A stretch of DNA of 64,000 nt, taken from the NCBI GenBank assembly GCA_009773475.1, contig WSXV01000001.1, positions 310,001 to 374,000 of the forward strand, written 5' to 3'. The notes beneath the pieces are model-generated. The model made no database searches, was not told the DNA's origin, and saw nothing but the letters and a program-made list of their open reading frames with translations. The translations under genes and the position numbers were made by a program. Of this stretch, positions 1-64,000 are shown in pieces. Source of the stretch: Desulfobulbaceae bacterium. GTDB taxonomy: Bacteria; Desulfobacterota; Desulfobulbia; Desulfobulbales; Desulfocapsaceae. Numbering within the stretch: position 1 is the stretch's first letter; the number at the start of each line of letters is the position of its first letter.

Positions 1-2334
1 GACTGGGAAAAACTGCATTTTATCACGAATATCTTTAGGGATATCGGCCAGATCTTTTTTGTTCTGTTCAGGGATGATCACCTTGGTGATATCGGCGCGC
101 AGGGCTGCCAGGGCCTTCTCTTTGAGGCCGCCAATGGGCAGGACTCGTCCCCGCAAGGTAACCTCTCCGGTCATGGCCAGGCCTTTGATCAGCTCTTTTT
201 TGGTGATCGCCGAATAGATGGCGGTGGCCATGGTGATTCCGGCGGAGGGACCGTCCTTGGGGATGGCACCGGCCGGGACGTGGACGTGGATATCGGTTTT
301 CTCAAAGAAATTGTCTTCCACACCCATCTCCTGGGATCGGCTACGGCAATAGGTCAAAGCTGCCTGAACCGACTCTTTCATCACATCGCCGAGCTGGCCG
401 GTGAGGGTCAGCGCACCTTTGCCGGGCATGAGGTTGACCTCGATATGGAGGATCTCGCCGCCCACCTCGGTCCAGGCCAGTCCGGTGACCAGTCCCGGTT
501 GGGACAGGGCATCCATTTCGGACTCAGGGATGTTTTTGGGTGGCCCGAGGTAGCGGTCGATGGTGCCGACAGTGATACTGTAAGGCCCCTTGCCGCCTTC
601 GGCGATCTTGCGAGCCACCTTGCGGCAGACCTTGCCGATCTCGCGTTCCAGGTTTCGCAACCCGGCCTCGTAGGTGTAGTGGCTGATAATATATTGCAGA
701 GTATCATCCTGGAGACGGATTTGACGGGCCTTGATGCCGTTTTCCTTCAATTGCCGGGGCAGCAGGTAGCGTCGGGCGATGGCCAATTTCTCCTCCTGGG
801 TGTAGCCGGAAAGTCGAATCACCTCCATCCGGTCGAGGAGCGGACTGGGGATGGTGTCGGTCATATTGGCGGTGGTGATGAACATCACCTTGGACAGATC
901 AAAGGGCATGTTCATGTAATGATCGGTGAACTCGAAATTCTGTTCCGGGTCGAGCACCTCAAGCAGTGCCGAAGACGGATCGCCGCGATAGTCAGAGCCG
1001 ATCTTGTCGATCTCGTCCATCATGAAGATGGGATTGTTGGAATCCACCAGTTTGAGCCCCTGGATAATCCGGCCCGGCATGGCTCCGATATAAGTTCGGC
1101 GGTGGCCGCGGATCTCTGCCTCATCGCGCATTCCGCCCAGTGACATACGGTGGAACTTGCGGCCCATTGCTTTGGCTATGGACTTACCAAGGGATGTCTT
1201 GCCCACACCTGGAGGACCGACAAAACAAAGGATGGGGCCCTTGGTGGTGGGGTTGAGTTTCCGCACCGCCAGGTATTCAAGGATGCGTTCCTTGACCTTC
1301 TCCAGGCCGTGATGATCCTCATCGAGCACTTCTCGTGCGGCCACCAGATCCAGGTGATCCTGGGTGGACTTGCGCCAGGGCACATCGAGGATCCAGTCGA
1401 TGTAGGTGCGGATGATCGTGGCCTCGGAGGAATCCGGATGCATCATCTCCATCCGGTTGATCTGTTTGGACGCCTCCTTGCGCACGGATTTGGGCATTTT
1501 GGTCTTTTTCAGAGCCTTGTACAGATCTTCAATTTCCTGCACCCGCTCATCGCCGTCGCCCAATTCTTTCTGCAGGGCGTGCAACTGCTCGCGTAGATAG
1601 TATTCGCGCTGGGATTTTCCCATCTCCTCTTTGGCGTCGGACTGGATCTTGGCCTGGACGGTGGTGACCTCCAGTTCCTTGGTGAGCAGGTCGTTGACTA
1701 GTTTCAGGCGGGCAACGGAGTCAATCTCTTCAAGGATGGTCTGGGATTCGGCCACCTTCAGGCGCAGGTTGGAACCCACCAAGTCGGCGAGACGTCCCGG
1801 CTCTTCGATGTTATTGATGATGGTCATCAGGTCGGCGGAGAGAATACCGCGCAAAGACATGATCTTTTCGGTCTGTTCGCGCACGGTGCGCATCAGGGCC
1901 TCGATCCGGATGGTGATCTTTTCCGGTTCAATCTCCTGCAGAACCTCCACCTTGACCTGATAAAAGGGCTCTTTCTGCACATATTCCTGAATCTTGGCCT
2001 TGGAGGCCGCCTGCACCAGAACCTTTAACCGGCCATCGGGCAGCTTCAGGGTCCGCATAACCATACAGACCATGCCCACGGAATAGAGATCGTCTGATTC
2101 GGGGTTGTCCTGGGTGGAATCCTTCTGGGTGACAAGCATCAGAAGCTTGTCTTTTTTCAGAGCCTCGCCTACGGCCTCCACGGAATTGGGGCGGCCCACA
2201 AAAAGAGGGATAATCATGTAGTTGAAGATCACCACATCCCGAACTGCCATCATCGGCAGGACCTCGGGAATCTTCATATTTTCACTGTCGGAAAAATCAT
2301 CCATGCCAATGGATAATGTGTCATTAAAATCCAC
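1..2334 (-). CDS. lon: Lon ATP-dependent protease (3' end cut by window edge)
   Basis: ATP-dependent serine protease that degrades misfolded and regulatory proteins in the cytoplasm. The 778 codons seen cover the N-terminal LON substrate domain, the AAA+ module with Walker [12 protein letters not shown] near residue 371 and Walker B FMMDEID near residue 437, and the S16 protease domain. The catalytic Ser sits in PKDGPSAG (about residue 697) and the Lys in GGLKEKA (about 740), the usual 43-residue spacing. Reading stops at FFPV, so roughly the last 20 residues lie outside the window. The start is a GTG at 2334 because AAGGAGG lies just upstream at good spacing; the family fits this length. Antisense ORFs on the plus strand here are shadows. 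Identity is near certain. Confidence 0.97.
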
Positions 2335-2806
2335 GCAAACCTCCTTGCTTGATCTGCTGTTCTGTTTAAGAGCCGTTACCAAATAACAGGGCCATTTATA
2401 TCAATTTCGTTACGGCTGCTTATGCCGCTTCCGTTCAATCAATGGCTATGTTATTTTTTTACAGCGGCGTAAAATATAAAAATGAGAATAAAAGGTTCTT
2501 GCGTAATGCCTCAAACCGCCCGAAAAATTTAAACATTTACCGGGTTGAAGTCAAGATGGCAAATGAGCAAGATCGCATAGGGGGATCGAAATACCGAGAA
2601 TAATGGGTGTATCCCCTGATTTTTCTTGAATTACCCCGCTCTTTCACCCATAATTATTTTCTGCCTCTGCAGATATAAAGGCTAAAGGTAAAAGGATGGA
2701 GTGATGACAAAGAAGGAGATGGTGGAATGAGCCGATCCGTCAGCTGCAGCTGCCTTGCCGTCTAAATGAATTACCATGATGGTTCCCTTATGGATGGAGT
2801 GTATTC
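2335..2806. other. Intergenic region upstream of lon
   Basis: A 472-base gap between the divergent lon and beta-helix genes. It must hold the lon promoter, but I see no convincing heat-shock consensus. The lon-proximal part holds a decayed family 1 repeat (listed separately). The remainder is AT-rich with no ORF that has a ribosome binding site. Confidence 0.6.
2366..2470 (-). repeat. Family 1 two-hairpin repeat, decayed copy
   Basis: Read on the minus strand this has ACGCCGCT, then AGCGGCATAAG, then CCGTAA, and later GTAACGGCTCTTAA, the box order of the better copies at 5401 and 54782. GCCGCT pairs with AGCGGC and GCCGT with ACGGC, but the inner arms no longer match well. It is called a degraded member of the family from box content only. 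Confidence 0.55.
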
Positions 2807-3607
2807 ATGTTGAGTCCGAGTTCTTTTTTTGACCTTTCCGGCTTTTCCCATGCCCCGTTATTTTCCGAGCATGAGTATGTGTGGAGCGCCTTGGCCAGGC
2901 TGAAGGATTATATGCACGGCTATGCATATCCCCTGTTGAGCAGCCCTTTGCTTCCCGATGCCGAGCCACTGTCGAAAACAGTTGTGCTCCATGAAGGGGA
3001 AATTCTGTCGGCAGCAGGGTTGGATATCAGCTATGGTGATACGACCAAACAACAGTTGCTGGTCAGCTCTGATGGCCGGGAGCTGCTGGGTGCCACGGTG
3101 ATTATGGCAGGGGCTGTGCTTATGGGCAGACGTATTGCCCTTGGACGCGGGGTGCTGGTCGAGAGCGGCGCCCTGATCAAATCGCCGACGATTATCGGTG
3201 ATTATACCGAGGTCCGCCAGGGGGCTTATCTTCGTGGCTATTGCCTGATCGGCGCCCACTGTGTGGTCGGTCATACCACGGAAGTCAAGCACTCCCTGTT
3301 TCTCGATCATGCCAAGGCCGGTCATTTCGCCTATCTTGGCGACTCCATTCTCGGCCGGGAGGTGAATCTGGGGGCGGGTACCAAGTTTGCCAACCTTCGT
3401 TTTCTGGCCGGGAACATTGCGGTGCGTACCAGTGAAGGAATGATTGATACCGGTCGCCGCAAGTTTGGCGCCATCCTCGGGGACAGGGCCCAGACCGGCT
3501 GTAATTCAGTGACCAATCCCGGAACCCTGATCGGCCCCGAGGGGATTCTGATGCCCAACACCACGGCTCCCGCTGGTTTTCACCCGCCGCGCTCCATTCT
3601 TCGCTGA
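2807..3607 (+). CDS. Left-handed beta-helix (hexapeptide repeat) sugar-nucleotide-type acyltransferase
   Basis: A 266-residue protein whose central and C-terminal parts (about residues 95-245) are hexapeptide repeats of the left-handed beta-helix fold. The stretch EVKHSLFLDHAKAGHFAYLGDS followed by LGAGTKFANLR closely resembles the acetyltransferase half of GlmU, where these turns bind acetyl-CoA and the sugar nucleotide. No pyrophosphorylase G-x-G-T-R-M signature is present, so this is not a full GlmU. The first 90 residues are not recognised. The likely role is acylation of a sugar or sugar nucleotide for envelope or storage polymers, inferred from fold only. It stands alone: lon is divergent and the nifX-like gene lies 250 bases downstream. 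The ATG follows AATGG/GGAGTG sequence of moderate ribosome binding quality. Confidence 0.75.
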   Translation: MLSPSSFFDLSGFSHAPLFSEHEYVWSALARLKDYMHGYAYPLLSSPLLPDAEPLSKTVVLHEGEILSAAGLDISYGDTTKQQLLVSSDGRELLGATVIMAGAVLMGRRIALGRGVLVESGALIKSPTIIGDYTEVRQGAYLRGYCLIGAHCVVGHTTEVKHSLFLDHAKAGHFAYLGDSILGREVNLGAGTKFANLRFLAGNIAVRTSEGMIDTGRRKFGAILGDRAQTGCNSVTNPGTLIGPEGILMPNTTAPAGFHPPRSILR

Positions 3608-3858
3608 CCTGCCTGGGGAAGGCGAGATAATGAGTGTTGACGTGCCGAACCTCAACGCCCCGGGTCGTTACTTCTTTCTTCCTTAGGAATGAGAGCCCTG
3701 CCGATCTCGTCGTCTGCTCGATAAATATTTTTACTCATGAGTTATTCCCCCCTTGATTTAGTGCAATATCTCATTATTATACGTGCATTATCACGCAATG
3801 GTGCGTGTCGTTGAAATGTTGAACAGGAAGTTTTCCTTTTATAGTAATGGAGACCGTT

Positions 3859-4320
3859 ATGAAGATTGTAGTGACTGCCACCGGCATGAATCTTGATTCC
3901 AATGTTGATCCTCGATTTGGCAGGGCAGCCTGTCTGCTCATTATAGACAGCGAAACCGGGGCGCTTCTGGAGGCAATAGATAATTCTCAGGGAGTGAATG
4001 CGTCGCAAGGGGCAGGCATTGGTGCGGCAGCCATGGTTGCCGATAGGGGTGTCCAGGCTATTTTGACCGGACGGGTCGGACCCAAGGCCATGGCCGTCGT
4101 TGAAAAGAGTAATATCCAGGTGGTCTCCGGCGTCAGTGGGGCCGTGCGTGAGGCCGTGGATGCCTTCCGGGCCGGTTCATCCCCGCAGGCTTGTTCAACC
4201 TCCGACAACACTGGCGGAGGAACGGATGAAACGACCGGCGGTAAGGGCCACAAATGCGGCTGCGGATGTGGTCAGGGTGGCGGGGCCGGCCAGGGTAAAG
4301 GTCAAAACAGAAAACAATAG
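3859..4320 (+). CDS. NifX/NifB-type dinitrogenase iron-molybdenum cofactor-binding-like protein
   Basis: A 153-residue member of the NifX/NafY-like family (the MTH1175 type), a small ribonuclease-H-like fold that binds Fe-S or Fe-Mo clusters in nitrogenase systems. Outside nitrogen fixation it sits beside MinD-type ATPases, as here. The pattern MKIVVTATGxxLDSNVDPRFGRA at the start and GVQAILTGRVGPKA in the middle are characteristic. The tail is Gly/Cys rich (CGCGCGQGGG) and could bind a metal. The ATG at 3859 is preferred over 3847 because TGGAG lies 6-7 bases upstream and homologues begin at MKI. Eight bases separate it from the next gene, so the two are one transcript. No nif structural genes are in view, so a general Fe-S carrier role is inferred. 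Confidence 0.85.
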   Translation: MKIVVTATGMNLDSNVDPRFGRAACLLIIDSETGALLEAIDNSQGVNASQGAGIGAAAMVADRGVQAILTGRVGPKAMAVVEKSNIQVVSGVSGAVREAVDAFRAGSSPQACSTSDNTGGGTDETTGGKGHKCGCGCGQGGGAGQGKGQNRKQ

Positions 4321-4328
4321 GTGCACAG

Positions 4329-5213
4329 ATGCAGATAGCAGTTGCCAGCGGCAAAGGCGGAACCGGCAAGACCATTGTCTCGACAAGTCTGGCCCTTTGT
4401 GCTCCGGGTCCGGTTCAGTATCTTGACTGTGATGTGGAAGAGCCCAATGGCCATCTCTTCCTGAAACCGGAGTTGGCCAGCCATGAGCGGTATACGGTTA
4501 TTGTCCCGGAGATATTACAGGACAAATGCACTTACTGCGGGAAGTGCCGTGATCTCTGCCGCTATAATGCCATCGCCATGTTTGCCAATACAGTCATGAC
4601 CTTCCCTGAGATGTGCCATTCCTGCCTGGGCTGTTTTCGGGTTTGTCCCGAGGATGCCATTGCCCGGGGTGAGCGGGAGATCGGGGTCCTTGAATCGGGC
4701 ATGGCCGGAGATATCAGCTTTGTTCATGGCCGGACCCGGGTGGGTGAGGCCATGGGGGTTCCTCTGCTCCGGGCGGTCAAGAAAAGGGCGGTCCATGGGG
4801 AGACGGTCGATGAGGATAAAAAATCACTGGTTATCATCGATGCGCCGCCCGGGACCTCCTGCCCGTTTGTGGCTGCCATTACCGGTGTAGACTATGTGAT
4901 TCTGGTCACCGAGCCCACTCCTTTCGGCCTCCATGATTTGAAACTTGCCGCCGAGGTTGTGCATAATTTTTCTATACCTTGCGGGGTGATTATTAATCGT
5001 TCAGATCTGGGCGATGATCGGGTGGAGTTGTGGTGTGCTCAGGAAAATATCCCGGTTCTACTCAAGATTCCCTTTGATCGTAAGATTGCAGAGGGGTATG
5101 CCCGCGGATTGAGCATGGTGGAGAGCGCTCCTGAGCTGCGCCCAGTGTTGCAGTCGTTGCTGGCATCCTTGATGGCGGAGTATGGGAACGGATTGAAATT
5201 GGGAACGAAGTAA
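4329..5213 (+). CDS. MinD-superfamily P-loop ATPase with inserted ferredoxin domain (first of pair)
   Basis: A 294-residue Mrp/MinD-like ATPase. The deviant Walker A motif GKGGTGKT is at residues 8-15 and DAPPGTSCP near residue 171 is the switch II region. Inserted after the first strands is a 2[4Fe-4S] ferredoxin domain with Cys at 67, 70, 73, 77 and 96, 99, 102, 106. Such proteins occur as tandem pairs in sulfate reducers and methanogens and are thought to assemble or transfer Fe-S clusters; the exact client is unknown. It is eight bases after the NifX-like gene and is followed at 5524 by a paralogue. The spacer to that paralogue is filled by two family 1 structured repeats, an unusual gap for an operon. 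Confidence 0.9.
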   Translation: MQIAVASGKGGTGKTIVSTSLALCAPGPVQYLDCDVEEPNGHLFLKPELASHERYTVIVPEILQDKCTYCGKCRDLCRYNAIAMFANTVMTFPEMCHSCLGCFRVCPEDAIARGEREIGVLESGMAGDISFVHGRTRVGEAMGVPLLRAVKKRAVHGETVDEDKKSLVIIDAPPGTSCPFVAAITGVDYVILVTEPTPFGLHDLKLAAEVVHNFSIPCGVIINRSDLGDDRVELWCAQENIPVLLKIPFDRKIAEGYARGLSMVESAPELRPVLQSLLASLMAEYGNGLKLGTK

Positions 5214-5258
5214 GGCGCCGTAGAGTGGGAAGAATAAGGAAAGATCTTCTGTATTTAT

Positions 5259-5394
5259 TGGTAAACGCCACTCAAAGAAACAGCTGAAAGCCCCACCTTC
5301 TTTTAAGGAGAGGACTGGATTGTGGTTATTTTTTTGGAGTGGCAGAAGGTGCCGTTATAGCAAAGGGCAGGTAATGCTTGACGTTGTTGTTAAC
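5259..5394 (+). repeat. Family 1 repeat, partial copy
   Basis: Begins with a 28-base stretch (5259-5286) that recurs exactly at 5395-5422. GCCACTC (5267-5273) pairs perfectly with GAGTGGC (5337-5343), followed by AGAAGGTGCCGT. The second hairpin is weak, and no matching ACGG-CACCT arm is found before the next copy begins. It looks like an older or interrupted copy lying head-to-tail with the intact one. Confidence 0.65.
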
Positions 5395-5400
5395 TGGTAA

Positions 5401-5510
5401 ACGCCACTCAAAGAAACAGCTGGTGGGGATTGCTGTTTCTTTGGAGCGGCATAAGATGCCGTAGACCACAAAGGCAAGAAAAAGCCCTTGCCCTTGTGGT
5501 AACGGCATCT
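5401..5510 (+). repeat. Family 1 two-hairpin repeat, well-formed copy
   Basis: Hairpin 1: CGCCACTCAAAGAAACAGC (5402-5420) against GCTGTTTCTTTGGAGCGGC (5432-5450), one mismatch. Then ATAAG. Hairpin 2: AGATGCCGT (5454-5462) pairs exactly with ACGGCATCT (5502-5510), enclosing ACCACAAAGGCAAG and its near-perfect complement (5487-5500) around the 8-base loop AAAAAGCC. The element ends directly against AAGGAG (5511-5516), the ribosome binding site of the ATPase gene at 5524, so in RNA it would fold in that gene's leader. Confidence 0.85.
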
Positions 5511-5523
5511 AAGGAGCGTTCAC

Positions 5524-6390
5524 ATGAAAGAATTACTTATCTTAAGCGGCAAGGGCGGAACCGGCAAGACCAGTCTGGTGGGGTCTATCGCGGCACTTGC
5601 CGGAAACAAGATCATGGTTGACTGTGATGTGGATGCCGCTGATTTACATCTCCTGCTTGCCCCCAGACCCCGGAGTAAGAATGAATTCCGTTCCGGGGTC
5701 AAGGCAAAAATGATGAATGATCGTTGCAGTGCCTGTGGACTGTGTGTTGAACTGTGCCAGTTTGATGCCATCACCATGGGCCCTCAGACGGCGGTCATTG
5801 ATCCTCTTGGCTGCGAGGGTTGTGGCGTCTGCGCCCATTTCTGTCCGGAACAGGCCATTGAACTGGAAGAAAATCATTGTGGGAGCTGGTACGTTTCCGA
5901 TACCGATTACGGTCCCATGGTCCATGCGCAGCTTTTTGCAGGCGAAGAGAACTCCGGCAAGCTGGTCTCCTTTATCAAAAGGGAGGCCCGTACTCTGGCA
6001 GAGCAGACAGGAATAGATTTAATCGTCATTGATGGAGCACCCGGGATCGGTTGTCCGGTAATTGCCTCGCTCTCCGGAGTCAACACGGTGCTGGCGGTGA
6101 CCGAACCAACTCAGTCCGGCTGGCACGATCTGGAGCGGGTTCTTGATCTGGCCGTTCATTTTAAAGTTCCGGCCTTTGTCTGTATCAATAAATGGGATCT
6201 CTATCCGCAGATGACCGAGGAGATCGAGGCTTCCTGTGCGGCTCGGGGGGTGGAGGTTTTAGGGCGGATTCCCTTTGATCCCATGGTGGTCGCTGCCCAG
6301 ATTCAGGGCGTTCCGGTGGTCAGTCTTCCACAGAGTCCGGCTGCAGAGGCAATTCGTACCATCTGGCAAGGGATGAGCGCTCGTATGTAA
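5524..6390 (+). CDS. MinD-superfamily P-loop ATPase with inserted ferredoxin domain (second of pair)
   Basis: A 288-residue paralogue of the upstream ATPase, with GKGGTGKTS at residues 9-17, DGAPGIGCP near residue 168, and a 2[4Fe-4S] ferredoxin insert with Cys at 68, 71, 74, 78 and 97, 100, 103, 107. The two proteins probably act as a heterodimer on Fe-S clusters delivered by the NifX-like partner; this is inferred from the conserved gene trio. The ATG is preceded by AAGGAGCGTTCAC. Directly upstream lies a two-hairpin repeat whose last base touches the ribosome binding site, which could affect its expression relative to the first ATPase. A strong terminator follows at 6419. Confidence 0.9.
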   Translation: MKELLILSGKGGTGKTSLVGSIAALAGNKIMVDCDVDAADLHLLLAPRPRSKNEFRSGVKAKMMNDRCSACGLCVELCQFDAITMGPQTAVIDPLGCEGCGVCAHFCPEQAIELEENHCGSWYVSDTDYGPMVHAQLFAGEENSGKLVSFIKREARTLAEQTGIDLIVIDGAPGIGCPVIASLSGVNTVLAVTEPTQSGWHDLERVLDLAVHFKVPAFVCINKWDLYPQMTEEIEASCAARGVEVLGRIPFDPMVVAAQIQGVPVVSLPQSPAAEAIRTIWQGMSARM

Positions 6391-6418
6391 AGACAACGCC
6401 GCAAAAATCTGATCCATC

Positions 6419-6481
6419 AAAAAAAGCAGAAAGAGCAGTACTCCTTCGACAGAGGCGTATTGCTTTTTTCTGCTTTTTTTG
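6419..6481 (+). terminator. Rho-independent terminator after the ATPase pair
   Basis: AAAAAGCAGAAA pairs with TTTCTGCTTTTT across an inner AGCAGTAC / GTATTGCT stem with loop CTCCTTCGAC, ending in a run of T. It lies 30 bases after the stop of the second ATPase. Confidence 0.85.
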
Positions 6482-6628
6482 TTTGATTGCGGGGTTGAGG
6501 TTCTTGTGTGTCGATGGGCAAGCTGGTCCTGAACATCAGCTGACGCCCCCTGACTTTTCTCTGCGGGCTGTGAGGATACATTCTGCTTCCCCCGTTCATC
6601 TTATTCCTTCTTCCATTCTCCCCCTGTC

Positions 6629-8140
6629 ATGATCACAATTAAACCAGAAGATTTTATCAACTCCATTGCCGAGAGTCTGCAGCTGATCTCCTATGCCCAT
6701 CCCCTTGATTTTATAACCGCCATGGCCCGGGCCTATGAAAAAGAGCAAAACCCGGCAGCCAAAGATGCCATGGCCCAGATCCTGCTGAATTCCCGGATGG
6801 CCGCCATGGGCCAGCGTCCGATCTGTCAGGATACCGGGATCGTGACCGTTTTCCTGAAGGTCGGAATGCAGTGTCATTTTGATACCGAGCGCAGTCTTCA
6901 GGAGTTAGTGGATGCGGGCGTCCGGCAAGCCTGGCTCAGTCCGAAAAACCCCTTGCGGGCCTCAGTGCTGGTTGATCCGGCCGGGAGCCGGAAAAATACC
7001 GGCGATAATACCCCCTCGGTGATTTATACCGAGCTGGTGCCTGGCAGTACCATCGATATTCATATTGCCGCCAAGGGTGGCGGCTCGGAGAATAAGAGCA
7101 AGTTTGTCACCCTGAACCCCGGCGATTCCATCGTGGATTGGGTGCTGGCAACCGTCCCCGCCATGGGCGCAGGCTGGTGTCCGCCTGGAATTTTAGGAAT
7201 TGGGATAGGCGGGACGGTGGACAAGGCCATGGTGCTGGCCAAGGAATCGCTGATGGAGCCCATCGATATTCAGGAATTGATTGAGCGCGGGCCGGTAAAT
7301 CGCATTGAGGAGTTGCGACTGGAGATCTATACAGCCGTCAATAATCTTGGCATCGGCGCCCAGGGGTTGGGCGGTCTGACCACGGTCCTGGATGTGAAGA
7401 TCATGGATTGCCCGACCCATGCCGCCTCTCTGCCGGTGGCGATGATCCCCAACTGCGCTGCCAGCCGCCATATCCATTTTACCCTGGATGGCAGCGGCCC
7501 TGCCCATTTTGAGCCGCCGAATCTCGAAGATTGGCCACAGATCCAGTGGGAAATGGGGCCGGGGATGAAGCGGGTGCAGCTGGATGGCATTACCCGTGCA
7601 GAAATTGCGAGCTGGCGGGCTGGTGAGACCCTGCTTCTGAACGGTGTCATTCTGACGGGACGGGATGCGGCCCATGGTCGAATCCAGAACCTCTTGGCGC
7701 AAGGCCAGCCTTTGCCGGAAGGGGTTGATTTGCATGGAAAATTTATTTATTACGTGGGGCCGGTTGATCCGGTTGGTGATGAGGTGGTGGGCCCTGCCGG
7801 TCCTACGACTGCCACTCGCATGGATAAATATACCGAGATGATGCTGTCTAAGACCGGTCTCTTTGGCATGATTGGGAAATCAGAGCGGGGCGATGCGACC
7901 ATTGCCTCCATCAAAGATCACGGCGCGGTCTATCTCATGGCGGTGGGCGGTGCGGCCTGTCTGGTTTCCAAGGCGATCAAAAAATCTCGAGTGCTGGCCT
8001 TTGCTGATCTTGGCATGGAGGCCATCTATGAATTTGAGGTTAAAGATATGCCGGTGACCGTTGCCGTGGACAGCTTGGGTGATTCCGTGCACAAGAGCGG
8101 TCCGGCCTTCTGGCAGCAAAAAATCAGGGAGAGTCGTTGA
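6629..8140 (+). CDS. fum: Class I fumarate hydratase ([4Fe-4S])
   Basis: A 503-residue oxygen-sensitive fumarase that interconverts fumarate and malate, in the cytoplasm. Both parts of the class I enzyme are on one chain: the alpha region (to about residue 290) with CQDTG at residues 66-70 and PNCAASRHIHF, and the beta region with the GPTTATRMDKYTEMML and VGGAACL motifs. The Cys residues in these motifs are the expected cluster ligands. Length matches FumA/FumB-type fused enzymes (about 500-550). The start MITIKPEDF is preceded by no strong Shine-Dalgarno (CCCCCTGTC), so translation may be weak or leader-dependent. In sulfate reducers this enzyme serves the TCA or propionate (methylmalonyl-CoA) routes. 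It is monocistronic in view. Confidence 0.96.
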   Translation: MITIKPEDFINSIAESLQLISYAHPLDFITAMARAYEKEQNPAAKDAMAQILLNSRMAAMGQRPICQDTGIVTVFLKVGMQCHFDTERSLQELVDAGVRQAWLSPKNPLRASVLVDPAGSRKNTGDNTPSVIYTELVPGSTIDIHIAAKGGGSENKSKFVTLNPGDSIVDWVLATVPAMGAGWCPPGILGIGIGGTVDKAMVLAKESLMEPIDIQELIERGPVNRIEELRLEIYTAVNNLGIGAQGLGGLTTVLDVKIMDCPTHAASLPVAMIPNCAASRHIHFTLDGSGPAHFEPPNLEDWPQIQWEMGPGMKRVQLDGITRAEIASWRAGETLLLNGVILTGRDAAHGRIQNLLAQGQPLPEGVDLHGKFIYYVGPVDPVGDEVVGPAGPTTATRMDKYTEMMLSKTGLFGMIGKSERGDATIASIKDHGAVYLMAVGGAACLVSKAIKKSRVLAFADLGMEAIYEFEVKDMPVTVAVDSLGDSVHKSGPAFWQQKIRESR

Positions 8141-8577
8141 TGACGATGCCAGGCCTTGCATAAGCTGGGGGGGAAAGCCTGCTGTCGTTGGGCAAGACCT
8201 CTGAAAACGTCCATCGATTCTTCCATACTCTGCGGCCGATCCCGTGGGGATGCAAAGTGGGATTGGCCTCTTGAGCTAAATTCTGTTTGATTCGCAATGA
8301 ATTTTAGACTACAAGTCTTAATGGTTTTTTTCTTGTGCATTTATCTTGGCGTTGTCCCGTCGTTTCAGGGATGATTTTGTTGGGGGCAACGCTTGATGGT
8401 GTTGCCGGAAAAAACAATACTGGATGTGGGCCTTCGCAAGCTCCCCTTCCTGCCTTTTAGTGACTTACAGACTATTTTCTTGTTTTTTTGCAAGAAAATA
8501 GTCTGTAAGTCACTTGTCCCGTTTATCGGGGTTTTGTGTGTCCAATACGGTGAACAATACTTGAGCTGGAGGTCTAA
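8141..8577. other. Intergenic region between fumarase and zinc-ribbon gene
   Basis: A 437-base gap. It contains a GGCAAC...GTTGCC hairpin near 8382-8412 and a family 2 repeat at 8455-8534. No ORF with a ribosome binding site was seen. The leader of the next gene follows the repeat directly. Confidence 0.6.
8455..8534 (-). repeat. Family 2 hairpin repeat
   Basis: AGTGACTTACAGACTATTTTCTTG (8459-8482) is perfectly complementary to 8491-8514, giving 24-bp arms around an 8-base loop. Next to it is CCCGTTTATCGGG (8518-8530). Read on the minus strand this is AACCCCGAT..ACGGGACAAGTG followed by the long hairpin, the same order as copies at 27495, 35439 and 59243. Confidence 0.85.
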
Positions 8578-10473
8578 ATGAAGATGACGTGTCCCCATTG
8601 CGGGGTGATTGGTTCTGCCCATGATTCCCTGCCTGGAGCAAAGGTTCGATGTCCTCAATGCGATAAGGTTTTCAAGGTCACGGAAGAGGAGGTCACTTGT
8701 CCGCATTGCGCCGTGACTGGGTCGGCATTCGGCTCAGTGGTGGGCACAAAATTCAGGTGCCCTCAGTGTGATAAGGTCTTTCTGCTGCCCGAGGAAGAAC
8801 TCGCTGGCCCACCGGTGTCCGACAGCGTCATTGCTGGTGGCATAGAAGAGATCGTGCCAACGGAAGCGGCGATTGTGGCAGAGCCCCTTGCTCTATCGGA
8901 AGTGGAGCCAGTGTTGATGCCTGAGAGTATGGATAGCTCCGAACTGGAATTGGCAGCAGAGCTTGATGAGCGTCAATCAGTGCCGGAAATGGAGGCGAAA
9001 GCCACATCACGGCCTTCTTTTACCGGCATTCAAGCATCTGTGATGGCAATGGGATCGTCTGTTGCCGTGGAAAAGGTTGTGCCAACGAAAGCGGCGATAG
9101 TGGCCGAGCCTGTTGCTCTGCCGGAAGTGGAGCCAGTGTCGATGCCTGAGAGTATGGATAGCTCCGAACTGGAATTGGCAGTTGAGCTTGATGAGCGTCA
9201 ATCAGTGCCGGAAATGGAGGCGAAGGTCGCATCTCGGTCTTCATTTACCGGTATTCAAGCATCTCCGATGGCAATGGAATCGTCTTTTGCCGTGGAAAAG
9301 GTTGTGCCAACGAAAGTGGCGATTGTGGCTGAGTCCCTTGCTCTGCCGGAAGAGGAGCCAGTGTCGATGCCTGAGAGTAAGGATATCTCAGAGCTGGAAT
9401 TGGCAGCAGAACGAGACGAGCGTCAATCAGTTCCGGAAAAGGAGGCGAAAGCCACATATCGGCCTTTATTTACCGGTATTCAAGCATCCCCGATGGCCAT
9501 GGAATCCTCTGTTGCCGTGGAAAAGGTTGTGCCAACGAAAGTGGCGATAGTGGCGGAGTCTGTTGCTCTGCCGGAAGTGGAGCCAGTGTCGATACCTGCA
9601 AGTATGGATAGCTCCGAACTGGAATTGGTAGCAGAACTAAAAGAGCGTCAATCAGTTCCTGAAATGGAAGCGAAAGCCGCATCCCGCCCCTCTTTTACTG
9701 GCATTCAAGCATCTGCGTTGGCAATGGAATCGTCTGAGGAAGCTGTTATCGAGCTGCCGCAAGAGGTTGTAACGGGTGTAGCAGATGTTCCAGAAATGGA
9801 ACCGGAGTTGGAGATGGAGAGCCAGCTCGCACTGGAACTAGTCGCCGAGTTAGAACCAGAACCAGAAGCTAAAGTAGAGCCTGAATCTGAGCCTGAACCT
9901 GAAATTGCTTCTGAACCGGAGCTTGCCCTGGAGCCTGAGCTCGAACCAGAATCGGTGTTTGAGCAGATTCCAGAGGTCAAGCCTGAAGAGATGGTTGAGC
10001 CTGCAGGTGAGATATCCCTTGAACCCGCCGTGATACCGGCTCCAGAATCTATTGCAGAGCTGACTCTTGAATCTGCACCAGCACCAGCTCCTGCTCCAGA
10101 AAAAGTCACAGAACCTCTCCCTGAACCTGAAATCGTCACCGAGCTGGCGCCCGAACCTGAATCCGTAGCTTCTATTATCGAAGAATCTGTTCCGTCCGAT
10201 GCTGGAGAGAAGGAACCAGTGGCTGAAGAGCCGGTGCCGCCAATTTTGCCCACGCAGATCTGCAAGGGGTGTGGTGAATCTTTTCATCCACAATTACTCC
10301 AGGAAGTGGAAGGGAAGTCGTATTGTGGTGTCTGTCAGCTGCGTATTGCCGCCACCACGGAGCCTGCTTCGAGATTCCGCGGGGGGAAACTGCGGGCTGT
10401 CCTGGCTGCAATTCTTCTGCTTGGCCTGATGGCCCTTATTGGCCTGGCCCTGGTTAAATTCGGAATTTTATAG
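8578..10473 (+). CDS. MJ0042-type zinc-ribbon membrane protein with four 75-residue repeats
   Basis: A 631-residue protein of unknown function. It opens with two MJ0042-type zinc ribbons, CPHC..RCPQCDKVF at about residues 5-34 and again at 41-70. Then come four tandem 75-residue repeats (residues about 93-392), acidic and rich in Glu, Ala, Pro and Val, followed by a long Glu-Pro low-complexity stretch. Near residue 562 is a third Cys pair motif, CKGCGESF...YCGVC. It ends with one transmembrane helix (about 607-629). The layout suggests a cytoplasmic or periplasmic spacer anchored by its C-terminus. Proteins with such N-terminal zinc ribbons are common in Deltaproteobacteria, often annotated near motility or pilus genes; here a chemoreceptor follows. 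The ATG follows GGAGGTCTAA, a strong ribosome site. Confidence 0.8.
   Translation: MKMTCPHCGVIGSAHDSLPGAKVRCPQCDKVFKVTEEEVTCPHCAVTGSAFGSVVGTKFRCPQCDKVFLLPEEELAGPPVSDSVIAGGIEEIVPTEAAIVAEPLALSEVEPVLMPESMDSSELELAAELDERQSVPEMEAKATSRPSFTGIQASVMAMGSSVAVEKVVPTKAAIVAEPVALPEVEPVSMPESMDSSELELAVELDERQSVPEMEAKVASRSSFTGIQASPMAMESSFAVEKVVPTKVAIVAESLALPEEEPVSMPESKDISELELAAERDERQSVPEKEAKATYRPLFTGIQASPMAMESSVAVEKVVPTKVAIVAESVALPEVEPVSIPASMDSSELELVAELKERQSVPEMEAKAASRPSFTGIQASALAMESSEEAVIELPQEVVTGVADVPEMEPELEMESQLALELVAELEPEPEAKVEPESEPEPEIASEPELALEPELEPESVFEQIPEVKPEEMVEPAGEISLEPAVIPAPESIAELTLESAPAPAPAPEKVTEPLPEPEIVTELAPEPESVASIIEESVPSDAGEKEPVAEEPVPPILPTQICKGCGESFHPQLLQEVEGKSYCGVCQLRIAATTEPASRFRGGKLRAVLAAILLLGLMALIGLALVKFGIL
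8854..9753 (+). repeat. Four in-frame 225-bp tandem repeats inside the zinc-ribbon gene
   Basis: The anchor GTGCCAACG recurs at 8854, 9079, 9304 and 9529, exactly 225 bases apart. Each unit encodes the motif VPTxxAIVAE...PEVEPVSMPES...SELELAxELDERQSVPEMEAK...FTGIQAS. The copies differ mainly by single substitutions, and the reading frame is kept. Confidence 0.95.
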
Positions 10474-10654
10474 ATTTGTTCTTTTATTGTGGCAAAGGAA
10501 GTTGATGTACATAAATACGCACTGTTTTTCCTGCAGTTCCGGGGAGCTCCGTTAGTATTTATGGCGCAGGAAGCAGCCAGCCAATCGTAAACTGCATAGC
10601 GCCAGTCCCTCAACTCAATTGGTCACCTTTTAACAATTTTATGGGAGGGGAAAG

Positions 10655-12625
10655 ATGGTGCTAAAAGTAGTTCCGCAGACGGTCAAGATGAAGCTTCTAG
10701 GGATCATTGGTTTTTCTTTTTTTCTGCTGGTGGGCGGGATTGTAGCCAGCACCGCCGTTGAGAAAAGGAAGGCTGCCTTACTGGGAGAAAAACTCCAGCT
10801 CAAGGCCAGGTATGAGCAGATGCAGAAGTTGATTCTGGACAACTCGTCAGAGGCCTTATCCATGGCTATCCTGGTGGCGGAAATGCCGGATGTGCAGCGT
10901 TTGTTCGCGCAAGGAGATCGGGCCGGGCTGTCCGCCCTTACCCTGCCGATGTATACCAGGTTACAAAAGGATGTGAATATCCAGCAGTTTCAATTCCTGA
11001 CCCCGCCCGCCACCTCCTTTCTGCGTCTACACAAACTGGACAAATTTGGTGATGATCTCTCGGCCATACGTCACACCATTGTTCAGGCGAATCAGTTGAA
11101 ACAAACGGTTACTGGCTTAGAAATAGGGGCGTTTGGGAGCGGCATGCGTGGTGTGGCCCCTGTTTTTTTTGAGGGTCGGCATGTCGGTGCGGTGGAGTTC
11201 GGTAAAGATCTTAATGATGCCATGGTCAAATCCTTGAAGGAACGATTCGGGATTAATGTCTCTATTATTATTCCGGAAAAAGATGGATTCGTCTATCTGG
11301 CTAAAACCCATTCCCTGACTATTCCTGAGGGACGGTTTCCATTTTTACGGAAGATCATGGCCCAGGAGAATGCCGTCTTTGATCAGGTGCACAAGGATGG
11401 AAAGGATATGTTCACCGTGTATGGTCCCTTAAAAGATTTTGGTGGCAAGACCATTGGCGTTTTGGCTATTCCCTGCGACATCACCGCCACCATGGCCTCA
11501 ATTTCTGCCACTGTCTATAAATTAATCGCTGGTGGTGTGGTCTTTCTTTTACTCTTGCTGCTGGCCTTGAATTATATCATCAATCGCCTGATGAATCGCC
11601 CCTTGCGGCAGGTGATAGCCCAGTTTGAGAAGGCCGGGCGTGGTGATCTTACCCAGCGCATGCTCAATCAAGGCGGAAGTCAAGACGAGTTCGCGGAGCT
11701 GGGGGCCGGATTTGACGCCTTTATGCAGAATGTCCAGGGCATGGTGACGGAGCTTCAAGGCAGTGTCCAGGCCATGACCAGCTCTTCGGGGGAACTCACC
11801 ACCCTGGCCCGCGGCATGGAGAGCGGAGCGAAAACATCAGCGGAACGGGCGGGCAGCGTGGCCGCTGCCGCCGAGGAGATGAGCGCCAATATGAGTTCGG
11901 TGGCTGCTGCCAGTGAAGAGGCCGCCACCAATGTCAACATGGTGGCCACGGCCACCGAGGAAATGAGCGAGACTATTTCGCGAATTGCCGAAAACACCGA
12001 ATTGGCCAGCTCCATTACCCGGTCAGCGGTGGAACAGGCGCGCGGGGCGACGGAAAAGGTCAACGTGCTGGGCCTGGCAGCAAGCGAGATCAGCAAGGTG
12101 ACCGAGGTGATCACCGAGATCTCCGAGCAAACCAATCTGCTCGCTTTAAACGCCACCATCGAGGCGGCACGGGCCGGTGAGGCCGGCAAGGGCTTTGCGG
12201 TGGTCGCCAATGAGATCAAGGTCCTGGCCAAACAGACGGCCGATGCCACCCAGCAAATTCGCCGGCAGATTGAGGGGATTCAGACCTCCACCGGCGCCAC
12301 CATTGAAGAGATTCGTGAGATCAGCAAGGTCATTGATCAGGTTAACGAGATCGTCACCACCATTGCCTCGGCCATTGAAGAGCAGGCCGCGACCACCAAT
12401 GAGATCGGCGGCAACGTCATCCAGGCCGCCCAGGGCATCACCGAGGTCAACGAAAACGTGGCCCAGACCTCGGCGGTCTCGGGCGAGATCGCAGGCGACA
12501 TCAACGGCGTCAGCAGCGTCATTGCCGAGATGAGCCACAGTGCCGGCGAGGTGAATAACCGTGCCGATGATCTGGCGGCCCTGGCTGAAAAGTTGCGTGA
12601 ACTGATCAGTAAGTTTAAGGTGTAA
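10655..12625 (+). CDS. Methyl-accepting chemotaxis protein
   Basis: A 656-residue inner-membrane chemoreceptor. TM1 is at about residues 9-32, a periplasmic Cache-type sensor at 33-288, TM2 at about 290-313, a HAMP domain to about 365, and a cytoplasmic methyl-accepting coiled coil. The hairpin tip has the conserved EQTNLLALNATIEAARAGE motif that contacts CheA/CheW. The sensor resembles the single Cache_3 type (VYLAKTHSLTIPEGRFPFL, MFTVYGPLKDFGGKTIGVL); its ligand is unknown. There is no C-terminal CheR-binding pentapeptide. The start follows GGGAGGGGAAAG. No other che genes are nearby, so it is an orphan receptor. A terminator lies 36 bases downstream. Confidence 0.95.
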   Translation: MVLKVVPQTVKMKLLGIIGFSFFLLVGGIVASTAVEKRKAALLGEKLQLKARYEQMQKLILDNSSEALSMAILVAEMPDVQRLFAQGDRAGLSALTLPMYTRLQKDVNIQQFQFLTPPATSFLRLHKLDKFGDDLSAIRHTIVQANQLKQTVTGLEIGAFGSGMRGVAPVFFEGRHVGAVEFGKDLNDAMVKSLKERFGINVSIIIPEKDGFVYLAKTHSLTIPEGRFPFLRKIMAQENAVFDQVHKDGKDMFTVYGPLKDFGGKTIGVLAIPCDITATMASISATVYKLIAGGVVFLLLLLLALNYIINRLMNRPLRQVIAQFEKAGRGDLTQRMLNQGGSQDEFAELGAGFDAFMQNVQGMVTELQGSVQAMTSSSGELTTLARGMESGAKTSAERAGSVAAAAEEMSANMSSVAAASEEAATNVNMVATATEEMSETISRIAENTELASSITRSAVEQARGATEKVNVLGLAASEISKVTEVITEISEQTNLLALNATIEAARAGEAGKGFAVVANEIKVLAKQTADATQQIRRQIEGIQTSTGATIEEIREISKVIDQVNEIVTTIASAIEEQAATTNEIGGNVIQAAQGITEVNENVAQTSAVSGEIAGDINGVSSVIAEMSHSAGEVNNRADDLAALAEKLRELISKFKV

Positions 12626-12660
12626 GGATTGTAAAAGCGGGGCAAACGGAAGGTGAGCGG

Positions 12661-12704
12661 GAGGGTGTGGAAAGTTTAAACTTTCTACACCCTCTTTTTT
12701 TTTG
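12661..12704 (+). terminator. Rho-independent terminator after the chemoreceptor
   Basis: GAGGGTGTGGAAAGTTT pairs with AAACTTTCTACACCCTC (one mismatch) and is followed by nine T. Confidence 0.9.
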
Positions 12705-12771
12705 AGGTTCTCTTCTGTCACACAAGATCTTTCCTGCCTGGATGGAAAGGTTTGTCAATCACCATTCCTTT

Positions 12772-14451
12772 TTATTCCTTTGACACCCGGTACACCTCTT
12801 CAATGGTGGTGATTCCCTGCAAGACCTTGGTGGCGCCGTCCTGACGCAGTGTGATCATCCCGTTTTTGATTGCCAGCTCCTTAATATCATTGGCATTGGC
12901 AGTCTGCAGGATCATGTGTTTCATCTCCCGGTCCATGAGTAGCAGCTCAAAGATGCCGCATCGGCCCTTGTAGCCGGTGTGATGGCATTTTGCGCAGCCC
13001 TTTCCCCGGTAGGCCCGGATGGAATTATCCGGTGTGATCCCGAGTTTCAGCAGTGCTTCCGGCTCTGGCATATAGGCCTCTTTACAATGCGGACAGATAA
13101 TGCGTACCAGGCGTTGGGCGAGGATGGCATTGATCGAGGAGGAGAGGAGGAAAGGTTCGACCCCCATGTCGATGAGCCGGGTGATGGCACTGGCGGCATC
13201 ATTGGTGTGCAGGGTGGAGAAGACCAGATGGCCGGTAAGGGCTGACTGGATGGCGATCTCGGCGGTTTCGGTATCGCGAATCTCGCCCACCAGGATGACA
13301 TCGGGGTCCTGGCGGACAATGGTGCGCAGGCCGGAGGCAAAGGTGAGGTTGATCTTGGGGTTGACCTGCACCTGACCAATGCCGCTGATCCGGTATTCCA
13401 CCGGGTCTTCGATGGTGATGATATTGATGTCGGTGTTATTGATGGAGGTCAGGGCCGCGTAGAGGGTGGTGGTTTTGCCGCTACCGGTGGGGCCGGTGAC
13501 GAGCACAATGCCGTTGGCTGCCTTGATCTGCTCGGTGAACGGGATGAAACGATCATCCGGCATGCCCAGCTCGGTTAAGGTCATCAGGATCGAAGATTTG
13601 TCGAGCAGACGCAGCACCACCCGTTCGCCAAAGGAGGTGGGCAGGGTCGAGACGCGAAGATCCACATCCTTGTTGCCGACCTTGAGTTCGATGCGCCCGT
13701 CCTGAGGCAGCCGTTTTTCGGCGATATTCAGGTTCGCCATGATCTTGATCCTGGAGATCAGGGCGGACTGCACATGCTTGGGCGGACTGAGCATGTCATA
13801 GAGGATGCCGTCCAGTCGCTGGCGGATCTTCAGGCTGTTCTGGTAGGGTTCGATATGGATGTCGGAGGCATTGTCGCGCACGGCCTGCGAGAACATGAGG
13901 TTCACCAGGCGGATCACCGGCGCGTCGCTGGTGTCATCAAGGAGATCGCCGGTCTCTTCAATCTCCGAGAAAAGGGCCTCCGGATCCTCATTGTCAATGC
14001 CCTGCATGACCTCTTCCGCTGAATCCTGGGTCATGTCATAGGCAAAATTGATGGCGGTGGTGATGACCGGCAAGGGACAGAGGACGGGCCGGGCACCCTT
14101 CCAGCCGAGGATGGCACGCAGATCGTCCAGGGCCTGAAAACTAAAAGGGTCATTGATCGCAATATAGGCGTCATTCAGGGTTGCCACCGGCACCATGCCG
14201 TTCTTTTTGAGAAAGCCGATGGCGATGCTGGCGGTGAAATCCGTTTGAATTTCGGGGGGAAGGGTCCGGATGACTTCCATATGCAGCTGCTTGCCCATTG
14301 CCTCGAGAAGATCGATCTCATCGAGATGGTACTGTTTAATCAGAATACGAACCAGATGGCCGCCTTTCTCGGACTGGGTTTCCAGTGCCTGATCCAGGGC
14401 GGCAGGCGGCAGGTTAAAGTGTTCAGTAAGGATGTTTGGGAACCAGTTCAT
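12772..14451 (-). CDS. gspE: Type II secretion ATPase GspE
   Basis: Cytoplasmic ATPase that drives pseudopilus assembly. Reading from MNWFPNILTEHF, the N-terminal GspE/PilB domain is followed by the nucleotide-binding domain with Walker A GPTGSGKTTTL, an Asp box, Walker B (DPDVILVGEIRD), a His box (LVFSTLHTND) and the zinc-binding tetracysteine CPHC...CAKC typical of GspE. About 559 residues, the normal family size. An upstream in-frame GTG at 14538 would add 29 residues of unlikely composition, so the ATG at 14451 is preferred; neither has a clear ribosome site. It is the last gene of the minus-strand operon, separated from gspD by a 188-base gap that holds a family 1 repeat. Confidence 0.95.
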   Translation of the reverse strand: MNWFPNILTEHFNLPPAALDQALETQSEKGGHLVRILIKQYHLDEIDLLEAMGKQLHMEVIRTLPPEIQTDFTASIAIGFLKKNGMVPVATLNDAYIAINDPFSFQALDDLRAILGWKGARPVLCPLPVITTAINFAYDMTQDSAEEVMQGIDNEDPEALFSEIEETGDLLDDTSDAPVIRLVNLMFSQAVRDNASDIHIEPYQNSLKIRQRLDGILYDMLSPPKHVQSALISRIKIMANLNIAEKRLPQDGRIELKVGNKDVDLRVSTLPTSFGERVVLRLLDKSSILMTLTELGMPDDRFIPFTEQIKAANGIVLVTGPTGSGKTTTLYAALTSINNTDINIITIEDPVEYRISGIGQVQVNPKINLTFASGLRTIVRQDPDVILVGEIRDTETAEIAIQSALTGHLVFSTLHTNDAASAITRLIDMGVEPFLLSSSINAILAQRLVRIICPHCKEAYMPEPEALLKLGITPDNSIRAYRGKGCAKCHHTGYKGRCGIFELLLMDREMKHMILQTANANDIKELAIKNGMITLRQDGATKVLQGITTIEEVYRVSKE

Positions 14452-14549
14452 AACTGTTTGCTGTGGAAAAATAGAAGGGTGACCCGGTGAAGGGGTGAAA
14501 AAATGTCCTCTCCAGCCTCCTGTGTCAGTGGTGCTCACCGGGGATCATT

Positions 14550-14638
14550 AGGAGCTGTTATAAGAAATATACCCATTTCCTTACGGCCCCTTATGCCGTT
14601 CATGAACCTAAAAGTACTGGTTATTTTTGAATGACGGC
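14550..14638 (-). repeat. Family 1 repeat, degenerate copy between gspD and gspE
   Basis: On the minus strand it starts with GCCGTCATTC immediately after the gspD stop codon, continues to GAACGGCATAAG, GGGGCCGTAAG and closes with CTTATAACAGCTCCT. GCCGT pairs with ACGGC, and AGGGGCCGT with ACAGCTCCT (one mismatch and one G-U pair). Inner arms are short. It splits two genes of a secretion operon. Confidence 0.65.
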
Positions 14639-16966
14639 TTACATCTTTTGCAGTCGGGCGATATTTTCCTGACAGGCCATGATCAGCCCTTCATCAATCC
14701 GGGTGGGGCTTGAATCATTGGTCGCGGTCTGAGCCTTGGCATTGTCGAGAATGATTTGATAGTATTTGATCGCCTGGATAGGGTCGTTTTCCCTCTCGCT
14801 GATTACCCCTAAGTTGAACTGGGCATAGGGGTTCTGCGGGGCAATTTTCAAGGCCTTGTTTAAGGATTCTTTGGCTTCCGCGTATTTTCCCTGCTGCATC
14901 TGCTCAAAGCCCTGATCAATAAGGCCCATGACGTGGTTATTGTCCATCGGGTTCTCCAGCAACTGTTTGACCTCGGGCAGGAACTTTTCGACGGAATCGG
15001 TTTTCATGGCCGTCACCCCTTCCATGTCGCCGGGATTTTTAATGATCCTGGGGGTGATGAAGATGAACATATTGGTTTTCAGTCGTTTCGTGCTTTTTTC
15101 CTTGAAAAGCCAGCCGACTACTGGAATGTCGCCAAGAAGGGGGACCTTGTTCTCGCTTTCCGTTTCATCCTGGCCAATGATTCCGCCGATGACAATGGTG
15201 TTGTTGTCTTTGACCAGCACCGTGGTGGTGGCCGTCCGCTTGAAGGTGGTTGGTTTGTCTGCCTCAGAGCCGTCTTTGAGCTTGCTGACCTCGGTTGCGA
15301 TCTCAAGACGAAGGATATCTGCCTGATTGATCTGGGGGGTGATGGTCAGCTTGGTGGCGATATCCTTGTACTCATAGTTCTGATAGCCGATGGAGCCATT
15401 ATCAACTATCCCCGCGTTGTTGGTGGTGTCTATGGCGGCCTGGGTGCGGGTGAGGTAGGGCGTGTTTTCACCGATACTGATTTCGGCCTTTTTGTTGTCC
15501 GTGGTCAGAATCTGGGGAGTGGCGATAACATTGACATGGGAATCTCCCTTGTAGGCCTTTAAGATGGCTGCGATATTGGGAAAAGTGACGCCGCCGATCT
15601 CGATTCCCTGTTTGAGCACGCCCAGGGAAAAACCCTTATTAATGGTAGGATTGGTCGCATTAATCGGTACTCCATTCCCGTCCAGGATTGAGCCGATAGT
15701 CCCCGAGAGCGTGGTTCCGGCTGCGCCGCCAAATCCGGTCAGGATATGGCCGTCACCCCCGTCAAAATTTCCCACGCCCAACCAGTTGACTCCCACGTTG
15801 AAGGAGGAGTCCGCATCCACCTCCATGATCAATGCCTCCAGATAGACCATCCGCCTGGGGATGTCGAGCTTCTTAATCACATTCTCCAACTCCTTGAATT
15901 CGGAGCGCGAGGCAGTAATGATCAGGGAGTTGGTGTCAGTATCAGGCATGATCTTGACATCCTTGGATATTGCCGGGGTCTCACCTTTTTTGGCCGGATC
16001 GCTACTCTGCTGTCCGGGCAGGGCGGTCAACACCGTTGACAGTTCCTTGGCCGTTGCGTGCTGAAGGTAGACCACATGGATGTTGCCTTCGTTTAACTTC
16101 ATCTCGGTGTCCATCATCATAATCAGGCGTTTCACCCGGGCTGCATGCATGGGTGAGGCCACCAGAATGATGCTGTTGATCGGCTCATAGGCCACAACCT
16201 TGAGCGTGGTATTCGGCGCTCCTTTTGCAGCGGCACCGCTTTGCGGGAAGAGGGCGTTGATGGAAGTGGCGGCCACGGTGGCAGAGGCGTGCTTCAGCGG
16301 AATAACTTCAACCTCTTCGTCGGAGAGCGGGACATCCAGGGATTCAATGATGGTCAGAAGCTTCTGGATGTTGGATAAGGTCTCAGTGACAATCAGCATC
16401 CCTGACTGGGTGTGGGCAATGACCACGGAAGTTTTCGACACCAGCGGGGCCAGGACCTTTTTCATCTCTTCAGGAGTGGTGTAGCGCAGGGGAATCAGCT
16501 GGGTGACGATTTTATCCTCCGGCAGAGACGCATTCCCATGGCTGATGGTGCTGGTGTTCTGGGTAAGGGCGCGTGCGGCGGGCATGATTTTGGTGATCGA
16601 GCCAGCGGGCACGGTGGCAAATCCATTGACTTCAAGGACGGATTCAAAGAGCTGGTAGGCCTCATTTTCAGAGATCTTGGTGGGAGAGATAATGGTGACG
16701 TTTCCCTGGACGGCCTTGTCGACGACAAAGTTTTTCCCGGTTAACTCGCTGATATATTTTATAAAAAGGTGGATATCCACATTATTGAAATCAATGGTGA
16801 TAAAGCGCTCGGCTCCTTGATCCCGGGACGGTGCCGGGTTGGAAGTCGGAGCGGCATGGAGTAAAGGCATGAAGAAAAAGATCGCCGTGAACTGCAGGGC
16901 GAGAACAAAAAACATGCCAAGGATTCTGCGGGTGCATACGAGTTGGAAAGGATGCATCAAATTCAT
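14639..16966 (-). CDS. gspD: Type II secretion outer-membrane secretin GspD with C-terminal TPR extension
   Basis: A 775-residue secretin that forms the outer-membrane exit channel. A signal peptide spans about residues 1-38. The N0 domain (ITIDFNNVDIHLFIKYISELTGKNFVVD) and N1-N3 repeats follow, then the secretin core with VPLLGDIPVVGWLFK, the hallmark motif near the lip. Unlike classical GspD, the chain continues past the core with tetratricopeptide repeats at about residues 660-745 (GKYAEAKESLNKALKIAPQNPYAQFNLGVI). This tail may replace a pilotin or bind peptidoglycan-side partners; that is inference. The start overlaps the gspC stop by four bases (ATGA), indicating coupled translation. Confidence 0.95.
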   Translation of the reverse strand: MNLMHPFQLVCTRRILGMFFVLALQFTAIFFFMPLLHAAPTSNPAPSRDQGAERFITIDFNNVDIHLFIKYISELTGKNFVVDKAVQGNVTIISPTKISENEAYQLFESVLEVNGFATVPAGSITKIMPAARALTQNTSTISHGNASLPEDKIVTQLIPLRYTTPEEMKKVLAPLVSKTSVVIAHTQSGMLIVTETLSNIQKLLTIIESLDVPLSDEEVEVIPLKHASATVAATSINALFPQSGAAAKGAPNTTLKVVAYEPINSIILVASPMHAARVKRLIMMMDTEMKLNEGNIHVVYLQHATAKELSTVLTALPGQQSSDPAKKGETPAISKDVKIMPDTDTNSLIITASRSEFKELENVIKKLDIPRRMVYLEALIMEVDADSSFNVGVNWLGVGNFDGGDGHILTGFGGAAGTTLSGTIGSILDGNGVPINATNPTINKGFSLGVLKQGIEIGGVTFPNIAAILKAYKGDSHVNVIATPQILTTDNKKAEISIGENTPYLTRTQAAIDTTNNAGIVDNGSIGYQNYEYKDIATKLTITPQINQADILRLEIATEVSKLKDGSEADKPTTFKRTATTTVLVKDNNTIVIGGIIGQDETESENKVPLLGDIPVVGWLFKEKSTKRLKTNMFIFITPRIIKNPGDMEGVTAMKTDSVEKFLPEVKQLLENPMDNNHVMGLIDQGFEQMQQGKYAEAKESLNKALKIAPQNPYAQFNLGVISERENDPIQAIKYYQIILDNAKAQTATNDSSPTRIDEGLIMACQENIARLQKM

Positions 16967-17775
16967 GGTTTTCCCTGAGTATTTTTTTTAAGAGACGATT
17001 TGTCTTGGTTACGACGAACAGGCGGAAGGTTACCCGCTTCATTGCCGGTGGGCTCCCCAGTCATTCCTGGTGTTGATTCAGGGGGGTCCATGGGGTTTTC
17101 CGGTTCCACGGGAGGCTCCACGGGTTCAGACTCATTACTTTCTGCGGCCGATATATCTGGGATGTCCGCAGCTGTTGGCTCCGTGGCGGTCTGGTTGGGC
17201 CGGAATGATGGGGGCCGTACCGGGGAATTTTTCTTGGGTATTTCCGGCAGCAGCACCTCATCCTTGCCATTGACGGTGAGGATGAGCTTGTCACGCAGAA
17301 TCTCTTTGATCAGGCTGCCCTGGACTGTGTCGCCTTGACCATAAAGCTCCTGGGCCTTCTTTTTCTTGTCAAAGATGACGGCCCGGCGTTTCTCGGGGGG
17401 GCCGGTAATGGTGCCAAGCAGGCTTAAGTCCAGTGAGGTAGCGGTGAGACGAACTGCTGACTGCTCGGCACTGGCGGTCTTTTGGCTATCCTGGGACTTA
17501 CCAAAAAGATGACGTGTAAGAATGATCTGAGAATCCTGTTGCTTCTTTGTCGCAATGGTTCCCGGCTTCCTGCCTTGTCTCTGTTCCTTGCTGCTTTTCC
17601 CGGCTTCAGGTGCTGAGCCGGCAGGCACGGGGCTCCGGACGGACATGGTGGAGAAAATCCGGGCCAGTTGGGGCTGCGATGCAATTCTGTCCCAGAAGAA
17701 GCTGAGCGCTATTCCGCCTGCAACGAGTAAAGCGATGGCGATAAGCAGGATTCTATTTTTTAGAATTTTGGCCAT
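16963..17775 (-). CDS. gspC: Type II secretion inner-membrane protein GspC
   Basis: A 270-residue GspC-like protein: a short cytoplasmic start (MAKILKNR), one transmembrane helix at about residues 9-27, a linker, then the HR domain (about 95-190; LSLLGTITGPPEKRRAVIFDKKKKAQELYGQGD) that contacts the secretin N0 domain. The tail (200-270) is Pro/Glu/Asn rich with no PDZ domain. The ATG at 17775 overlaps the TAA of the upstream small ORF (TAATG), implying coupling. An alternative GTG at 17880 would add 35 residues of poor composition. It is coupled to gspD downstream. In the standard operon gspC comes first; here it comes after gspM. Confidence 0.85.
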   Translation of the reverse strand: MAKILKNRILLIAIALLVAGGIALSFFWDRIASQPQLARIFSTMSVRSPVPAGSAPEAGKSSKEQRQGRKPGTIATKKQQDSQIILTRHLFGKSQDSQKTASAEQSAVRLTATSLDLSLLGTITGPPEKRRAVIFDKKKKAQELYGQGDTVQGSLIKEILRDKLILTVNGKDEVLLPEIPKKNSPVRPPSFRPNQTATEPTAADIPDISAAESNESEPVEPPVEPENPMDPPESTPGMTGEPTGNEAGNLPPVRRNQDKSSLKKNTQGKP

Positions 17776-17963
17776 TATATCAGCACGCTCTGGGGCAGAG
17801 GAATAGTTTGGGTCGCAGTTACTCGTCCTGGCCGGCAGTTCACAAAGAAAGAACGGCCTGTTTGCGCCATCATTGTGCACCGTTCCAGGGGGGACTGACT
17901 AAGAGTCAATCTTCCCGACAGGTCAGGCAATGGGGCGTGGAATGGGTTACCGAAAAAGGTCAT
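17775..17963 (-). CDS. Possible small ORF between gspM and gspC
   Basis: A 62-codon ORF that starts two bases after the gspM stop and ends with a TAA overlapping the gspC start codon. The product (MTFFGNPFHAPLPDLSG...TIPLPQSVLI) has no recognised domain, signal peptide or membrane helix. The tight fit between two coupled genes is the only evidence. It might be a real small protein, or just an open leader that keeps ribosomes moving into gspC. No strong ribosome site is seen (GAT-CATG). Confidence 0.4.
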   Translation of the reverse strand: MTFFGNPFHAPLPDLSGRLTLSQSPLERCTMMAQTGRSFFVNCRPGRVTATQTIPLPQSVLI

Positions 17964-17965
17964 GA

Positions 17966-18547
17966 TCAGGATTTTTTGGTATAGGTTATGATCTGCATCA
18001 CAGCATCCAGGGCGCCGTCTTCCTTGCTGTTGTCCTGGATTGAAATACGTTTGACCACCACAATATTCTCTGCAGATTCAATTTCTTTTAAAAAGTCAAC
18101 GAGTTGTTGTGTTGAGATACGATCCAGCTTGAGGTCAACCCGAGACTCCTGGAAGGCGCCTTCTCCCTCTGAGGTGGATGGGGTCATCGAGTTGATCTGC
18201 TGTTTGACCTTGGCCTTGGTGGCCTTTTCTTCGACGAATGAAAAGAGGGAGAACGAGGGGTTTCTTTTCTGGAGCCTGTCCTCGATATTTGCCGATTGGT
18301 TCTGGAGTTTGCGGTAGTCGGCCTGGAGTTGATGGATCTTCTGGAGATCCTCTTTTTTCTGAATCAGGGCCTTGTGGGTCTGCTGTCGTCCCTGAAGCAG
18401 GGGGGAGACGACAAAGTGGAAAAGGGCGAAACAGATAAGAAAGATGAGACCGGCTCCAACAATCTGCTTCTCCCTTTTTTCGAGTTTATTCAGCCCGGTT
18501 TTGTCCAGAATGGTCTGGAGGGTGCTTGGAAGGGTCATGTTAGTCAT
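17966..18547 (-). CDS. gspM: Type II secretion protein GspM
   Basis: A 193-residue GspM/PilO-type inner-membrane protein. It has a short cytoplasmic N-terminus, one transmembrane helix at about residues 30-50 (VGAGLIFLICFALFHFVV), a coiled coil (about 55-100, rich in Lys, Gln and Leu) and a ferredoxin-like periplasmic domain. It partners GspL in the inner-membrane platform. The gene lies three bases after gspL, and the next reading frame begins two bases after its stop. Length and topology match the family; sequence conservation in GspM is always low. Confidence 0.85.
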   Translation of the reverse strand: MTNMTLPSTLQTILDKTGLNKLEKREKQIVGAGLIFLICFALFHFVVSPLLQGRQQTHKALIQKKEDLQKIHQLQADYRKLQNQSANIEDRLQKRNPSFSLFSFVEEKATKAKVKQQINSMTPSTSEGEGAFQESRVDLKLDRISTQQLVDFLKEIESAENIVVVKRISIQDNSKEDGALDAVMQIITYTKKS

Positions 18548-18550
18548 GGA

Positions 18551-20080
18551 TCAGCTGCCTTTCATGGTCAGTTTCAGCTCAAATCGAACCTTTGAGCTCT
18601 TGGGGTCAAGATTGGCGGCGCTGATCTCGACATTGCTGAAGGCAGGCGATTGTTCCAGGCCCTTCTTGATGGCATCCACCGTATTGAAGGTGTCAGTGCT
18701 GCCTTTCAGGCGTAGTCCGTTATCATCCACCACAAAACGGGTCAGCCTGACATCCAGCGGTTCCGGGATGTTGGCAGATATCTCAGTCAAAAGGCTGAGA
18801 ATGGTTGCTGGGGGCAGGGCCCCATCCTTGCCAGTGGAGGTGTGGCTGGCTTCCTGAATTTTGACCCGGAGTTGCTGGATGGGATCGACGATGCGGGTGA
18901 CATCCGGCAGGGTTTCGGCAAAGACAGCGTGAATCTGGGTATCCAGCCCCTTTTTTTCCTTGAGAAGCTGGGCGTAATCGTACCAGAGATAGAGGATAGC
19001 CAACATGGCCGCCGTGAGGAGGGGCAGGGTGATGGCAATGGCCTGGTTTCTGCTGCCGGCGAAGGATTTTCTGGTGGCAAAGGCCTCTTTCCGGAGGTTA
19101 AAGCTTTTCCAATTTTTGACGGCCTGCCAGCCAAGGTTGACGGCATCCGCCATGATTTCGGGCTGCCAGGTTGCATCCGTTGGCGGTACGATCTGGTATG
19201 AGGACCGCTCTGATACGTCATCTTTCATGGTCGCAGGGTCAGAGACGGCAGGGGAACAGCTGAGGCAAAGATCCCCGAGTCCGGCAGGGATGCGCTCGGT
19301 TGTCCCCGCCCATGAGCTCACTGATCCGCTCAGGTAGACCGCAAGTCCGAGGAACTCATGGGCGATATCAGAGGATTGCAGGGCCTGGTGAATAGCCTTA
19401 CAGAATGCCTGAAAGGTCGCATCGATATTTTCCGGCCGCAAGGCCTCGATGGTATTGTTCGAACTGATCTGAAATCCAGCCGCAAGGCCGGGATCGAAAG
19501 CCAGTGGACGAATCAGGACGATATGCCCTGAACGAACCAGGATGCATGTTGCTTCCTGCAGATCGATATCAAGGAGCAGGAAATCTGCCGGTAGTTCTTG
19601 GGTATTGAGCAGGCGAAGGGCCGTAGGGACCCCGGAAATGGTCACGGTCTCTGGATCAACGCCCAAGGTCTGCAGGGTTGTCAGCCGGGCAGCCAGGAGG
19701 TCCCGGTCTATCATCGCGGCGATGATTTGACTGTGCGTCTTGTTTTCTTCGGAAGTGATGAAATCAATGAGCAGCCGGTCAATTTTTACGGGGGTATTTT
19801 CTTCCAGTTCCAGGGGAAGGATCTTGTTAATGGTTTTACTGTCGGTGAAGGGCAGGGAGAGATTGCGATAAAAAAAAGACTCGGCTGCCAGGGCAATATG
19901 GCAGGTGGCATCGTGGAAATCGATTTTTTGGCTCAGCTCCGTTAAGGCCTCCTCCATGGGACGGGCCGCCACTGCCAACACCGCATGGTCTGTGACGCGC
20001 ATGACTTTCGCGTCCACCGTGAAGGCAATGGCGGTGAGCAGGCCGTTTTTCAGATCAATGGAAAGAAATCTACTGCTCAT
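18551..20080 (-). CDS. gspL: Type II secretion protein GspL (PilM-like actin fold plus PilN-like domain)
   Basis: A 509-residue protein. The N-terminal half (1-320) is an actin-like PilM/GspL cytoplasmic domain (FLSIDLKNGLLTAIAF, SLPFTDSKTINKILPLELEE). A transmembrane helix is at about 335-355 and the periplasmic C-terminus is a PilN/GspL ferredoxin-like domain (LSLLTEISANIPEPLDVRLTRFVVDDNGLRLKGSTDTFNTVD). It links GspE to GspM in the platform. Longer than E. coli-type GspL (about 400), because both PilM-like and PilN-like modules are complete. It sits three bases downstream of gspK, within the contiguous operon. Confidence 0.88.
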   Translation of the reverse strand: MSSRFLSIDLKNGLLTAIAFTVDAKVMRVTDHAVLAVAARPMEEALTELSQKIDFHDATCHIALAAESFFYRNLSLPFTDSKTINKILPLELEENTPVKIDRLLIDFITSEENKTHSQIIAAMIDRDLLAARLTTLQTLGVDPETVTISGVPTALRLLNTQELPADFLLLDIDLQEATCILVRSGHIVLIRPLAFDPGLAAGFQISSNNTIEALRPENIDATFQAFCKAIHQALQSSDIAHEFLGLAVYLSGSVSSWAGTTERIPAGLGDLCLSCSPAVSDPATMKDDVSERSSYQIVPPTDATWQPEIMADAVNLGWQAVKNWKSFNLRKEAFATRKSFAGSRNQAIAITLPLLTAAMLAILYLWYDYAQLLKEKKGLDTQIHAVFAETLPDVTRIVDPIQQLRVKIQEASHTSTGKDGALPPATILSLLTEISANIPEPLDVRLTRFVVDDNGLRLKGSTDTFNTVDAIKKGLEQSPAFSNVEISAANLDPKSSKVRFELKLTMKGS

Positions 20081-20083
20081 TGT

Positions 20084-21130
20084 CTATTCAACTTTCCATT
20101 GAAGGAGGGTGGTTTTTTGCGAGTCTCGTTGCATGGTTGCGATAATTTTCTTTTGCGAGGAATCGAGTCGGGCCTGTGCCAGCACCGTAAAAGAGCTGCT
20201 CTTCACTGTGATATTCTTTAACCCGTTTTGTCCGCTCAGGGAAGGAAGGACTTCCACGACCCATTTTGTTGAGGCCAGGGCTTCTTTATTGTTGGCATCT
20301 TCCCTAAAGGCCAGCATATCATCCGCCATTTGTTTGGTCAAATCTTCATGCAGGGCCTGCAGGAGTAATGGGTCGGCTGTGTTGATGTTAATCTTCCCGT
20401 CAGTCCCCTGAGTGGTCAGGAGCCTGGCCAGTCCGGCATGGTCTTTTGTGCCATAGAAGAGTTCCGGGGTAATTCCTTTGACCAGCAGGAGTTCTTCTAT
20501 GAATTCTATGGGCCCGTTTTTGCACGGATAGGGTGTCTTTAGGGCCTGGTAATAACTGGATTCGGCGCCAAGCTCCTGCTCCCAGTCACCATCATCGGCA
20601 TCAATCCAGTCGACGAGTGAATCGATAATGGTTTTTGCCTCGCTGTCTTCCAGGGCAAAAGGTTCATTGCGGAGCAAGCGCCGCAGAACATTGCGGGTTG
20701 CCAGCTCAAGGGCATTTGCCTGTTGCGGGCTTTGATCCGTCTGTGCCTCGCTCTTGCTCTGGACGAGACTGTTGATCTGGAACCTGCCGTTGTTGTCGGT
20801 GATATCAACGGTGAGCAGTCCCTCATCAAAGAGCGGCGAGAGATTCTCCTGCCCCAGAAGCGCCCAGGAGTCCAGGTGAGAATCGTAGTCATTTTCTTTG
20901 GTATCTTTGTCGAGCACGGCCATGGCCAGGTTGATCCCCGACCGGGCCATGGTTTCAAGTTTGATAGTATTACCTGCAAAGCCTGAGGTGACAAGGTTCT
21001 GCCGCATGTTTTTGTTGAACTGGATGGTCAGGACGACAATCAGGCTGACCACCGACAGGACAATCAACAGGGCCATACCATGACTGTTTCTAAGGGGCCT
21101 TTGCCAGGCCGCGATTGCATGAATGGTCAT
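20084..21130 (-). CDS. gspK: Minor pseudopilin GspK
   Basis: A 348-residue minor pseudopilin that caps the pseudopilus tip with GspI and GspJ. The prepilin leader ends at SHG, cleaved before MALLIVLSVVSLIVVLTIQF. As usual for GspK, the Glu at +5 is absent. The large alpha domain (about 100-250) is rich in Asp (WIDADDGDWEQELGAESSYY) and may bind calcium. A helix-hairpin-like segment GKININTADPLLLQAL follows. It is one base after gspJ and three before gspL. No prepilin peptidase gene is in the window, so processing must depend on one encoded elsewhere. Confidence 0.92.
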   Translation of the reverse strand: MTIHAIAAWQRPLRNSHGMALLIVLSVVSLIVVLTIQFNKNMRQNLVTSGFAGNTIKLETMARSGINLAMAVLDKDTKENDYDSHLDSWALLGQENLSPLFDEGLLTVDITDNNGRFQINSLVQSKSEAQTDQSPQQANALELATRNVLRRLLRNEPFALEDSEAKTIIDSLVDWIDADDGDWEQELGAESSYYQALKTPYPCKNGPIEFIEELLLVKGITPELFYGTKDHAGLARLLTTQGTDGKININTADPLLLQALHEDLTKQMADDMLAFREDANNKEALASTKWVVEVLPSLSGQNGLKNITVKSSSFTVLAQARLDSSQKKIIATMQRDSQKTTLLQWKVE

Positions 21131-21131
21131 C

Positions 21132-21824
21132 TTATCGACTCTTTTCCGATGAAACTTCAGGTTTGCCAGTGGGATACGTCACTCCCGTGCTGAAGCGAAT
21201 CGGCTGACCGCCTGCGACCGGATCAGCAAAGAGCAGGCTGATCTCAATTCTGTCGGGAAGCTTCTGGGCGTTGGTGTCCGCTTTTTCAATCTCTTTGCTG
21301 TCCCAGCTGTCTTTCTGCTCGCCCTTGTTGTCATAAAAGATAAGCCGGACCTCTTGCAGACCTTCACAGAGAAGCAACCCTTTGCCTGAGACCGGTTCTT
21401 CGCTCTCACTGGGACGAAAGGCCAGGTCATGGCGTAGAAGGCTTAATTCCCTGGTCTCGGGATCTTCTTCGACGGAATAGCTGATCGTCGCAAATCCAGC
21501 CGCCTGCTCCTCCCTGTTCAGGACAAGGTGGGCGGTGGAGGTGAACTGGATGGTATCGGCCTCTTTGTTGCCAAGGGTCTGTGCTTTCCCCTGGAGAAAG
21601 CCTTTGCTACCCAGGTACAGGGAGCCGAGGTCGCAGCTTATTCGATCCATGGCGATGCGCGCCTGATTGTAGATCTCGGTCTGTGATTCTGTCTGGTCGA
21701 TGATGCGAAAGGTGGATCGGTACGCGCCATAGGCCAGGGAGATGACGATGGCGAAGATGGAAATCGCCATCAGGATCTCAAGCAGGGTAAAGCCATGGGT
21801 TAAATGGGGTCTTGCCTGCATCAC
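21132..21824 (-). CDS. gspJ: Minor pseudopilin GspJ
   Basis: A 230-residue minor pseudopilin. The leader MMQARPHLTHG precedes the class III signal sequence FTLLEILMAISIFAIVISLAYG with Glu at +5. The globular part (EREQ-rich, PETRELSLLRHDLAF, LCEGLQEVRLIFYDNKGE) fits GspJ. The ATG overlaps the gspI stop by four bases. It forms the tip complex with GspI and GspK. Confidence 0.92.
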   Translation of the reverse strand: MMQARPHLTHGFTLLEILMAISIFAIVISLAYGAYRSTFRIIDQTESQTEIYNQARIAMDRISCDLGSLYLGSKGFLQGKAQTLGNKEADTIQFTSTAHLVLNREEQAAGFATISYSVEEDPETRELSLLRHDLAFRPSESEEPVSGKGLLLCEGLQEVRLIFYDNKGEQKDSWDSKEIEKADTNAQKLPDRIEISLLFADPVAGGQPIRFSTGVTYPTGKPEVSSEKSR

Positions 21825-22405
21825 GGCTCCGACTTTTTCAGTACGTAGCTTTCGAGCTGATAGGCATACTGTCCTTTCTCGCCCCAGGTCACGGTCAGGT
21901 TCAGGCGCTGCAGTGAATCTGTCAGTTTGCTCACGATCTTGGACGTCGTGAGCAGGGCATCGTTTGACTCTAACTGCCAGTGAAAGCCGGGAAAATCCTC
22001 ACCAAAATCACCACTGTCGGCGGCGGTCCGGTCCGTTTTCCCGCTCAATTCCGTCAGTTTCAGCTGGGCCAGAAGGGGTGCCTGGGTGTTGAATTTGACC
22101 GTTGCGGCCAGCGACACGCTTTGGGCCTGTGAACCGAACAGGGTGGTCAGGGCAATGGCAAGCAGAGCGATGGCAATCATCACCTCAAGAAGGGTGAATC
22201 CCCCCTGTCGTCCAACTTGCGGCAGTGGACTGTTTGGGCGCAGGCACGATGGTGGGAGGGTCCTCTGGCCCCTTGTGCCGGTTCTGTAGGGGAAGAAAAA
22301 AGGTGTCGGTCTTGCCGGCAATCCTGTAGGCAATGCACCGTCATCCGGCGCCAATCTCGCCAGGGTGCGAGGCAGGCCATTAATCCCGGCTGATATAGGT
22401 GTCAT
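21821..22405 (-). CDS. gspI: Minor pseudopilin GspI
   Basis: A 194-residue GspI. The prepilin motif GGFTLLEVMIAIALLAIALTTLFG is typical, with Glu at +5, and the body (AATVKFNTQAPLLAQLKLTELSGK) matches the family. Oddly, the motif is preceded by about 69 residues, Pro/Arg rich, where GspI leaders usually have 6-15. The only ATG in frame lies 26 bases inside gspH. No closer ATG or GTG is in frame, so either this long leader is real or a rare start near the motif is used. It overlaps gspJ by four bases. Confidence 0.88.
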   Translation of the reverse strand: MTPISAGINGLPRTLARLAPDDGALPTGLPARPTPFFFPYRTGTRGQRTLPPSCLRPNSPLPQVGRQGGFTLLEVMIAIALLAIALTTLFGSQAQSVSLAATVKFNTQAPLLAQLKLTELSGKTDRTAADSGDFGEDFPGFHWQLESNDALLTTSKIVSKLTDSLQRLNLTVTWGEKGQYAYQLESYVLKKSEP

Positions 22406-22988
22406 TGGCTTTTATGGTGCTGAGAAAGGGCGATATGCTCAGGCTGATGATATTATCCTGGTCATCGGTCAGATGGAGAATGGTTTGCTCCATGTATCCC
22501 TGTCTGTTGATCCACAGGGCGAGTTCACCGCTTTGTTTTTTTTCCAATGTACCGCTTTGGATATCCTTGAAACGAACGGATGGGGGAAACTGGAAGCCTG
22601 GATGCGAGTCCGGCTGCTGTTGGTCTTCTGGTGGTGTGGCCACATCGGCGCGGTACCATATCTTTTTTGTATCAAGATTGAAGTGAATCAGATAGGGTTG
22701 TTGTTCCTGAGTGGCGAGCAGTCGCACCTCTCTGATCAGGGCGATGACCCTGCGGGAGCTGGCGGCAAGCTGGTCTATCACCAGGGTTTGTCGAAGGGTG
22801 GGCACACTGAAGGCCAGGCTGATCGTGATCAGCAGACAGACAATGATCAGCTCCAGCAGGGTGAATCCCTGCCGGTTTCTGAGTCGTATGGAAAAGGGTG
22901 GACGCTTGGCAAAGAGAAAACAGGGGGTAGAGAGTTTCTGAGCCTTATGACGGTACCCGTCGTTATGTTTCATGGCACTGCAGCACAT
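22380..22988 (-). CDS. gspH: Minor pseudopilin GspH
   Basis: A 202-residue pseudopilin with prepilin motif QGFTLLELIIVCLLITISLAFSVP and the GspH-type sheet region (RVIALIREVRLLATQEQQPYLIHF). The leader before the cleavage Gly is about 40 residues, longer than usual; a second ATG at 22973 would shorten it by five. The gene follows gspG by 14 bases and overlaps gspI by 26 bases. Confidence 0.88.
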   Translation of the reverse strand: MCCSAMKHNDGYRHKAQKLSTPCFLFAKRPPFSIRLRNRQGFTLLELIIVCLLITISLAFSVPTLRQTLVIDQLAASSRRVIALIREVRLLATQEQQPYLIHFNLDTKKIWYRADVATPPEDQQQPDSHPGFQFPPSVRFKDIQSGTLEKKQSGELALWINRQGYMEQTILHLTDDQDNIISLSISPFLSTIKANDTYISRD

Positions 22989-23002
22989 GGCCCGAAGACA
23001 GG

Positions 23003-23497
23003 TTATTCATTGGCCCAGTTATTGACATCTGCGTCATCCCCTTCACCGCCGGCCTGACCATCATTGCCATAGGAGGTGATATCAAAGTCGCTGTGAGTGC
23101 CCGGGCAGAGGTAGGTGAAATCGTTGCCCCAGGGGTCTTTGGGGATTTTTCCTTTGGCGAGATAGCCCCCTGTACGCCATTTCTTGGGCAGTCTTCCAGT
23201 GGTCGGCGCTTCAATTAAGGCCTGCAGTCCCTGCTCAGTGGAGGGATAGGCACCGTTGTCGAGTTTGTAGGTTTCCAGAGCTGTCTCCAGGCTGGTGATC
23301 TGCACGGTTGCCATGGTTCGCTTGGCCTCTTCCGGATGTCCCATGATTTTAGGGCCCACATAACCGGCTAGAATGCCGATGATAATGAGGACAACCAGCA
23401 GTTCAATAAGGGTGAAGCCGGCCTCTGAAAGACGATGTTGAGCACCATTCGTGGAGGGGGCTGGGGGCTGGGGTGGATTTATGGATGAAAAGTTCAT
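23003..23497 (-). CDS. gspG: Major pseudopilin GspG
   Basis: A 164-residue major pseudopilin, the first gene of this secretion operon. The leader ends in EAG, followed by FTLIELLVVLIIIGILAGYVGPKIMG. Family landmarks are LETALETYKLDNGAYPSTEQGLQALI, KDPWGNDFTYLCPG and a C-terminal Gly/Asp-rich segment (TSYGNDGQAGGEGDDADVNNW) that binds calcium in homologues. The operon promoter should lie in the 540-base gap upstream, shared with thiC on the other strand. As first gene it would be expressed at the highest level, fitting its structural role. Confidence 0.96.
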   Translation of the reverse strand: MNFSSINPPQPPAPSTNGAQHRLSEAGFTLIELLVVLIIIGILAGYVGPKIMGHPEEAKRTMATVQITSLETALETYKLDNGAYPSTEQGLQALIEAPTTGRLPKKWRTGGYLAKGKIPKDPWGNDFTYLCPGTHSDFDITSYGNDGQAGGEGDDADVNNWANE

Positions 23498-23734
23498 AAT
23501 TATTTATGGTTTCGTCTGTGAGAGAGAATGGAAGAAAAAGGTAATTCTATCCATGAGCACCCCATCTGCTTTGTCATTGGCCTGCTCATGTACGAACCAG
23601 TACACTTCGCAAGCCTCTTTCTCGCATATGGGGCACTACTGATTAGTTACAATACCTGGTTTTACTTCCTTTCCGGCAATAAGCCGGATAGTTACAGAAA
23701 AAGACACGTAGAAGTATTAACGAGCTAAGAATAC

Positions 23735-23907
23735 ACATTGTCAAGACATTTTGGTATCCGAAAAAGACGCTTGTATATTATTTTTTCGTTAAAGAGGATG
23801 GCGGCGGCTCTCTCGCCTGTAGCCCCGAGAACGTCTGGGGCGTGGGTATCTTTTTGGATGGCGGAAATGCCTGTTGAGAAGGTGATGCTTGAGAACATTG
23901 TCAAGAC
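23735..23907 (+). repeat. 14-base direct repeats flanking a 145-base segment
   Basis: ACATTGTCAAGACA occurs at 23735-23748 and 23894-23907. Each contains the palindrome TGTC-AA-GACA. They could be two operator sites for one regulator, or target-site duplications around a small insert. Confidence 0.55.
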
Positions 23908-23917
23908 AGTATATATA
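23889..23917 (+). promoter_or_regulatory. Putative sigma-70 promoter for thiC
   Basis: TTGAGA and TATATA with a 17-base spacer, about 120 bases before the thiC start. The second 14-base repeat lies in the spacer, so a protein bound there would block transcription. Confidence 0.4.
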
Positions 23918-24038
23918 GGATGAAACATGTTTGTTGTTGTTTCTGTGTGGATTGGGTAAACGAAGTCCGATCCATCATTTCTATTAACTGTACTGATTTT
24001 CTGGTATTTTTTGTTACTTGGTAAGGAGTAAGATAATT

Positions 24039-25376
24039 ATGAGTATTCGCGAGGACGCGCGTAATGGTGTCGTCACCCCTCTGTTTGAAGCCTGTGCGCG
24101 CCATGAGTCCCTTCCTGTTGAGCAGCTGATGGCCGGTGTGGCCCTGGGAACCATTGCCATCACTAAAAATCGTCATCATGATTTTGAAAAAATTATCGGT
24201 ATCGGCAAGAATACCTTTACCAAGGTGAATGCCAATATTGGTTCCTCCCGGGACATTGCCAGCCTCGAGGAAGAGCTGGAAAAACTGCGGGTGGCGGTCA
24301 AGGCCGGTGCCGATACGGTGATGGATTTGTCCATGGGCGGTGATCTCGATGCCGTGCGCCGGGGAATCCTTGCCAACTGTCCGGTGCCGCTGGGGACTGT
24401 GCCGATCTATCAGGCCGTGGCCGAGGTTGTGGAGCGGCAAAAAAAAGATATCGTCGATGTCACCGTTGATGAGATGTTCAAGGTTATTGAAAAACAGGCC
24501 ATGGATGGGGTTGATTTCATGACCATTCACTGCGGCATTAATCGTGATCTGCAGAAGCGGCTGAGTCGGCAGAAGCGGGTCATGGGGGTGGTCAGCCGCG
24601 GTGGTTCTTTTACTTTGGAGTGGATGAGTTATCACAACAAAGAGAATCCGATGTTTGAGTATTTTGATGATCTGCTGGCCATTCTCAAGGAGCATGAGGT
24701 GACCTTGAGTCTGGGTGACGGGGTGCGGCCGGGCTGCCTGGCCGATGCCACGGATCGCAATCAGATCCAGGAGCTGATCCATCTGGGCGAGCTCACCGAG
24801 CGGGCCTGGGATGCCGGAGTCCAGGTGATCATCGAAGGGCCTGGTCATATGCCCATGGATCAGATCGCCGCCAATGTCCTGCTCCAGAAGAAGATTTGCA
24901 AGAACGCGCCCTTTTATGTCCTTGGGCCCCTTGTCACCGATATCGCCCCCGGCTATGACCATATCACCGGCGCCATTGGCGGGGCCATTGCTGCCGCCGC
25001 CGGTGCCGACTATCTTTGTTATGTGACCCCTGCCGAGCACCTCAAGTTGCCCAATATAGACGATGTCCATGAAGGGGTGATTGCCTCGAAGATCGCGGCC
25101 CACGCGGCGGATCTGGTGAAGGGGGTACCGGGGGCCATGGAGCGTGACCGGATGATGGCTGAACGGCGCAATAAACTGGACTGGAAGGGACAGATCGAGC
25201 TGTCGCTGGATCCGGAGAAAGCCGCCCGCTTTCGCCACGAAGGGGGCAGCGACAAGACCCCGGCCTGTTCCATGTGCGGTTCCTATTGCGCCATCCAGGT
25301 GTTCAACCGTTCCCAGGTCAATATAGAGAAGATGGAGAAAGAGGAAGCGGAAAAGGGGTGTAAAGCAAATGGCTGA
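24039..25376 (+). CDS. thiC: Phosphomethylpyrimidine synthase ThiC
   Basis: A 445-residue radical SAM enzyme that converts aminoimidazole ribotide to hydroxymethylpyrimidine phosphate in thiamine synthesis. Landmarks are ADTVMDLSMGGDL, SRGGSF, EGPGHMPMDQI and the C-terminal cluster motif CSMCGSYCA (Cys-x2-Cys-x4-Cys). It lacks the N-terminal extension of long ThiC forms, like many anaerobe enzymes. The ATG at 24039 is preferred over the upstream frame start since TAAGGAG lies at good spacing and homologues start at this point. The stop overlaps the next gene by eight bases. No TPP riboswitch was found in its leader. Confidence 0.97.
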   Translation: MSIREDARNGVVTPLFEACARHESLPVEQLMAGVALGTIAITKNRHHDFEKIIGIGKNTFTKVNANIGSSRDIASLEEELEKLRVAVKAGADTVMDLSMGGDLDAVRRGILANCPVPLGTVPIYQAVAEVVERQKKDIVDVTVDEMFKVIEKQAMDGVDFMTIHCGINRDLQKRLSRQKRVMGVVSRGGSFTLEWMSYHNKENPMFEYFDDLLAILKEHEVTLSLGDGVRPGCLADATDRNQIQELIHLGELTERAWDAGVQVIIEGPGHMPMDQIAANVLLQKKICKNAPFYVLGPLVTDIAPGYDHITGAIGGAIAAAAGADYLCYVTPAEHLKLPNIDDVHEGVIASKIAAHAADLVKGVPGAMERDRMMAERRNKLDWKGQIELSLDPEKAARFRHEGGSDKTPACSMCGSYCAIQVFNRSQVNIEKMEKEEAEKGCKANG

Positions 25377-25701
25377 TTTTGTAAACAGCATCCTGGCCTG
25401 GGTGGAATCCACCCATATCCAGCAGCAGATCAAGGACGTGGATTACCAGGGATTGTTCACCAATCCCTGGTTTCTGGTGCCGTTTGTCGCTCTTGTTGTC
25501 TATCTTCTCTACAAGCAGGCCTTCCGAGATCTGATTATCATAGGCCTTTTTGTGGGGGTGTGGTGGGTCAGTGGTCTTGATTATATGCAGACCATGGTGG
25601 TGGATGGTCGTTTGCAGATGAACAAGGTGCTGCCGGTGGTCTTTGGCGGTGCCGGTGTGCTGGCCCTTATCGTCTATATGTTGTTTGGCCGCTCTGACTG
25701 A
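25369..25701 (+). CDS. Small two- to three-helix membrane protein downstream of thiC
   Basis: A 110-residue protein of unknown function. After an amphipathic start (about 1-32) there are hydrophobic helices near residues 34-50 (FLVPFVALVVYLLY), 54-70 (LIIIGLFVGVWWVSG) and 88-106 (VLPVVFGGAGVLALIVYML). No catalytic motif is seen. It overlaps thiC by eight bases, so it is translationally coupled, but nothing ties it to thiamine. Similar small proteins are found in sulfate reducers. Confidence 0.75.
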   Translation: MADFVNSILAWVESTHIQQQIKDVDYQGLFTNPWFLVPFVALVVYLLYKQAFRDLIIIGLFVGVWWVSGLDYMQTMVVDGRLQMNKVLPVVFGGAGVLALIVYMLFGRSD

Positions 25702-25785
25702 TGATGACATTGCTGGAAGGGCTAAATACTTTGCTGCGTTGTTTTCTCTTCATTGCTTCTCTGTTCTCTCCTGGTCAGGCATACA

Positions 25786-26859
25786 ATGCGACTTCGTAAC
25801 GGTGTTTTTGTTATTACCGAAGAACGGAATTGTCCGCTCTACAATGTGGGAGAGGAGATTTATGTCGATGGCGGGGTGATGCGGCTGCCGGCGGGGAAGT
25901 CCACCTGTTTGATTCTTGCCCAGGACATTATCCATCTGGTTGCCGAGGATGTGGCCTATGAACATTATCTGCAGGGAACACGCAAGAAAAGCCAGTTTGA
26001 CTGCGGTGGCTGTGATGGCCGGATCAGCTTTGAATACAAGCAGGAAAAAGAATTTGCCACCGTCCAGATGAAGCTGCTGGCGGCTGCCGACCGAAAAGAA
26101 AAATTAAAAGATATCTCCCAGTTTGCCAGCCTGCTCCGAGGAATCCAGATCTTTCAGCCCTTAAGCGATGAGGACCTGCAGGACCTGGCGACCTTGCTGA
26201 AGCTTGAAAAATGTCCATGGGGTTTCCCGATCCTGCAAAAAGGTGACGTCGGGGATCATCTCTACATCATCCTTTCCGGACGGGTGGAGGTCATGGATGA
26301 AGACGGGGTGACCCTGGCTGAGATGGGCAAGGGTGCGGTCTTTGGCGAGATGAGCCTGCTCTCGGGGGAAACCGTGACCACCACCATCATGGCCGCTGAA
26401 CCCACGGAGCTTGCGACCTTAAGTAAAAAGAACTTTCGCCATATGCAGGTCCGATTTCCCGGCCTCCAGGTCTTTTTCTATAAGCTGCTGGTGAACAGGA
26501 TTACAACGATAAACCAGCAGCGGGCGGAAGAGCTTTCCTCCGGGATGGTCGGCCAGTTCTCTGATATCCCGCCGGTTGAGCTGCTGCAGATGATTAACTC
26601 GAATCAGAAAACCGGCTATCTGAAAATCGAGGTCGGCACCAGCAAGGGGCAGTTGTTGTTCAATGAGGGTGAGGTGGTTTTTGCCGCTATCGACGGCAAG
26701 GATGGCCAGGAGGCCTTTTATCGCGTGCTTGCCCTTAAAGAGGGTCGGTTCAAGTTTATCCAGGGGCTCTCTCGTGAGGACTCGCGTTACGAAGCCATTG
26801 GCGGGTTTATGGGGATGTTGATGGAGGGCATGAAGCGGCTTGATGATCTGAACTCCTGA
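25786..26859 (+). CDS. Cyclic-nucleotide-binding-domain protein with C-terminal DUF4388
   Basis: A 357-residue soluble signalling protein. The N-terminal 110 residues include Cys in CPLYNVGEEIYVDGG and FDCGGCDG, and are not a recognised domain. A CRP-like cNMP-binding fold follows at about 120-240 (VGDHLYIILSGRVEVMDEDG, GAVFGEMSLLSGE); the phosphate-binding cassette reads FGEMSLLSGETVTTT, lacking the Arg of true cAMP binders, so its ligand is unclear. The C-terminus (about 255-345) is DUF4388/PATAN-like (QMINSNQKTGYLKIE...FNEGEVVFAAIDGKDGQEAFYRVL). There is no helix-turn-helix, so it is probably not a DNA-binding regulator. The ATG at 25786 is chosen over an upstream TTG. Confidence 0.82.
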   Translation: MRLRNGVFVITEERNCPLYNVGEEIYVDGGVMRLPAGKSTCLILAQDIIHLVAEDVAYEHYLQGTRKKSQFDCGGCDGRISFEYKQEKEFATVQMKLLAAADRKEKLKDISQFASLLRGIQIFQPLSDEDLQDLATLLKLEKCPWGFPILQKGDVGDHLYIILSGRVEVMDEDGVTLAEMGKGAVFGEMSLLSGETVTTTIMAAEPTELATLSKKNFRHMQVRFPGLQVFFYKLLVNRITTINQQRAEELSSGMVGQFSDIPPVELLQMINSNQKTGYLKIEVGTSKGQLLFNEGEVVFAAIDGKDGQEAFYRVLALKEGRFKFIQGLSREDSRYEAIGGFMGMLMEGMKRLDDLNS

Positions 26860-26918
26860 GCAAGCCGGAGAACCCCGTTGTTGCTTTATTCTCAGCACCC
26901 TTTCTGATCTGGAATATC

Positions 26919-27389
26919 TCAATAGAGAATCTTGTCCTCCAGGTCCAGCCAGCTCGCAAGCCCCTGTCGTGCCTCCGGCGCCATGAGTTGCTGCGTTACC
27001 AGCTTTCTGTCGGCTGGTTGCAGGGCCAACTCCTGATAAATAAAGGCATCGGCAAAACCGATGGCGGCCGCGTCATTATGGTCGGCACCAAAGACGATGC
27101 GGCTCAGTCTGGCCCAGTACGCCGCCGCCAGGCACATGGGGCAGGGCTCACAGTTCACAAAGAGCTCACATCCGCTCAAGTCAAAGGACTGCAGAGCGCT
27201 GCAGGCGTTGCGGATGGCGACGATTTCGGCATGGGCGGTGGGATCGTTGCTGCTGGTAACCTTGTTCCAGCCCCGGGCGATGATGGCCCCGTCCCGCACG
27301 ATCAGGGCACCAAAGGGGCCCCCTTCGCCTGCCTCCATTTTCTCTCCTGCCAGCCGGATAGCCTCTGCCATGAATTGCTGATCGGTCAT
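26919..27389 (-). CDS. guaD: Guanine deaminase-like nucleoside deaminase (CDA fold)
   Basis: A 156-residue zinc-dependent deaminase. Zinc and proton-shuttle motifs are HAEIVAI and CEPCPMC. The flanks GPFGALIVRDGAIIARGWNKVTSSNDPTAHAE and AAAIGFADAFIYQEL match Bacillus-type GuaD, which converts guanine to xanthine, more than TadA, which acts on tRNA. The ATG at 27389 is preferred over 27416 because AAAGGAGG lies directly upstream. It is convergent with the cNMP gene and divergent from ferritin. Substrate assignment is by sequence resemblance; related nucleoside deaminases are possible. Confidence 0.85.
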   Translation of the reverse strand: MTDQQFMAEAIRLAGEKMEAGEGGPFGALIVRDGAIIARGWNKVTSSNDPTAHAEIVAIRNACSALQSFDLSGCELFVNCEPCPMCLAAAYWARLSRIVFGADHNDAAAIGFADAFIYQELALQPADRKLVTQQLMAPEARQGLASWLDLEDKILY

Positions 27390-27494
27390 CTTTTTCTTCC
27401 TCCTTTCGGTTGCCAATGCCTGAACCGGTCTTATTCTCTCATCACACTTTTGCTATTTCACGAATGCGATGGCGTTTTGTTTCATGGCAATTGC

Positions 27495-27575
27495 TAACCC
27501 GTTGAACGGGACAGGTGCATTTCGCAGATTATTTTCATGCAAAAAAACAAGAAAATAATCTGTAAGTCACTAAAA
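27495..27575 (+). repeat. Family 2 hairpin repeat
   Basis: AACCCGTTGAACGGGACAGGTG followed by a long hairpin: CAGATTATTTTC on the left arm (from 27525) pairs with GAAAATAATCTG on the right, loop CAAAAAAA, ending GTAAGTCACTAAAA. The outer left arm (GCATTTCG) has mismatches. It lies in the ferritin leader, about 70 bases before its start codon. Confidence 0.8.
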
Positions 27576-27647
27576 TAAACACGGCCCACGGAAAGACTGG
27601 AACGTCCCACCTCGAAAACCCTCAAATTTTACAAGGAGACTCACACT

Positions 27648-28154
27648 ATGAAAAAGGAAATGGAAAAGGCCTTTAACAAGCAGGTGAATGCCGAGTTGTA
27701 TTCCAGTTATCTCTATCTGTCCATGGAATCCTATTTTCAATCCATTAGCTTGTCCGGCTTTGCCGCCTGGATGCGGGCCCAGGTGCAGGAAGAGATGTTT
27801 CATGGCATCAAGATGTACAATTATATCCACGAGCGCGGGGGAAAGGCAAAGCTTGAGGCCATTGCCAAGCCGGAAGAAAAGTGGGAAAGCCCCCTGCTTG
27901 CCTTTGAACACATTCTTGCCCATGAGCAGCATGTGACCTCCCTGATCAACAATCTCATCGATGTGGCCCAGGATACCCGGGATCATGCCGCCAAGGCCTT
28001 CCTTGATTGGTTTATCACTGAGCAGGTTGAGGAGGAGGCATCGGTGGGGCAGATTGTTGACCGACTTCGGCTCATCGGCAAGGACTCCAGCGGCCTGTTC
28101 TTCCTGGACAGCGAGCTCGGGAAGCGGGTTTTTGTCATGCCGGTTAAACAATAA
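27648..28154 (+). CDS. ftnA: Non-heme ferritin
   Basis: A 168-residue bacterial ferritin that stores iron as ferric mineral in a 24-mer shell. Ferroxidase-site residues can be seen: Glu in NAELYSSYLYLSM, the ExxxH pair in QEEMFHGIKM, the later HEQHVTSLI and the EQVEEEAS helix. Length and four-helix pattern match FtnA; there is no heme-ligand Met of bacterioferritin. The ATG follows ACAAGGAGACTCACACT. Iron storage fits an anaerobe exposed to pulses of oxygen. A family 2 repeat lies in its leader region; no clear Fur box was seen. Confidence 0.95.
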   Translation: MKKEMEKAFNKQVNAELYSSYLYLSMESYFQSISLSGFAAWMRAQVQEEMFHGIKMYNYIHERGGKAKLEAIAKPEEKWESPLLAFEHILAHEQHVTSLINNLIDVAQDTRDHAAKAFLDWFITEQVEEEASVGQIVDRLRLIGKDSSGLFFLDSELGKRVFVMPVKQ

Positions 28155-28262
28155 CAAATAACAGGGTGATGGGCGGAAGGCTGAAGAAAAGGCATTCACC
28201 GTGAGTGATGAGTCATCTCTGACACCCCTTCAGTCTCAATTAAGTCTTCAGTTTCGACACGC

Positions 28263-28997
28263 ATGAGCAGCAGAGCAATCAAACAGGAGGTGCTGGGTCT
28301 TCTTGCCTTGACAGATCTTGAGCGGATCGGCGAGGAGATGCGCAGGTATCCTGAGAAAGATCTGGTGAATCCCCTTTTCTCCGGCCTGTCGCGGCCCGAG
28401 GAGCTGGTGCGCTGGCACGCGATCAGTCTCTTCGGGCAGGTCGTGCCCCGTTTGGCCGAGCAGGAGATGGAGGCGGCGAGGATCGTCATGCGGCGCTTTC
28501 TCTGGAGCCTCAATGACGAGTCCGGCGGTATCGGCTGGGGCGCGCCCGAGGCGATGGCAGAGATCATGCTGCACCATGACCGCCTGGCCGGGGAGTATCT
28601 CCACATGCTGATCTCTTATCTGCGGCCCGATGGCCCCCTTGCCCATCAGGATGGAAACTATATCGAGCTGCCGGCCCTGCAACGGGGGGTGGTGTGGGGG
28701 ATCGGCAGGCTGGCGGCGGGACGGGCGAAGGAGCTGGCAGCCCGCGGACTCGTGGCGGACCTGCTGCCCTGCCTGCAATCCGAGGATGTGGGGGTGCGGG
28801 GTCTGGCGGGTTGGGCCCTTGCCCGTTTGCAAAATGGCATGGTTGAGATTGACATGGGCTTGAAGGCGGCATTGCTTCCCCTGGCTGCCGATGCCGGTCT
28901 GGTTCGGCTTTATGAGCAGGGACAGATCAGGGTGGTCACTGTGGCGGAACTGTCCCAGGGGGCCCCGGCCCATTTGACGGTCCCCTGTGGGACGTGA
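28263..28997 (+). CDS. HEAT-repeat protein of the DVU0298 type
   Basis: A 244-residue soluble alpha-helical protein. HEAT/PBS-lyase-like repeats are seen (LVRWHAISLFGQVVPRL, LQRGVVWGIGRLAAG, VGVRGLAGWALARLQNG). The mid segment WSLNDESGGIGWGAPEAMAEIM is the signature of the DVU0298 family, known mostly from sulfate-reducing bacteria. The function is not established; HEAT proteins commonly serve as binding scaffolds. No clear ribosome site precedes the ATG. The end overlaps the next ORF by 11 bases if that gene starts at its GTG. Confidence 0.8.
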   Translation: MSSRAIKQEVLGLLALTDLERIGEEMRRYPEKDLVNPLFSGLSRPEELVRWHAISLFGQVVPRLAEQEMEAARIVMRRFLWSLNDESGGIGWGAPEAMAEIMLHHDRLAGEYLHMLISYLRPDGPLAHQDGNYIELPALQRGVVWGIGRLAAGRAKELAARGLVADLLPCLQSEDVGVRGLAGWALARLQNGMVEIDMGLKAALLPLAADAGLVRLYEQGQIRVVTVAELSQGAPAHLTVPCGT

Positions 28998-30294
28998 GGT
29001 ATATCTTTTGAATTTTGAATCCCCCTTTTTATCATCGGCTGGTTTTTTTCAGTCTGCCATTACCCCCGCCGCACCGGCAGTGAACCTTACCCGATTGCAG
29101 ACGGCCTTGCAGCTTTCTCCGTGCCTACCGGGGACGCTACTGGTCTTGCCGGAGTTATGGGCAACCGGTTTTGTCTATCCCCAGCTGGCCGAACTGAGCC
29201 GCCAAACCCCTTGGATTCTGGAACAACTCAGCGAGCTTGCAGCCCTCTATCAGATGGTCATTGCCGGAACCCTGGTGGAAAGGGTGGAGGACGCGCGGGG
29301 CCTTTCTCTGTATAACACCCTGTTTTTCAGCGATGGGAATGGCCTTGCCGGTAAGATTCGTAAACAGCATCTGTTTTCTTATTGGCACGAGGATGACTGG
29401 CTGAGCCCAGGAGACAGCCCCCGACCGGTGGACACCGCCTTCGGGCGCATCGGCGGTCTGGTCTGTTATGATCTGCGCTTTCCCGAGGTTGCCAAGGTCC
29501 AGAGTCAACAAGGGGCCTCTCTGCTGGTTGTCTCAGCGCAATGGCCCCTGACCCGTATTGACCAGTGGCGTACCTTACTCCAGGCCCGGGCCATCGAGAA
29601 CCAGACCTTTGTTATTGCTGGCAATGGCTGCGGCCCGGGCAATGACGGCAATGATCTCATACTGGGCGGCCACTCGATGCTCATTGATCCGAGCGGGGCA
29701 ATTCTTGCAGAGGCGGGGGAGGATGAACAGTTCCGGACGATATCCCTCGACCTGCAGCCGCAACAGCTCCTGCGAGAGAAGTTCAGTACCGTGGCTCCGG
29801 CTCGCTATGCCTTTGATGATAAGGACAAGATCGTCGGTCTGGCCGACTGTGTGCGGATGGTGGAATGCAGGAAAAGGCTGGGGCAGCGTATCGTCTTTAC
29901 CAATGGCTGTTTCGATATCCTCCATGCCGGGCACGTGGAGTATCTGCAAGAGGCGAGAAAACAGGGTGATTTTCTGGTGGTGGGGCTGAACAGTGATCAT
30001 TCTATTCGCTCAATCAAGGGGGAAACCCGTCCGATTAATCACGAGCTCCAGCGGGCACGGGTGCTGGCGGCGCTGGGCTGTGTCGATGCGGTGGTTGTTT
30101 TCAGCGAGGATACACCGCTGAATTTGATCACCGCCCTTCTGCCGCAGGTGCTGGTGAAGGGCGCGGACTGGCCGGAAGAGGCCATTGTCGGAGCACGCGA
30201 AGTCAAGGAACACGGTGGCCAGGTGGTGCGTATTGTCTTTACCACTGAGACTTCCACCACCGGAATCATTGCAAAAATTCAAAAACAGAACTAA
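28987..30294 (+). CDS. Fusion of nitrilase-superfamily amidase and RfaE2 heptose-1-phosphate adenylyltransferase
   Basis: A 435-residue two-domain protein. The N-terminal half (about 1-265) is a carbon-nitrogen hydrolase with the Glu-Lys-Cys triad in LPELWATGF, KIRKQHLFSYW and GGLVCYDLRFPE, most like omega-amidases. The C-terminal part (about 280-432) is an RfaE2/HldE-type nucleotidyltransferase: TNGCFDILHAGHVEYL carries the HxGH site, and KGADW and TTETSTTGII are typical. RfaE2 makes ADP-heptose for lipopolysaccharide. I know of no obligatory link between the two reactions, so the fusion is notable. The start is uncertain: GTG at 28987 or TTG at 29008; neither alters the domains. No frameshift is involved; one open frame covers both. 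Confidence 0.9.
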   Translation: MGREVYLLNFESPFLSSAGFFQSAITPAAPAVNLTRLQTALQLSPCLPGTLLVLPELWATGFVYPQLAELSRQTPWILEQLSELAALYQMVIAGTLVERVEDARGLSLYNTLFFSDGNGLAGKIRKQHLFSYWHEDDWLSPGDSPRPVDTAFGRIGGLVCYDLRFPEVAKVQSQQGASLLVVSAQWPLTRIDQWRTLLQARAIENQTFVIAGNGCGPGNDGNDLILGGHSMLIDPSGAILAEAGEDEQFRTISLDLQPQQLLREKFSTVAPARYAFDDKDKIVGLADCVRMVECRKRLGQRIVFTNGCFDILHAGHVEYLQEARKQGDFLVVGLNSDHSIRSIKGETRPINHELQRARVLAALGCVDAVVVFSEDTPLNLITALLPQVLVKGADWPEEAIVGAREVKEHGGQVVRIVFTTETSTTGIIAKIQKQN

Positions 30295-30406
30295 CTGATC
30301 TTCTTCTCAACCCTCTTTCGAGTTTCCTGACTTTTATCAGTCCCCTCATCCATCATCTCCGCGACGAGCGGAGACCACCTGGAATGAATGTTGTCCCTGA
30401 AAACAC

Positions 30407-30446
30407 GAGAGGTCGGAGACAGAATACATTCTGTCTCCGACCTCTC
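30407..30446. repeat. Perfect 40-base palindrome (19-base arms)
   Basis: GAGAGGTCGGAGACAGAAT (30407-30425) is exactly complementary to 30428-30446 with two bases between. It lies between convergent genes (fusion gene and recA). No T-run flanks it, so it is more like a REP-type or cruciform sequence than a standard terminator, though it might end transcription from either side. Confidence 0.8.
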
Positions 30447-30563
30447 AAAAGAGACTTCCAGATCAAAAAAAAGGGACGAACAGCAATGAAGAGCCCTCAG
30501 TTCTCCTGATTCCCATCCGTCCCCATACGCCCCTCTGTTCCCTTTTCCGCTTTTCGTTAAACT

Positions 30564-31610
30564 CTATGGCTGTTCCTGTCCTTCTGCCTTCACCAGGGTT
30601 TCTGCGGGCAGGCCATAGCCCAGCCGGACCTTCTTCTCAATATCGGCAAACATCTCGGGGTGGTCGGCAAGGAATTTCTTGGCATTTTCGCGGCCCTGAC
30701 CAATGCGTTCATCCAGATAGGAATACCAGGAACCGCTTTTATTGACGATGTCGTTTTCAACGGCGAGATCGAGCAGATCTCCGGTCTTGGAGATGCCTTC
30801 GCCGTAGATGATGTCAAACTCAGCGGTCTTGAAGGGTGGGGCGACCTTGTTTTTGACCACCTTCACCTTGGTGCGATTGCCGATGACATTGTCCTGTCCT
30901 TCCTTGATGGTTGCGATCTTGCGGATATCAAGACGCAGGGAGGAGTAGAACTTCAGGGCATTGCCGCCGGTGGTGGTCTCCGGGTTGCCGAACATCACCC
31001 CGATCTTCATCCGGATCTGGTTGATGAAGATAAGGATGGTATTGCTGCGATTAATCACGGCGGTGAATTTTCGCATGGCCTGCGACATAAGCCGTGCCTG
31101 CAGACCCATATGGGAATCACCGACATTGCCGTCGATTTCGGCCTTGGGGACCAGGGCGGCCACCGAGTCAATGACGATCACGTCGATGCCGCCGGAGCGG
31201 ATCAGAATTTCGGCGATCTCCAGGGCCTGTTCGCCGAAATCCGGCTGGGACACCAGGAGGTTGTCAATATCCACCCCCAGACGACCGGCATAGGCGGTGT
31301 CCAGGGCGTGCTCGGCATCGATGAAGGCGGCGTTGCCCCCGCGTTTCTGGGCCTCGGCCACGACGTGCAGGGCAAGCGTAGTTTTCCCGGAAGACTCCGG
31401 GCCGTAGATCTCGGAGATCCTTCCTTTGGGAAAGCCGCCGACCCCGAGGGCGATGTCAAGACTCATCACTCCGGTGGGGATGACCGGAATGGGCTCGGTC
31501 TCATGGCTGCCCAGGCGCATGATCGAGCCTTTGCCAAATTGGCGTTGAATCTGGCTGATGGCGTTGTCAACGCTGTCTGCTTTGTTTTTTACTGGATCCG
31601 GTGCGGCCAT
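30564..31610 (-). CDS. recA: Recombinase RecA
   Basis: A 348-residue RecA that promotes strand exchange and LexA/UmuD self-cleavage. Walker A is [10 protein letters not shown], Walker [13 protein letters not shown], and L1/L2 DNA loops are present ([42 protein letters not shown]). The ATG follows AAGGAGAACC. It lies 73 bases after cinA, as in many bacteria where cinA and recA are linked. I found no clear SOS box in that gap, so the main promoter may lie further upstream in the mnmA-mtaB-cinA transcript or use a LexA motif unlike the E. coli form. Confidence 0.99.
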
Positions 31611-31683
31611 AAAGGTTCTCCTTGGATTTTTTTTTAAGGGAATATCGTTGTATGCTTTATCGGTGATGGTGAAAGGAAGGTTA

Positions 31684-32931
31684 CTATGTACGGCCTTGTT
31701 GTAGCAGGTATCGCCTGATCAGGTCAAGGGCTGTTTTGGCGGTGATCTCCTGAATCTGTTGCCGGTTGCCGCTAAAATAAAAGGGGTGGACTGCGGTCTC
31801 ATTTTCTGTGGTCATGCCGATAAAGACGGTGCCCACCGGCTTGGCGATGGTGCCGCCGTCCGGGCCGGCAACACCGGTGACGCTGATAGCGATATCCGCC
31901 TTGCTTCTGTGGCGTATCCCCGTTGCCATGGCCTCGGCAACTTCTCTGCTGACTGCTCCATAGGCGGCCAGCAAGGTCTCCTCGACTCCCAGGGAGCTCA
32001 TCTTCATGCTGTTGGCATAGGCGATGACACCGCCCAGATAATAGTGTGAGCTGCCGGCCACCTGGGTCAGCAGATGGCCGATCATCCCTCCGGTACAGGA
32101 TTCCGCCGTGGCCAGGCGTAGATTTGCGGCCTTGAGCAGGCGGCCGGTGACCCCGGCCAGGCTGTCCTGGTCCTGTCCGTAAATAACGTCTCCCAAGGTG
32201 ACTTCGACGCTGCGGCAGGCGGCTTCAAAGAGGGCTGCTGCCTTCGTTGCCATGGGGCTGCGCAGGGTCAGGCTTACATGGACTTCCGGAAAAACCGGGT
32301 AGTATCCGATGTTGATGCTGTGATCCAGGTTGAGATTGACGATCAGGCGGTTGATGGCGGCCTCTTCCATGCCGAAGGTCTTGAATATCCGTTGGAAGGT
32401 GACCAGATGACGGCCATGGTTCCAGTGGGCAAGCCTGGGGAGAACCTGCTCGAGCAGCAGGGATTCCATCTGATAGGGCACGCCGGGCAGAAAGAAGATG
32501 GGCTTGTTGGCATGGATAAGCTGATAGCCCGACATCCTTGCCTGGAGGGTGAGGGCCTCCGCCCCTTGCGGCAGCCAGGCCAGTTTCTCCAAGGGGCTGA
32601 CCGGTGAGGCGGAAATGGCGTCGAGATGGTTGCGGATCTGGGAAAGAAGTTCAAGGTTGGGGATTGTAGGCCGGTCAAGGGCACAGGCCACGGCCTCGGT
32701 GGTGAGGTCGTCATCGGTTGCGCCCAGCCCCCCGGTGACCACCACAAAGTCAACCCGGTTGATGGCGGCTTTCAAGACCTCGCCGATCAGGCTCGGGGAA
32801 TCCCCGATGGTGTGCATGGCATGGATCTCGTAGCCAGCGGTAAAGAGATGGCGGGCGGCAAAACCGCTGGTGGTATTGGCAATCCTTCCTGAGGTCAGCT
32901 CGTTGCCGATGGCGATTATTTCACCCAGCAT
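31684..32931 (-). CDS. cinA: CinA: nicotinamide-nucleotide amidase / ADP-ribose pyrophosphatase family
   Basis: A 415-residue CinA. The N-terminal MoCF/COG1058 domain (about 1-170; [26 protein letters not shown]) hydrolyses ADP-ribose-like compounds in homologues. The C-terminal PncC domain (about 255-412; [24 protein letters not shown]) deamidates nicotinamide mononucleotide, recycling pyridine nucleotides. The ATG at 32931 is preferred over 32997 since GGAGG lies six bases upstream and [12 protein letters not shown] is the typical start. It overlaps mtaB by 11 bases, so the two are coupled, and recA follows. Confidence 0.95.
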
Positions 32932-34252
32932 GGTTGCCCTCCGCCATGGTGCCGTGCACTTGCGTCGCGGATACGCTTGTGATGGTGACCGTGGCAATGG
33001 TGTTCATCAAGGTCGTGTCTCCCGGGAAACTGACCGGGATATAATTGTCGGTAAATCCCCGCAGGTTGCCATCCTGATCCCGTTTGTGTTCCACTAGTAC
33101 CGGTCGGCTGGTGCCGAGGTATCGTTGATAAAACCGTTCTTTTTTTTGAGCATCGAGTTGCTTCAGGCGAGAGACCCGAGCGTCCTTGACGGCCTGCGGC
33201 ACCTGCTGATCAAAGCTTGCGGCCAGGGTGCCGGGCCGCTGGGAATAGGGGAAGACGTGGAGGGAGGTGCAGTCGCATTCCTCCAGGAGAGTGAGCGTGT
33301 TGGTAAAATGTTCTTCCGTCTCACCGGGGAACCCAACGAGGACGTCGATGCCGATGGCCGCATCCAGCACCATTTTTCGGCACAAGGAAATGGTTTCCAT
33401 GAATTCCCGGCTGGTATAGCCCCGGCGCATGCGGCTGAGAATGGTGTCATCGCCGCTCTGCAGGGGGATATGGAGATGGGGCAGGAAGTTTTGCTGTTCG
33501 GCCATAAGGGAGAGCAGCTCCTGGCTGATTTCTTTGGGTTCAATGGAGCTGAGGCGAAAACGGATGTCCGGATGGGTGCGGCAGAGTCTGCGCATCAACT
33601 CCACGCAATCGGTTTTTTCCTGAACAGCAGGGCCCAGATCCTGTCCGTAGAGCCCAACATGGATGCCGGTGACCACCATCTCGCGGTGTCCTTCGGCCTC
33701 GAAGATGGCCGCCTGCTCGAGAACTTTTTCCAGGGGCAGGCTGCAGCTGGGGCCGCGGGTGTAGGGGACGATGCAGTAGGTGCAGAAATTATTGCAGCCG
33801 TCCTGCACCCGGAGGCAGGCGCGGGTCCGACTCCCGAAGTGACGCACGGGCAGATGGCAGATCTCTTTTTTTTGCAAGATCGGGGTCATGAGCATAGTCG
33901 GGTCGCAAGGAGTGGCGCTGAGCGCAGTCTGCACCAGTTGCTCCTTGTGGGCGTTGCCGATAATGCAGACGGGCGTATTGATCAGCTGCGCCAGTTCCTC
34001 GCCGGCCATCTGGGCATAACAGCCGGTGACAACGATTCTTGCTTTGGGGTGCTTGCGGATGAGCTGACGGATAACATGTCGGGACTGAGCCCCGGCACTG
34101 GCAGTGACGGTGCAGGTGTTGATCACAACGATATCAGCACTTTCCTTGGCGCTGACCATGCGGCAGCCGGCAGCCTCAAAGCCGCTTTGGAAGGCGGCGG
34201 ATTCATACTGGTTGACCTTGCAGCCAAGGGTGCTGATGGCAATTTTCTTCAT
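32921..34252 (-). CDS. mtaB: tRNA t6A37 methylthiotransferase MtaB
   Basis: A radical SAM methylthiotransferase of about 443 residues that converts t6A37 to ms2t6A37 in tRNA. The N-terminal domain holds the second cluster's Cys residues (TLGCKVNQYES, INTCTVT, VTGCYAQ). The radical SAM motif is CNNFCTYCIVPYTRG. A TRAM domain closes the chain (about 375-435). The sequence TLGCKVNQYES fits MtaB rather than MiaB (TYGCQMN). The ATG (34252) is preferred over a TTG three codons upstream. It sits between mnmA and cinA, grouping two tRNA anticodon-loop modifiers. Confidence 0.95.
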   Translation of the reverse strand: MKKIAISTLGCKVNQYESAAFQSGFEAAGCRMVSAKESADIVVINTCTVTASAGAQSRHVIRQLIRKHPKARIVVTGCYAQMAGEELAQLINTPVCIIGNAHKEQLVQTALSATPCDPTMLMTPILQKKEICHLPVRHFGSRTRACLRVQDGCNNFCTYCIVPYTRGPSCSLPLEKVLEQAAIFEAEGHREMVVTGIHVGLYGQDLGPAVQEKTDCVELMRRLCRTHPDIRFRLSSIEPKEISQELLSLMAEQQNFLPHLHIPLQSGDDTILSRMRRGYTSREFMETISLCRKMVLDAAIGIDVLVGFPGETEEHFTNTLTLLEECDCTSLHVFPYSQRPGTLAASFDQQVPQAVKDARVSRLKQLDAQKKERFYQRYLGTSRPVLVEHKRDQDGNLRGFTDNYIPVSFPGDTTLMNTIATVTITSVSATQVHGTMAEGNHAG

Positions 34253-34275
34253 TCTTTTCAAGGAGTCTTGGTCTC

Positions 34276-35313
34276 TTATTGAATTTCGCCGCAGCCGATC
34301 ATCCGGTCCTGGGCATAGAGTACGGCAAATTGACCGGGGGTAATGGCCCGTTGCGGCGTGTCAAAGCGGATTTCCCAACACGTCTCATCGATTTGCCGCA
34401 CCCTGGCATCCGCGCCCTGGTGGCGGTAGCGGATTTTGACCTGATAGCAGTGCTCTGCGTCCGGACCTTCCTGCAGCCACTGGGGATTATGGATAACCAG
34501 CCGGTCATGGTAGAGATCCTCTTCCTTGCCGATGACAACATGATTGCTTTGGGGGTCAAGGGCCACAACATACCAGGGTGTGATATCGGCCAGGCCAAGG
34601 CCGCGTCGCTGGCCGATGGTGTAGTGAAAAAGGCCGTGATGGCTGCCCAGTATCCGCCCGTCCCTGGTGACTATGCTGCCCGACTCTGCCTGGGCAAGGT
34701 GTTCTTTTAAGAACTGTCCCACCGGCATGGAGCCTAAAAAACAGATGTCCTGACTCTCCTGGCCGCGGAATCCGGTCAAGCCGTGTTCTTCCACCAGTTG
34801 ATAGCTTTCCTCTTTGGTCATCTCCCCGAGCGGGAAAAGGCAATGGCGTAACTGTTGCTGATCCAGTCGCGCTAGAAAATAGGATTGATCCTTGGCCGTA
34901 TCGCTGCCCTTGCACAGTTGGAAATGGTCGCCATCTCGCTCAATGCGGGCGTAATGGCCGGTGGCCATGGCGTCCATGCCGCGGGCCAGGATGGCTTTTT
35001 GGAACAGGCCGAATTTGATGGTCTGGTTGCAGAGCATGCAGGGGTTGGGGGTTCGCCCCTGGGCGTATGTTGCGGTGAAGGCGTCGAGGATGGTGCGGGT
35101 GAAGGCAAGGCTTAAGTCGATGACCTCCAGCCCTATCTTAAGCTTTGCGGCAACGGCCCGGACCCGCTCTTCCTGGGCTGCCTGCAGGGCTGGATCGGGG
35201 CCGGTCAATCGCATGAAAAAGCCGTGCACGTCATGGTGCTGCAGGAGGAGCAGGGCGCAGGCGGTGGAATCCACCCCCCCGCTCAAGGCGATACCGATCT
35301 TTCTTTTCTTCAC
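34276..35313 (-). CDS. mnmA: tRNA-specific 2-thiouridylase MnmA
   Basis: A 345-residue ATP-dependent thiolase that makes s2U34 in Lys, Glu and Gln tRNAs. The PP-loop is SGGVDSTAC near residue 11, the two catalytic Cys are in PCMLCNQTIKF and DICFLG, and the C-terminal beta-barrel (GLGLADITPWYVVALDP) binds tRNA. I place the start at a GTG (35313), with AAGGAG directly upstream and 345 residues the usual length. The longer frame from 35418 adds 35 residues of unlikely sequence. It heads the mnmA-mtaB-cinA-(recA) cluster; the gap to mtaB is about 20 bases. Confidence 0.96.
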   Translation of the reverse strand: MKKRKIGIALSGGVDSTACALLLLQHHDVHGFFMRLTGPDPALQAAQEERVRAVAAKLKIGLEVIDLSLAFTRTILDAFTATYAQGRTPNPCMLCNQTIKFGLFQKAILARGMDAMATGHYARIERDGDHFQLCKGSDTAKDQSYFLARLDQQQLRHCLFPLGEMTKEESYQLVEEHGLTGFRGQESQDICFLGSMPVGQFLKEHLAQAESGSIVTRDGRILGSHHGLFHYTIGQRRGLGLADITPWYVVALDPQSNHVVIGKEEDLYHDRLVIHNPQWLQEGPDAEHCYQVKIRYRHQGADARVRQIDETCWEIRFDTPQRAITPGQFAVLYAQDRMIGCGEIQ

Positions 35314-35438
35314 CGAACTCCTTGCATTCCCGCTCTGCGTACAGTAATCAAAATCTAACAAGGCTGAAGGATAAAAACAGGCCATGGGCCGAAGGCATGT
35401 AAATCGGCTACTTCTCACGTTACTCTTCAGTCTTCAGC

Positions 35439-35520
35439 CTAACCCCGATGGACGGGATAAGTGTCTTTCGCAGCTTATTTTCTTGTAAAAAGAACAAGAA
35501 AATAAGCTGTAAGGCACTAA
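35439..35520 (+). repeat. Family 2 hairpin repeat
   Basis: CTAACCCCGATGGACGGGATAAGTG then a hairpin with CAGCTTATTTTCTTG pairing with CAAGAAAATAAGCTG around TAAAAAGAA, ending AAGGCACTAA. At the arm position where other copies have GAT/ATC or GAC/GTC this one has GCT/AGC, so the pair is kept while the bases change. It lies in the leader of the U32 gene, 25 bases before its start. Confidence 0.85.
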
Positions 35521-35545
35521 ACAACCTCATCAATACTACCTTACC

Positions 35546-36823
35546 ATGGATAAAAAAGAAAGCGGCAATGGGGTGTCTCCGGTCATGCCGGAGCTGCTCG
35601 CCCCGGCTGGAACCTTTGAAAAATTGGTGACCGCCATCCATTATGGGGCCGATGCCGTCTACCTGGGCGGCCCGCAGTTCAGTCTGCGGGCCCGTGCCGG
35701 CAACTTCACCCCTGATGCCATGGCCGAGGCCATTAAATATGCCCATGCCCGAGGGGTGAAGGTCTATGTGACCTTGAATATCCTGGCCCATAATCACGAT
35801 CTGGCCGGGCTTGATGCCTATCTGCTTTCATTGAAGGACCTTGCAGCCGATGGCCTGATCATCGCCGATCCCGGTCTTCTTATGCGGGCCCGTCAACTGG
35901 TGCCGGAGCTTGCCGTGCATCTCTCCACCCAGGCCAATGTCACCAATCATGCGGCGGCGGCCTTCTGGCTCGGGCAGGGGGCGTCCCGCCTCAACCTTGC
36001 CCGTGAACTGTCGCTCTCCGAGATCAGCGAGATCAGAAGGCAGGTCGACGGCGAGCTGGAGGTCTTTGTCCATGGTTCCCTTTGCATCTCCTATTCCGGT
36101 CGCTGCATGTTGTCCAATTATATGACCGGCCGGGATGCCAATCAGGGCGACTGCGCCCATCCCTGCCGCTACAGCTATGCCCTCACCGAAGAGAAACGGC
36201 CCGGCCAGTATTTCCCGGTGGAGGAGGACGAGCGCGGCACCTATATCTTCAACTCCAAGGATCTTTGCCTGCTTGAGCGTTTGCCCGAGCTGGTGGCCAG
36301 TGGAGTCAACTCCCTGAAGATTGAAGGGCGGATGAAGTCCATCTTTTATGTGGGCGGAGTGGTGCGCATCTATCGGGCGGCCCTTGATTATCTGGCCGCC
36401 CTGCCGGCCGAGGCCTGGCTTGAGCCGGCCGCCATTGCCCTGCCCGCGATCTTTAAAGCCGAGATTGCCAAGATCGGAACCCGGGGGGCCACCGAGAACT
36501 TTATCGATGAGCGACCTGGCGGCGGCGAGATGATCTATGATGCGTCCCGGGAGCAACAGAATGTGCTGCCGGTGGCGGTGATCAGAGACGCTGGCGAGCA
36601 GCCCCTGGTGGAGGCCAGAAATGTGCTGAAGACAGGTGAAGTGATTGAGTATATGCTGCCGGGTATTGAGGTGATGGCGGTCACGGTGGTGGCCATGCGT
36701 ACTGAAAAGGGAGAAGAGATCATCCGAGCGAATCCGGGAAACAGAGTGTTCTTGACGACGGAACCCTCTTTATCCTTTGGAGCAGTGAATGGAATACTGA
36801 GACGGCAGGACATTGCAGGCTGA
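35546..36823 (+). CDS. Peptidase U32-family protein (RlhA/TrhP type)
   Basis: A 425-residue U32 family protein. The start MPELLAPAGTFEKLVTAIHYGADAVYLGG and the cluster FVHGSLCISYSGRCMLSNYMTGRDANQGDCAHPCRY are diagnostic. Homologues such as TrhP (YegQ) and RlhA are needed for prephenate-dependent RNA hydroxylation (ho5U34 in tRNA or ho5C in 23S rRNA), and the Cys residues probably hold an Fe-S cluster. The C-terminus (about 340-425) has the small U32 barrel domain. TrhP is the more likely assignment by sequence start; this is inference. It stands beside other tRNA modifiers (mnmA, mtaB divergent, truA downstream). Confidence 0.9.
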   Translation: MDKKESGNGVSPVMPELLAPAGTFEKLVTAIHYGADAVYLGGPQFSLRARAGNFTPDAMAEAIKYAHARGVKVYVTLNILAHNHDLAGLDAYLLSLKDLAADGLIIADPGLLMRARQLVPELAVHLSTQANVTNHAAAAFWLGQGASRLNLARELSLSEISEIRRQVDGELEVFVHGSLCISYSGRCMLSNYMTGRDANQGDCAHPCRYSYALTEEKRPGQYFPVEEDERGTYIFNSKDLCLLERLPELVASGVNSLKIEGRMKSIFYVGGVVRIYRAALDYLAALPAEAWLEPAAIALPAIFKAEIAKIGTRGATENFIDERPGGGEMIYDASREQQNVLPVAVIRDAGEQPLVEARNVLKTGEVIEYMLPGIEVMAVTVVAMRTEKGEEIIRANPGNRVFLTTEPSLSFGAVNGILRRQDIAG

Positions 36824-36875
36824 AGATAAATGCCAGGGTTTCTTTATTATCAAGTAAGGGGGAAAAAGAGAACGT

Positions 36876-39083
36876 ATGACATCCATACTCTTAAAAAAAT
36901 TTCGTAACCCTGGAGATTTATGGGGCGGCTTGGCCTCCATGCTGGTGGCTCTGCCGGCGGCCATGGCCTTTGGAGTCACGGTGTATTCGGTCATTGGGCC
37001 GCAATACGCACCATTTGGCGCCCTGGCCGGAATGCTGGGTGCAGCGGCGTTGGGCCTGATTGCGCCCATTTTTGGCGGTACCGATCGGTTGATCAGTGCT
37101 CCCTGCGCGCCGGCTGCCGCTGTTTTGTCAGTCTTTGCCCTTGAGCTGTCGAGTCAGGGGACTTCGGCGGGAAATATTATTTTACTGCTTATTGTACTTG
37201 GCATCTTGACCGGTCTGATCCAGATTCTTCTTGGTTTTCTCGGAACCGGCCGCATGATCAAGTACATTCCCTATACCGTGGTCAGCGGCTATCTCACCGG
37301 GGTCGGCATAATTATCATTAGCGGGCAGATCCGTAATTTTATGGGGGCTGCCGTTGGTTCGCGTTGGTGGCAGGTTGTCATCTCGCCTGAGATGTGGGAT
37401 TGGCGCAGTATTGGTATCGGCTCGGCGACGGTGCTTGGCGCCATGCTGGGGCCCCGCCTGATCAAGAAGGTTCCCGGAACGATCCTGGGTATTGCAGCCG
37501 GAATGGTCGCGTATTTCTCCCTGGCTGCAAATGACCCCACGATGATGATCCTTGCCGACAACAAACTGGTCCTTGGGCCCCTGGGAATTGTGGAGGCAGG
37601 GTATCTGCAAACCCTCACCTCCCGCTGGAATGATTTGGGAGAGCTGAAACTCTCCCAGGTTGGCGCCCTCTTTGGCAATGCCCTGACTTTGGCTGCCCTG
37701 CTCTCCATTGATACCCTGAAGACCTGTGTGGTCATGGATCAGAAGACGCGAACCCGTCATGAGCCCAACCGTGAATTGTGTGCCCAGGGGCTTGCCAATG
37801 TCGCTTCGTCGCTAATTTGCGGCATGCCCGGAGCCGGCACCATGGGGGCCTCCATGGTGAATCTCAGCAGTGGCGCCCAAACCAGGCTTTCCGGGGTTAT
37901 GGAAGGGGTGCTGGTGCTGGTGGCGGCGCTGGCGCTCAATTCGGTGATGGCCTGGCTGCCCATTGCCACTTTGGCTGGGATTCTGATTGTCATTGGTCTG
38001 CGTATGATCGATCTCGAACCCCTGAAATTCCTCGAGTCACGGGGGACGGTGTTTGATTTTGCGGTGGTGGCTTCAGTTGTAGTCATCGCCCTTACGGTTG
38101 GCCTGATTGCCGCGTCCGGGGCCGGTGTGGCCATGTCCATTATGCTTTTTGTGCGGGAACAGGTGGGAGGTTCGGTGGTGCGTCACAAGTCCTTTATCCA
38201 TCAGCGTTCATCCACTTGGAACCGGACCGAGGAAGAACGAAGGATTATCGCCCAAAAAGGTGAAGAGGTTGTTATTTTTGAATTGCAGGGGAGTCTTTTC
38301 TTCGGCACCACGTATGAGCTCTATTCCGTCCTGGAGCCTGAGACAAGAAAGCGGAATTACATGATTCTGGATATGCGTCTGGTGCAGTCGGTGGATATTA
38401 CGGCTGCGCATATGCTGATCCAGATCCGGGATATGCTGGCGGCGCGCAACGCTGCCCTGTTGCTCTGCAATGTCCATGAGCAGCTTCCCAATGGACGCAA
38501 TCTGCGAGAATTTTTTGCCCAGGTTGGACTTTCCGAAAGAAGTAACAATATCCTTGAGTTCCCTACCCTTGAAACGGCTATTGAATGGATAGAAGAGGAG
38601 TTGATCGGGGATGTAAAATCCACGGTGGACAAGCAGGTGCTCTTGCATTTACAGGAGATGGAGCTCTTTCACGGACGCAAGGACGACACTCTGGTTGATC
38701 TGGAGGAGCGCATGGAGCAGCTCTCCCGCAAGGCCGGGGAGACGATATACTCCATCGGTGATCCGGGACTGGCCATTTATCTGGTACGGCGCGGTGAGGT
38801 CAGGATCATGGCCCCTGTCGGAGGCAGCCGGCTGTTGCGTCATGTCGCCACCATCGGCAGGGGAGATTTCTTCGGCGGCCTTGCCTTTCTTGATGGCCGG
38901 CCTCGCAGTGATAGCGCCATCGCCTATACCGATACCGACCTGTATGTGCTGAGCCTGGAGAACTTCAATCTCCTGGCCGAAGAACATAAGCGCCTAGCCT
39001 TTGTGCTGACCTTGGCCATTTCCCGCACTCTGGCCCATCGTCTGCGCCAGGCCAATGGCGAACGGGCCTTTCTTAATAAATAA
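36876..39083 (+). CDS. SulP-family anion transporter with STAS and cyclic-nucleotide-binding domains
   Basis: A 735-residue inner-membrane protein. Residues about 10-420 form the SLC26/SulP transport domain with 10-14 helices (PAAMAFGVTVYSVIGP near the start). A STAS domain follows (about 455-575; EEVVIFELQGSLFFGT, LDMRLVQSVDITAAHML) and then a cNMP-binding fold (about 610-725; GETIYSIGDPGLAIYLVRRGEVRIM, GRGDFFGGLAFLDGRPR). SulP carriers move sulfate, bicarbonate or dicarboxylates; sulfate would be fitting for a sulfate reducer, but the substrate cannot be read from sequence. The added C-terminal sensor suggests control by a nucleotide or protein partner. The cNMP cassette has FFGGLAFLDGRPRSDSA, closer to the canonical Arg form than that of the gene at 25786. 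Confidence 0.92.
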   Translation: MTSILLKKFRNPGDLWGGLASMLVALPAAMAFGVTVYSVIGPQYAPFGALAGMLGAAALGLIAPIFGGTDRLISAPCAPAAAVLSVFALELSSQGTSAGNIILLLIVLGILTGLIQILLGFLGTGRMIKYIPYTVVSGYLTGVGIIIISGQIRNFMGAAVGSRWWQVVISPEMWDWRSIGIGSATVLGAMLGPRLIKKVPGTILGIAAGMVAYFSLAANDPTMMILADNKLVLGPLGIVEAGYLQTLTSRWNDLGELKLSQVGALFGNALTLAALLSIDTLKTCVVMDQKTRTRHEPNRELCAQGLANVASSLICGMPGAGTMGASMVNLSSGAQTRLSGVMEGVLVLVAALALNSVMAWLPIATLAGILIVIGLRMIDLEPLKFLESRGTVFDFAVVASVVVIALTVGLIAASGAGVAMSIMLFVREQVGGSVVRHKSFIHQRSSTWNRTEEERRIIAQKGEEVVIFELQGSLFFGTTYELYSVLEPETRKRNYMILDMRLVQSVDITAAHMLIQIRDMLAARNAALLLCNVHEQLPNGRNLREFFAQVGLSERSNNILEFPTLETAIEWIEEELIGDVKSTVDKQVLLHLQEMELFHGRKDDTLVDLEERMEQLSRKAGETIYSIGDPGLAIYLVRRGEVRIMAPVGGSRLLRHVATIGRGDFFGGLAFLDGRPRSDSAIAYTDTDLYVLSLENFNLLAEEHKRLAFVLTLAISRTLAHRLRQANGERAFLNK

Positions 39084-39111
39084 GGATAGTTCAAAAAACA
39101 AAAAAAAATGC

Positions 39112-39157
39112 AGGGGCAGGTTTTTCGTGGCTGGTGCACGGAGCGAAATCTGTCCCC
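39112..39157. repeat. REP-like inverted repeat before truA
   Basis: AGGGGCAGGTTTTT and AAATCTGTCCCCGGTTTTTT form an imperfect hairpin (GGGGCAG with CTGTCCCC), ending in T's, so it could also act as a terminator for the SulP gene. The inner TTTTTCGTGGCTG recurs at about 40018, after truA. Confidence 0.5.
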
Positions 39158-39189
39158 GGTTTTTTAAAATCATCAAGGAGTAACTGACA

Positions 39190-39990
39190 ATGAATACCTA
39201 CCCGAAAAGATTTAAGCTGATCCTGGAATTTGACGGCAGCCGCTACAGCGGTTGGCAGAAACAGGACGATGCGGTAACCCTTCAAGGCACCTTGCTCGAT
39301 GCCGCTGGAAAATTGTTTGGGACGCAAGTGGACGTGCAGGGCAGCGGCCGGACAGATGCCGGGGTGCATGCCCTCCATTATGCCGCCCATCTTGAAGTGC
39401 AGACGGAGCTCTCGCCGCAGGATATCCTGAAGAAGTTGAACGCGGCATTGCCCCAGGATATCGTTATCATCGCCTGCAAACGGGCCGGAGTTCGCTTTCA
39501 TGCAAGGCTGAACTGCATTGGCCGGAGTTATTGCTATCAGGTCGCCAGGCAGAAGACCGCCCTGGCCCGCAATCATGTCTGGCAGGTGACAGCAGCAGTG
39601 GACATGGTGCGGATGCGGGAGGCCGCTGCCCTGCTGGTGGGAATGCATGATTTTTCCTCCTTTACCGATCGTCAGGTGGTCAAAAAGAAATCGCCGCTGG
39701 TTATGATCAATCAATGCCAGGTGGTAACAGCAGGGGATCTGATTCTTTTTCGCATTGTCGGCTCGCATTTCCTCTGGAAGATGGTTCGCCGCATCGTCGG
39801 CGTGCTGATGGCGGTGGGCAAAGGAGAATTAAAGGTGGCGGATCTGAGACGATTCCTGAAGGAGCCAGTGCTGCTCACGCAGTACACCGCCCCAGCCCAG
39901 GGACTTTTCTTTGAACGGGCCTTTTATGATCAGGAAGAGCTGGATAGCTTTCTCGCCACCGATGAGTTGAAGCCGGTGTTTATTCGATAG
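39190..39990 (+). CDS. truA: tRNA pseudouridine synthase TruA
   Basis: A 266-residue synthase that makes pseudouridine 38-40 in the tRNA anticodon arm. The catalytic Asp is D56 in GSGRTDAGVHAL. Other landmarks are LEFDGSRYSGWQKQ, NCIGRSYCYQV, MHDFSSFTDRQ and the C-terminal FLWKMVRRIVGVL. Full length for the family. The ATG follows CAAGGAGTAACTGACA. It adds to the cluster of tRNA-modification genes on this 6-kb stretch. Confidence 0.97.
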   Translation: MNTYPKRFKLILEFDGSRYSGWQKQDDAVTLQGTLLDAAGKLFGTQVDVQGSGRTDAGVHALHYAAHLEVQTELSPQDILKKLNAALPQDIVIIACKRAGVRFHARLNCIGRSYCYQVARQKTALARNHVWQVTAAVDMVRMREAAALLVGMHDFSSFTDRQVVKKKSPLVMINQCQVVTAGDLILFRIVGSHFLWKMVRRIVGVLMAVGKGELKVADLRRFLKEPVLLTQYTAPAQGLFFERAFYDQEELDSFLATDELKPVFIR

Positions 39991-40409
39991 GGCGAGGGTG
40001 TGATTGAGGGGATGGATTTTTTTCGTGGCTGTTGCGTGAATATGGGTCGGTTTCTGCGTTTTTCTTGAATTTAAACAGAAGGAAAAAAGTTTTTTGAGGA
40101 GCCTGCTTTCCGAATTTCGGGATTTCCGGACTCTTTTTTCTGGTTTTCGGGAATTAATTCCTTCTGTTAACAGTGTGGTAATTAGTAGTATGAAGGCAAC
40201 TGACTGATATTGTTTGGTTTTAGTGAATTTTCATGAGGGGCAAGATTGTGGAGCGATTTTTGCTTGAAAAGATGCACTTGATCTGTGCCGAGATAATGCG
40301 GGAGTATTTACTCCGGCGGCTTCCATCATGGTGAGGGGTGGATTGTAATAAGAAAGGAAATGGCGGTAGTCGCCAGACACAACAGAAAAATGCAATAAAG
40401 GGGTAGGGA
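39991..40409. other. Intergenic region upstream of the PEP-CTERM gene
   Basis: A 419-base, AT-rich gap. AACAGAAGGAA (40074-40084) pairs with TTCCTTCTGTT (40158-40168), which would bring together a segment with its own partial repeats (CCGAATTTCGGGATTTCCGG). TGGCGGTAGTCGCCA at about 40361 is a short hairpin close to the start. No ORF with a ribosome site was found. Confidence 0.55.
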
Positions 40410-41015
40410 ATGAAAAAGAAATTATTAGCAGGATTGGCACTTGGGGTGATGATGTTTGGTGTTGTAGGCTTTGCGAGTGCTACTGTTCTGGACTTTGAGG
40501 GATCGGGTGACCCTAGTGGTGCTGAAATTGTTGATGGATACGGTGGGCTTAACTGGAATAATATGTATACTGTAGACTCTACCTACTATCCTGTTTCTGG
40601 TTATGCAAATGGTACTGTTTCAGGTAGCAGGGTTGCCTTAAATTGGTATGCGCAAATGGCAATTACTTCCGCTGCTGCTGATTTTGATTTTATTGGAGCA
40701 TACTTGACCGGAGCATGGAATGATGAGCTGAATATCACCGTCAGTGGTTATGATGATGGAGACTTAAAATTTAGCCAGACTGTTGTTGCAAGCGCGTACA
40801 ACCCAACTTACTTCACTTTCAATTTTACCGATATTGACACACTTGAATTCAGTTCCTTTGGTGGGGTTGATCAAGGATTTGGCGGTGGCGGCACACATTT
40901 TGCCATGGACGATTTTACTTTTAATCAGTCTCAGCCAGTCCCTGAGCCAGCTACCATGCTGCTGTTTGGAACCGGCTTGGCTGGTCTGGTGGGTGCATTA
41001 AGAAGGAAGAAATAA
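40410..41015 (+). CDS. PEP-CTERM sorting-signal exported protein
   Basis: A 201-residue secreted protein. The signal peptide spans about 1-25 (LLAGLALGVMMFGVVGFASA). The mature region (about 26-175) is Gly, Tyr, Thr, Asn and Asp rich with alternating strands, similar to jelly-roll or adhesin-like PEP-CTERM proteins, and lacks Cys. The C-terminus has the tripartite sorting signal: VPEPAT, a hydrophobic helix (MLLFGTGLAGLVGAL) and RRKK. Exosortase/EpsH should process it, but no exosortase gene is in the window. Codon use is more AT-rich than its neighbours. The ATG follows AAAGGGGTAGGGA. It is monocistronic with its own terminator. Confidence 0.92.
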   Translation: MKKKLLAGLALGVMMFGVVGFASATVLDFEGSGDPSGAEIVDGYGGLNWNNMYTVDSTYYPVSGYANGTVSGSRVALNWYAQMAITSAAADFDFIGAYLTGAWNDELNITVSGYDDGDLKFSQTVVASAYNPTYFTFNFTDIDTLEFSSFGGVDQGFGGGGTHFAMDDFTFNQSQPVPEPATMLLFGTGLAGLVGALRRKK

Positions 41016-41092
41016 TTTAAGCACAGGCCGGAGTCTCTATATACCGTTCTGTTTTCATAGTGTCTCGGCTTCATGCCGATCGGCAGTTCAAA

Positions 41093-41122
41093 ATAAGGCG
41101 GAATCCTATGGATACCGCCTTA
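41093..41122 (+). terminator. Terminator-like hairpin after the PEP-CTERM gene
   Basis: ATAAGGCGG pairs with CCGCCTTAT across a 12-base loop, followed by CTGTTTTAT. Confidence 0.7.
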
Positions 41123-41296
41123 TCTGTTTTATGTGCTCACAAAGGGACATCTATCCAAAAATCTGCTTCTTGTCAGTCAGAGGAAAGTTACAGATCTTCA
41201 ATCCTTAGGGGCCGTTAAGAAAGAACTTGGCTGCTTAGACTCATTGAAGAAATATCCTTGCGTGCTCGGTGTCTTGTTGGTTGCTGCGCGTACTTC

Positions 41297-41746
41297 TCAA
41301 GGACTTTTGAGGCTCAGCTCGAATTCTCGGCGCAGTTCTTCCATCCTGTTTCGGTTTTTGCCCAAATCTGAGTAGCCAAGGCGGGACGCGGAACGGACAT
41401 GAATGACTCTGTGCTTGCTGTCCAGCAGGAATTCGCCGTCATCAACAAAGAGGGTGGTACGGAACTCCACCCGCAGGTAGTCAGGCGTAGCCTCGATGAT
41501 CGTCGTATCCTTGCGGCTTGCAAGGGTTTGCTGCAAACGGGAGAATGCGGCCGTCGGATCATCGGTAAACACGAAAGGATTGATTCGCTGCTGCGGATTC
41601 TCCGTCTGGCTTGCAATGCAATTCGGTGATGCCGGACATCTTGTCAACATTCCGTTATTCACCCCAAGATTGGCTGGGGGTGTACCGGCACATCCCAGCA
41701 GTCCAAGCAGTCCAAGCAGTCCCATGGCCATTATGATGCTCCTCAT
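41297..41746 (-). CDS. DUF1499 family lipoprotein
   Basis: A 149-residue predicted lipoprotein. The start MRSIIMAMGLLGLLGLLGCAG has a lipobox with Cys at about 19. The DUF1499 core follows: CPASPNCIASQ, FRTTLFVDDGEFLLD and IHVRSASRLGYSDLGKNRNRMEEL are highly typical. The family function is unknown. An upstream ATG at 41785 would add 13 residues before the signal peptide and is less likely. It follows the DUF202 gene on the same strand. The signal region is encoded by three tandem copies of a 9-base unit (AGCAGTCCA, about 41697-41725). Confidence 0.85.
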   Translation of the reverse strand: MRSIIMAMGLLGLLGLLGCAGTPPANLGVNNGMLTRCPASPNCIASQTENPQQRINPFVFTDDPTAAFSRLQQTLASRKDTTIIEATPDYLRVEFRTTLFVDDGEFLLDSKHRVIHVRSASRLGYSDLGKNRNRMEELRREFELSLKSP

Positions 41747-41801
41747 CTTTGCACAAGTGGTTAAGTTATTCCAACAGACGTTCATGGCAGTTAGGAGGCT
41801 T

Positions 41802-42176
41802 TTACAGGAGTTGATGGAGGCTGAGGTAGATCATAAGAAGAATACCCAGAACCGTAATAATGACGTTGGTGACAACCCCTGTGTTGACCCGGTAGTTCTG
41901 GGGGATTTCCACTGATTTCAGGCTGCGCAGGACGGCATGGTACTGGCTGATGGCGGTGCCGGCGGTGACCGTGCCCAGCAGGATAAAGGCAAGGCCGACC
42001 CAGAAAGAGAGGTTGCGGTGAAAGGGTTCACTCTTCTCCGGCGACAGCATAAAGATAAACAGGCTGAAGCGTTCAATCATGAACCCAAAGGCCATAAGGG
42101 TCAAGCTGGTGCGGGTCCAGGCAAGCAGGGTTCGCTCAGCGGCAAAAAATACGCGGGGATCATTGAGGTCGGACAT
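41802..42176 (-). CDS. DUF202/YidH-family membrane protein
   Basis: A 124-residue inner-membrane protein. It starts MSDLNDPRVFFAAERTLLAWTRTSLTLMAFGFMIERF, the DUF202 signature, and has three helices (about 20-40, 59-79 and 100-122). Its function is unknown. The ATG at 42176 is preferred over 42206, as homologues begin just before the DPRVFFAAERT motif. It is followed on the same strand by the DUF1499 lipoprotein. Confidence 0.85.
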   Translation of the reverse strand: MSDLNDPRVFFAAERTLLAWTRTSLTLMAFGFMIERFSLFIFMLSPEKSEPFHRNLSFWVGLAFILLGTVTAGTAISQYHAVLRSLKSVEIPQNYRVNTGVVTNVIITVLGILLMIYLSLHQLL

Positions 42177-42245
42177 GAATGGTACCGGAGGGATGATTGT
42201 GAACATACTGTTTCAGGCTGAATAACTCCAAGCTGAAGACCTGAG

Positions 42246-42282
42246 ACTGAAGGCCGAGGGATTCTCCCCTTCGGCCTTCAGT
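42246..42282. terminator. Inverted repeat at the end of the multiheme gene
   Basis: ACTGAAGGCCGA pairs with TCGGCCTTCAGT, with further GG/CC pairs inside, 16 bases beyond the stop of the bd-like multiheme gene. No T-run follows on the minus strand, so its action as a terminator is uncertain. Confidence 0.5.
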
Positions 42283-42297
42283 TATTTTCTCTCCTTG

Positions 42298-44850
42298 CTA
42301 TTCCACCCGGTTCCGGAATGTTCCCAGTGAACCGGGATGGTGCACCTCGTCTTCCATCTCCACTGTATGGCAGACGGCACAGCCCCGGTCGGCGCCGATG
42401 GGATAGGGATTTTTCTGGTACTGCAGGGGCTGGAGATTGCCCGCCTGTTTGCTGTGGGGGTTGTCGGTGGGGTAGAGAGAATGGGGCGCCCCATGACAGG
42501 AGGTGCAAAGCAGGACGCCATCCATGCTGTGCCGGTGGGCAAACAATCCCTGCCGGTCTTTGGTCCAGGAGTTAAAGGCGGTGTCGGTCTCAGGCGGCTG
42601 GAAGTCTTTATGGCAGCTCAGGCAGTCCGGCTCCATGACCCAGGGGCTCCGTCCCTTGATGGCATTCACGGGCAGGCTTCCCTTGTTGGCGATCAGGCCG
42701 AGTAATTTGCCGCCGGCAGGGATGCGTGCCTGCTGTTCCTCTTTGAGCAGGCTTATGGCATGATCTGCCAGGGTTCCGTGGCAGTTGGCGCACTCAAGGC
42801 CAAGGCTGCCGTGCAGGTCTTCGAGTTTGCCGGTGGCCCCATGGGGATTGCCGCCGTGGCAGAAATCGCAACTGTTGGTGTTCGGATCTTTGTGGTCAAT
42901 AAAGGCGGCATGAAATCCATGCATGGCCGCTGACAGATTCAGCCGTTCAGGCAGTCCTTTGGCGTCCCGACTACTGTCGGCGTGGCAGTCCCGGCAGGTG
43001 ATGATGGAGCCGTTGGCAAAGGCGCTGCTCAGCGTGGTCTTGCTGCGTTTGTCATGGGCTGTGAGGATGTTTGCCGCCGTTTCCCGAGACAGGCCGGTGT
43101 TCCCCTCCTGCCGCCAGGGGCCGCCATGACAGTTGCGGCAGCCCAGGGTGGTTGAGATACCGATCTTGAGTTTTGTGGCGGCAATGATTTTGCCGTTTTT
43201 GCTGGCGCTGATCTCGGCCATCACATAGGGCCGGAAATCTTTGCTGACCGCAGGCATTTTTGGCAGGGCCGCCTCAAAGGTCGATCCGGTCGCGGTCATG
43301 GTGCCGGTGAGGGCCTCCTTGTCGGTTTCGATGCGGTAGCTGACTTGGATTTCTTTGCCAAGGATGGCGGGAGCTTCGCCTCGCTCGATGATTTGGGCCC
43401 GCAAGGTGGGTGGGGCAAAGGAGAAATCAATTCCGGAGTATTCCGGTTCTGAGGAAAGAACCATGCCCATATCGGTGCCGGCAAGGATCAGGGTTTCGAC
43501 CGTTTCCTCATTAAAGGCTGCTGGTGCAAGGATTTCCTGCGTGATACGAACCGGGCTGTCGCCGGTACCCGGCACCAGTTGGGTGGTGAGGTAGTCGGCA
43601 AGGATCTCCAGCTCTGCCCTGTTCCCGGCAAAAGGAGGCATGTAGGGGCTGGCGTTGCCCATGGTGGCGAGATAGGAACGCATTCCGGCAGGAGAATACT
43701 GCCGGGCGATGGGGATAATGTTATTTAAGGGGCCGCCCAGGGAGTGACAGGGTAGGCAGAGCAGGGTGAGCAACTCCTTGCCGGCGTCCATCCGGTTTTC
43801 CGGGGTGATGGTCCGGTTTTTTATCCAGCGGGCAGAGGCAAGCAGGCCACTCTTCTGGGTTTCGGCCATGTCCGCCTTAAAAATTGAGGTGGAGTACATG
43901 TAATCATGGATGATATAGGGCCGCCGTCCGCCTTCGCGGATAAACTCGAAGCAGCCCAGCTGGACAAAGCCAAGGAGCAGGAGAAGCCAGGCCAGGGGCC
44001 GCTGGACGTTCTGGGGACGGAGGACGGCCATGCCTAAGCCCCCCGCAAAGATCAGGGGCGAGAGCCAGATAAAAAGGCTGAGGAAAGGCTTCATCTCCGG
44101 GGCAACCAGAAAGATCATCTCCTGCTGGGCGGTGGGTAAGGCAGCCTTGTACCACAGGGCCGATCCTAACAGCAGAATCAGGGGCGCCAGCAGCCACATC
44201 CCGCAGTAGCGCACCATGTTGTGGCGCAGGACGTTTTTTTTGATATTGACACTGGTAAGGAAGCCGAACAGTCCGGCGATCATCAGGGCCATAAAGGTGC
44301 GGAAGAAGAGGGCCGGCCAGAAGGTGGGGTTGAAAAATCCCGACCAGAAGTTATTGTCGGTCAGCCAGTCCCCAGGGGTGAGCATGAAGTCGATGATGCC
44401 GTTGATGAGAAAGAGCGACATCCAGGCGCTGATAAAATAGATCCAGCCCAGGATCAGATGTTTTTTGGGATCCAGCCGATCAAAGGTATAGTAGTAGAGG
44501 AGCAGGGAGACGATTTCCGCCAGGAAAAAGACCCACTCCATGGCCCAGCCGAAGACAAAGATATGAATCAGGGAAGAGGTCGCGGCTGGACTGAGCAGAG
44601 CGATGGTGAACCAGATGCCGACGCCGGTCAATCCGCCGAAGACCATGGTCAGCAGAAGAAAAAATTTGGTGTGTTTTCTGGTGTAGGCAAGGATCTCTGC
44701 CGAGCCTTCGCGCAGCCCCTTCATCTCGGTCAGGACCAGGAAGAGGCCGCCGCCCACCGCAAAATGGGAGACATAGACGTGGACGATGGCGATGATGGCG
44801 ATAAGCAGGCCGCCGCCAAAGGCATCCAGTTGCCAGATCGGATAATTCAT
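42298..44850 (-). CDS. Cytochrome bd-like membrane subunit fused to an octaheme c-type cytochrome region
   Basis: An 850-residue membrane protein. Residues 1-300 form eight or so helices similar to CydA/OR-N-type quinol proteins (His at 24 and 29 in HVYVSHF; LTMVFGGLTGVGIWFTI). Then come eight CxxCH heme c sites: one at 365 (CLPCH, a monoheme domain) and seven at about 571, 619, 661, 687, 743, 782 and 824. Where the true CydA here has THATSSGF, this chain has FFRTFMALMIAG, so one heme b ligand seems missing. It should pass electrons between the quinone pool and periplasmic hemes; whether it reduces oxygen is doubtful. It overlaps its partner gene at 44847 by four bases. Confidence 0.88.
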   Translation of the reverse strand: MNYPIWQLDAFGGGLLIAIIAIVHVYVSHFAVGGGLFLVLTEMKGLREGSAEILAYTRKHTKFFLLLTMVFGGLTGVGIWFTIALLSPAATSSLIHIFVFGWAMEWVFFLAEIVSLLLYYYTFDRLDPKKHLILGWIYFISAWMSLFLINGIIDFMLTPGDWLTDNNFWSGFFNPTFWPALFFRTFMALMIAGLFGFLTSVNIKKNVLRHNMVRYCGMWLLAPLILLLGSALWYKAALPTAQQEMIFLVAPEMKPFLSLFIWLSPLIFAGGLGMAVLRPQNVQRPLAWLLLLLGFVQLGCFEFIREGGRRPYIIHDYMYSTSIFKADMAETQKSGLLASARWIKNRTITPENRMDAGKELLTLLCLPCHSLGGPLNNIIPIARQYSPAGMRSYLATMGNASPYMPPFAGNRAELEILADYLTTQLVPGTGDSPVRITQEILAPAAFNEETVETLILAGTDMGMVLSSEPEYSGIDFSFAPPTLRAQIIERGEAPAILGKEIQVSYRIETDKEALTGTMTATGSTFEAALPKMPAVSKDFRPYVMAEISASKNGKIIAATKLKIGISTTLGCRNCHGGPWRQEGNTGLSRETAANILTAHDKRSKTTLSSAFANGSIITCRDCHADSSRDAKGLPERLNLSAAMHGFHAAFIDHKDPNTNSCDFCHGGNPHGATGKLEDLHGSLGLECANCHGTLADHAISLLKEEQQARIPAGGKLLGLIANKGSLPVNAIKGRSPWVMEPDCLSCHKDFQPPETDTAFNSWTKDRQGLFAHRHSMDGVLLCTSCHGAPHSLYPTDNPHSKQAGNLQPLQYQKNPYPIGADRGCAVCHTVEMEDEVHHPGSLGTFRNRVE

Positions 44851-45941
44851 GATTGCACCTCGGGATCAGCAGAGTTCTTGGCAGGATTGTTCGCAGGCAG
44901 GACGAGCTTGATCATGTACCAGATCAAGGCCAGTCCGGCGACAAAGACCAGGAGAAACAGGAGCAGGGGGGAGTATTGTGGCACCACCTGCAGATCCGAG
45001 GTGGAAAACCACGGGGCCAGGGTCTGCCGGCGCACCAGCTCACGGACCGCCACCATGCAGATGATGGCGCCAAGGACGGCGACGGATGCCCGCCGGACGC
45101 GGTGCTGAAGGCCATAGATCACCGAGAGAATGGCAGCGCCGATGCCGGCGATGAGAAAAAACAGGGTAAAGGCGCTGGCCGTCCCGGTCACCGTGCGAAT
45201 GGAAGGCGGCAGGCCGCTGAAGTACCAGGTGCCGATACCGAAATTTAGGATGGTGGCGTAGGAGAACCAGTTCATGGCCGAGGGGATCCGGGTGGCGGCA
45301 GCCGCGTCACCGCCTCGTTTCTTCCAGTCATAATAGAGTCCCAGGGCCAGTCCGCCGATGGCCACTGAGGCCAGAACGGAGTGCAGGTAACGGGGAATCA
45401 GGGTGGGGTCGCCAAAGTTTAAGAGCAGTCCGTCGGGATGATCAAAGTAACGGGGCCAGGTCTCCGGGGTGACCATCAGGCTGGTGTTATTGGTGAAGAA
45501 AAAGGCGATGACCAGGAACAGGGCGGCGATGAAGGTGGTCAGAGGGGCATGCAGACTGGAGAGACTGGCGAACTGGAGATTGTAGATATAGGCGCCGTAG
45601 TAGGTAAAAATAAGCAGGAGTACAATGGAGAGCCAGAAGCCGGCCATAAGTACCGAGCTTGTGTACATAAAATGGCCGTAGAGAACCTGAAGAAAGAGCA
45701 GGGGGGCCACTCCGAAGTTGATGGTAAAGGCGATGGTGAAGGGGAGTTTCTTTGAAATCAGTCGATTTTCGCCGGCCCTGGAGAGTTTGAAAACATGATT
45801 GGTACATGCGATAATCGACCAACCAAGCATGATGTTCATCACCAGGAGGTGCAGGAGAAAGGTGATGGAAAGCAGAATCTGAAACCAGCCCCAGGGGACT
45901 TGCAGGGGGTCTGGGGAGGGAATAAGGGATGCGGGATTCAT
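44847..45941 (-). CDS. Cytochrome bd-like membrane protein, partner of the multiheme subunit
   Basis: A 364-residue integral membrane protein with about nine helices and no CxxCH. It shows bd-like features: an early His (H31 in FLLHLLVMNIMLGW) and a second in IPRYLHSVLASVAIGG (H186), at the place of the CydA b558 ligand. It lacks the GRQPW motif and Q-loop of CydA. It is probably the second membrane half of a quinol-linked complex with the octaheme subunit. The ATG follows TTAGGAGGCACC. The stop overlaps the next gene by four bases. It is divergent from the rrf2-cyd operon. Confidence 0.8.
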   Translation of the reverse strand: MNPASLIPSPDPLQVPWGWFQILLSITFLLHLLVMNIMLGWSIIACTNHVFKLSRAGENRLISKKLPFTIAFTINFGVAPLLFLQVLYGHFMYTSSVLMAGFWLSIVLLLIFTYYGAYIYNLQFASLSSLHAPLTTFIAALFLVIAFFFTNNTSLMVTPETWPRYFDHPDGLLLNFGDPTLIPRYLHSVLASVAIGGLALGLYYDWKKRGGDAAAATRIPSAMNWFSYATILNFGIGTWYFSGLPPSIRTVTGTASAFTLFFLIAGIGAAILSVIYGLQHRVRRASVAVLGAIICMVAVRELVRRQTLAPWFSTSDLQVVPQYSPLLLFLLVFVAGLALIWYMIKLVLPANNPAKNSADPEVQS

Positions 45942-46278
45942 GGTGCCTCCTAAGTGAAAGGTGAATATAGAATCATTTTATTCGAAATTCAACCGGGACT
46001 CCCTATGGGGGGCCAGCCGAAGATCTGAACGCGCATGGTTGATCTTCCTCACGAAAGGTGAAACCGGTGCCCTGCGAGCTTGGAATTCTCCGTAAGCTCT
46101 TTTTTACAGGGGCATAATCCAGAGTCAGAATCCTGAAGATGTGCCGTCCTGGGCGATTGTCAAGGGTTGTTGCGGCGGGCTATCTTTGGGCCGGCCATAC
46201 AATGAGTCATTGAGTAGCTTGAATTATATGTGTTTTTTTTATAAAAGTAAAAACAAAGGGTGAGTGGGGAAAATCTTG

Positions 46279-46307
46279 TTGACATGATATGCCGCAAAAG
46301 ATATAAG
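46279..46307 (+). promoter_or_regulatory. Sigma-70 promoter for rrf2-DUF4492-cydAB
   Basis: TTGACA (46279-46284), a 17-base spacer and TATAAG (46302-46307). It lies 40 bases before the rrf2 start. Confidence 0.75.
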
Positions 46308-46323
46308 ATTGGAAATATCTTAT
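46298..46323 (+). promoter_or_regulatory. Palindromic operator overlapping the rrf2 promoter
   Basis: Two nested inverted repeats: AAGATAT with ATATCTT (46298-46304 / 46315-46321) and ATAAGAT with ATCTTAT (46303-46309 / 46317-46323). They cover the -10 box. Rrf2 proteins often bind such AT-rich dyads and repress their own operon; binding here is inferred from position. Confidence 0.6.
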
Positions 46324-46346
46324 AAGTCATGTATGCAGGAGTAAGT

Positions 46347-46790
46347 ATGAGATTGACGCGAGCAGCTGAATATGCCATTCGCTGTATGGTGTATCTGGCC
46401 CATAGAGGCATAGGGGTTCTGGTGGTCAAGCAGGAAATTGCTGCACAGGCGGGTATTCCCGGCCCTTTTTTGGCCAAGATTGTGCAGGATCTTGCCCGGG
46501 CCAATTTCATCGAGATTCGTCAGGGGCCGAAAGGCGGCTATGTCCTGATTAAGGATCCGGGCCGGATTACCCTGCTCGAAGTGGTCGAGGTGATGATCGG
46601 TAAAATTCAGTTGAATGATTGCGTGGGCAGGCCGACAGCCTGTAGCGCCAGCGCCTGTTGTGGGGTACACAAGGTTTGGGAAGACGCTAGCTCGCAATTA
46701 CGGAGCTATCTTGGCGGTATCACCTTTGCTGAGTTATGTGCGGATGAATCGTGTCTTCCTGTTTTTTCTGGGCAATCCAGCAATCCTTGA
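46347..46790 (+). CDS. Rrf2-family Fe-S-type transcription regulator
   Basis: A 147-residue Rrf2 protein. The N-terminal winged helix reads MRLTRAAEYAIRCMVYLAHRG, and a downstream Cys group (NDCVGRPTACSASACCGVHKVW, Cys at about 91, 98, 102 and 103) is where IscR and NsrR hold a [2Fe-2S] or [4Fe-4S] cluster. It probably senses oxygen, NO or Fe-S status and controls cydAB and itself, as the first gene of that operon. The start at 46347 is preferred to 46329 because GCAGGAG lies at proper spacing before it. A dyad over its promoter supports autoregulation. Confidence 0.93.
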   Translation: MRLTRAAEYAIRCMVYLAHRGIGVLVVKQEIAAQAGIPGPFLAKIVQDLARANFIEIRQGPKGGYVLIKDPGRITLLEVVEVMIGKIQLNDCVGRPTACSASACCGVHKVWEDASSQLRSYLGGITFAELCADESCLPVFSGQSSNP

Positions 46791-46899
46791 AACCTTGCCT
46801 TAAGGGGACTATGAAGAAATTGGTGACCTTTTTGGCTAATTTTTTTACAGCGGTGGAGATTCGTTGTGGCATGAGTAAAGAGTACGAAGGGGGATAATC

Positions 46900-47127
46900 A
46901 TGGCAGGCCCATTTACCAGTGTGTACACCTTTTATCGGAACGGATTCAAGGCCATGACCGTGGGCCGGACCCTGTGGAAGATTATTGTGATCAAGCTGAT
47001 TATCATGTTTGCCGTTTTAAAATTATTTTTTTTCCCAAATTATCTGAAAACGAATTTTCAGACCGATGAACAACGGGCCGATCATGTCCTGGAGCAGCTT
47101 TCCAGGCCGGCGGTTCCAAACCATTAA
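46900..47127 (+). CDS. DUF4492 protein associated with cytochrome bd
   Basis: A 75-residue protein with one transmembrane helix (about 27-45, IIVIKLIIMFAVLKLFFF) and the DUF4492 pattern FYRNGFKAMTVGRTLWKIIVIKL. The family is repeatedly found just upstream of cydA in Bacteroidetes, epsilon- and deltaproteobacteria; a role in oxidase assembly is presumed but not proven. It sits 28 bases before cydA, with GGGGGATAATC before its ATG. Confidence 0.88.
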   Translation: MAGPFTSVYTFYRNGFKAMTVGRTLWKIIVIKLIIMFAVLKLFFFPNYLKTNFQTDEQRADHVLEQLSRPAVPNH

Positions 47128-47155
47128 TACCATTAAAACGTAGGAGGGATGATCA

Positions 47156-48688
47156 ATGGTGGATGTAGATCTCAGTCTGGTGAACTGGTCACGGGCCCAA
47201 TTTGCCATGACGGCCATGTATCACTGGATCTTTGTGCCCCTGACCCTGGGGCTGTCGTTTTTGTGCGCCATGTTCGAGTCCATTTATGTGAGGACTGGTA
47301 ATGAAAAGTGGAAGGCGATCACCCGCTTCTGGATGACCCTGTTCGGAATCAACTTTGCCATTGGCGTTGCCACCGGCATTATTCTTGAGTTTGAATTCGG
47401 AACCAACTGGTCGAACTATTCCTGGATGGTGGGTGACATCTTTGGAGCGCCGTTGGCGGTGGAGGGAATCTTTGCCTTCTTTCTGGAGGCGACCTTCTTT
47501 GCCGTGATGTTCTTTGGCTGGGACCGGGTTTCCAAAGGCTTTCATCTCTTTTCCACCTGGATGGTGGCCATTGGCTCCAACCTCTCGGCCCTGTGGATTC
47601 TGGTGGCCAACGCCTGGATGCAATATCCGGTAGGCATGGCCTTTAATCCGGAGACGGCCCGTTTTGAGATGGAAAATTTCTGGGCGGTGCTCTTCTCGCC
47701 GGTGGCCATTTCAAAATTTACCCACGCGACCAGTTCAGGCTTTGTCCTTGCATCCCTTTTTGTGGTGGCGATTTCCTCCTGGTATCTGCTCAAAGGCAGG
47801 CATGTGGAGATGGCCAAGAAGTCCATTATTGTGGCCTCGGTGTTTGGCCTGCTGGGCTCGGTCTATGTTGCCTTTACCGGCGATGAAGCGGCCTTTGAGA
47901 ATGCCCAGCATCAGCCGATGAAGTTGGCAGCCTATGAAGGCTTGTACAAAGGGGAGAACAATGCCGGGCTGGTTGCCCTGGGGATGATCAATAGCGCCAA
48001 GAAGCCAGGTGATTCCCAGCATCCGTTCCTTTTTGAGGTGAAAGTTCCCGGTCTTCTCTCCCTGCTCGCCAATCGGGAGTCTGGTTCCTTTGTGCCCGGG
48101 ATAGATGATCTTGTCTACGGGAATAAGGAGCAAAAAATCATGGGGGTAGCTGAAAAGATGAAGATCGGCCAGAAGGCAGTGGCGGATCTTGCTGCCTTCA
48201 AGCAGGCCCGCAAGGAGAAGAATGACGTCGTTGCCGCCGAGGCTCTGACCCGGTTTACAGCCAATAAAGAATACTTGGGATACGGCTATTTGAGCACTCC
48301 GGAAGAGGCGGTGCCGCCGGTGAGTACGGCCTTTTACTCCTTTCATATCATGGTAGTTCTTGGAACATTTTTTCCTGTGTTGTTTATCGCCTTTCTCTTT
48401 TTCACCCTTAAAGGCAGCATTCGTCAACAGCGTTGGCTCCTACCCCTTGGCGTTTTGTCCTTCTTCCTTGGGCATGTAGCCGGGCAGATGGGCTGGGCTG
48501 TAGCCGAAGTTGGCCGCCAGCCCTGGGCCATTCAGGGCCTGATGCCGGTGAAGGTGGCGACCACCAATCTGGCAGTGGGGCATGTGCAGGCGACCTTTTT
48601 TATGTTTCTCGGAGTTTTTACCCTGCTGTTGATTGCCGAGATCAAAATCATGACGAAGCAGATATCCATCGGACCGGAGGGCGTCTAA
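47156..48688 (+). CDS. cydA: Cytochrome bd quinol oxidase subunit I
   Basis: A 510-residue subunit I that oxidises quinol and reduces oxygen to water in the inner membrane. Heme ligands are visible: His in AMYHWIFVPLTLG (H23, b595/d side), His in SKFTHATSSGF (b558), and the GWAVAEVGRQPWAIQG motif of the quinol-site region. The Q-loop is of the short type. The ATG follows AGGAGGGATGATCA. One base separates it from cydB. In an anaerobe the high-affinity bd oxidase removes oxygen; Rrf2 upstream probably tunes it. Confidence 0.97.
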   Translation: MVDVDLSLVNWSRAQFAMTAMYHWIFVPLTLGLSFLCAMFESIYVRTGNEKWKAITRFWMTLFGINFAIGVATGIILEFEFGTNWSNYSWMVGDIFGAPLAVEGIFAFFLEATFFAVMFFGWDRVSKGFHLFSTWMVAIGSNLSALWILVANAWMQYPVGMAFNPETARFEMENFWAVLFSPVAISKFTHATSSGFVLASLFVVAISSWYLLKGRHVEMAKKSIIVASVFGLLGSVYVAFTGDEAAFENAQHQPMKLAAYEGLYKGENNAGLVALGMINSAKKPGDSQHPFLFEVKVPGLLSLLANRESGSFVPGIDDLVYGNKEQKIMGVAEKMKIGQKAVADLAAFKQARKEKNDVVAAEALTRFTANKEYLGYGYLSTPEEAVPPVSTAFYSFHIMVVLGTFFPVLFIAFLFFTLKGSIRQQRWLLPLGVLSFFLGHVAGQMGWAVAEVGRQPWAIQGLMPVKVATTNLAVGHVQATFFMFLGVFTLLLIAEIKIMTKQISIGPEGV

Positions 48689-48689
48689 T

Positions 48690-49823
48690 ATGATAGCAAA
48701 TCTTGAGTATGCAACCTTGCAGCAGATCTGGTGGATCCTGTGCAGTGTGGTTGGTTCATTGTTTCTGTTCCTGACCTTTGTTCAGGGCGGCAATACCCTG
48801 CTCTGGCAGGTGGCGAAAAATGATGTGGAAAGTTCCCTGGTGATCAACTCCCTGGGGCGTAAGTGGGAGCTGACCTTCACCACCCTGGTTCTCTTTGGAG
48901 GGGCTCTGTTTGCTGCCTTCCCCAAATTTTATGCCACCAGTTTCGGTGGAGCCTACTGGGTGTGGATGTTGATTCTCTTCACCTTTATTCTCCAGGCGGT
49001 CAGTTACGAATATCGGAAAAAACCTGATAATTTCCTCGGTGCCAAAGTCTATGAGTCCTTTTTGCTGATCAACGGGACGGTGGGTATTCTGTTGATTGGT
49101 GCTGCCGTCGGGACCTTTTTTACCGGCTCCAATTTTACCCTTAATCTCTACAATCAGGTGACCTGGACAAACCCCCTGCGAGGACTTGAGGCAGCTTTTT
49201 CGCTGTTTAACCTTTCCCTTGGGCTCTTTCTGGTCTTTAATGCGCGGGTCCTGGGTGGCATGTATCTGCTCAACAATATTGATTTTTCAGCCATGGACGA
49301 TTTTCAGGGCCGGTTGCGCAAGGCGGTGTTGATTAATTTTCTCTGCGCCCTGCCTTTCCTGCTCTATGTTCTGGTATCGCTGCTCATGATGAAGGGTTTC
49401 AGTGTTGATGCCGCCGGGGTGGTTTCCATGGTTGCCAACAAGTATTTGCTGAATCTGCTGGCCATGCCGCTGGTTTTGGGACTGCTGCTGGTGGGCCTGG
49501 TTCTGGTGATTGTGGCCGTGCTTATTACGGCCTTCAAGGGCAGCACCAAAGGAATCTGGCTGGCGGGACTGGGAACGGTTCTGGTGGGCCTGTCCGTCTT
49601 CTTTCTGGCGGGATTTAACAATACGCCCTTTTATCCCTCCAAAGCGGATCTGCAGTCCAGTCTGACCATTGTCAACGCCTCTTCAAGCCGCTACACGCTC
49701 ACCGCCATGACCTATGTGGCCCTCGGGATTCCCTTTGTCCTGGCCTATATCGCCTATGTGTGGAGTAAGATGGATGCGAAGAAACTGGCGGCCCATGAAG
49801 TTATGGATCACGAGGCTTATTAG
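48690..49823 (+). CDS. cydB: Cytochrome bd quinol oxidase subunit II
   Basis: A 377-residue subunit II, partner of CydA. It begins YATLQQIWWILCSVVGSLFLFLTFVQGGNTLLWQVAKND, as in CydB of this type, and has eight or nine helices. Its TAG stop (49821-49823) overlaps the first bases of a family 1 repeat, so the end of the gene and the edge of the repeat coincide. Downstream are three tandem repeat copies and then a 30-codon membrane ORF. Confidence 0.96.
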   Translation: MIANLEYATLQQIWWILCSVVGSLFLFLTFVQGGNTLLWQVAKNDVESSLVINSLGRKWELTFTTLVLFGGALFAAFPKFYATSFGGAYWVWMLILFTFILQAVSYEYRKKPDNFLGAKVYESFLLINGTVGILLIGAAVGTFFTGSNFTLNLYNQVTWTNPLRGLEAAFSLFNLSLGLFLVFNARVLGGMYLLNNIDFSAMDDFQGRLRKAVLINFLCALPFLLYVLVSLLMMKGFSVDAAGVVSMVANKYLLNLLAMPLVLGLLLVGLVLVIVAVLITAFKGSTKGIWLAGLGTVLVGLSVFFLAGFNNTPFYPSKADLQSSLTIVNASSSRYTLTAMTYVALGIPFVLAYIAYVWSKMDAKKLAAHEVMDHEAY

Positions 49824-49927
49824 GTCCCGTATGAAAAGAGCAAAGCTTTTCTTGCTCTTTTCATTTACGGGACCTTATGCCGCTTCGCAGAATCAGCCAA
49901 TCGTTTCCGGCTGATTATGCGAGTGGC
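49822..49927 (-). repeat. Family 1 two-hairpin repeat, tandem copy 1
   Basis: On the minus strand: GCCACTCGCATAATCAGCC, loop GGAAACGATT, GGCTGATTCTGCGAAGCGGCATAAG, then AGGTCCCGTA, arm ATGAAAAGAGCAA, loop GAAAAGCT, complement TTGCTCTTTTCAT, ACGGGACCT. AGGTCCCGT and ACGGGACCT pair exactly. Its outer end overlaps the cydB stop codon. Confidence 0.9.
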
Positions 49928-49940
49928 CGTTGCAGCTCCA

Positions 49941-50045
49941 AGGTCAGTCATAGAAGAGCAAAGCTTTTCTTGCTCTTTTCATTTACGGGACCTTATGCCG
50001 CTTCGCATAATCAGCCAATCGTTTCCGGCTGATTATGCGAGTGGC
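49941..50045 (-). repeat. Family 1 two-hairpin repeat, tandem copy 2
   Basis: Nearly identical to copy 1, 119 bases further on. Hairpin 1 is perfect (GCATAATCAGCC with GGCTGATTATGC). The closing arm is altered (AGGTCAGTCAT), so hairpin 2 is shortened. Confidence 0.9.
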
Positions 50046-50058
50046 TGTGGCAGCTACA

Positions 50059-50187
50059 AGGTCAGTCATAGAAGAGCAAAGCTTTACTTGCTTTTTTGAT
50101 TTACGGGACCTTATGTTCTGCTTCGCAGAATCAGCGACATCAAGCCTCGCTTATGGAATAAAAAAATAACGCTGATGATGCGAGGGA
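50059..50187 (-). repeat. Family 1 two-hairpin repeat, tandem copy 3 (diverged)
   Basis: Starts 118 bases after copy 2. The arm-2 region (GAAGAGCAAAGC...) and TTACGGGACCTTATG are kept. Hairpin 1 is CGCAGAATCAGCG with CGCTGATGATGCG but a longer loop with an insertion (ACATCAAGCCTCGCTTATGG). Confidence 0.75.
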
Positions 50188-50234
50188 GTTTTTCCTTGGA
50201 TCTTAGAAAAAATAAGTTTTAGGAGGTAACAATT

Positions 50235-50327
50235 ATGACCGTAGTACTGCTTGTTTCCTGGATAGCCCTGATTTTTGTGTCTTACAAGGGAGCGGTTATG
50301 GCCCTGGATAAGGCTGGCCTGTTATAA
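50235..50327 (+). CDS. 30-residue single-helix membrane peptide
   Basis: A small ORF encoding MTVVLLVSWIALIFVSYKGAVMALDKAGLL. It is too short for most gene finders but has a strong Shine-Dalgarno (AGGAGGT, 50221-50227) at good spacing, one hydrophobic helix (about 3-18) and its own terminator 22 bases downstream. It resembles in size, not in sequence, the CydX/CbdX peptides that stabilise bd oxidases, and it follows cydB with only repeats between. Coding is likely; a bd role is inferred from position. Confidence 0.7.
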   Translation: MTVVLLVSWIALIFVSYKGAVMALDKAGLL

Positions 50328-50349
50328 TCAATAGGCTGGAGAATATTGA

Positions 50350-50377
50350 AAAAGGAAGGATTACTCCTTCCTTTTTT
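50350..50377 (+). terminator. Rho-independent terminator after the 30-residue ORF
   Basis: AAAAAGGAAGGA pairs with TCCTTCCTTTTT around TTAC and ends in T's. Confidence 0.88.
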
Positions 50378-50414
50378 CATTTAATGCTTTTTTCTACGAT
50401 GCGTTGAGGCTGTT

Positions 50415-52676
50415 ATGGACGGACAATCACAAAAGATTACACTGCTGGGTTCCAACGTCAAAATCCGCAATCTACCCATCAAGCAGGTCAGCCTGCTCGA
50501 AGAGGGGAGTCTGCCTGCCTATGGCTATAATCCCGGTGATCATATTGAGTTAATGGCAGGTCCTGTCTCCATTGAGTATGGTCGTCTTGAACAGTGTCTG
50601 ACCTGGCTTGCCGCCTACATCGCTGAGTCGGACATGAATCCGCGTGTTCATTCCCTTTCCTACGGGGAGCAGAAGGACGTTTTTCAGATCTTTCGCAAAT
50701 ATGCCGGTGCCGGGCCGGAGCACGGAGATCATGGCTGGTTCATGGTCAATCAGTATCTGCCGTCCGGGGCCAGGGTCAAGAGTGCGGAGCCCTTCCGGGT
50801 CGATGAAAGCAATCTTGAACTCTTCAGCAATAATAATGGGCTGGTGGTGATCGATGATTGCGGTTGTCCACCCCATTTAACGATGGAAGATTTCGCCCGT
50901 AACCCCGATGCCTGGGTGATTGCCTTAGGGATTAGTGTGGCCCACTGGCGGGGATGGGCCGAGATGTGCGGAAGCAGGATTACCCTGTTCTGTCGTCTGG
51001 CTGATCTCGAAACCACGCGCATGGAGATGGACTGCTCGGTGAACTGGGAAACCATTGTTGCCATGTGTCTCCGCGCCCTGCGTACCGAAGAGGTGGGCCT
51101 CTGGGACAGCCAGAACAAAAAATTCCGCTGTCATATTATTGTCGAGATGTTCCCGCACGGGATTCTCTATATCGGCCCGGATGCCATTTTCTTCCGCCAT
51201 CGAAAGGGCTGTCTGCCCGAGAAAAGCTCACCCCGCCAGCGTGGTTCCGTGCCCTGTTATGACACCCTGATTCTGGCGATGCTGGCCATGGACGCCCTGC
51301 GCTTCGGCAGCTTTACCTTCAGCCGCAACTATTTTTATGACTTCTCGCAGCGGGTAATGCACAACTGGAATAGTCTTTATCAGCACGGCTATTATTTCCG
51401 AGAGACTCTGGAGTTTCCCAATCTCGATTTTGCCAGGAGTTATCCCGGTGGGTACGCCTGCTCCTATGTGGATAATGGCCCCGATCCGTCTTTCTTTGAG
51501 TTGCCTGCTCTGTCCGCCGATTTTGAGACGGTGCTGGATCTGGTTTCCAGTCAGATCTGGTCGGCACAGAAGAAAGCGGCGCTGCGGAAGTTTTTCTATC
51601 TGGGAAAGACCTCACCCATGACGCAGCATGCGCCCCTGGCCGGGGCGTATGGGTATCTGGATGAGATTGTTGCAGTCCTCCATGATCTCAAGGAGGAGGT
51701 GAATCGCAAGACCGGTTTTAACAATCTGCCCATTTTTAATGTGGGTCACCTGCGAACCACCGATCCAGCCGAGATTGATCCGGTGATGACCCTGCAGAAT
51801 GTCATGGACTCCTATGTGTCTAAGGAAAGTGTGCAACGCCCCTTATGTATCGGGGTCTTTGGCCCGCCGGGATCTGGGAAATCATTTGCCGTCCGGCAGG
51901 TGGCCACGGTGATTGCCAAAAAATTTCAGGGCGACCCCTTTGATCTCTTTGAATTCAACATGACCCAGTTTTCCTCCCCCGATGAGATTAACTCGGCCAT
52001 CGAGCCGGTGCGGGCGGCGGTGGCGCGGGGCAAGGTGCCCATTGTCTTCTGGGATGAATTTGATTGCCGCTATGAGGGCCACGAGTTTGGCTATCTCCGT
52101 TATTTCCTGCCATCCATGCAGGATGGTGTCACCTATGTCAACGGGATTCCCCATTATATCGGGCGGGCTATTTTTGTCTTTGCCGGTGGGGTGAAGGCCA
52201 GTTGGGAGGGGATGGAAAAGCTGTTGGATGCCGGTAACCCGGAGATGCTGGAAAAAATGAAGACCCTCAAGATTCCCGATTTCATGAGTCGCTTGCGGGT
52301 GGTCCTGGACATTGACGGCATTGAAATTTCAGACAAGCTGCTGCGTGATTCAGCCAACGCCGATGAACTCGAGGAGTTGCGGAGGGTGTTGCTCAAACGG
52401 GCCTTTATCATCGCCCATCAGATGGATACCCACTGGAAGAAGGCGGCTCGCAAGACCTCCGGCCTGCTTCTTCGGCTGCTCCTTGGTCGCTATAAGTTCG
52501 GCGCCCGATCCATAGAGGCCGTGATTGAGGCAAGTCGGGCCTCGGATCGTATCGTCTATGGTCTGCCTGAACTTATTGCCCCGTCTGCCGCCCGTATCCA
52601 TGCCGAGTGGCGGGTGGAGTTGGAGCGCCGTATCGATCAGCTCAGGAAAAATAAGGGCTTACGGGCAGTGTGGTAG
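50415..52676 (+). CDS. AAA-type ATPase with PfkB-like N-terminal region (RyR-ATPase-like, without RyR domain)
   Basis: A 753-residue protein of unknown function. Residues about 475-700 form a P-loop ATPase: Walker A FGPPGSGKSF, Walker B VFWDEFDC, then GYLRYFLPSMQDG and AIFVFAGG. These match the ATPase part of bacterial RyR-domain proteins as I recall them. The N-terminal half (about 1-290) resembles their sugar-kinase-like module (RITLFCRLADLETTRMEMDCSVNWETI). No RyR domain is seen. Such proteins are poorly understood and are sometimes near defence or signalling genes; neither is evident here. It stands alone, with a terminator after it. The ATG has only a weak ribosome site. Confidence 0.75.
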   Translation: MDGQSQKITLLGSNVKIRNLPIKQVSLLEEGSLPAYGYNPGDHIELMAGPVSIEYGRLEQCLTWLAAYIAESDMNPRVHSLSYGEQKDVFQIFRKYAGAGPEHGDHGWFMVNQYLPSGARVKSAEPFRVDESNLELFSNNNGLVVIDDCGCPPHLTMEDFARNPDAWVIALGISVAHWRGWAEMCGSRITLFCRLADLETTRMEMDCSVNWETIVAMCLRALRTEEVGLWDSQNKKFRCHIIVEMFPHGILYIGPDAIFFRHRKGCLPEKSSPRQRGSVPCYDTLILAMLAMDALRFGSFTFSRNYFYDFSQRVMHNWNSLYQHGYYFRETLEFPNLDFARSYPGGYACSYVDNGPDPSFFELPALSADFETVLDLVSSQIWSAQKKAALRKFFYLGKTSPMTQHAPLAGAYGYLDEIVAVLHDLKEEVNRKTGFNNLPIFNVGHLRTTDPAEIDPVMTLQNVMDSYVSKESVQRPLCIGVFGPPGSGKSFAVRQVATVIAKKFQGDPFDLFEFNMTQFSSPDEINSAIEPVRAAVARGKVPIVFWDEFDCRYEGHEFGYLRYFLPSMQDGVTYVNGIPHYIGRAIFVFAGGVKASWEGMEKLLDAGNPEMLEKMKTLKIPDFMSRLRVVLDIDGIEISDKLLRDSANADELEELRRVLLKRAFIIAHQMDTHWKKAARKTSGLLLRLLLGRYKFGARSIEAVIEASRASDRIVYGLPELIAPSAARIHAEWRVELERRIDQLRKNKGLRAVW

Positions 52677-52820
52677 AGAGGGAAATGCGAGAAGAGGCTG
52701 AAGGTGCAAACAGGTCCTGCCTGTGTTGATTCTTTTGGATAGCTTGATCCACAAGTTTCAAAGGCACCAGCGTCTTCTCGCGTATTGGTGGAAGGAATAT
52801 GGAGAGGCGTACGTCTCTAT

Positions 52821-52865
52821 AAAAAAAGGGGGGGAAGAGCCGGTGCTCTTCCCCCCCTTTTTATT
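52821..52865. terminator. Strong bidirectional terminator
   Basis: AAAAAGGGGGGGAAGAGC pairs with GCTCTTCCCCCCCTTTTT around CGGT, with A's on one side and T's on the other. It serves the ATPase gene on the plus strand and the SDR gene on the minus strand. Confidence 0.92.
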
Positions 52866-52880
52866 TTTGAGGCACATTCC

Positions 52881-52900
52881 TTAAGTGATTTACAGATTAC
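52881..52900 (-). repeat. Half copy of family 2 at the SDR stop codon
   Basis: On the minus strand the SDR stop TAA is followed by TCTGTAAATCACTTAAGG, close to the right arm of family 2 (TAATCTGTAAGTCACTAAA). No left arm is present. It may be a relic of an excised or decayed element. Confidence 0.4.
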
Positions 52901-54321
52901 TCAACTCCAGCGATGCGCCGGATCATGCCGGTGAAGATGATCTGATGGACAGGTACCAGGGAGTACCAGTACAGTCGGCCCCAGAGGCCCCGGGGCCTGA
53001 AGGTTGCCTTTTGGTGCAGGATATTCTTGTCATCAATGGAAAACTCGAGCCAGGCCTCTCCCGGGACTTTCATTTCGGCATAGAGCAGCAGTTTTCTCCC
53101 GATCTTGTCGACCAACAGAACCCGCCAGAAATCGAGGACGTCGCCGGGTTGAAGAGTCTCAGCGTTGGTCCTGCCCCGTTTTAGGCCGACGCCGCCCACG
53201 AGCTTGTCGAGAATGCCCCGGAGTCGCCACAGCCAGGTCATATAAAACCAGCCTTTGTTGCCCCCTATTTCCAAAATCCTCTGCATGACCGCGTCCGGGT
53301 CAGTGACGGCCATGGATCGCTCATCGCTCAGGCAGCCGAATTGCGGAACCTGGATATAATCCACGATATTGCCTCGGAATCGCCCGTTCACCATGGAGTC
53401 TTTCCAGCTGGAGAGCAGGGCGTTTTGTTCGATGGAGTTGAAGGCTGCCCGGATCGCCAGGGCATAGGTCATTGGCTGGAGATCAAGTATTTTCATGATC
53501 TCGTTGTCGCGGCAGACCACTTCCACTTTCATGCTGTTGACCAGATTGCGGGCCAGGGTAAAGGTTGTCGAGGTGATGAAATAGAGCCAATAGGAGGAAA
53601 GCCTCGGAGTCATGATCGGTACGGTCACAATGGCTCGTTTTAATCCTCTGGCCTTGGCAAAACCAAGCAGCATCTCTCGGTAGGTAAGGATATCCGGGCC
53701 GCCGATGTCAAAACTGCGGTTATAGGTTTCTTCTTTTTGCAAACAGCGCAGGAGCAGCTCGATAACATCGACAATGCCGATGGGCTGGCAGCGGGTATTG
53801 AGCCAGGAAGGAGCAATCATGATCGGCAGTTTTTCCACCAGATCCCTGATAATTTCAAAGGACGCACTGCCCGATCCGACTATGATACCGGCCCGCAGGG
53901 TGGTCAGGCTGAACTTCCCGGCAGCAAGGGTATCTTCGACATCCTTGCGCGAGGCAAGATGGCGGGACAGGGACTTATCGTTAACAATACCACTGAGATA
54001 AATGACCTGACGCACATTCAACTCGTCCATTCTCTCACGGAAGTTGACTGCTGAGAGGTGCTCCATCCGGGCGAACTCTTCAGAAGAGGACATGGAGTGC
54101 ACCAGATAATAGGCACAATCAATCCCTTCAGGAATGGCCGCAAGGGATTCCGGGTGGAGTAAATCGACCTCAACGGAACTAACCTGCTTCTGCAGGGCCG
54201 GGGGAATGGTAAATCTGTTCCGATCCCTGACGGCACAGATCACTTCGTGTCCTCTGGCCACCAATCCGGGAAGCAGGCGTTTGCCAATATAGCCGGTGGC
54301 CCCGGTCAGCAGTATCTTCAA
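52897..54321 (-). CDS. NAD(P)-binding SDR protein with C-terminal DUF2867
   Basis: A 474-residue protein. The N-terminal 200 residues are an atypical short-chain dehydrogenase/NmrA-like Rossmann domain (GATGYIGKRLLPGL; CAYYLVHSM; VIYLSGIV). The C-terminal part (about 320-474) is DUF2867, a START-like fold (GDVLDFWRVLLVDKIGRKLLLYAEMKVPGEAWLEF). This domain pair is common in proteobacteria and annotated only as a nucleoside-diphosphate-sugar epimerase-like protein; the substrate is unknown. The sequence lacks a clear YxxxK catalytic pair in the expected place. It is monocistronic, convergent with the ATPase gene. Confidence 0.88.
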   Translation of the reverse strand: MKILLTGATGYIGKRLLPGLVARGHEVICAVRDRNRFTIPPALQKQVSSVEVDLLHPESLAAIPEGIDCAYYLVHSMSSSEEFARMEHLSAVNFRERMDELNVRQVIYLSGIVNDKSLSRHLASRKDVEDTLAAGKFSLTTLRAGIIVGSGSASFEIIRDLVEKLPIMIAPSWLNTRCQPIGIVDVIELLLRCLQKEETYNRSFDIGGPDILTYREMLLGFAKARGLKRAIVTVPIMTPRLSSYWLYFITSTTFTLARNLVNSMKVEVVCRDNEIMKILDLQPMTYALAIRAAFNSIEQNALLSSWKDSMVNGRFRGNIVDYIQVPQFGCLSDERSMAVTDPDAVMQRILEIGGNKGWFYMTWLWRLRGILDKLVGGVGLKRGRTNAETLQPGDVLDFWRVLLVDKIGRKLLLYAEMKVPGEAWLEFSIDDKNILHQKATFRPRGLWGRLYWYSLVPVHQIIFTGMIRRIAGVE

Positions 54322-54889
54322 TTCTGTCTCCTTGATTGATAGTCACAGACAATGGACATGGCCACAGTCCCGCTCCGGTGGAGGATATCGGGTACCCCGC
54401 TGGATGGTCATCTTCGAGAAGAACTGGGGCTCCATCTGAAGAAAATATCGTTTAAATCGGTTGTTGTTTTTGCTGAGGCTGAAATAAAGAGCGAGCTTCC
54501 CCTTCCCTCAACTCAGCTTGATTTGATAAGATGATGTAATCATACACCGTGAATTTGAATTGTACAGGGAATGTGTCTCATTCTTGTCGTGCGAGGGGTA
54601 ACGATGAGGCATTGCATGGGGAGGTTTAAAGTAACAGTTTTAAGGAAACATTGCGCGTGGACTTTCGGCATCTTGTATGAACTAACTACGACCGATGAAA
54701 TTTGTATGGATGCTAGTCATTGAGACGTTAGACCCACTCGGCCGCCATGCCGATCTGGGAGCAACCGATGGAATTTGCTAGACGCCACTCACTGAAACCG
54801 CCGAAACGATTGGCGGTTTCAGTGAAGCGGCATAAGAGTCCGTAAGCTCTCCGAGCAACAAACAGCCGTTGCTCGGAGAGCAACGGCCT
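54322..54889. other. Intergenic region with a family 1 repeat
   Basis: A 568-base gap. Its right end is a well-formed family 1 repeat. Between about 54650 and 54780 are fragments recalling the family (CTTTCGGCATCTTG, CCCACTCGGCCGCCATG, GACCGATGAAATTTG and ACCGATGGAATTTG), perhaps decayed copies. A 60-codon open frame at 54352 has no support. Confidence 0.6.
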
Positions 54890-54892
54890 CTA
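54782..54892 (+). repeat. Family 1 two-hairpin repeat, well-formed copy
   Basis: ACGCCACTC, arm ACTGAAACCGCC, loop GAAACGATT, arm GGCGGTTTCAGT, GAAGCGGCATAAG, AGAGTCCGT, arm GCTCTCCGAGCAAC, loop AAACAGCC, arm GTTGCTCGGAGAGC, then ACGGCCTCTA. Both inner stems are perfect. The last three bases (CTA, 54890-54892) are the TAG stop of the HAD gene on the other strand. Confidence 0.92.
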
Positions 54893-55572
54893 AAAAATTA
54901 TTTCATCAAAGGTCACAATGGAGGGAAACTCATGGGAGTAGCGCACCGGTTGGCGTGAGCTGGGACGGGCGACAAAGATAAGAAATCCCATTTCGTACTG
55001 ACTGGCCGAGCGCAGAACCTTGGCGGTATCGTCGGCCAGCAGGGTGCGTTTGCGATCATAGGGCAGCATTGCTTCCAGTTTGTTCCAGAAAGCCGGGTGT
55101 TCCTTGGCCTCTCCCACTTCCTCCGCGCAGATAATGCGGTCAAACCAGCTGCCGAGCGCGGTCTTGCGCAGCTTGATCTCCAGGGTTTTGGAATGGGCGT
55201 TGGTGATGAGATGGACCTGTTTTCCACTCGTCCGGAGGAATTTCAGGAAGTCGATGACAAATGGATGCACCTGGATGAGATGATCCACCTTGCATTTGAG
55301 CTCGGGGATATCAAGCCCCAGCTGTTCCGACCAGTAGTCAAGATCCGTCCACTGCAGGGTGCTCTCCACGCCTTGGTAGCGTTTCAGCAGCTCTTTGCGG
55401 GCCTGATCGCTTGTCATCTGATTCTGCTCAGCAAAGATTTTGGGTACATATTCTTCCCAGAAAAAATCATCAAAGTACTTATCCAGAAGGGTGCCGTCCA
55501 TATCGAGAAGCACGGTGTCGATTTCAGACCAGGAAAAATTCGGATGGATCTGTTGGTGGTGTTGCAATGTGC

Positions 55573-55576
<4 letters not shown>
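54890..55576 (-). CDS. HAD-superfamily phosphatase (YrfG/GMP-IMP nucleotidase type)
   Basis: A 228-residue HAD hydrolase. Motif I is LLDMDGTLLD (nucleophile and acid Asp), motif II LITNAH, motif III region KEHPAFWNKLE with Lys, and motif IV LLADDTAKVL. The cap-region pattern FDDFFWEEYVPKIFAEQNQM matches YrfG, which dephosphorylates GMP and IMP. The ATG overlaps the mfd stop by four bases, so it is coupled to mfd. The TAG stop is supplied by the end of a family 1 repeat. Substrate by family resemblance only. Confidence 0.88.
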
Positions 55577-59232
<3,656 letters not shown>

Positions 59233-59242
59233 TCCGAAGTGA

Positions 59243-59324
59243 TTTAACCCCGATGAATAGGATACGTGCCTTACAGATTATTTCTTTGTATAAAAAACAA
59301 GAAAATAATCTGTAAGGCACTAAA
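59243..59324 (+). repeat. Family 2 hairpin repeat
   Basis: TTTAACCCCGATGAATAGGATACGTG, then GTGCCTTACAGATTATTT with its complement AAATAATCTGTAAGGCAC (left arm has one shift, TTTCTTTG versus CAAGAAA) and loop TATAAAAAA. The outer pair here is GCC/GGC where the copy at 8455 has GAC/GTC. It lies between the mfd start and the bamA terminator. Confidence 0.85.
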
Positions 59325-59331
59325 AAAAAGA

Positions 59332-59355
59332 GCCGGCTGCACAAGTGCAGCCGGC
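59332..59355 (-). terminator. Rho-independent terminator of bamA
   Basis: GCCGGCTGCA pairs with TGCAGCCGGC around four bases. Read on the minus strand it is followed by TCTTTTTTTT, as expected after bamA. Confidence 0.9.
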
Positions 59356-59408
59356 AAAATAAAGATCAGGTTCTTCCGGGAACGGAAAAGCGGGGGAGGG
59401 GAGACAGC

Positions 59409-62105
59409 CTAGAAGCCACTCCCGATGGAGAAGTCCCACACCGCGGTATCTTCATCATCTTCCGGATCCAGATTATACCCCCAGACCAGCCGCAGGGGGC
59501 CCATGGGAGAGATCCAGCGCACCTCAAGGCCGGTGGCCTTTTTCAAAGTCTCCTCTGAGGCGTCAATGTCATCGGCAATATTCTTGCCAAAATCAAAGAA
59601 GACGACGCCATTGAGTCCAGCCTCCTTCAGCAGTGGGAAGATATACTCCACATTGCTGTACCACATCTTGTTACCGCCGATCCGGTCACCATTCATAGGG
59701 TCGATGGGGCTGACCTTGGCAAATTCAAAGCCGCGGATGGTGTTCATCCCGCCCAGATAAAAGCGTTCGTAGACCGGTAGCATGTCGGTTTCGTTTTCCC
59801 AGACCTCGCCCACGGCACCTTTGACATGGAAGACGGTGGTCCAGGGCAGGGGGAAGAACCAGCCCGAGGAGGCTTCCACCTTGGTAAACTCAGAATCGCC
59901 GCCAAAGGGACCGCCGGCATACTTGACACTGACCTGATTCTGTGACCCTTTGCTCGGGGAGGTGATCCGGTCTCTGGTATCCCGCATCAAGGTCACTTTA
60001 GTCGCACTGGTGACATTGATGTCCATGGATCGCAGGATGATGGAAGAGGCATAAGGTGAGACATCGGAGAGTTCGGTGTCTTCATAGCTGTAAGCACCAA
60101 AGACCTTCCATTTCTCCCAGATCGGATAGCCTGCACGAAGTACCCCACCAGTGGAATCTTTGTCATAATCATCATACTCACGAGACAGATTATAGAGATC
60201 CGCACCCCAGGAGAGTTTGGAGTCACGAAGGTGAGGATCGGTGTAGCTTAAATTGAACTGGGTGCTTGAGCCACCAACATTTCCTGCCAGGGCGACCCGG
60301 TCGCCACGGCCAAGGAAGTTGTTTTCGGAGATCTCAGCCATGAACATCAGGCTGTCAACGGAGCTGTAGCCCATTCCCACAGAGAACTGTCCAGTATTCT
60401 TTTCCTTTACATCCACAAGCACATTCATCTTGGTAGGATCAAGGGAGGGTTCCGGATGGATGTTCACCTCTTCAAAGAATTCCAGACGCTGCAGTCGTTC
60501 ACTACTGGTCCGCAGAGCCTTGGAATCAAAGAGGCCGCCTTCCTGCACTTCTATTTCCCGACGGATGACATTGTCACGGGTACGGGTGTTGCCGCTGATG
60601 GTGATCCGGTCAATGTAGACCAGATCTCCTTTTTTAATGTTGAGGAGGACATCAACCCGGTTCCCGGTCTTCGATTTGTCCAGGTCGGGACGGACTTCGG
60701 CAAAGGCAAAGCCTCGTTCAGCGTAATAGTCGGTAATTTTGAGGACATCTTCCCGTAATGCCTTACGGTTGATGAATTTTTCGTTCTGAACGGTGAGAAG
60801 GTCGCGCAGCTCCTGCTTGTCAACGATCAGGTCGCCTTTAATGTCGATGGTGCCCACCATATACCGTTGCCCTTCTTCCACCGGAAAGGTGAGATAGAGC
60901 CATTCGCCTTCCTGCCTGACCACGGGGTCGCCTACCTTGGCTTCAAGGAAACCATGATTGTTATAGAAGGCACCGATGCTGGCGGCATCTTGATTTAACT
61001 GATCGGCCTTCAGAAGACCTGAATCGGTCAGCCAGGACAGCAGTCCTTTTTCCGAGGTCTTGATCACATCAGCAAGTTCCTTGCTGGTAAAGGTCTGGTT
61101 GCCGACAAAGGCAATTTCCTTGATGTAGATTTTAGGTCCTTCTTCAATGACAAAACGGACGACAGCCTGGTCTCGCTCAGGATAGCTTATCTGGCTTGTT
61201 ACCTTGGTGTCGTAAAATCCCTTGGATTTGTACAGGGCCTTGATTGCCTCGCCGCTCTTGTTGATGGCTGCAGGATTGACGATGGTATTGGCGCTGACAT
61301 TGGCAGCTCCTTTGACGTCAGTTTCCTCAAGCTCTTTCAGTCCTGAATACTCTATTTTGGTGATCAGTGGTTTTTCTTCGACATGGAAAACAATTTTTTT
61401 GCCGTTGCCTGTCTCTTCAACCCGAACATTCACCTCTTCGAAATAGCCCATGGCATAGATGGCTTTGAGGTCATTACGAATTCGGGATGGGGTGTAAATA
61501 TCGCCTGCCTTGGTCTGGATCTTGCGAGAGATGGCCCCGGTGTCAATGCGTTTGTTTCCTTCCGGGCCGATGGAGGCGATGACTTGTTCGCGATTGGTGA
61601 AGCGGATAATATTCTTGCTGATCTCTTCCATGACGGAGGCCAGGTTTTTGACTGGTTCATTATGTCTGGAATAGGACTGAGAAATGGATGATTCAAGCAA
61701 GTCATACACCTTGAAATCAACATTCACCTGATCTCCATTGACTGTCACACTGCCTGCGGCGACATAGTCCTGGCCGGTTGTACGGGCAACACTTTGCAGT
61801 TCCTTAATGGCTGGGGGCCAGCTGCCGGTGTAGTTCAGCATCTGTTTGGCCTGGTCACGTTCCAGCATTACAAAGCCTTGTGTGGCCAGGGCGGCGGCAA
61901 GGTCTTTGTCGGCCTGGATTGTCAGGGCATTGGTGCTACCCGGGCCACTGATCATGGCGGGCAGAAAGGTGGTGTTTTGTTCCAGGGCCATGGCCGGGGT
62001 AACCATGATGGCGCAGAACACCACCTGCAGGAAAAGCAGGGAGATTCCGGCGAAGACAGACAAGGTTGGACGGGCCGGCAGGTCAAGGCTTTGTGGACAG
62101 TTCAT
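59409..62105 (-). CDS. bamA: Outer-membrane protein assembly factor BamA with extra N-terminal domain
   Basis: An 898-residue BamA/Omp85 that inserts beta-barrel proteins. The chain has a signal region to about residue 40, then an additional domain (about 55-165; IQADKDLAAALATQGFVML, GQDYVAAGSVTVNGDQVNVDFKVYD) of the TolB-N or FlgT-like sort, then five POTRA domains (about 190-560) and the 16-strand barrel with IRGF in loop 6 (NTIRGFEFAKVSP) and a C-terminal Phe (FSIGSGF). Typical BamA is about 800 residues, so the first domain is an accessory. A good terminator lies downstream. The ORF start has an upstream AAGGATCAATCCT leader and no strong ribosome site. Confidence 0.95.
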   Translation of the reverse strand: MNCPQSLDLPARPTLSVFAGISLLFLQVVFCAIMVTPAMALEQNTTFLPAMISGPGSTNALTIQADKDLAAALATQGFVMLERDQAKQMLNYTGSWPPAIKELQSVARTTGQDYVAAGSVTVNGDQVNVDFKVYDLLESSISQSYSRHNEPVKNLASVMEEISKNIIRFTNREQVIASIGPEGNKRIDTGAISRKIQTKAGDIYTPSRIRNDLKAIYAMGYFEEVNVRVEETGNGKKIVFHVEEKPLITKIEYSGLKELEETDVKGAANVSANTIVNPAAINKSGEAIKALYKSKGFYDTKVTSQISYPERDQAVVRFVIEEGPKIYIKEIAFVGNQTFTSKELADVIKTSEKGLLSWLTDSGLLKADQLNQDAASIGAFYNNHGFLEAKVGDPVVRQEGEWLYLTFPVEEGQRYMVGTIDIKGDLIVDKQELRDLLTVQNEKFINRKALREDVLKITDYYAERGFAFAEVRPDLDKSKTGNRVDVLLNIKKGDLVYIDRITISGNTRTRDNVIRREIEVQEGGLFDSKALRTSSERLQRLEFFEEVNIHPEPSLDPTKMNVLVDVKEKNTGQFSVGMGYSSVDSLMFMAEISENNFLGRGDRVALAGNVGGSSTQFNLSYTDPHLRDSKLSWGADLYNLSREYDDYDKDSTGGVLRAGYPIWEKWKVFGAYSYEDTELSDVSPYASSIILRSMDINVTSATKVTLMRDTRDRITSPSKGSQNQVSVKYAGGPFGGDSEFTKVEASSGWFFPLPWTTVFHVKGAVGEVWENETDMLPVYERFYLGGMNTIRGFEFAKVSPIDPMNGDRIGGNKMWYSNVEYIFPLLKEAGLNGVVFFDFGKNIADDIDASEETLKKATGLEVRWISPMGPLRLVWGYNLDPEDDEDTAVWDFSIGSGF

Positions 62106-62452
62106 AGGATTGATCCTTTTTCTTAAGAAACGAGAAACTTAATAATAGCAGAGGATGAAAGGGGATATTCCGTACTGGTTACTATTGAGGCTATTTTATT
62201 TTTCTGCACTACGATTACACTTGAATGGTAGCGGAATCAAGGGAAAAATGTAACAAAGTCTTTGGAAATGAACAAAAAGTATATGCCATGTTGGGAGAGT
62301 TTTAGGGAGATGTGAGCTTTATAGAGGTGGAAAAAGGAACTGGTTTGTAGAAAGAAGCCGATAAAATGTAAAAAAGAAAGGGTTGAAAAGGTGAAAATTT
62401 TTCTTTGCCGAGAGAATGAATTGAGCTGCTCTGTAAAACAGGCCTGGTTCGG
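62106..62452. other. Intergenic region between PlsC-type gene and bamA
   Basis: A 347-base AT-rich gap holding the bamA promoter. I see no clear consensus, no hairpin with a T-run after the acyltransferase, and no ORF with a ribosome site. Confidence 0.5.
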
Positions 62453-63190
62453 CTAAGTTTCCTGGGCTCCCTTATTGAGGAGTTCGGCCACTTTGGCGTG
62501 GACGAGAAGGGCCAGTTCCTGTTTGTTTTTGCTGCTGGAAAGATCTGTTGTGGGGATTGGATCACCAATCTTGATGGTGATTAGTCCGGGGCGGGCCAGG
62601 AAGGTTCCTTTGGGCAGGATTGTGTAGGATCCTGAGAATGCGACGGGAACGATGGGGACTCCGGCCTTGATGGCGAGGAGCATGGCGCCTCCTTTGAAGG
62701 GGTGAAGTTCCCCGTCCGCTGATCTGGTTCCTTCCGGAAAGATTAAAATTGAGGTACCGGCTTTAATCCGGTCTGCGGCCTTTTGCAGGCTTTTCAATGC
62801 CTCCCTGCCTTGACTGCGATTAATGGCGATGGCTCCGGCGTTGGCCATGGCGCAACCAAGGAAAGGGATTCTGAACAGTTCTTCTTTGGCCAGCCAGCGG
62901 AAGTCGCGGGGAAAGTAACCTTGAAAGCTGAAGATATCAAACTGGCTAAGGTGATTGGCGCAGTAGATATAGCCGCAATCGGGTGCGAGTTTGTCTGCCC
63001 CTTCGATCTTGACTCGTACTCCGGCGATGCGGCAAAACTGTCGTGCCCATTGTCGGGGTAGGTACTGCAGGCTCTTCTCATCCATACGAAAGAGAAAGAT
63101 GGCAACGAGAATGGCCAGGCTACAGTAGATGGTCACAAGGGGAGCGAGAAGCAGGAGCGCTCCCCCTCGAAAAAATGAAAGAGCAGTCAC
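62453..63190 (-). CDS. 1-acyl-glycerol-3-phosphate acyltransferase (PlsC type)
   Basis: A 245-residue membrane-associated acyltransferase that transfers an acyl chain to lysophosphatidate or a related lipid. It has one N-terminal helix (FRGGALLLLAPLVTIYCSLAILVAIFLF), the NHxxxxD motif (NHLSQFD), the GAIAINR block and FPEGTRS. The GTG at 63190 overlaps the epimerase TGA (GTGA), so I choose it over the TTG at 63205. It is coupled to the upstream epimerase, which suggests a shared lipid or surface-glycolipid pathway. Confidence 0.9.
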   Translation of the reverse strand: MTALSFFRGGALLLLAPLVTIYCSLAILVAIFLFRMDEKSLQYLPRQWARQFCRIAGVRVKIEGADKLAPDCGYIYCANHLSQFDIFSFQGYFPRDFRWLAKEELFRIPFLGCAMANAGAIAINRSQGREALKSLQKAADRIKAGTSILIFPEGTRSADGELHPFKGGAMLLAIKAGVPIVPVAFSGSYTILPKGTFLARPGLITIKIGDPIPTTDLSSSKNKQELALLVHAKVAELLNKGAQET

Positions 63191-64000
63191 TTTGGGAGGT
63201 CGCAAAGGTCGATAAAGGGATTAATGGAGTCGTGATGGATACCTTCCAACAAGGTCCGGGGTTCAAATTTGAAGCCGACATCCACGGGGCTGTCTTTGAA
63301 CATGGCATCGTTAAACGTGGAGATGATGTTTTGCTGGCTCCAGCGGGTCAAGTAGTAGATGACCAGGGCCGGCAGTCTGGCGTAGACGGTTTCCTTGGGC
63401 ATGGGATCCTGGAAGCTGGATTGGGCCAGTTTGTGCGATGACAGGGTCTGGGTTTTGTAAAAACTTTCCAGAAACATCAGTTCCGGGGGAAGGGTTGCCC
63501 GAATGCCGAATTTTGCAAAGACCTTGAAGAGAGAGTTCATCATCTTTGTCCCCATGGTGGCGGCCGGATAAGGGATGTAGACCTCCCGTGGGGTTTTTAC
63601 CTCGAGATAGGATTTGATGGTGAGAATCAGATTGGCCAGATCCACTGGTTCTTTGTCGACAAAGTGATAGGTCTGGCCGGAGAACTCCTCACGATTCAGG
63701 AGGATGTGGTGGATAAAATAGGGGAGCTTGTTGGCATTGGTGTAGGAGTGGAGGACATTTTTTTTGGTGAAAAGGGCTGGCATGGTTTCATCGGCAATGG
63801 AAAAAAACAGGCGGTGAAACCCTTGAATTTTATGGTCGTGCTCGCCATACACCACGGACAGGCGAATGCAGGTGTAATCAAGTCCCACCGTTTCGTACAT
63901 GTGACGGAGGGTCATTTCTGCCATCAGTTTTGATTTTGCATAGTTGCTTAGATCGGAGGTGAGGGGTAAATGATCCTCTTCGGTTAGATCTTCACCATTG
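63187..64000 (-). CDS. NAD-dependent epimerase/dehydratase (SDR), 5' end outside window
   Basis: The last 271 codons of an extended SDR. NYAKSKLMAEM near the edge holds the catalytic YxxxK. IRLSVVYGEHDHKIQGFHRLF and YTNANKLPYFIHHILLN match substrate-side segments of NAD-dependent epimerases, and YHFVDKEPVDLANLILTIKSYL follows. The nucleotide-binding Gly motif must lie upstream, beyond the window. The C-terminus (about 60 residues) is longer than in simple sugar epimerases. It is translationally coupled to the PlsC-type gene. Confidence 0.88.
   Translation of the reverse strand, partial: NGEDLTEEDHLPLTSDLSNYAKSKLMAEMTLRHMYETVGLDYTCIRLSVVYGEHDHKIQGFHRLFFSIADETMPALFTKKNVLHSYTNANKLPYFIHHILLNREEFSGQTYHFVDKEPVDLANLILTIKSYLEVKTPREVYIPYPAATMGTKMMNSLFKVFAKFGIRATLPPELMFLESFYKTQTLSSHKLAQSSFQDPMPKETVYARLPALVIYYLTRWSQQNIISTFNDAMFKDSPVDVGFKFEPRTLLEGIHHDSINPFIDLCDLPK

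Follow-up and report, generated by a model that had tools for sequence, protein, structure and literature searches.

A two-hairpin, probably MITE-like repeat family at gene 3' ends in a Desulfocapsa-like member of the Desulfobulbales

Repeat units downstream of cydB and across the genome

The window, i.e. the whole 64,000-nt stretch of DNA analyzed, belongs to the 3.03-Mb genome of a Desulfocapsa-like MAG (Desulfobulbales). Downstream of its cydB gene three tandem units of an element of approximately 115 bp, consisting of two hairpins, were located on the minus strand at 49815–50197 with a spacing of 118, or 119 as measured between model starts, in agreement with the array given in a preliminary description of this DNA; the boxes and loops which it considered common to the array and to the copies at 5401 and 54782 were recovered as well. 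The features of the window are as follows.

48690..49823, plus strand: cydB (Pfam PF02322, E 2.3e-65), its TAG stop lying within the element end
49815..49937, minus strand: array-terminal family-1 unit (99.3 bits)
49822..49875, minus strand: hairpin 2 of this unit (from sequence, fold and orthologue pair counts)
49879..49927, minus strand: hairpin 1 of this unit (from fold and mismatch counts)
49934..50054, minus strand: second, internal array unit without the closing ACGG box (74.4 bits)
50053..50197, minus strand: third array unit, degenerate (18.3 bits; fold z -0.8)
50235..50327, plus strand: 30-codon ORF 3' of the array, without a Pfam match (from sequence; similar ORF in relatives)
5257..5379, plus strand: degenerate unit upstream in the array of the 5393 copy (31.8 bits)
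5393..5517, plus strand: family-1 copy (118.3 bits)
54774..54898, plus strand: family-1 copy (136.7 bits)
14543..14645, minus strand: copy of subfamily 2, the MITE form (30.7 bits)
2361..2478, minus strand: subfamily-2 copy (30.8 bits with covariance model R1; 114 bits with model R2, which includes this copy)

The CTAA at the 3' end of the array-terminal unit overlaps the cydB stop codon TAG (49821–49823). Hairpin 2 of this unit has the base AGGTCCCGT/ACGGGACCT and the 8-nt loop GAAAAGCT, and its hairpin 1 (GCCAC...GCGGC) carries an A·C mismatch that recurs in the family. Two of the cydB-array units were 97% identical across 118 nt. The short ORF beyond the array we take, by position and recall, to be CydX-like. 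In the copy at 5393 the CTAA continues into CTAAGGAG right before a start codon at 5524, the 3' CTAA of the copy at 54774 contains the TAG stop of a convergent HAD-type gene (54890–55576, minus strand; Pfam PF00702), and the left-end TAA of the subfamily-2 copy at 14543 is the stop codon of a gspD-type gene (14639–16966, minus strand; Pfam PF00263/PF21305).

Two further kinds of repeats were seen in the window. A third hairpin family, at 8457–8530 (minus) and 27494–27573, 35439–35520 and 59244–59323 (all plus), and also at loci L180 and L199, follows the same plan: CTAA, a short hairpin (e.g., CCCCG/CGGGG), ATAAG or similar, a long AT-rich hairpin and CTAA. Four tandem 225-bp repeats are present at 8838–9812 within an ORF at 8578–10473.

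The short boxes of family 1 were unremarkable by themselves (ACGCCACTC with one mismatch allowed gave 15 matches in the window against 12.2 expected), so that the significance rests in the element as a whole. A search of the window genome with blastn gave 58 matches at E ≤ 10, and covariance model R1, built on 25 copies, gave 114 matches at E ≤ 1, opposite-strand echoes included. Finally, 98 units were kept, 65 of them scoring at least 50 bits; they comprise 97 of 124 covariance-model rows plus the window unit at 49934–50054, taken from the E ≤ 1 search, while each of the 27 dropped rows was opposite in strand to a kept unit, which 25 of them overlapped and two weak ones (L206 and L228) adjoined. 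All 17 genomes of the genus matched R1, with 14 to at least 60 matches each, and in the search over 58 genomes weak matches were also obtained in 9 of the 41 outside the genus. The covariance-model search of the genome and its relatives proposed in the preliminary description produced many further copies. As judged by Pfam, the genes adjoining copies included cydA, cydB, a HAD hydrolase, GspD and, at another copy, FlgH. In viral contigs the MITE end had no exact match and the linker pattern had two, both without the rest of the element; with one copy of each form as query, plasmids gave no match. Three regions between inverted copies were inspected by eye for possible cargo, and their genes were ordinary as far as recognized (the Pfam check covered FlgH only).

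Conservation of pairing and mismatch bias

In single-strand DNA folding, 200 of 200 shuffles were surpassed by four of the five window units, with z values of -8.5 (5401), -10.6 (54776) and -9.6 and -6.1 for the first two array units; the third array unit, at -0.8, no longer outfolds its shuffles. In an alignment of 25 copies with 34 pairs, 163 cells carried both-side changes, compared to 50.8 (sd 5.7) in shuffles, the covariation score was 0.488 against 0.144 (sd 0.011), both-side changes occurred at 23 of the 34 pairs, and all five measures exceeded 500 of 500 shuffles, these pair counts taking related copies as independent. The element occupied orthologous positions in several species, although absent at cydB in L276, L278, L279 and L286 and at the HAD-type locus in L268 and L269. 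Both-side changes were found in 8 of 40 pairs among six aligned orthologues of the cydB locus (2.7 in shuffles) and in 18 of 47 pairs among seven of the HAD-type locus (6.4 in shuffles), each structure being derived from one member, which biases the counts in its favor. The cydB alignment leaves out L274 (contig end), L281 (foreign insert), L285 (masked) and L280 (not read), and the HAD alignment leaves out L266 (truncated copy) and L258, L259, L260, L263 and L271 (gene end outside the printed stretch). The central observation of the preliminary description, that stems change while their pairing is maintained, thus held both genome-wide and at two orthologous loci.

The mismatches were counted in 97 units of family 1, of which 65 belong to the window genome and 32 to relatives. 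Hairpin 2 had 12 GT and 13 AC mismatches and the body of hairpin 1 had 15 and 3, while one base position of hairpin 1 carried a fixed A-C mismatch in 47 of 88 hairpins. RNA stems tolerate G-U but not A-C, and the control, 32 tRNA sequences in 30 loci of the window genome, had 31 G-U and one A-C among 384 acceptor and T-stem pairs. The symmetry in hairpin 2 gives no sign of selection on one RNA strand, and the fixed A-C mismatch argues against plain RNA selection in hairpin 1, whose GT lean is compatible with single-strand or RNA selection. The hairpin bases of the related order-wide form described below had about 16 G-U and 8 A-C, as counted from the alignment table.

These counts bear on the structured RNA suggested earlier: hairpin 1 leans to GT, and hairpin 2 shows no wobble bias. 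As a cis-acting RNA (e.g., a processing or decay site), selected at the RNA level and not currently mobile, the element would be expected to keep its structure at orthologous loci throughout the genus, as it does, and the GT excess in the hairpin-1 body is in line with this. However, the hairpin-2 mismatches were strand-symmetric, unlike those of tRNA, the A·C at the hairpin-1 base is no wobble on the strand favored by its body, Rfam had no match at the gathering threshold within the window, which contains several copies, and the distribution was patchy (6 of 297 phylum genomes). We regard such an RNA as unlikely.

Complementarity could result from selection, from copying of one arm onto the other, or from both, and such copying could add to the covariation signal. 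In its extreme form, the covariation would be due entirely to arm-to-arm copying (quasi-palindrome correction) without selection, the element being neutral debris. The few wobble pairs, the symmetric hairpin-2 mismatches and the polar arrays described below, which slippage predicts, all fit. But the boxes, loops and linker, which arm copying does not protect, were largely kept at two orthologous sites whose flanking intergenic DNA had diverged by eye, and neither arm copying nor neutral debris explains the exact placement at stop codons. This explanation deserves attention, but we doubt that it is the correct one.

Tandem arrays and placement at stop codons

All 25 arrays, each with two or three units, had their best-scoring unit at the 3' end (12.2 expected), and the closing arm of hairpin 2, with the closing ACGG box, was kept in 24 of 25 terminal units against 2 of 27 internal ones. 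Units within one array mostly had common stems by eye, which makes the arrays look like internal duplications rather than repeated insertions. As a separate observation, in L281 (the same site as L099) a different GC-rich hairpin of approximately 60 bp was inserted inside the hairpin-2 base downstream of cydB.

All 48 array-terminal copies scoring at least 50 bits ended with CTAA, and in 28 of the 48 the CTA, read on the other strand, was the TAG stop of the convergent neighboring gene. The exact stop position would be expected by chance in about 3.5%, for a random tolerated TA site and orientation, as calculated from DNA outside elements at the same loci, which had 1882 intergenic TA sites and 140 TAA/TAG stops, with gene ends taken from a simple longest-ORF caller. 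Independently of any gene caller, among frames of at least 100 codons entering the end, the window genome had the TAG in frame in 33 of 38 and other genera in 9 of 10; these figures omit the genus relatives, partly picked for their cydB or HAD loci (21 of 25; all together 63 of 73). The low-scoring units of the window genome gave only four open frames from 33 units, three in frame. In subfamily 2, with frames of at least 80 codons, the right end was in frame in 15 of 21 and the left-end TAA in 13 of 21. The remaining 20 of the 48 copies had the end off any stop codon, six of them ending 7–43 nt ahead of a start codon. In the third hairpin family of the same genome the end lay on an in-frame stop in one of six copies.

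The codon preceding the TAG was TTT in 10 of the 28 copies; background genes had it in 5 of 230, or in 5 of 45 when those with a last codon ending in T are taken. A T ahead of the stop was found in 28 of 28, which follows from the CTAA end and hence is no additional evidence. Since TA together with the first base of the element makes a stop (by consensus, TAG at the right end; the left end of the MITE form can give TAA), insertion there is harmless and the protein need not change. Harmless intergenic sites are, however, far more common, so that either a preference or later retention is required. Among the 16 genus genomes with cydB, nine had a family-1 copy at the cydB stop, six had none and one was not read; two of the six had a subfamily-2 copy further on. 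A role as terminator was rejected: the terminator-like match at the array was at chance level (1 against 1.1 expected), and no T-run follows hairpin 2 in the direction of the gene.

A position next to stop codons is also known from the attC sites of integrons, which adjoin the stops of cassettes, and integron integrases were above the cut-off in 9 of the 17 genus genomes. To read the copies as attC sites or their remnants nevertheless seems extremely improbable. All integron integrase matches in the window genome were below the cut-off, the host genes of the copies include core genes, and among 97 copies GTTRRRY, the attC core consensus, turned up in 9 on one strand and in 5 on the opposite one, i.e. 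there is no conserved box. The best integron integrase match of the window genome was a fragment with a stop (contig C6, 237835–238236).

Origin and comparison with known elements

The weaker copies that R1 also picked up in other genera belong to an order-wide form of approximately 115 bp, aligned as 31 sequences (20 from other genera plus 11 window-genome copies of that form). It reads TAAGCCG...AAATAACATGGCCA on the left with the inverted arm on the right, and the ends of this MITE form are GGAGCCGTTACG...CAGCGGCT. In the 31 copies its terminal inverted arms covary (score 0.256 against 0.134, above 500 of 500 shuffles), with 82.1% of cells paired across 16 arm pairs, and the hairpin bases covary too. 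In place of paired terminal arms, the arms of family 1 make two separate hairpins. Under strict filters, model R2 detected the MITE form in 6 of 297 phylum genomes. Besides the window genome these were a second genome of its order, three from a single distant family and one from another.

An empty site was found at cydB in L276, which reads TTTTTAGAAG; L282 and L284 hold a copy there followed by TAGAAG, and in L284 the left copy of the duplicated target reads TTTTGA. At this one locus, occupied by subfamily 2, the target duplication is TA or TTA, the two being inseparable. A TA duplication fits transposases of the IS630/Tc1 type and TTA those of the IS5/PIF type. The possibility of a MITE, raised in the preliminary description, thereby received support for the related form from its inverted ends and this duplication. 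No transposase with matching ends was found in a search that covered Y1_Tnp genes. The copy downstream of cydB in L282 is approximately 45 bp, hardly more than two inverted ends, and a longer one occupies the same site in L284.

The other mobile possibility raised there, transposition of a REP-type element by a RAYT/Y1 single-strand transposase, appears quite improbable. Genes for Y1_Tnp were present in 17 of 17 genus genomes, E. coli REPs are likewise reported near stop codons (PMC12306157), and long inverted repeats are described on either side of some RAYT genes, with dispersed repeat families (PMC3733652). Yet none of 34 Y1_Tnp loci searched (100.8 kb, of 75 matches) carried a significant copy at E ≤ 0.01, the best E being 0.37; as only about 3 copies would be expected in them at the density of the window genome, this depletion is weak evidence. 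Insertion by Y1 transposases is not known to produce a target duplication of the TA/TTA type such as that at the empty site above. The stems, at approximately 15–20 bp, are longer than the 5–13 bp (GTAG) and 8–9 bp (CGTC) given for tagged REPs (PMC3733652). No short palindrome bearing a GTAG or CGTC tag was found in the element, its stems being too long and its ends being CTAA/TTAG; a GTC after hairpin 1 on the minus strand was noticed by eye in many copies. Repeats of the GGGGTCAG type lie on the flanks of two Y1 transposase genes, at L032 and L035; by eye they seem to belong to a different repeat family.

Taken together, the element is likely to represent a family of non-autonomous, MITE-like mobile elements, apparently undescribed so far; among the matches listed in the open literature no paper on it was found. 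The preliminary description was partly borne out; the placement at stop codons and the polarity of the arrays were absent from it. According to our model, the two-hairpin form would have been derived from the MITE form, and a transposase would act in trans on TA-flanked ends. Copies at stop codons may owe their retention to the position of hairpin 2, which in the mRNA follows immediately on the stop and would affect termination or 3'-end stability; judged by its start at the very stop codon, hairpin 2 is likely to influence termination or the decay of 3' ends. Arrays would extend by slippage within one element, copying hairpin 1 and the hairpin-2 core but not the closing box, and template switching between arms may help to hold the stems complementary.

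A further-reaching version, to be taken as tentative at best, is that the element targets stop codons or is actively maintained there, i.e. a transposon-derived 3'-end module with hairpins held complementary by arm copying and providing dispersed post-transcriptional control across the genus. If true, such a module has captured the translation stops of tens of genes in each genome, including core genes. The MITE-like family itself, if confirmed, would be a clear case of a mobile element preferring stop codons, with cydB loci with and without a copy serving as natural comparisons, and it would become directly testable whether hairpins of this kind act as parasites or as regulators at 3' ends. 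The polar arrays would then be a record of hairpin-driven duplication.

The MITE-like family is probably a new one, retained at gene 3' ends and, by analogy, acting there like REP, ERIC or BOX. Similar to ERIC, RUP and Correia elements, it is dispersed, intergenic and within their range of approximately 100–155 bp, and it resembles ERIC-type units in inverted ends with TA duplication and RUP in the TA target (PMC2229807, PMC2759123, PMC10969869); ERIC at gene 3' ends is reported to change the stability of the upstream mRNA (PMC2229807). What sets family 1 apart from the descriptions of these elements is its pair of separate, covarying hairpins and the polarity of its tandem arrays. With REP/BIME it shares palindromic structure, many copies and a frequent location within 15 nt of stop codons, and REPs no more than 15 nt from a stop codon are stated to be able to stall ribosomes (PMC12306157, citing Liang 2015); it differs in longer stems, CTAA/TTAG ends and no association with Y1 genes in 34 loci. 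The BOX element of Streptococcus pneumoniae is reported to supply the stop codon of 36 genes (PMC3049150). Compared to BOX, the excess over chance was measured here, the placement is exact to one base, and the MITE form can supply a stop from both ends.
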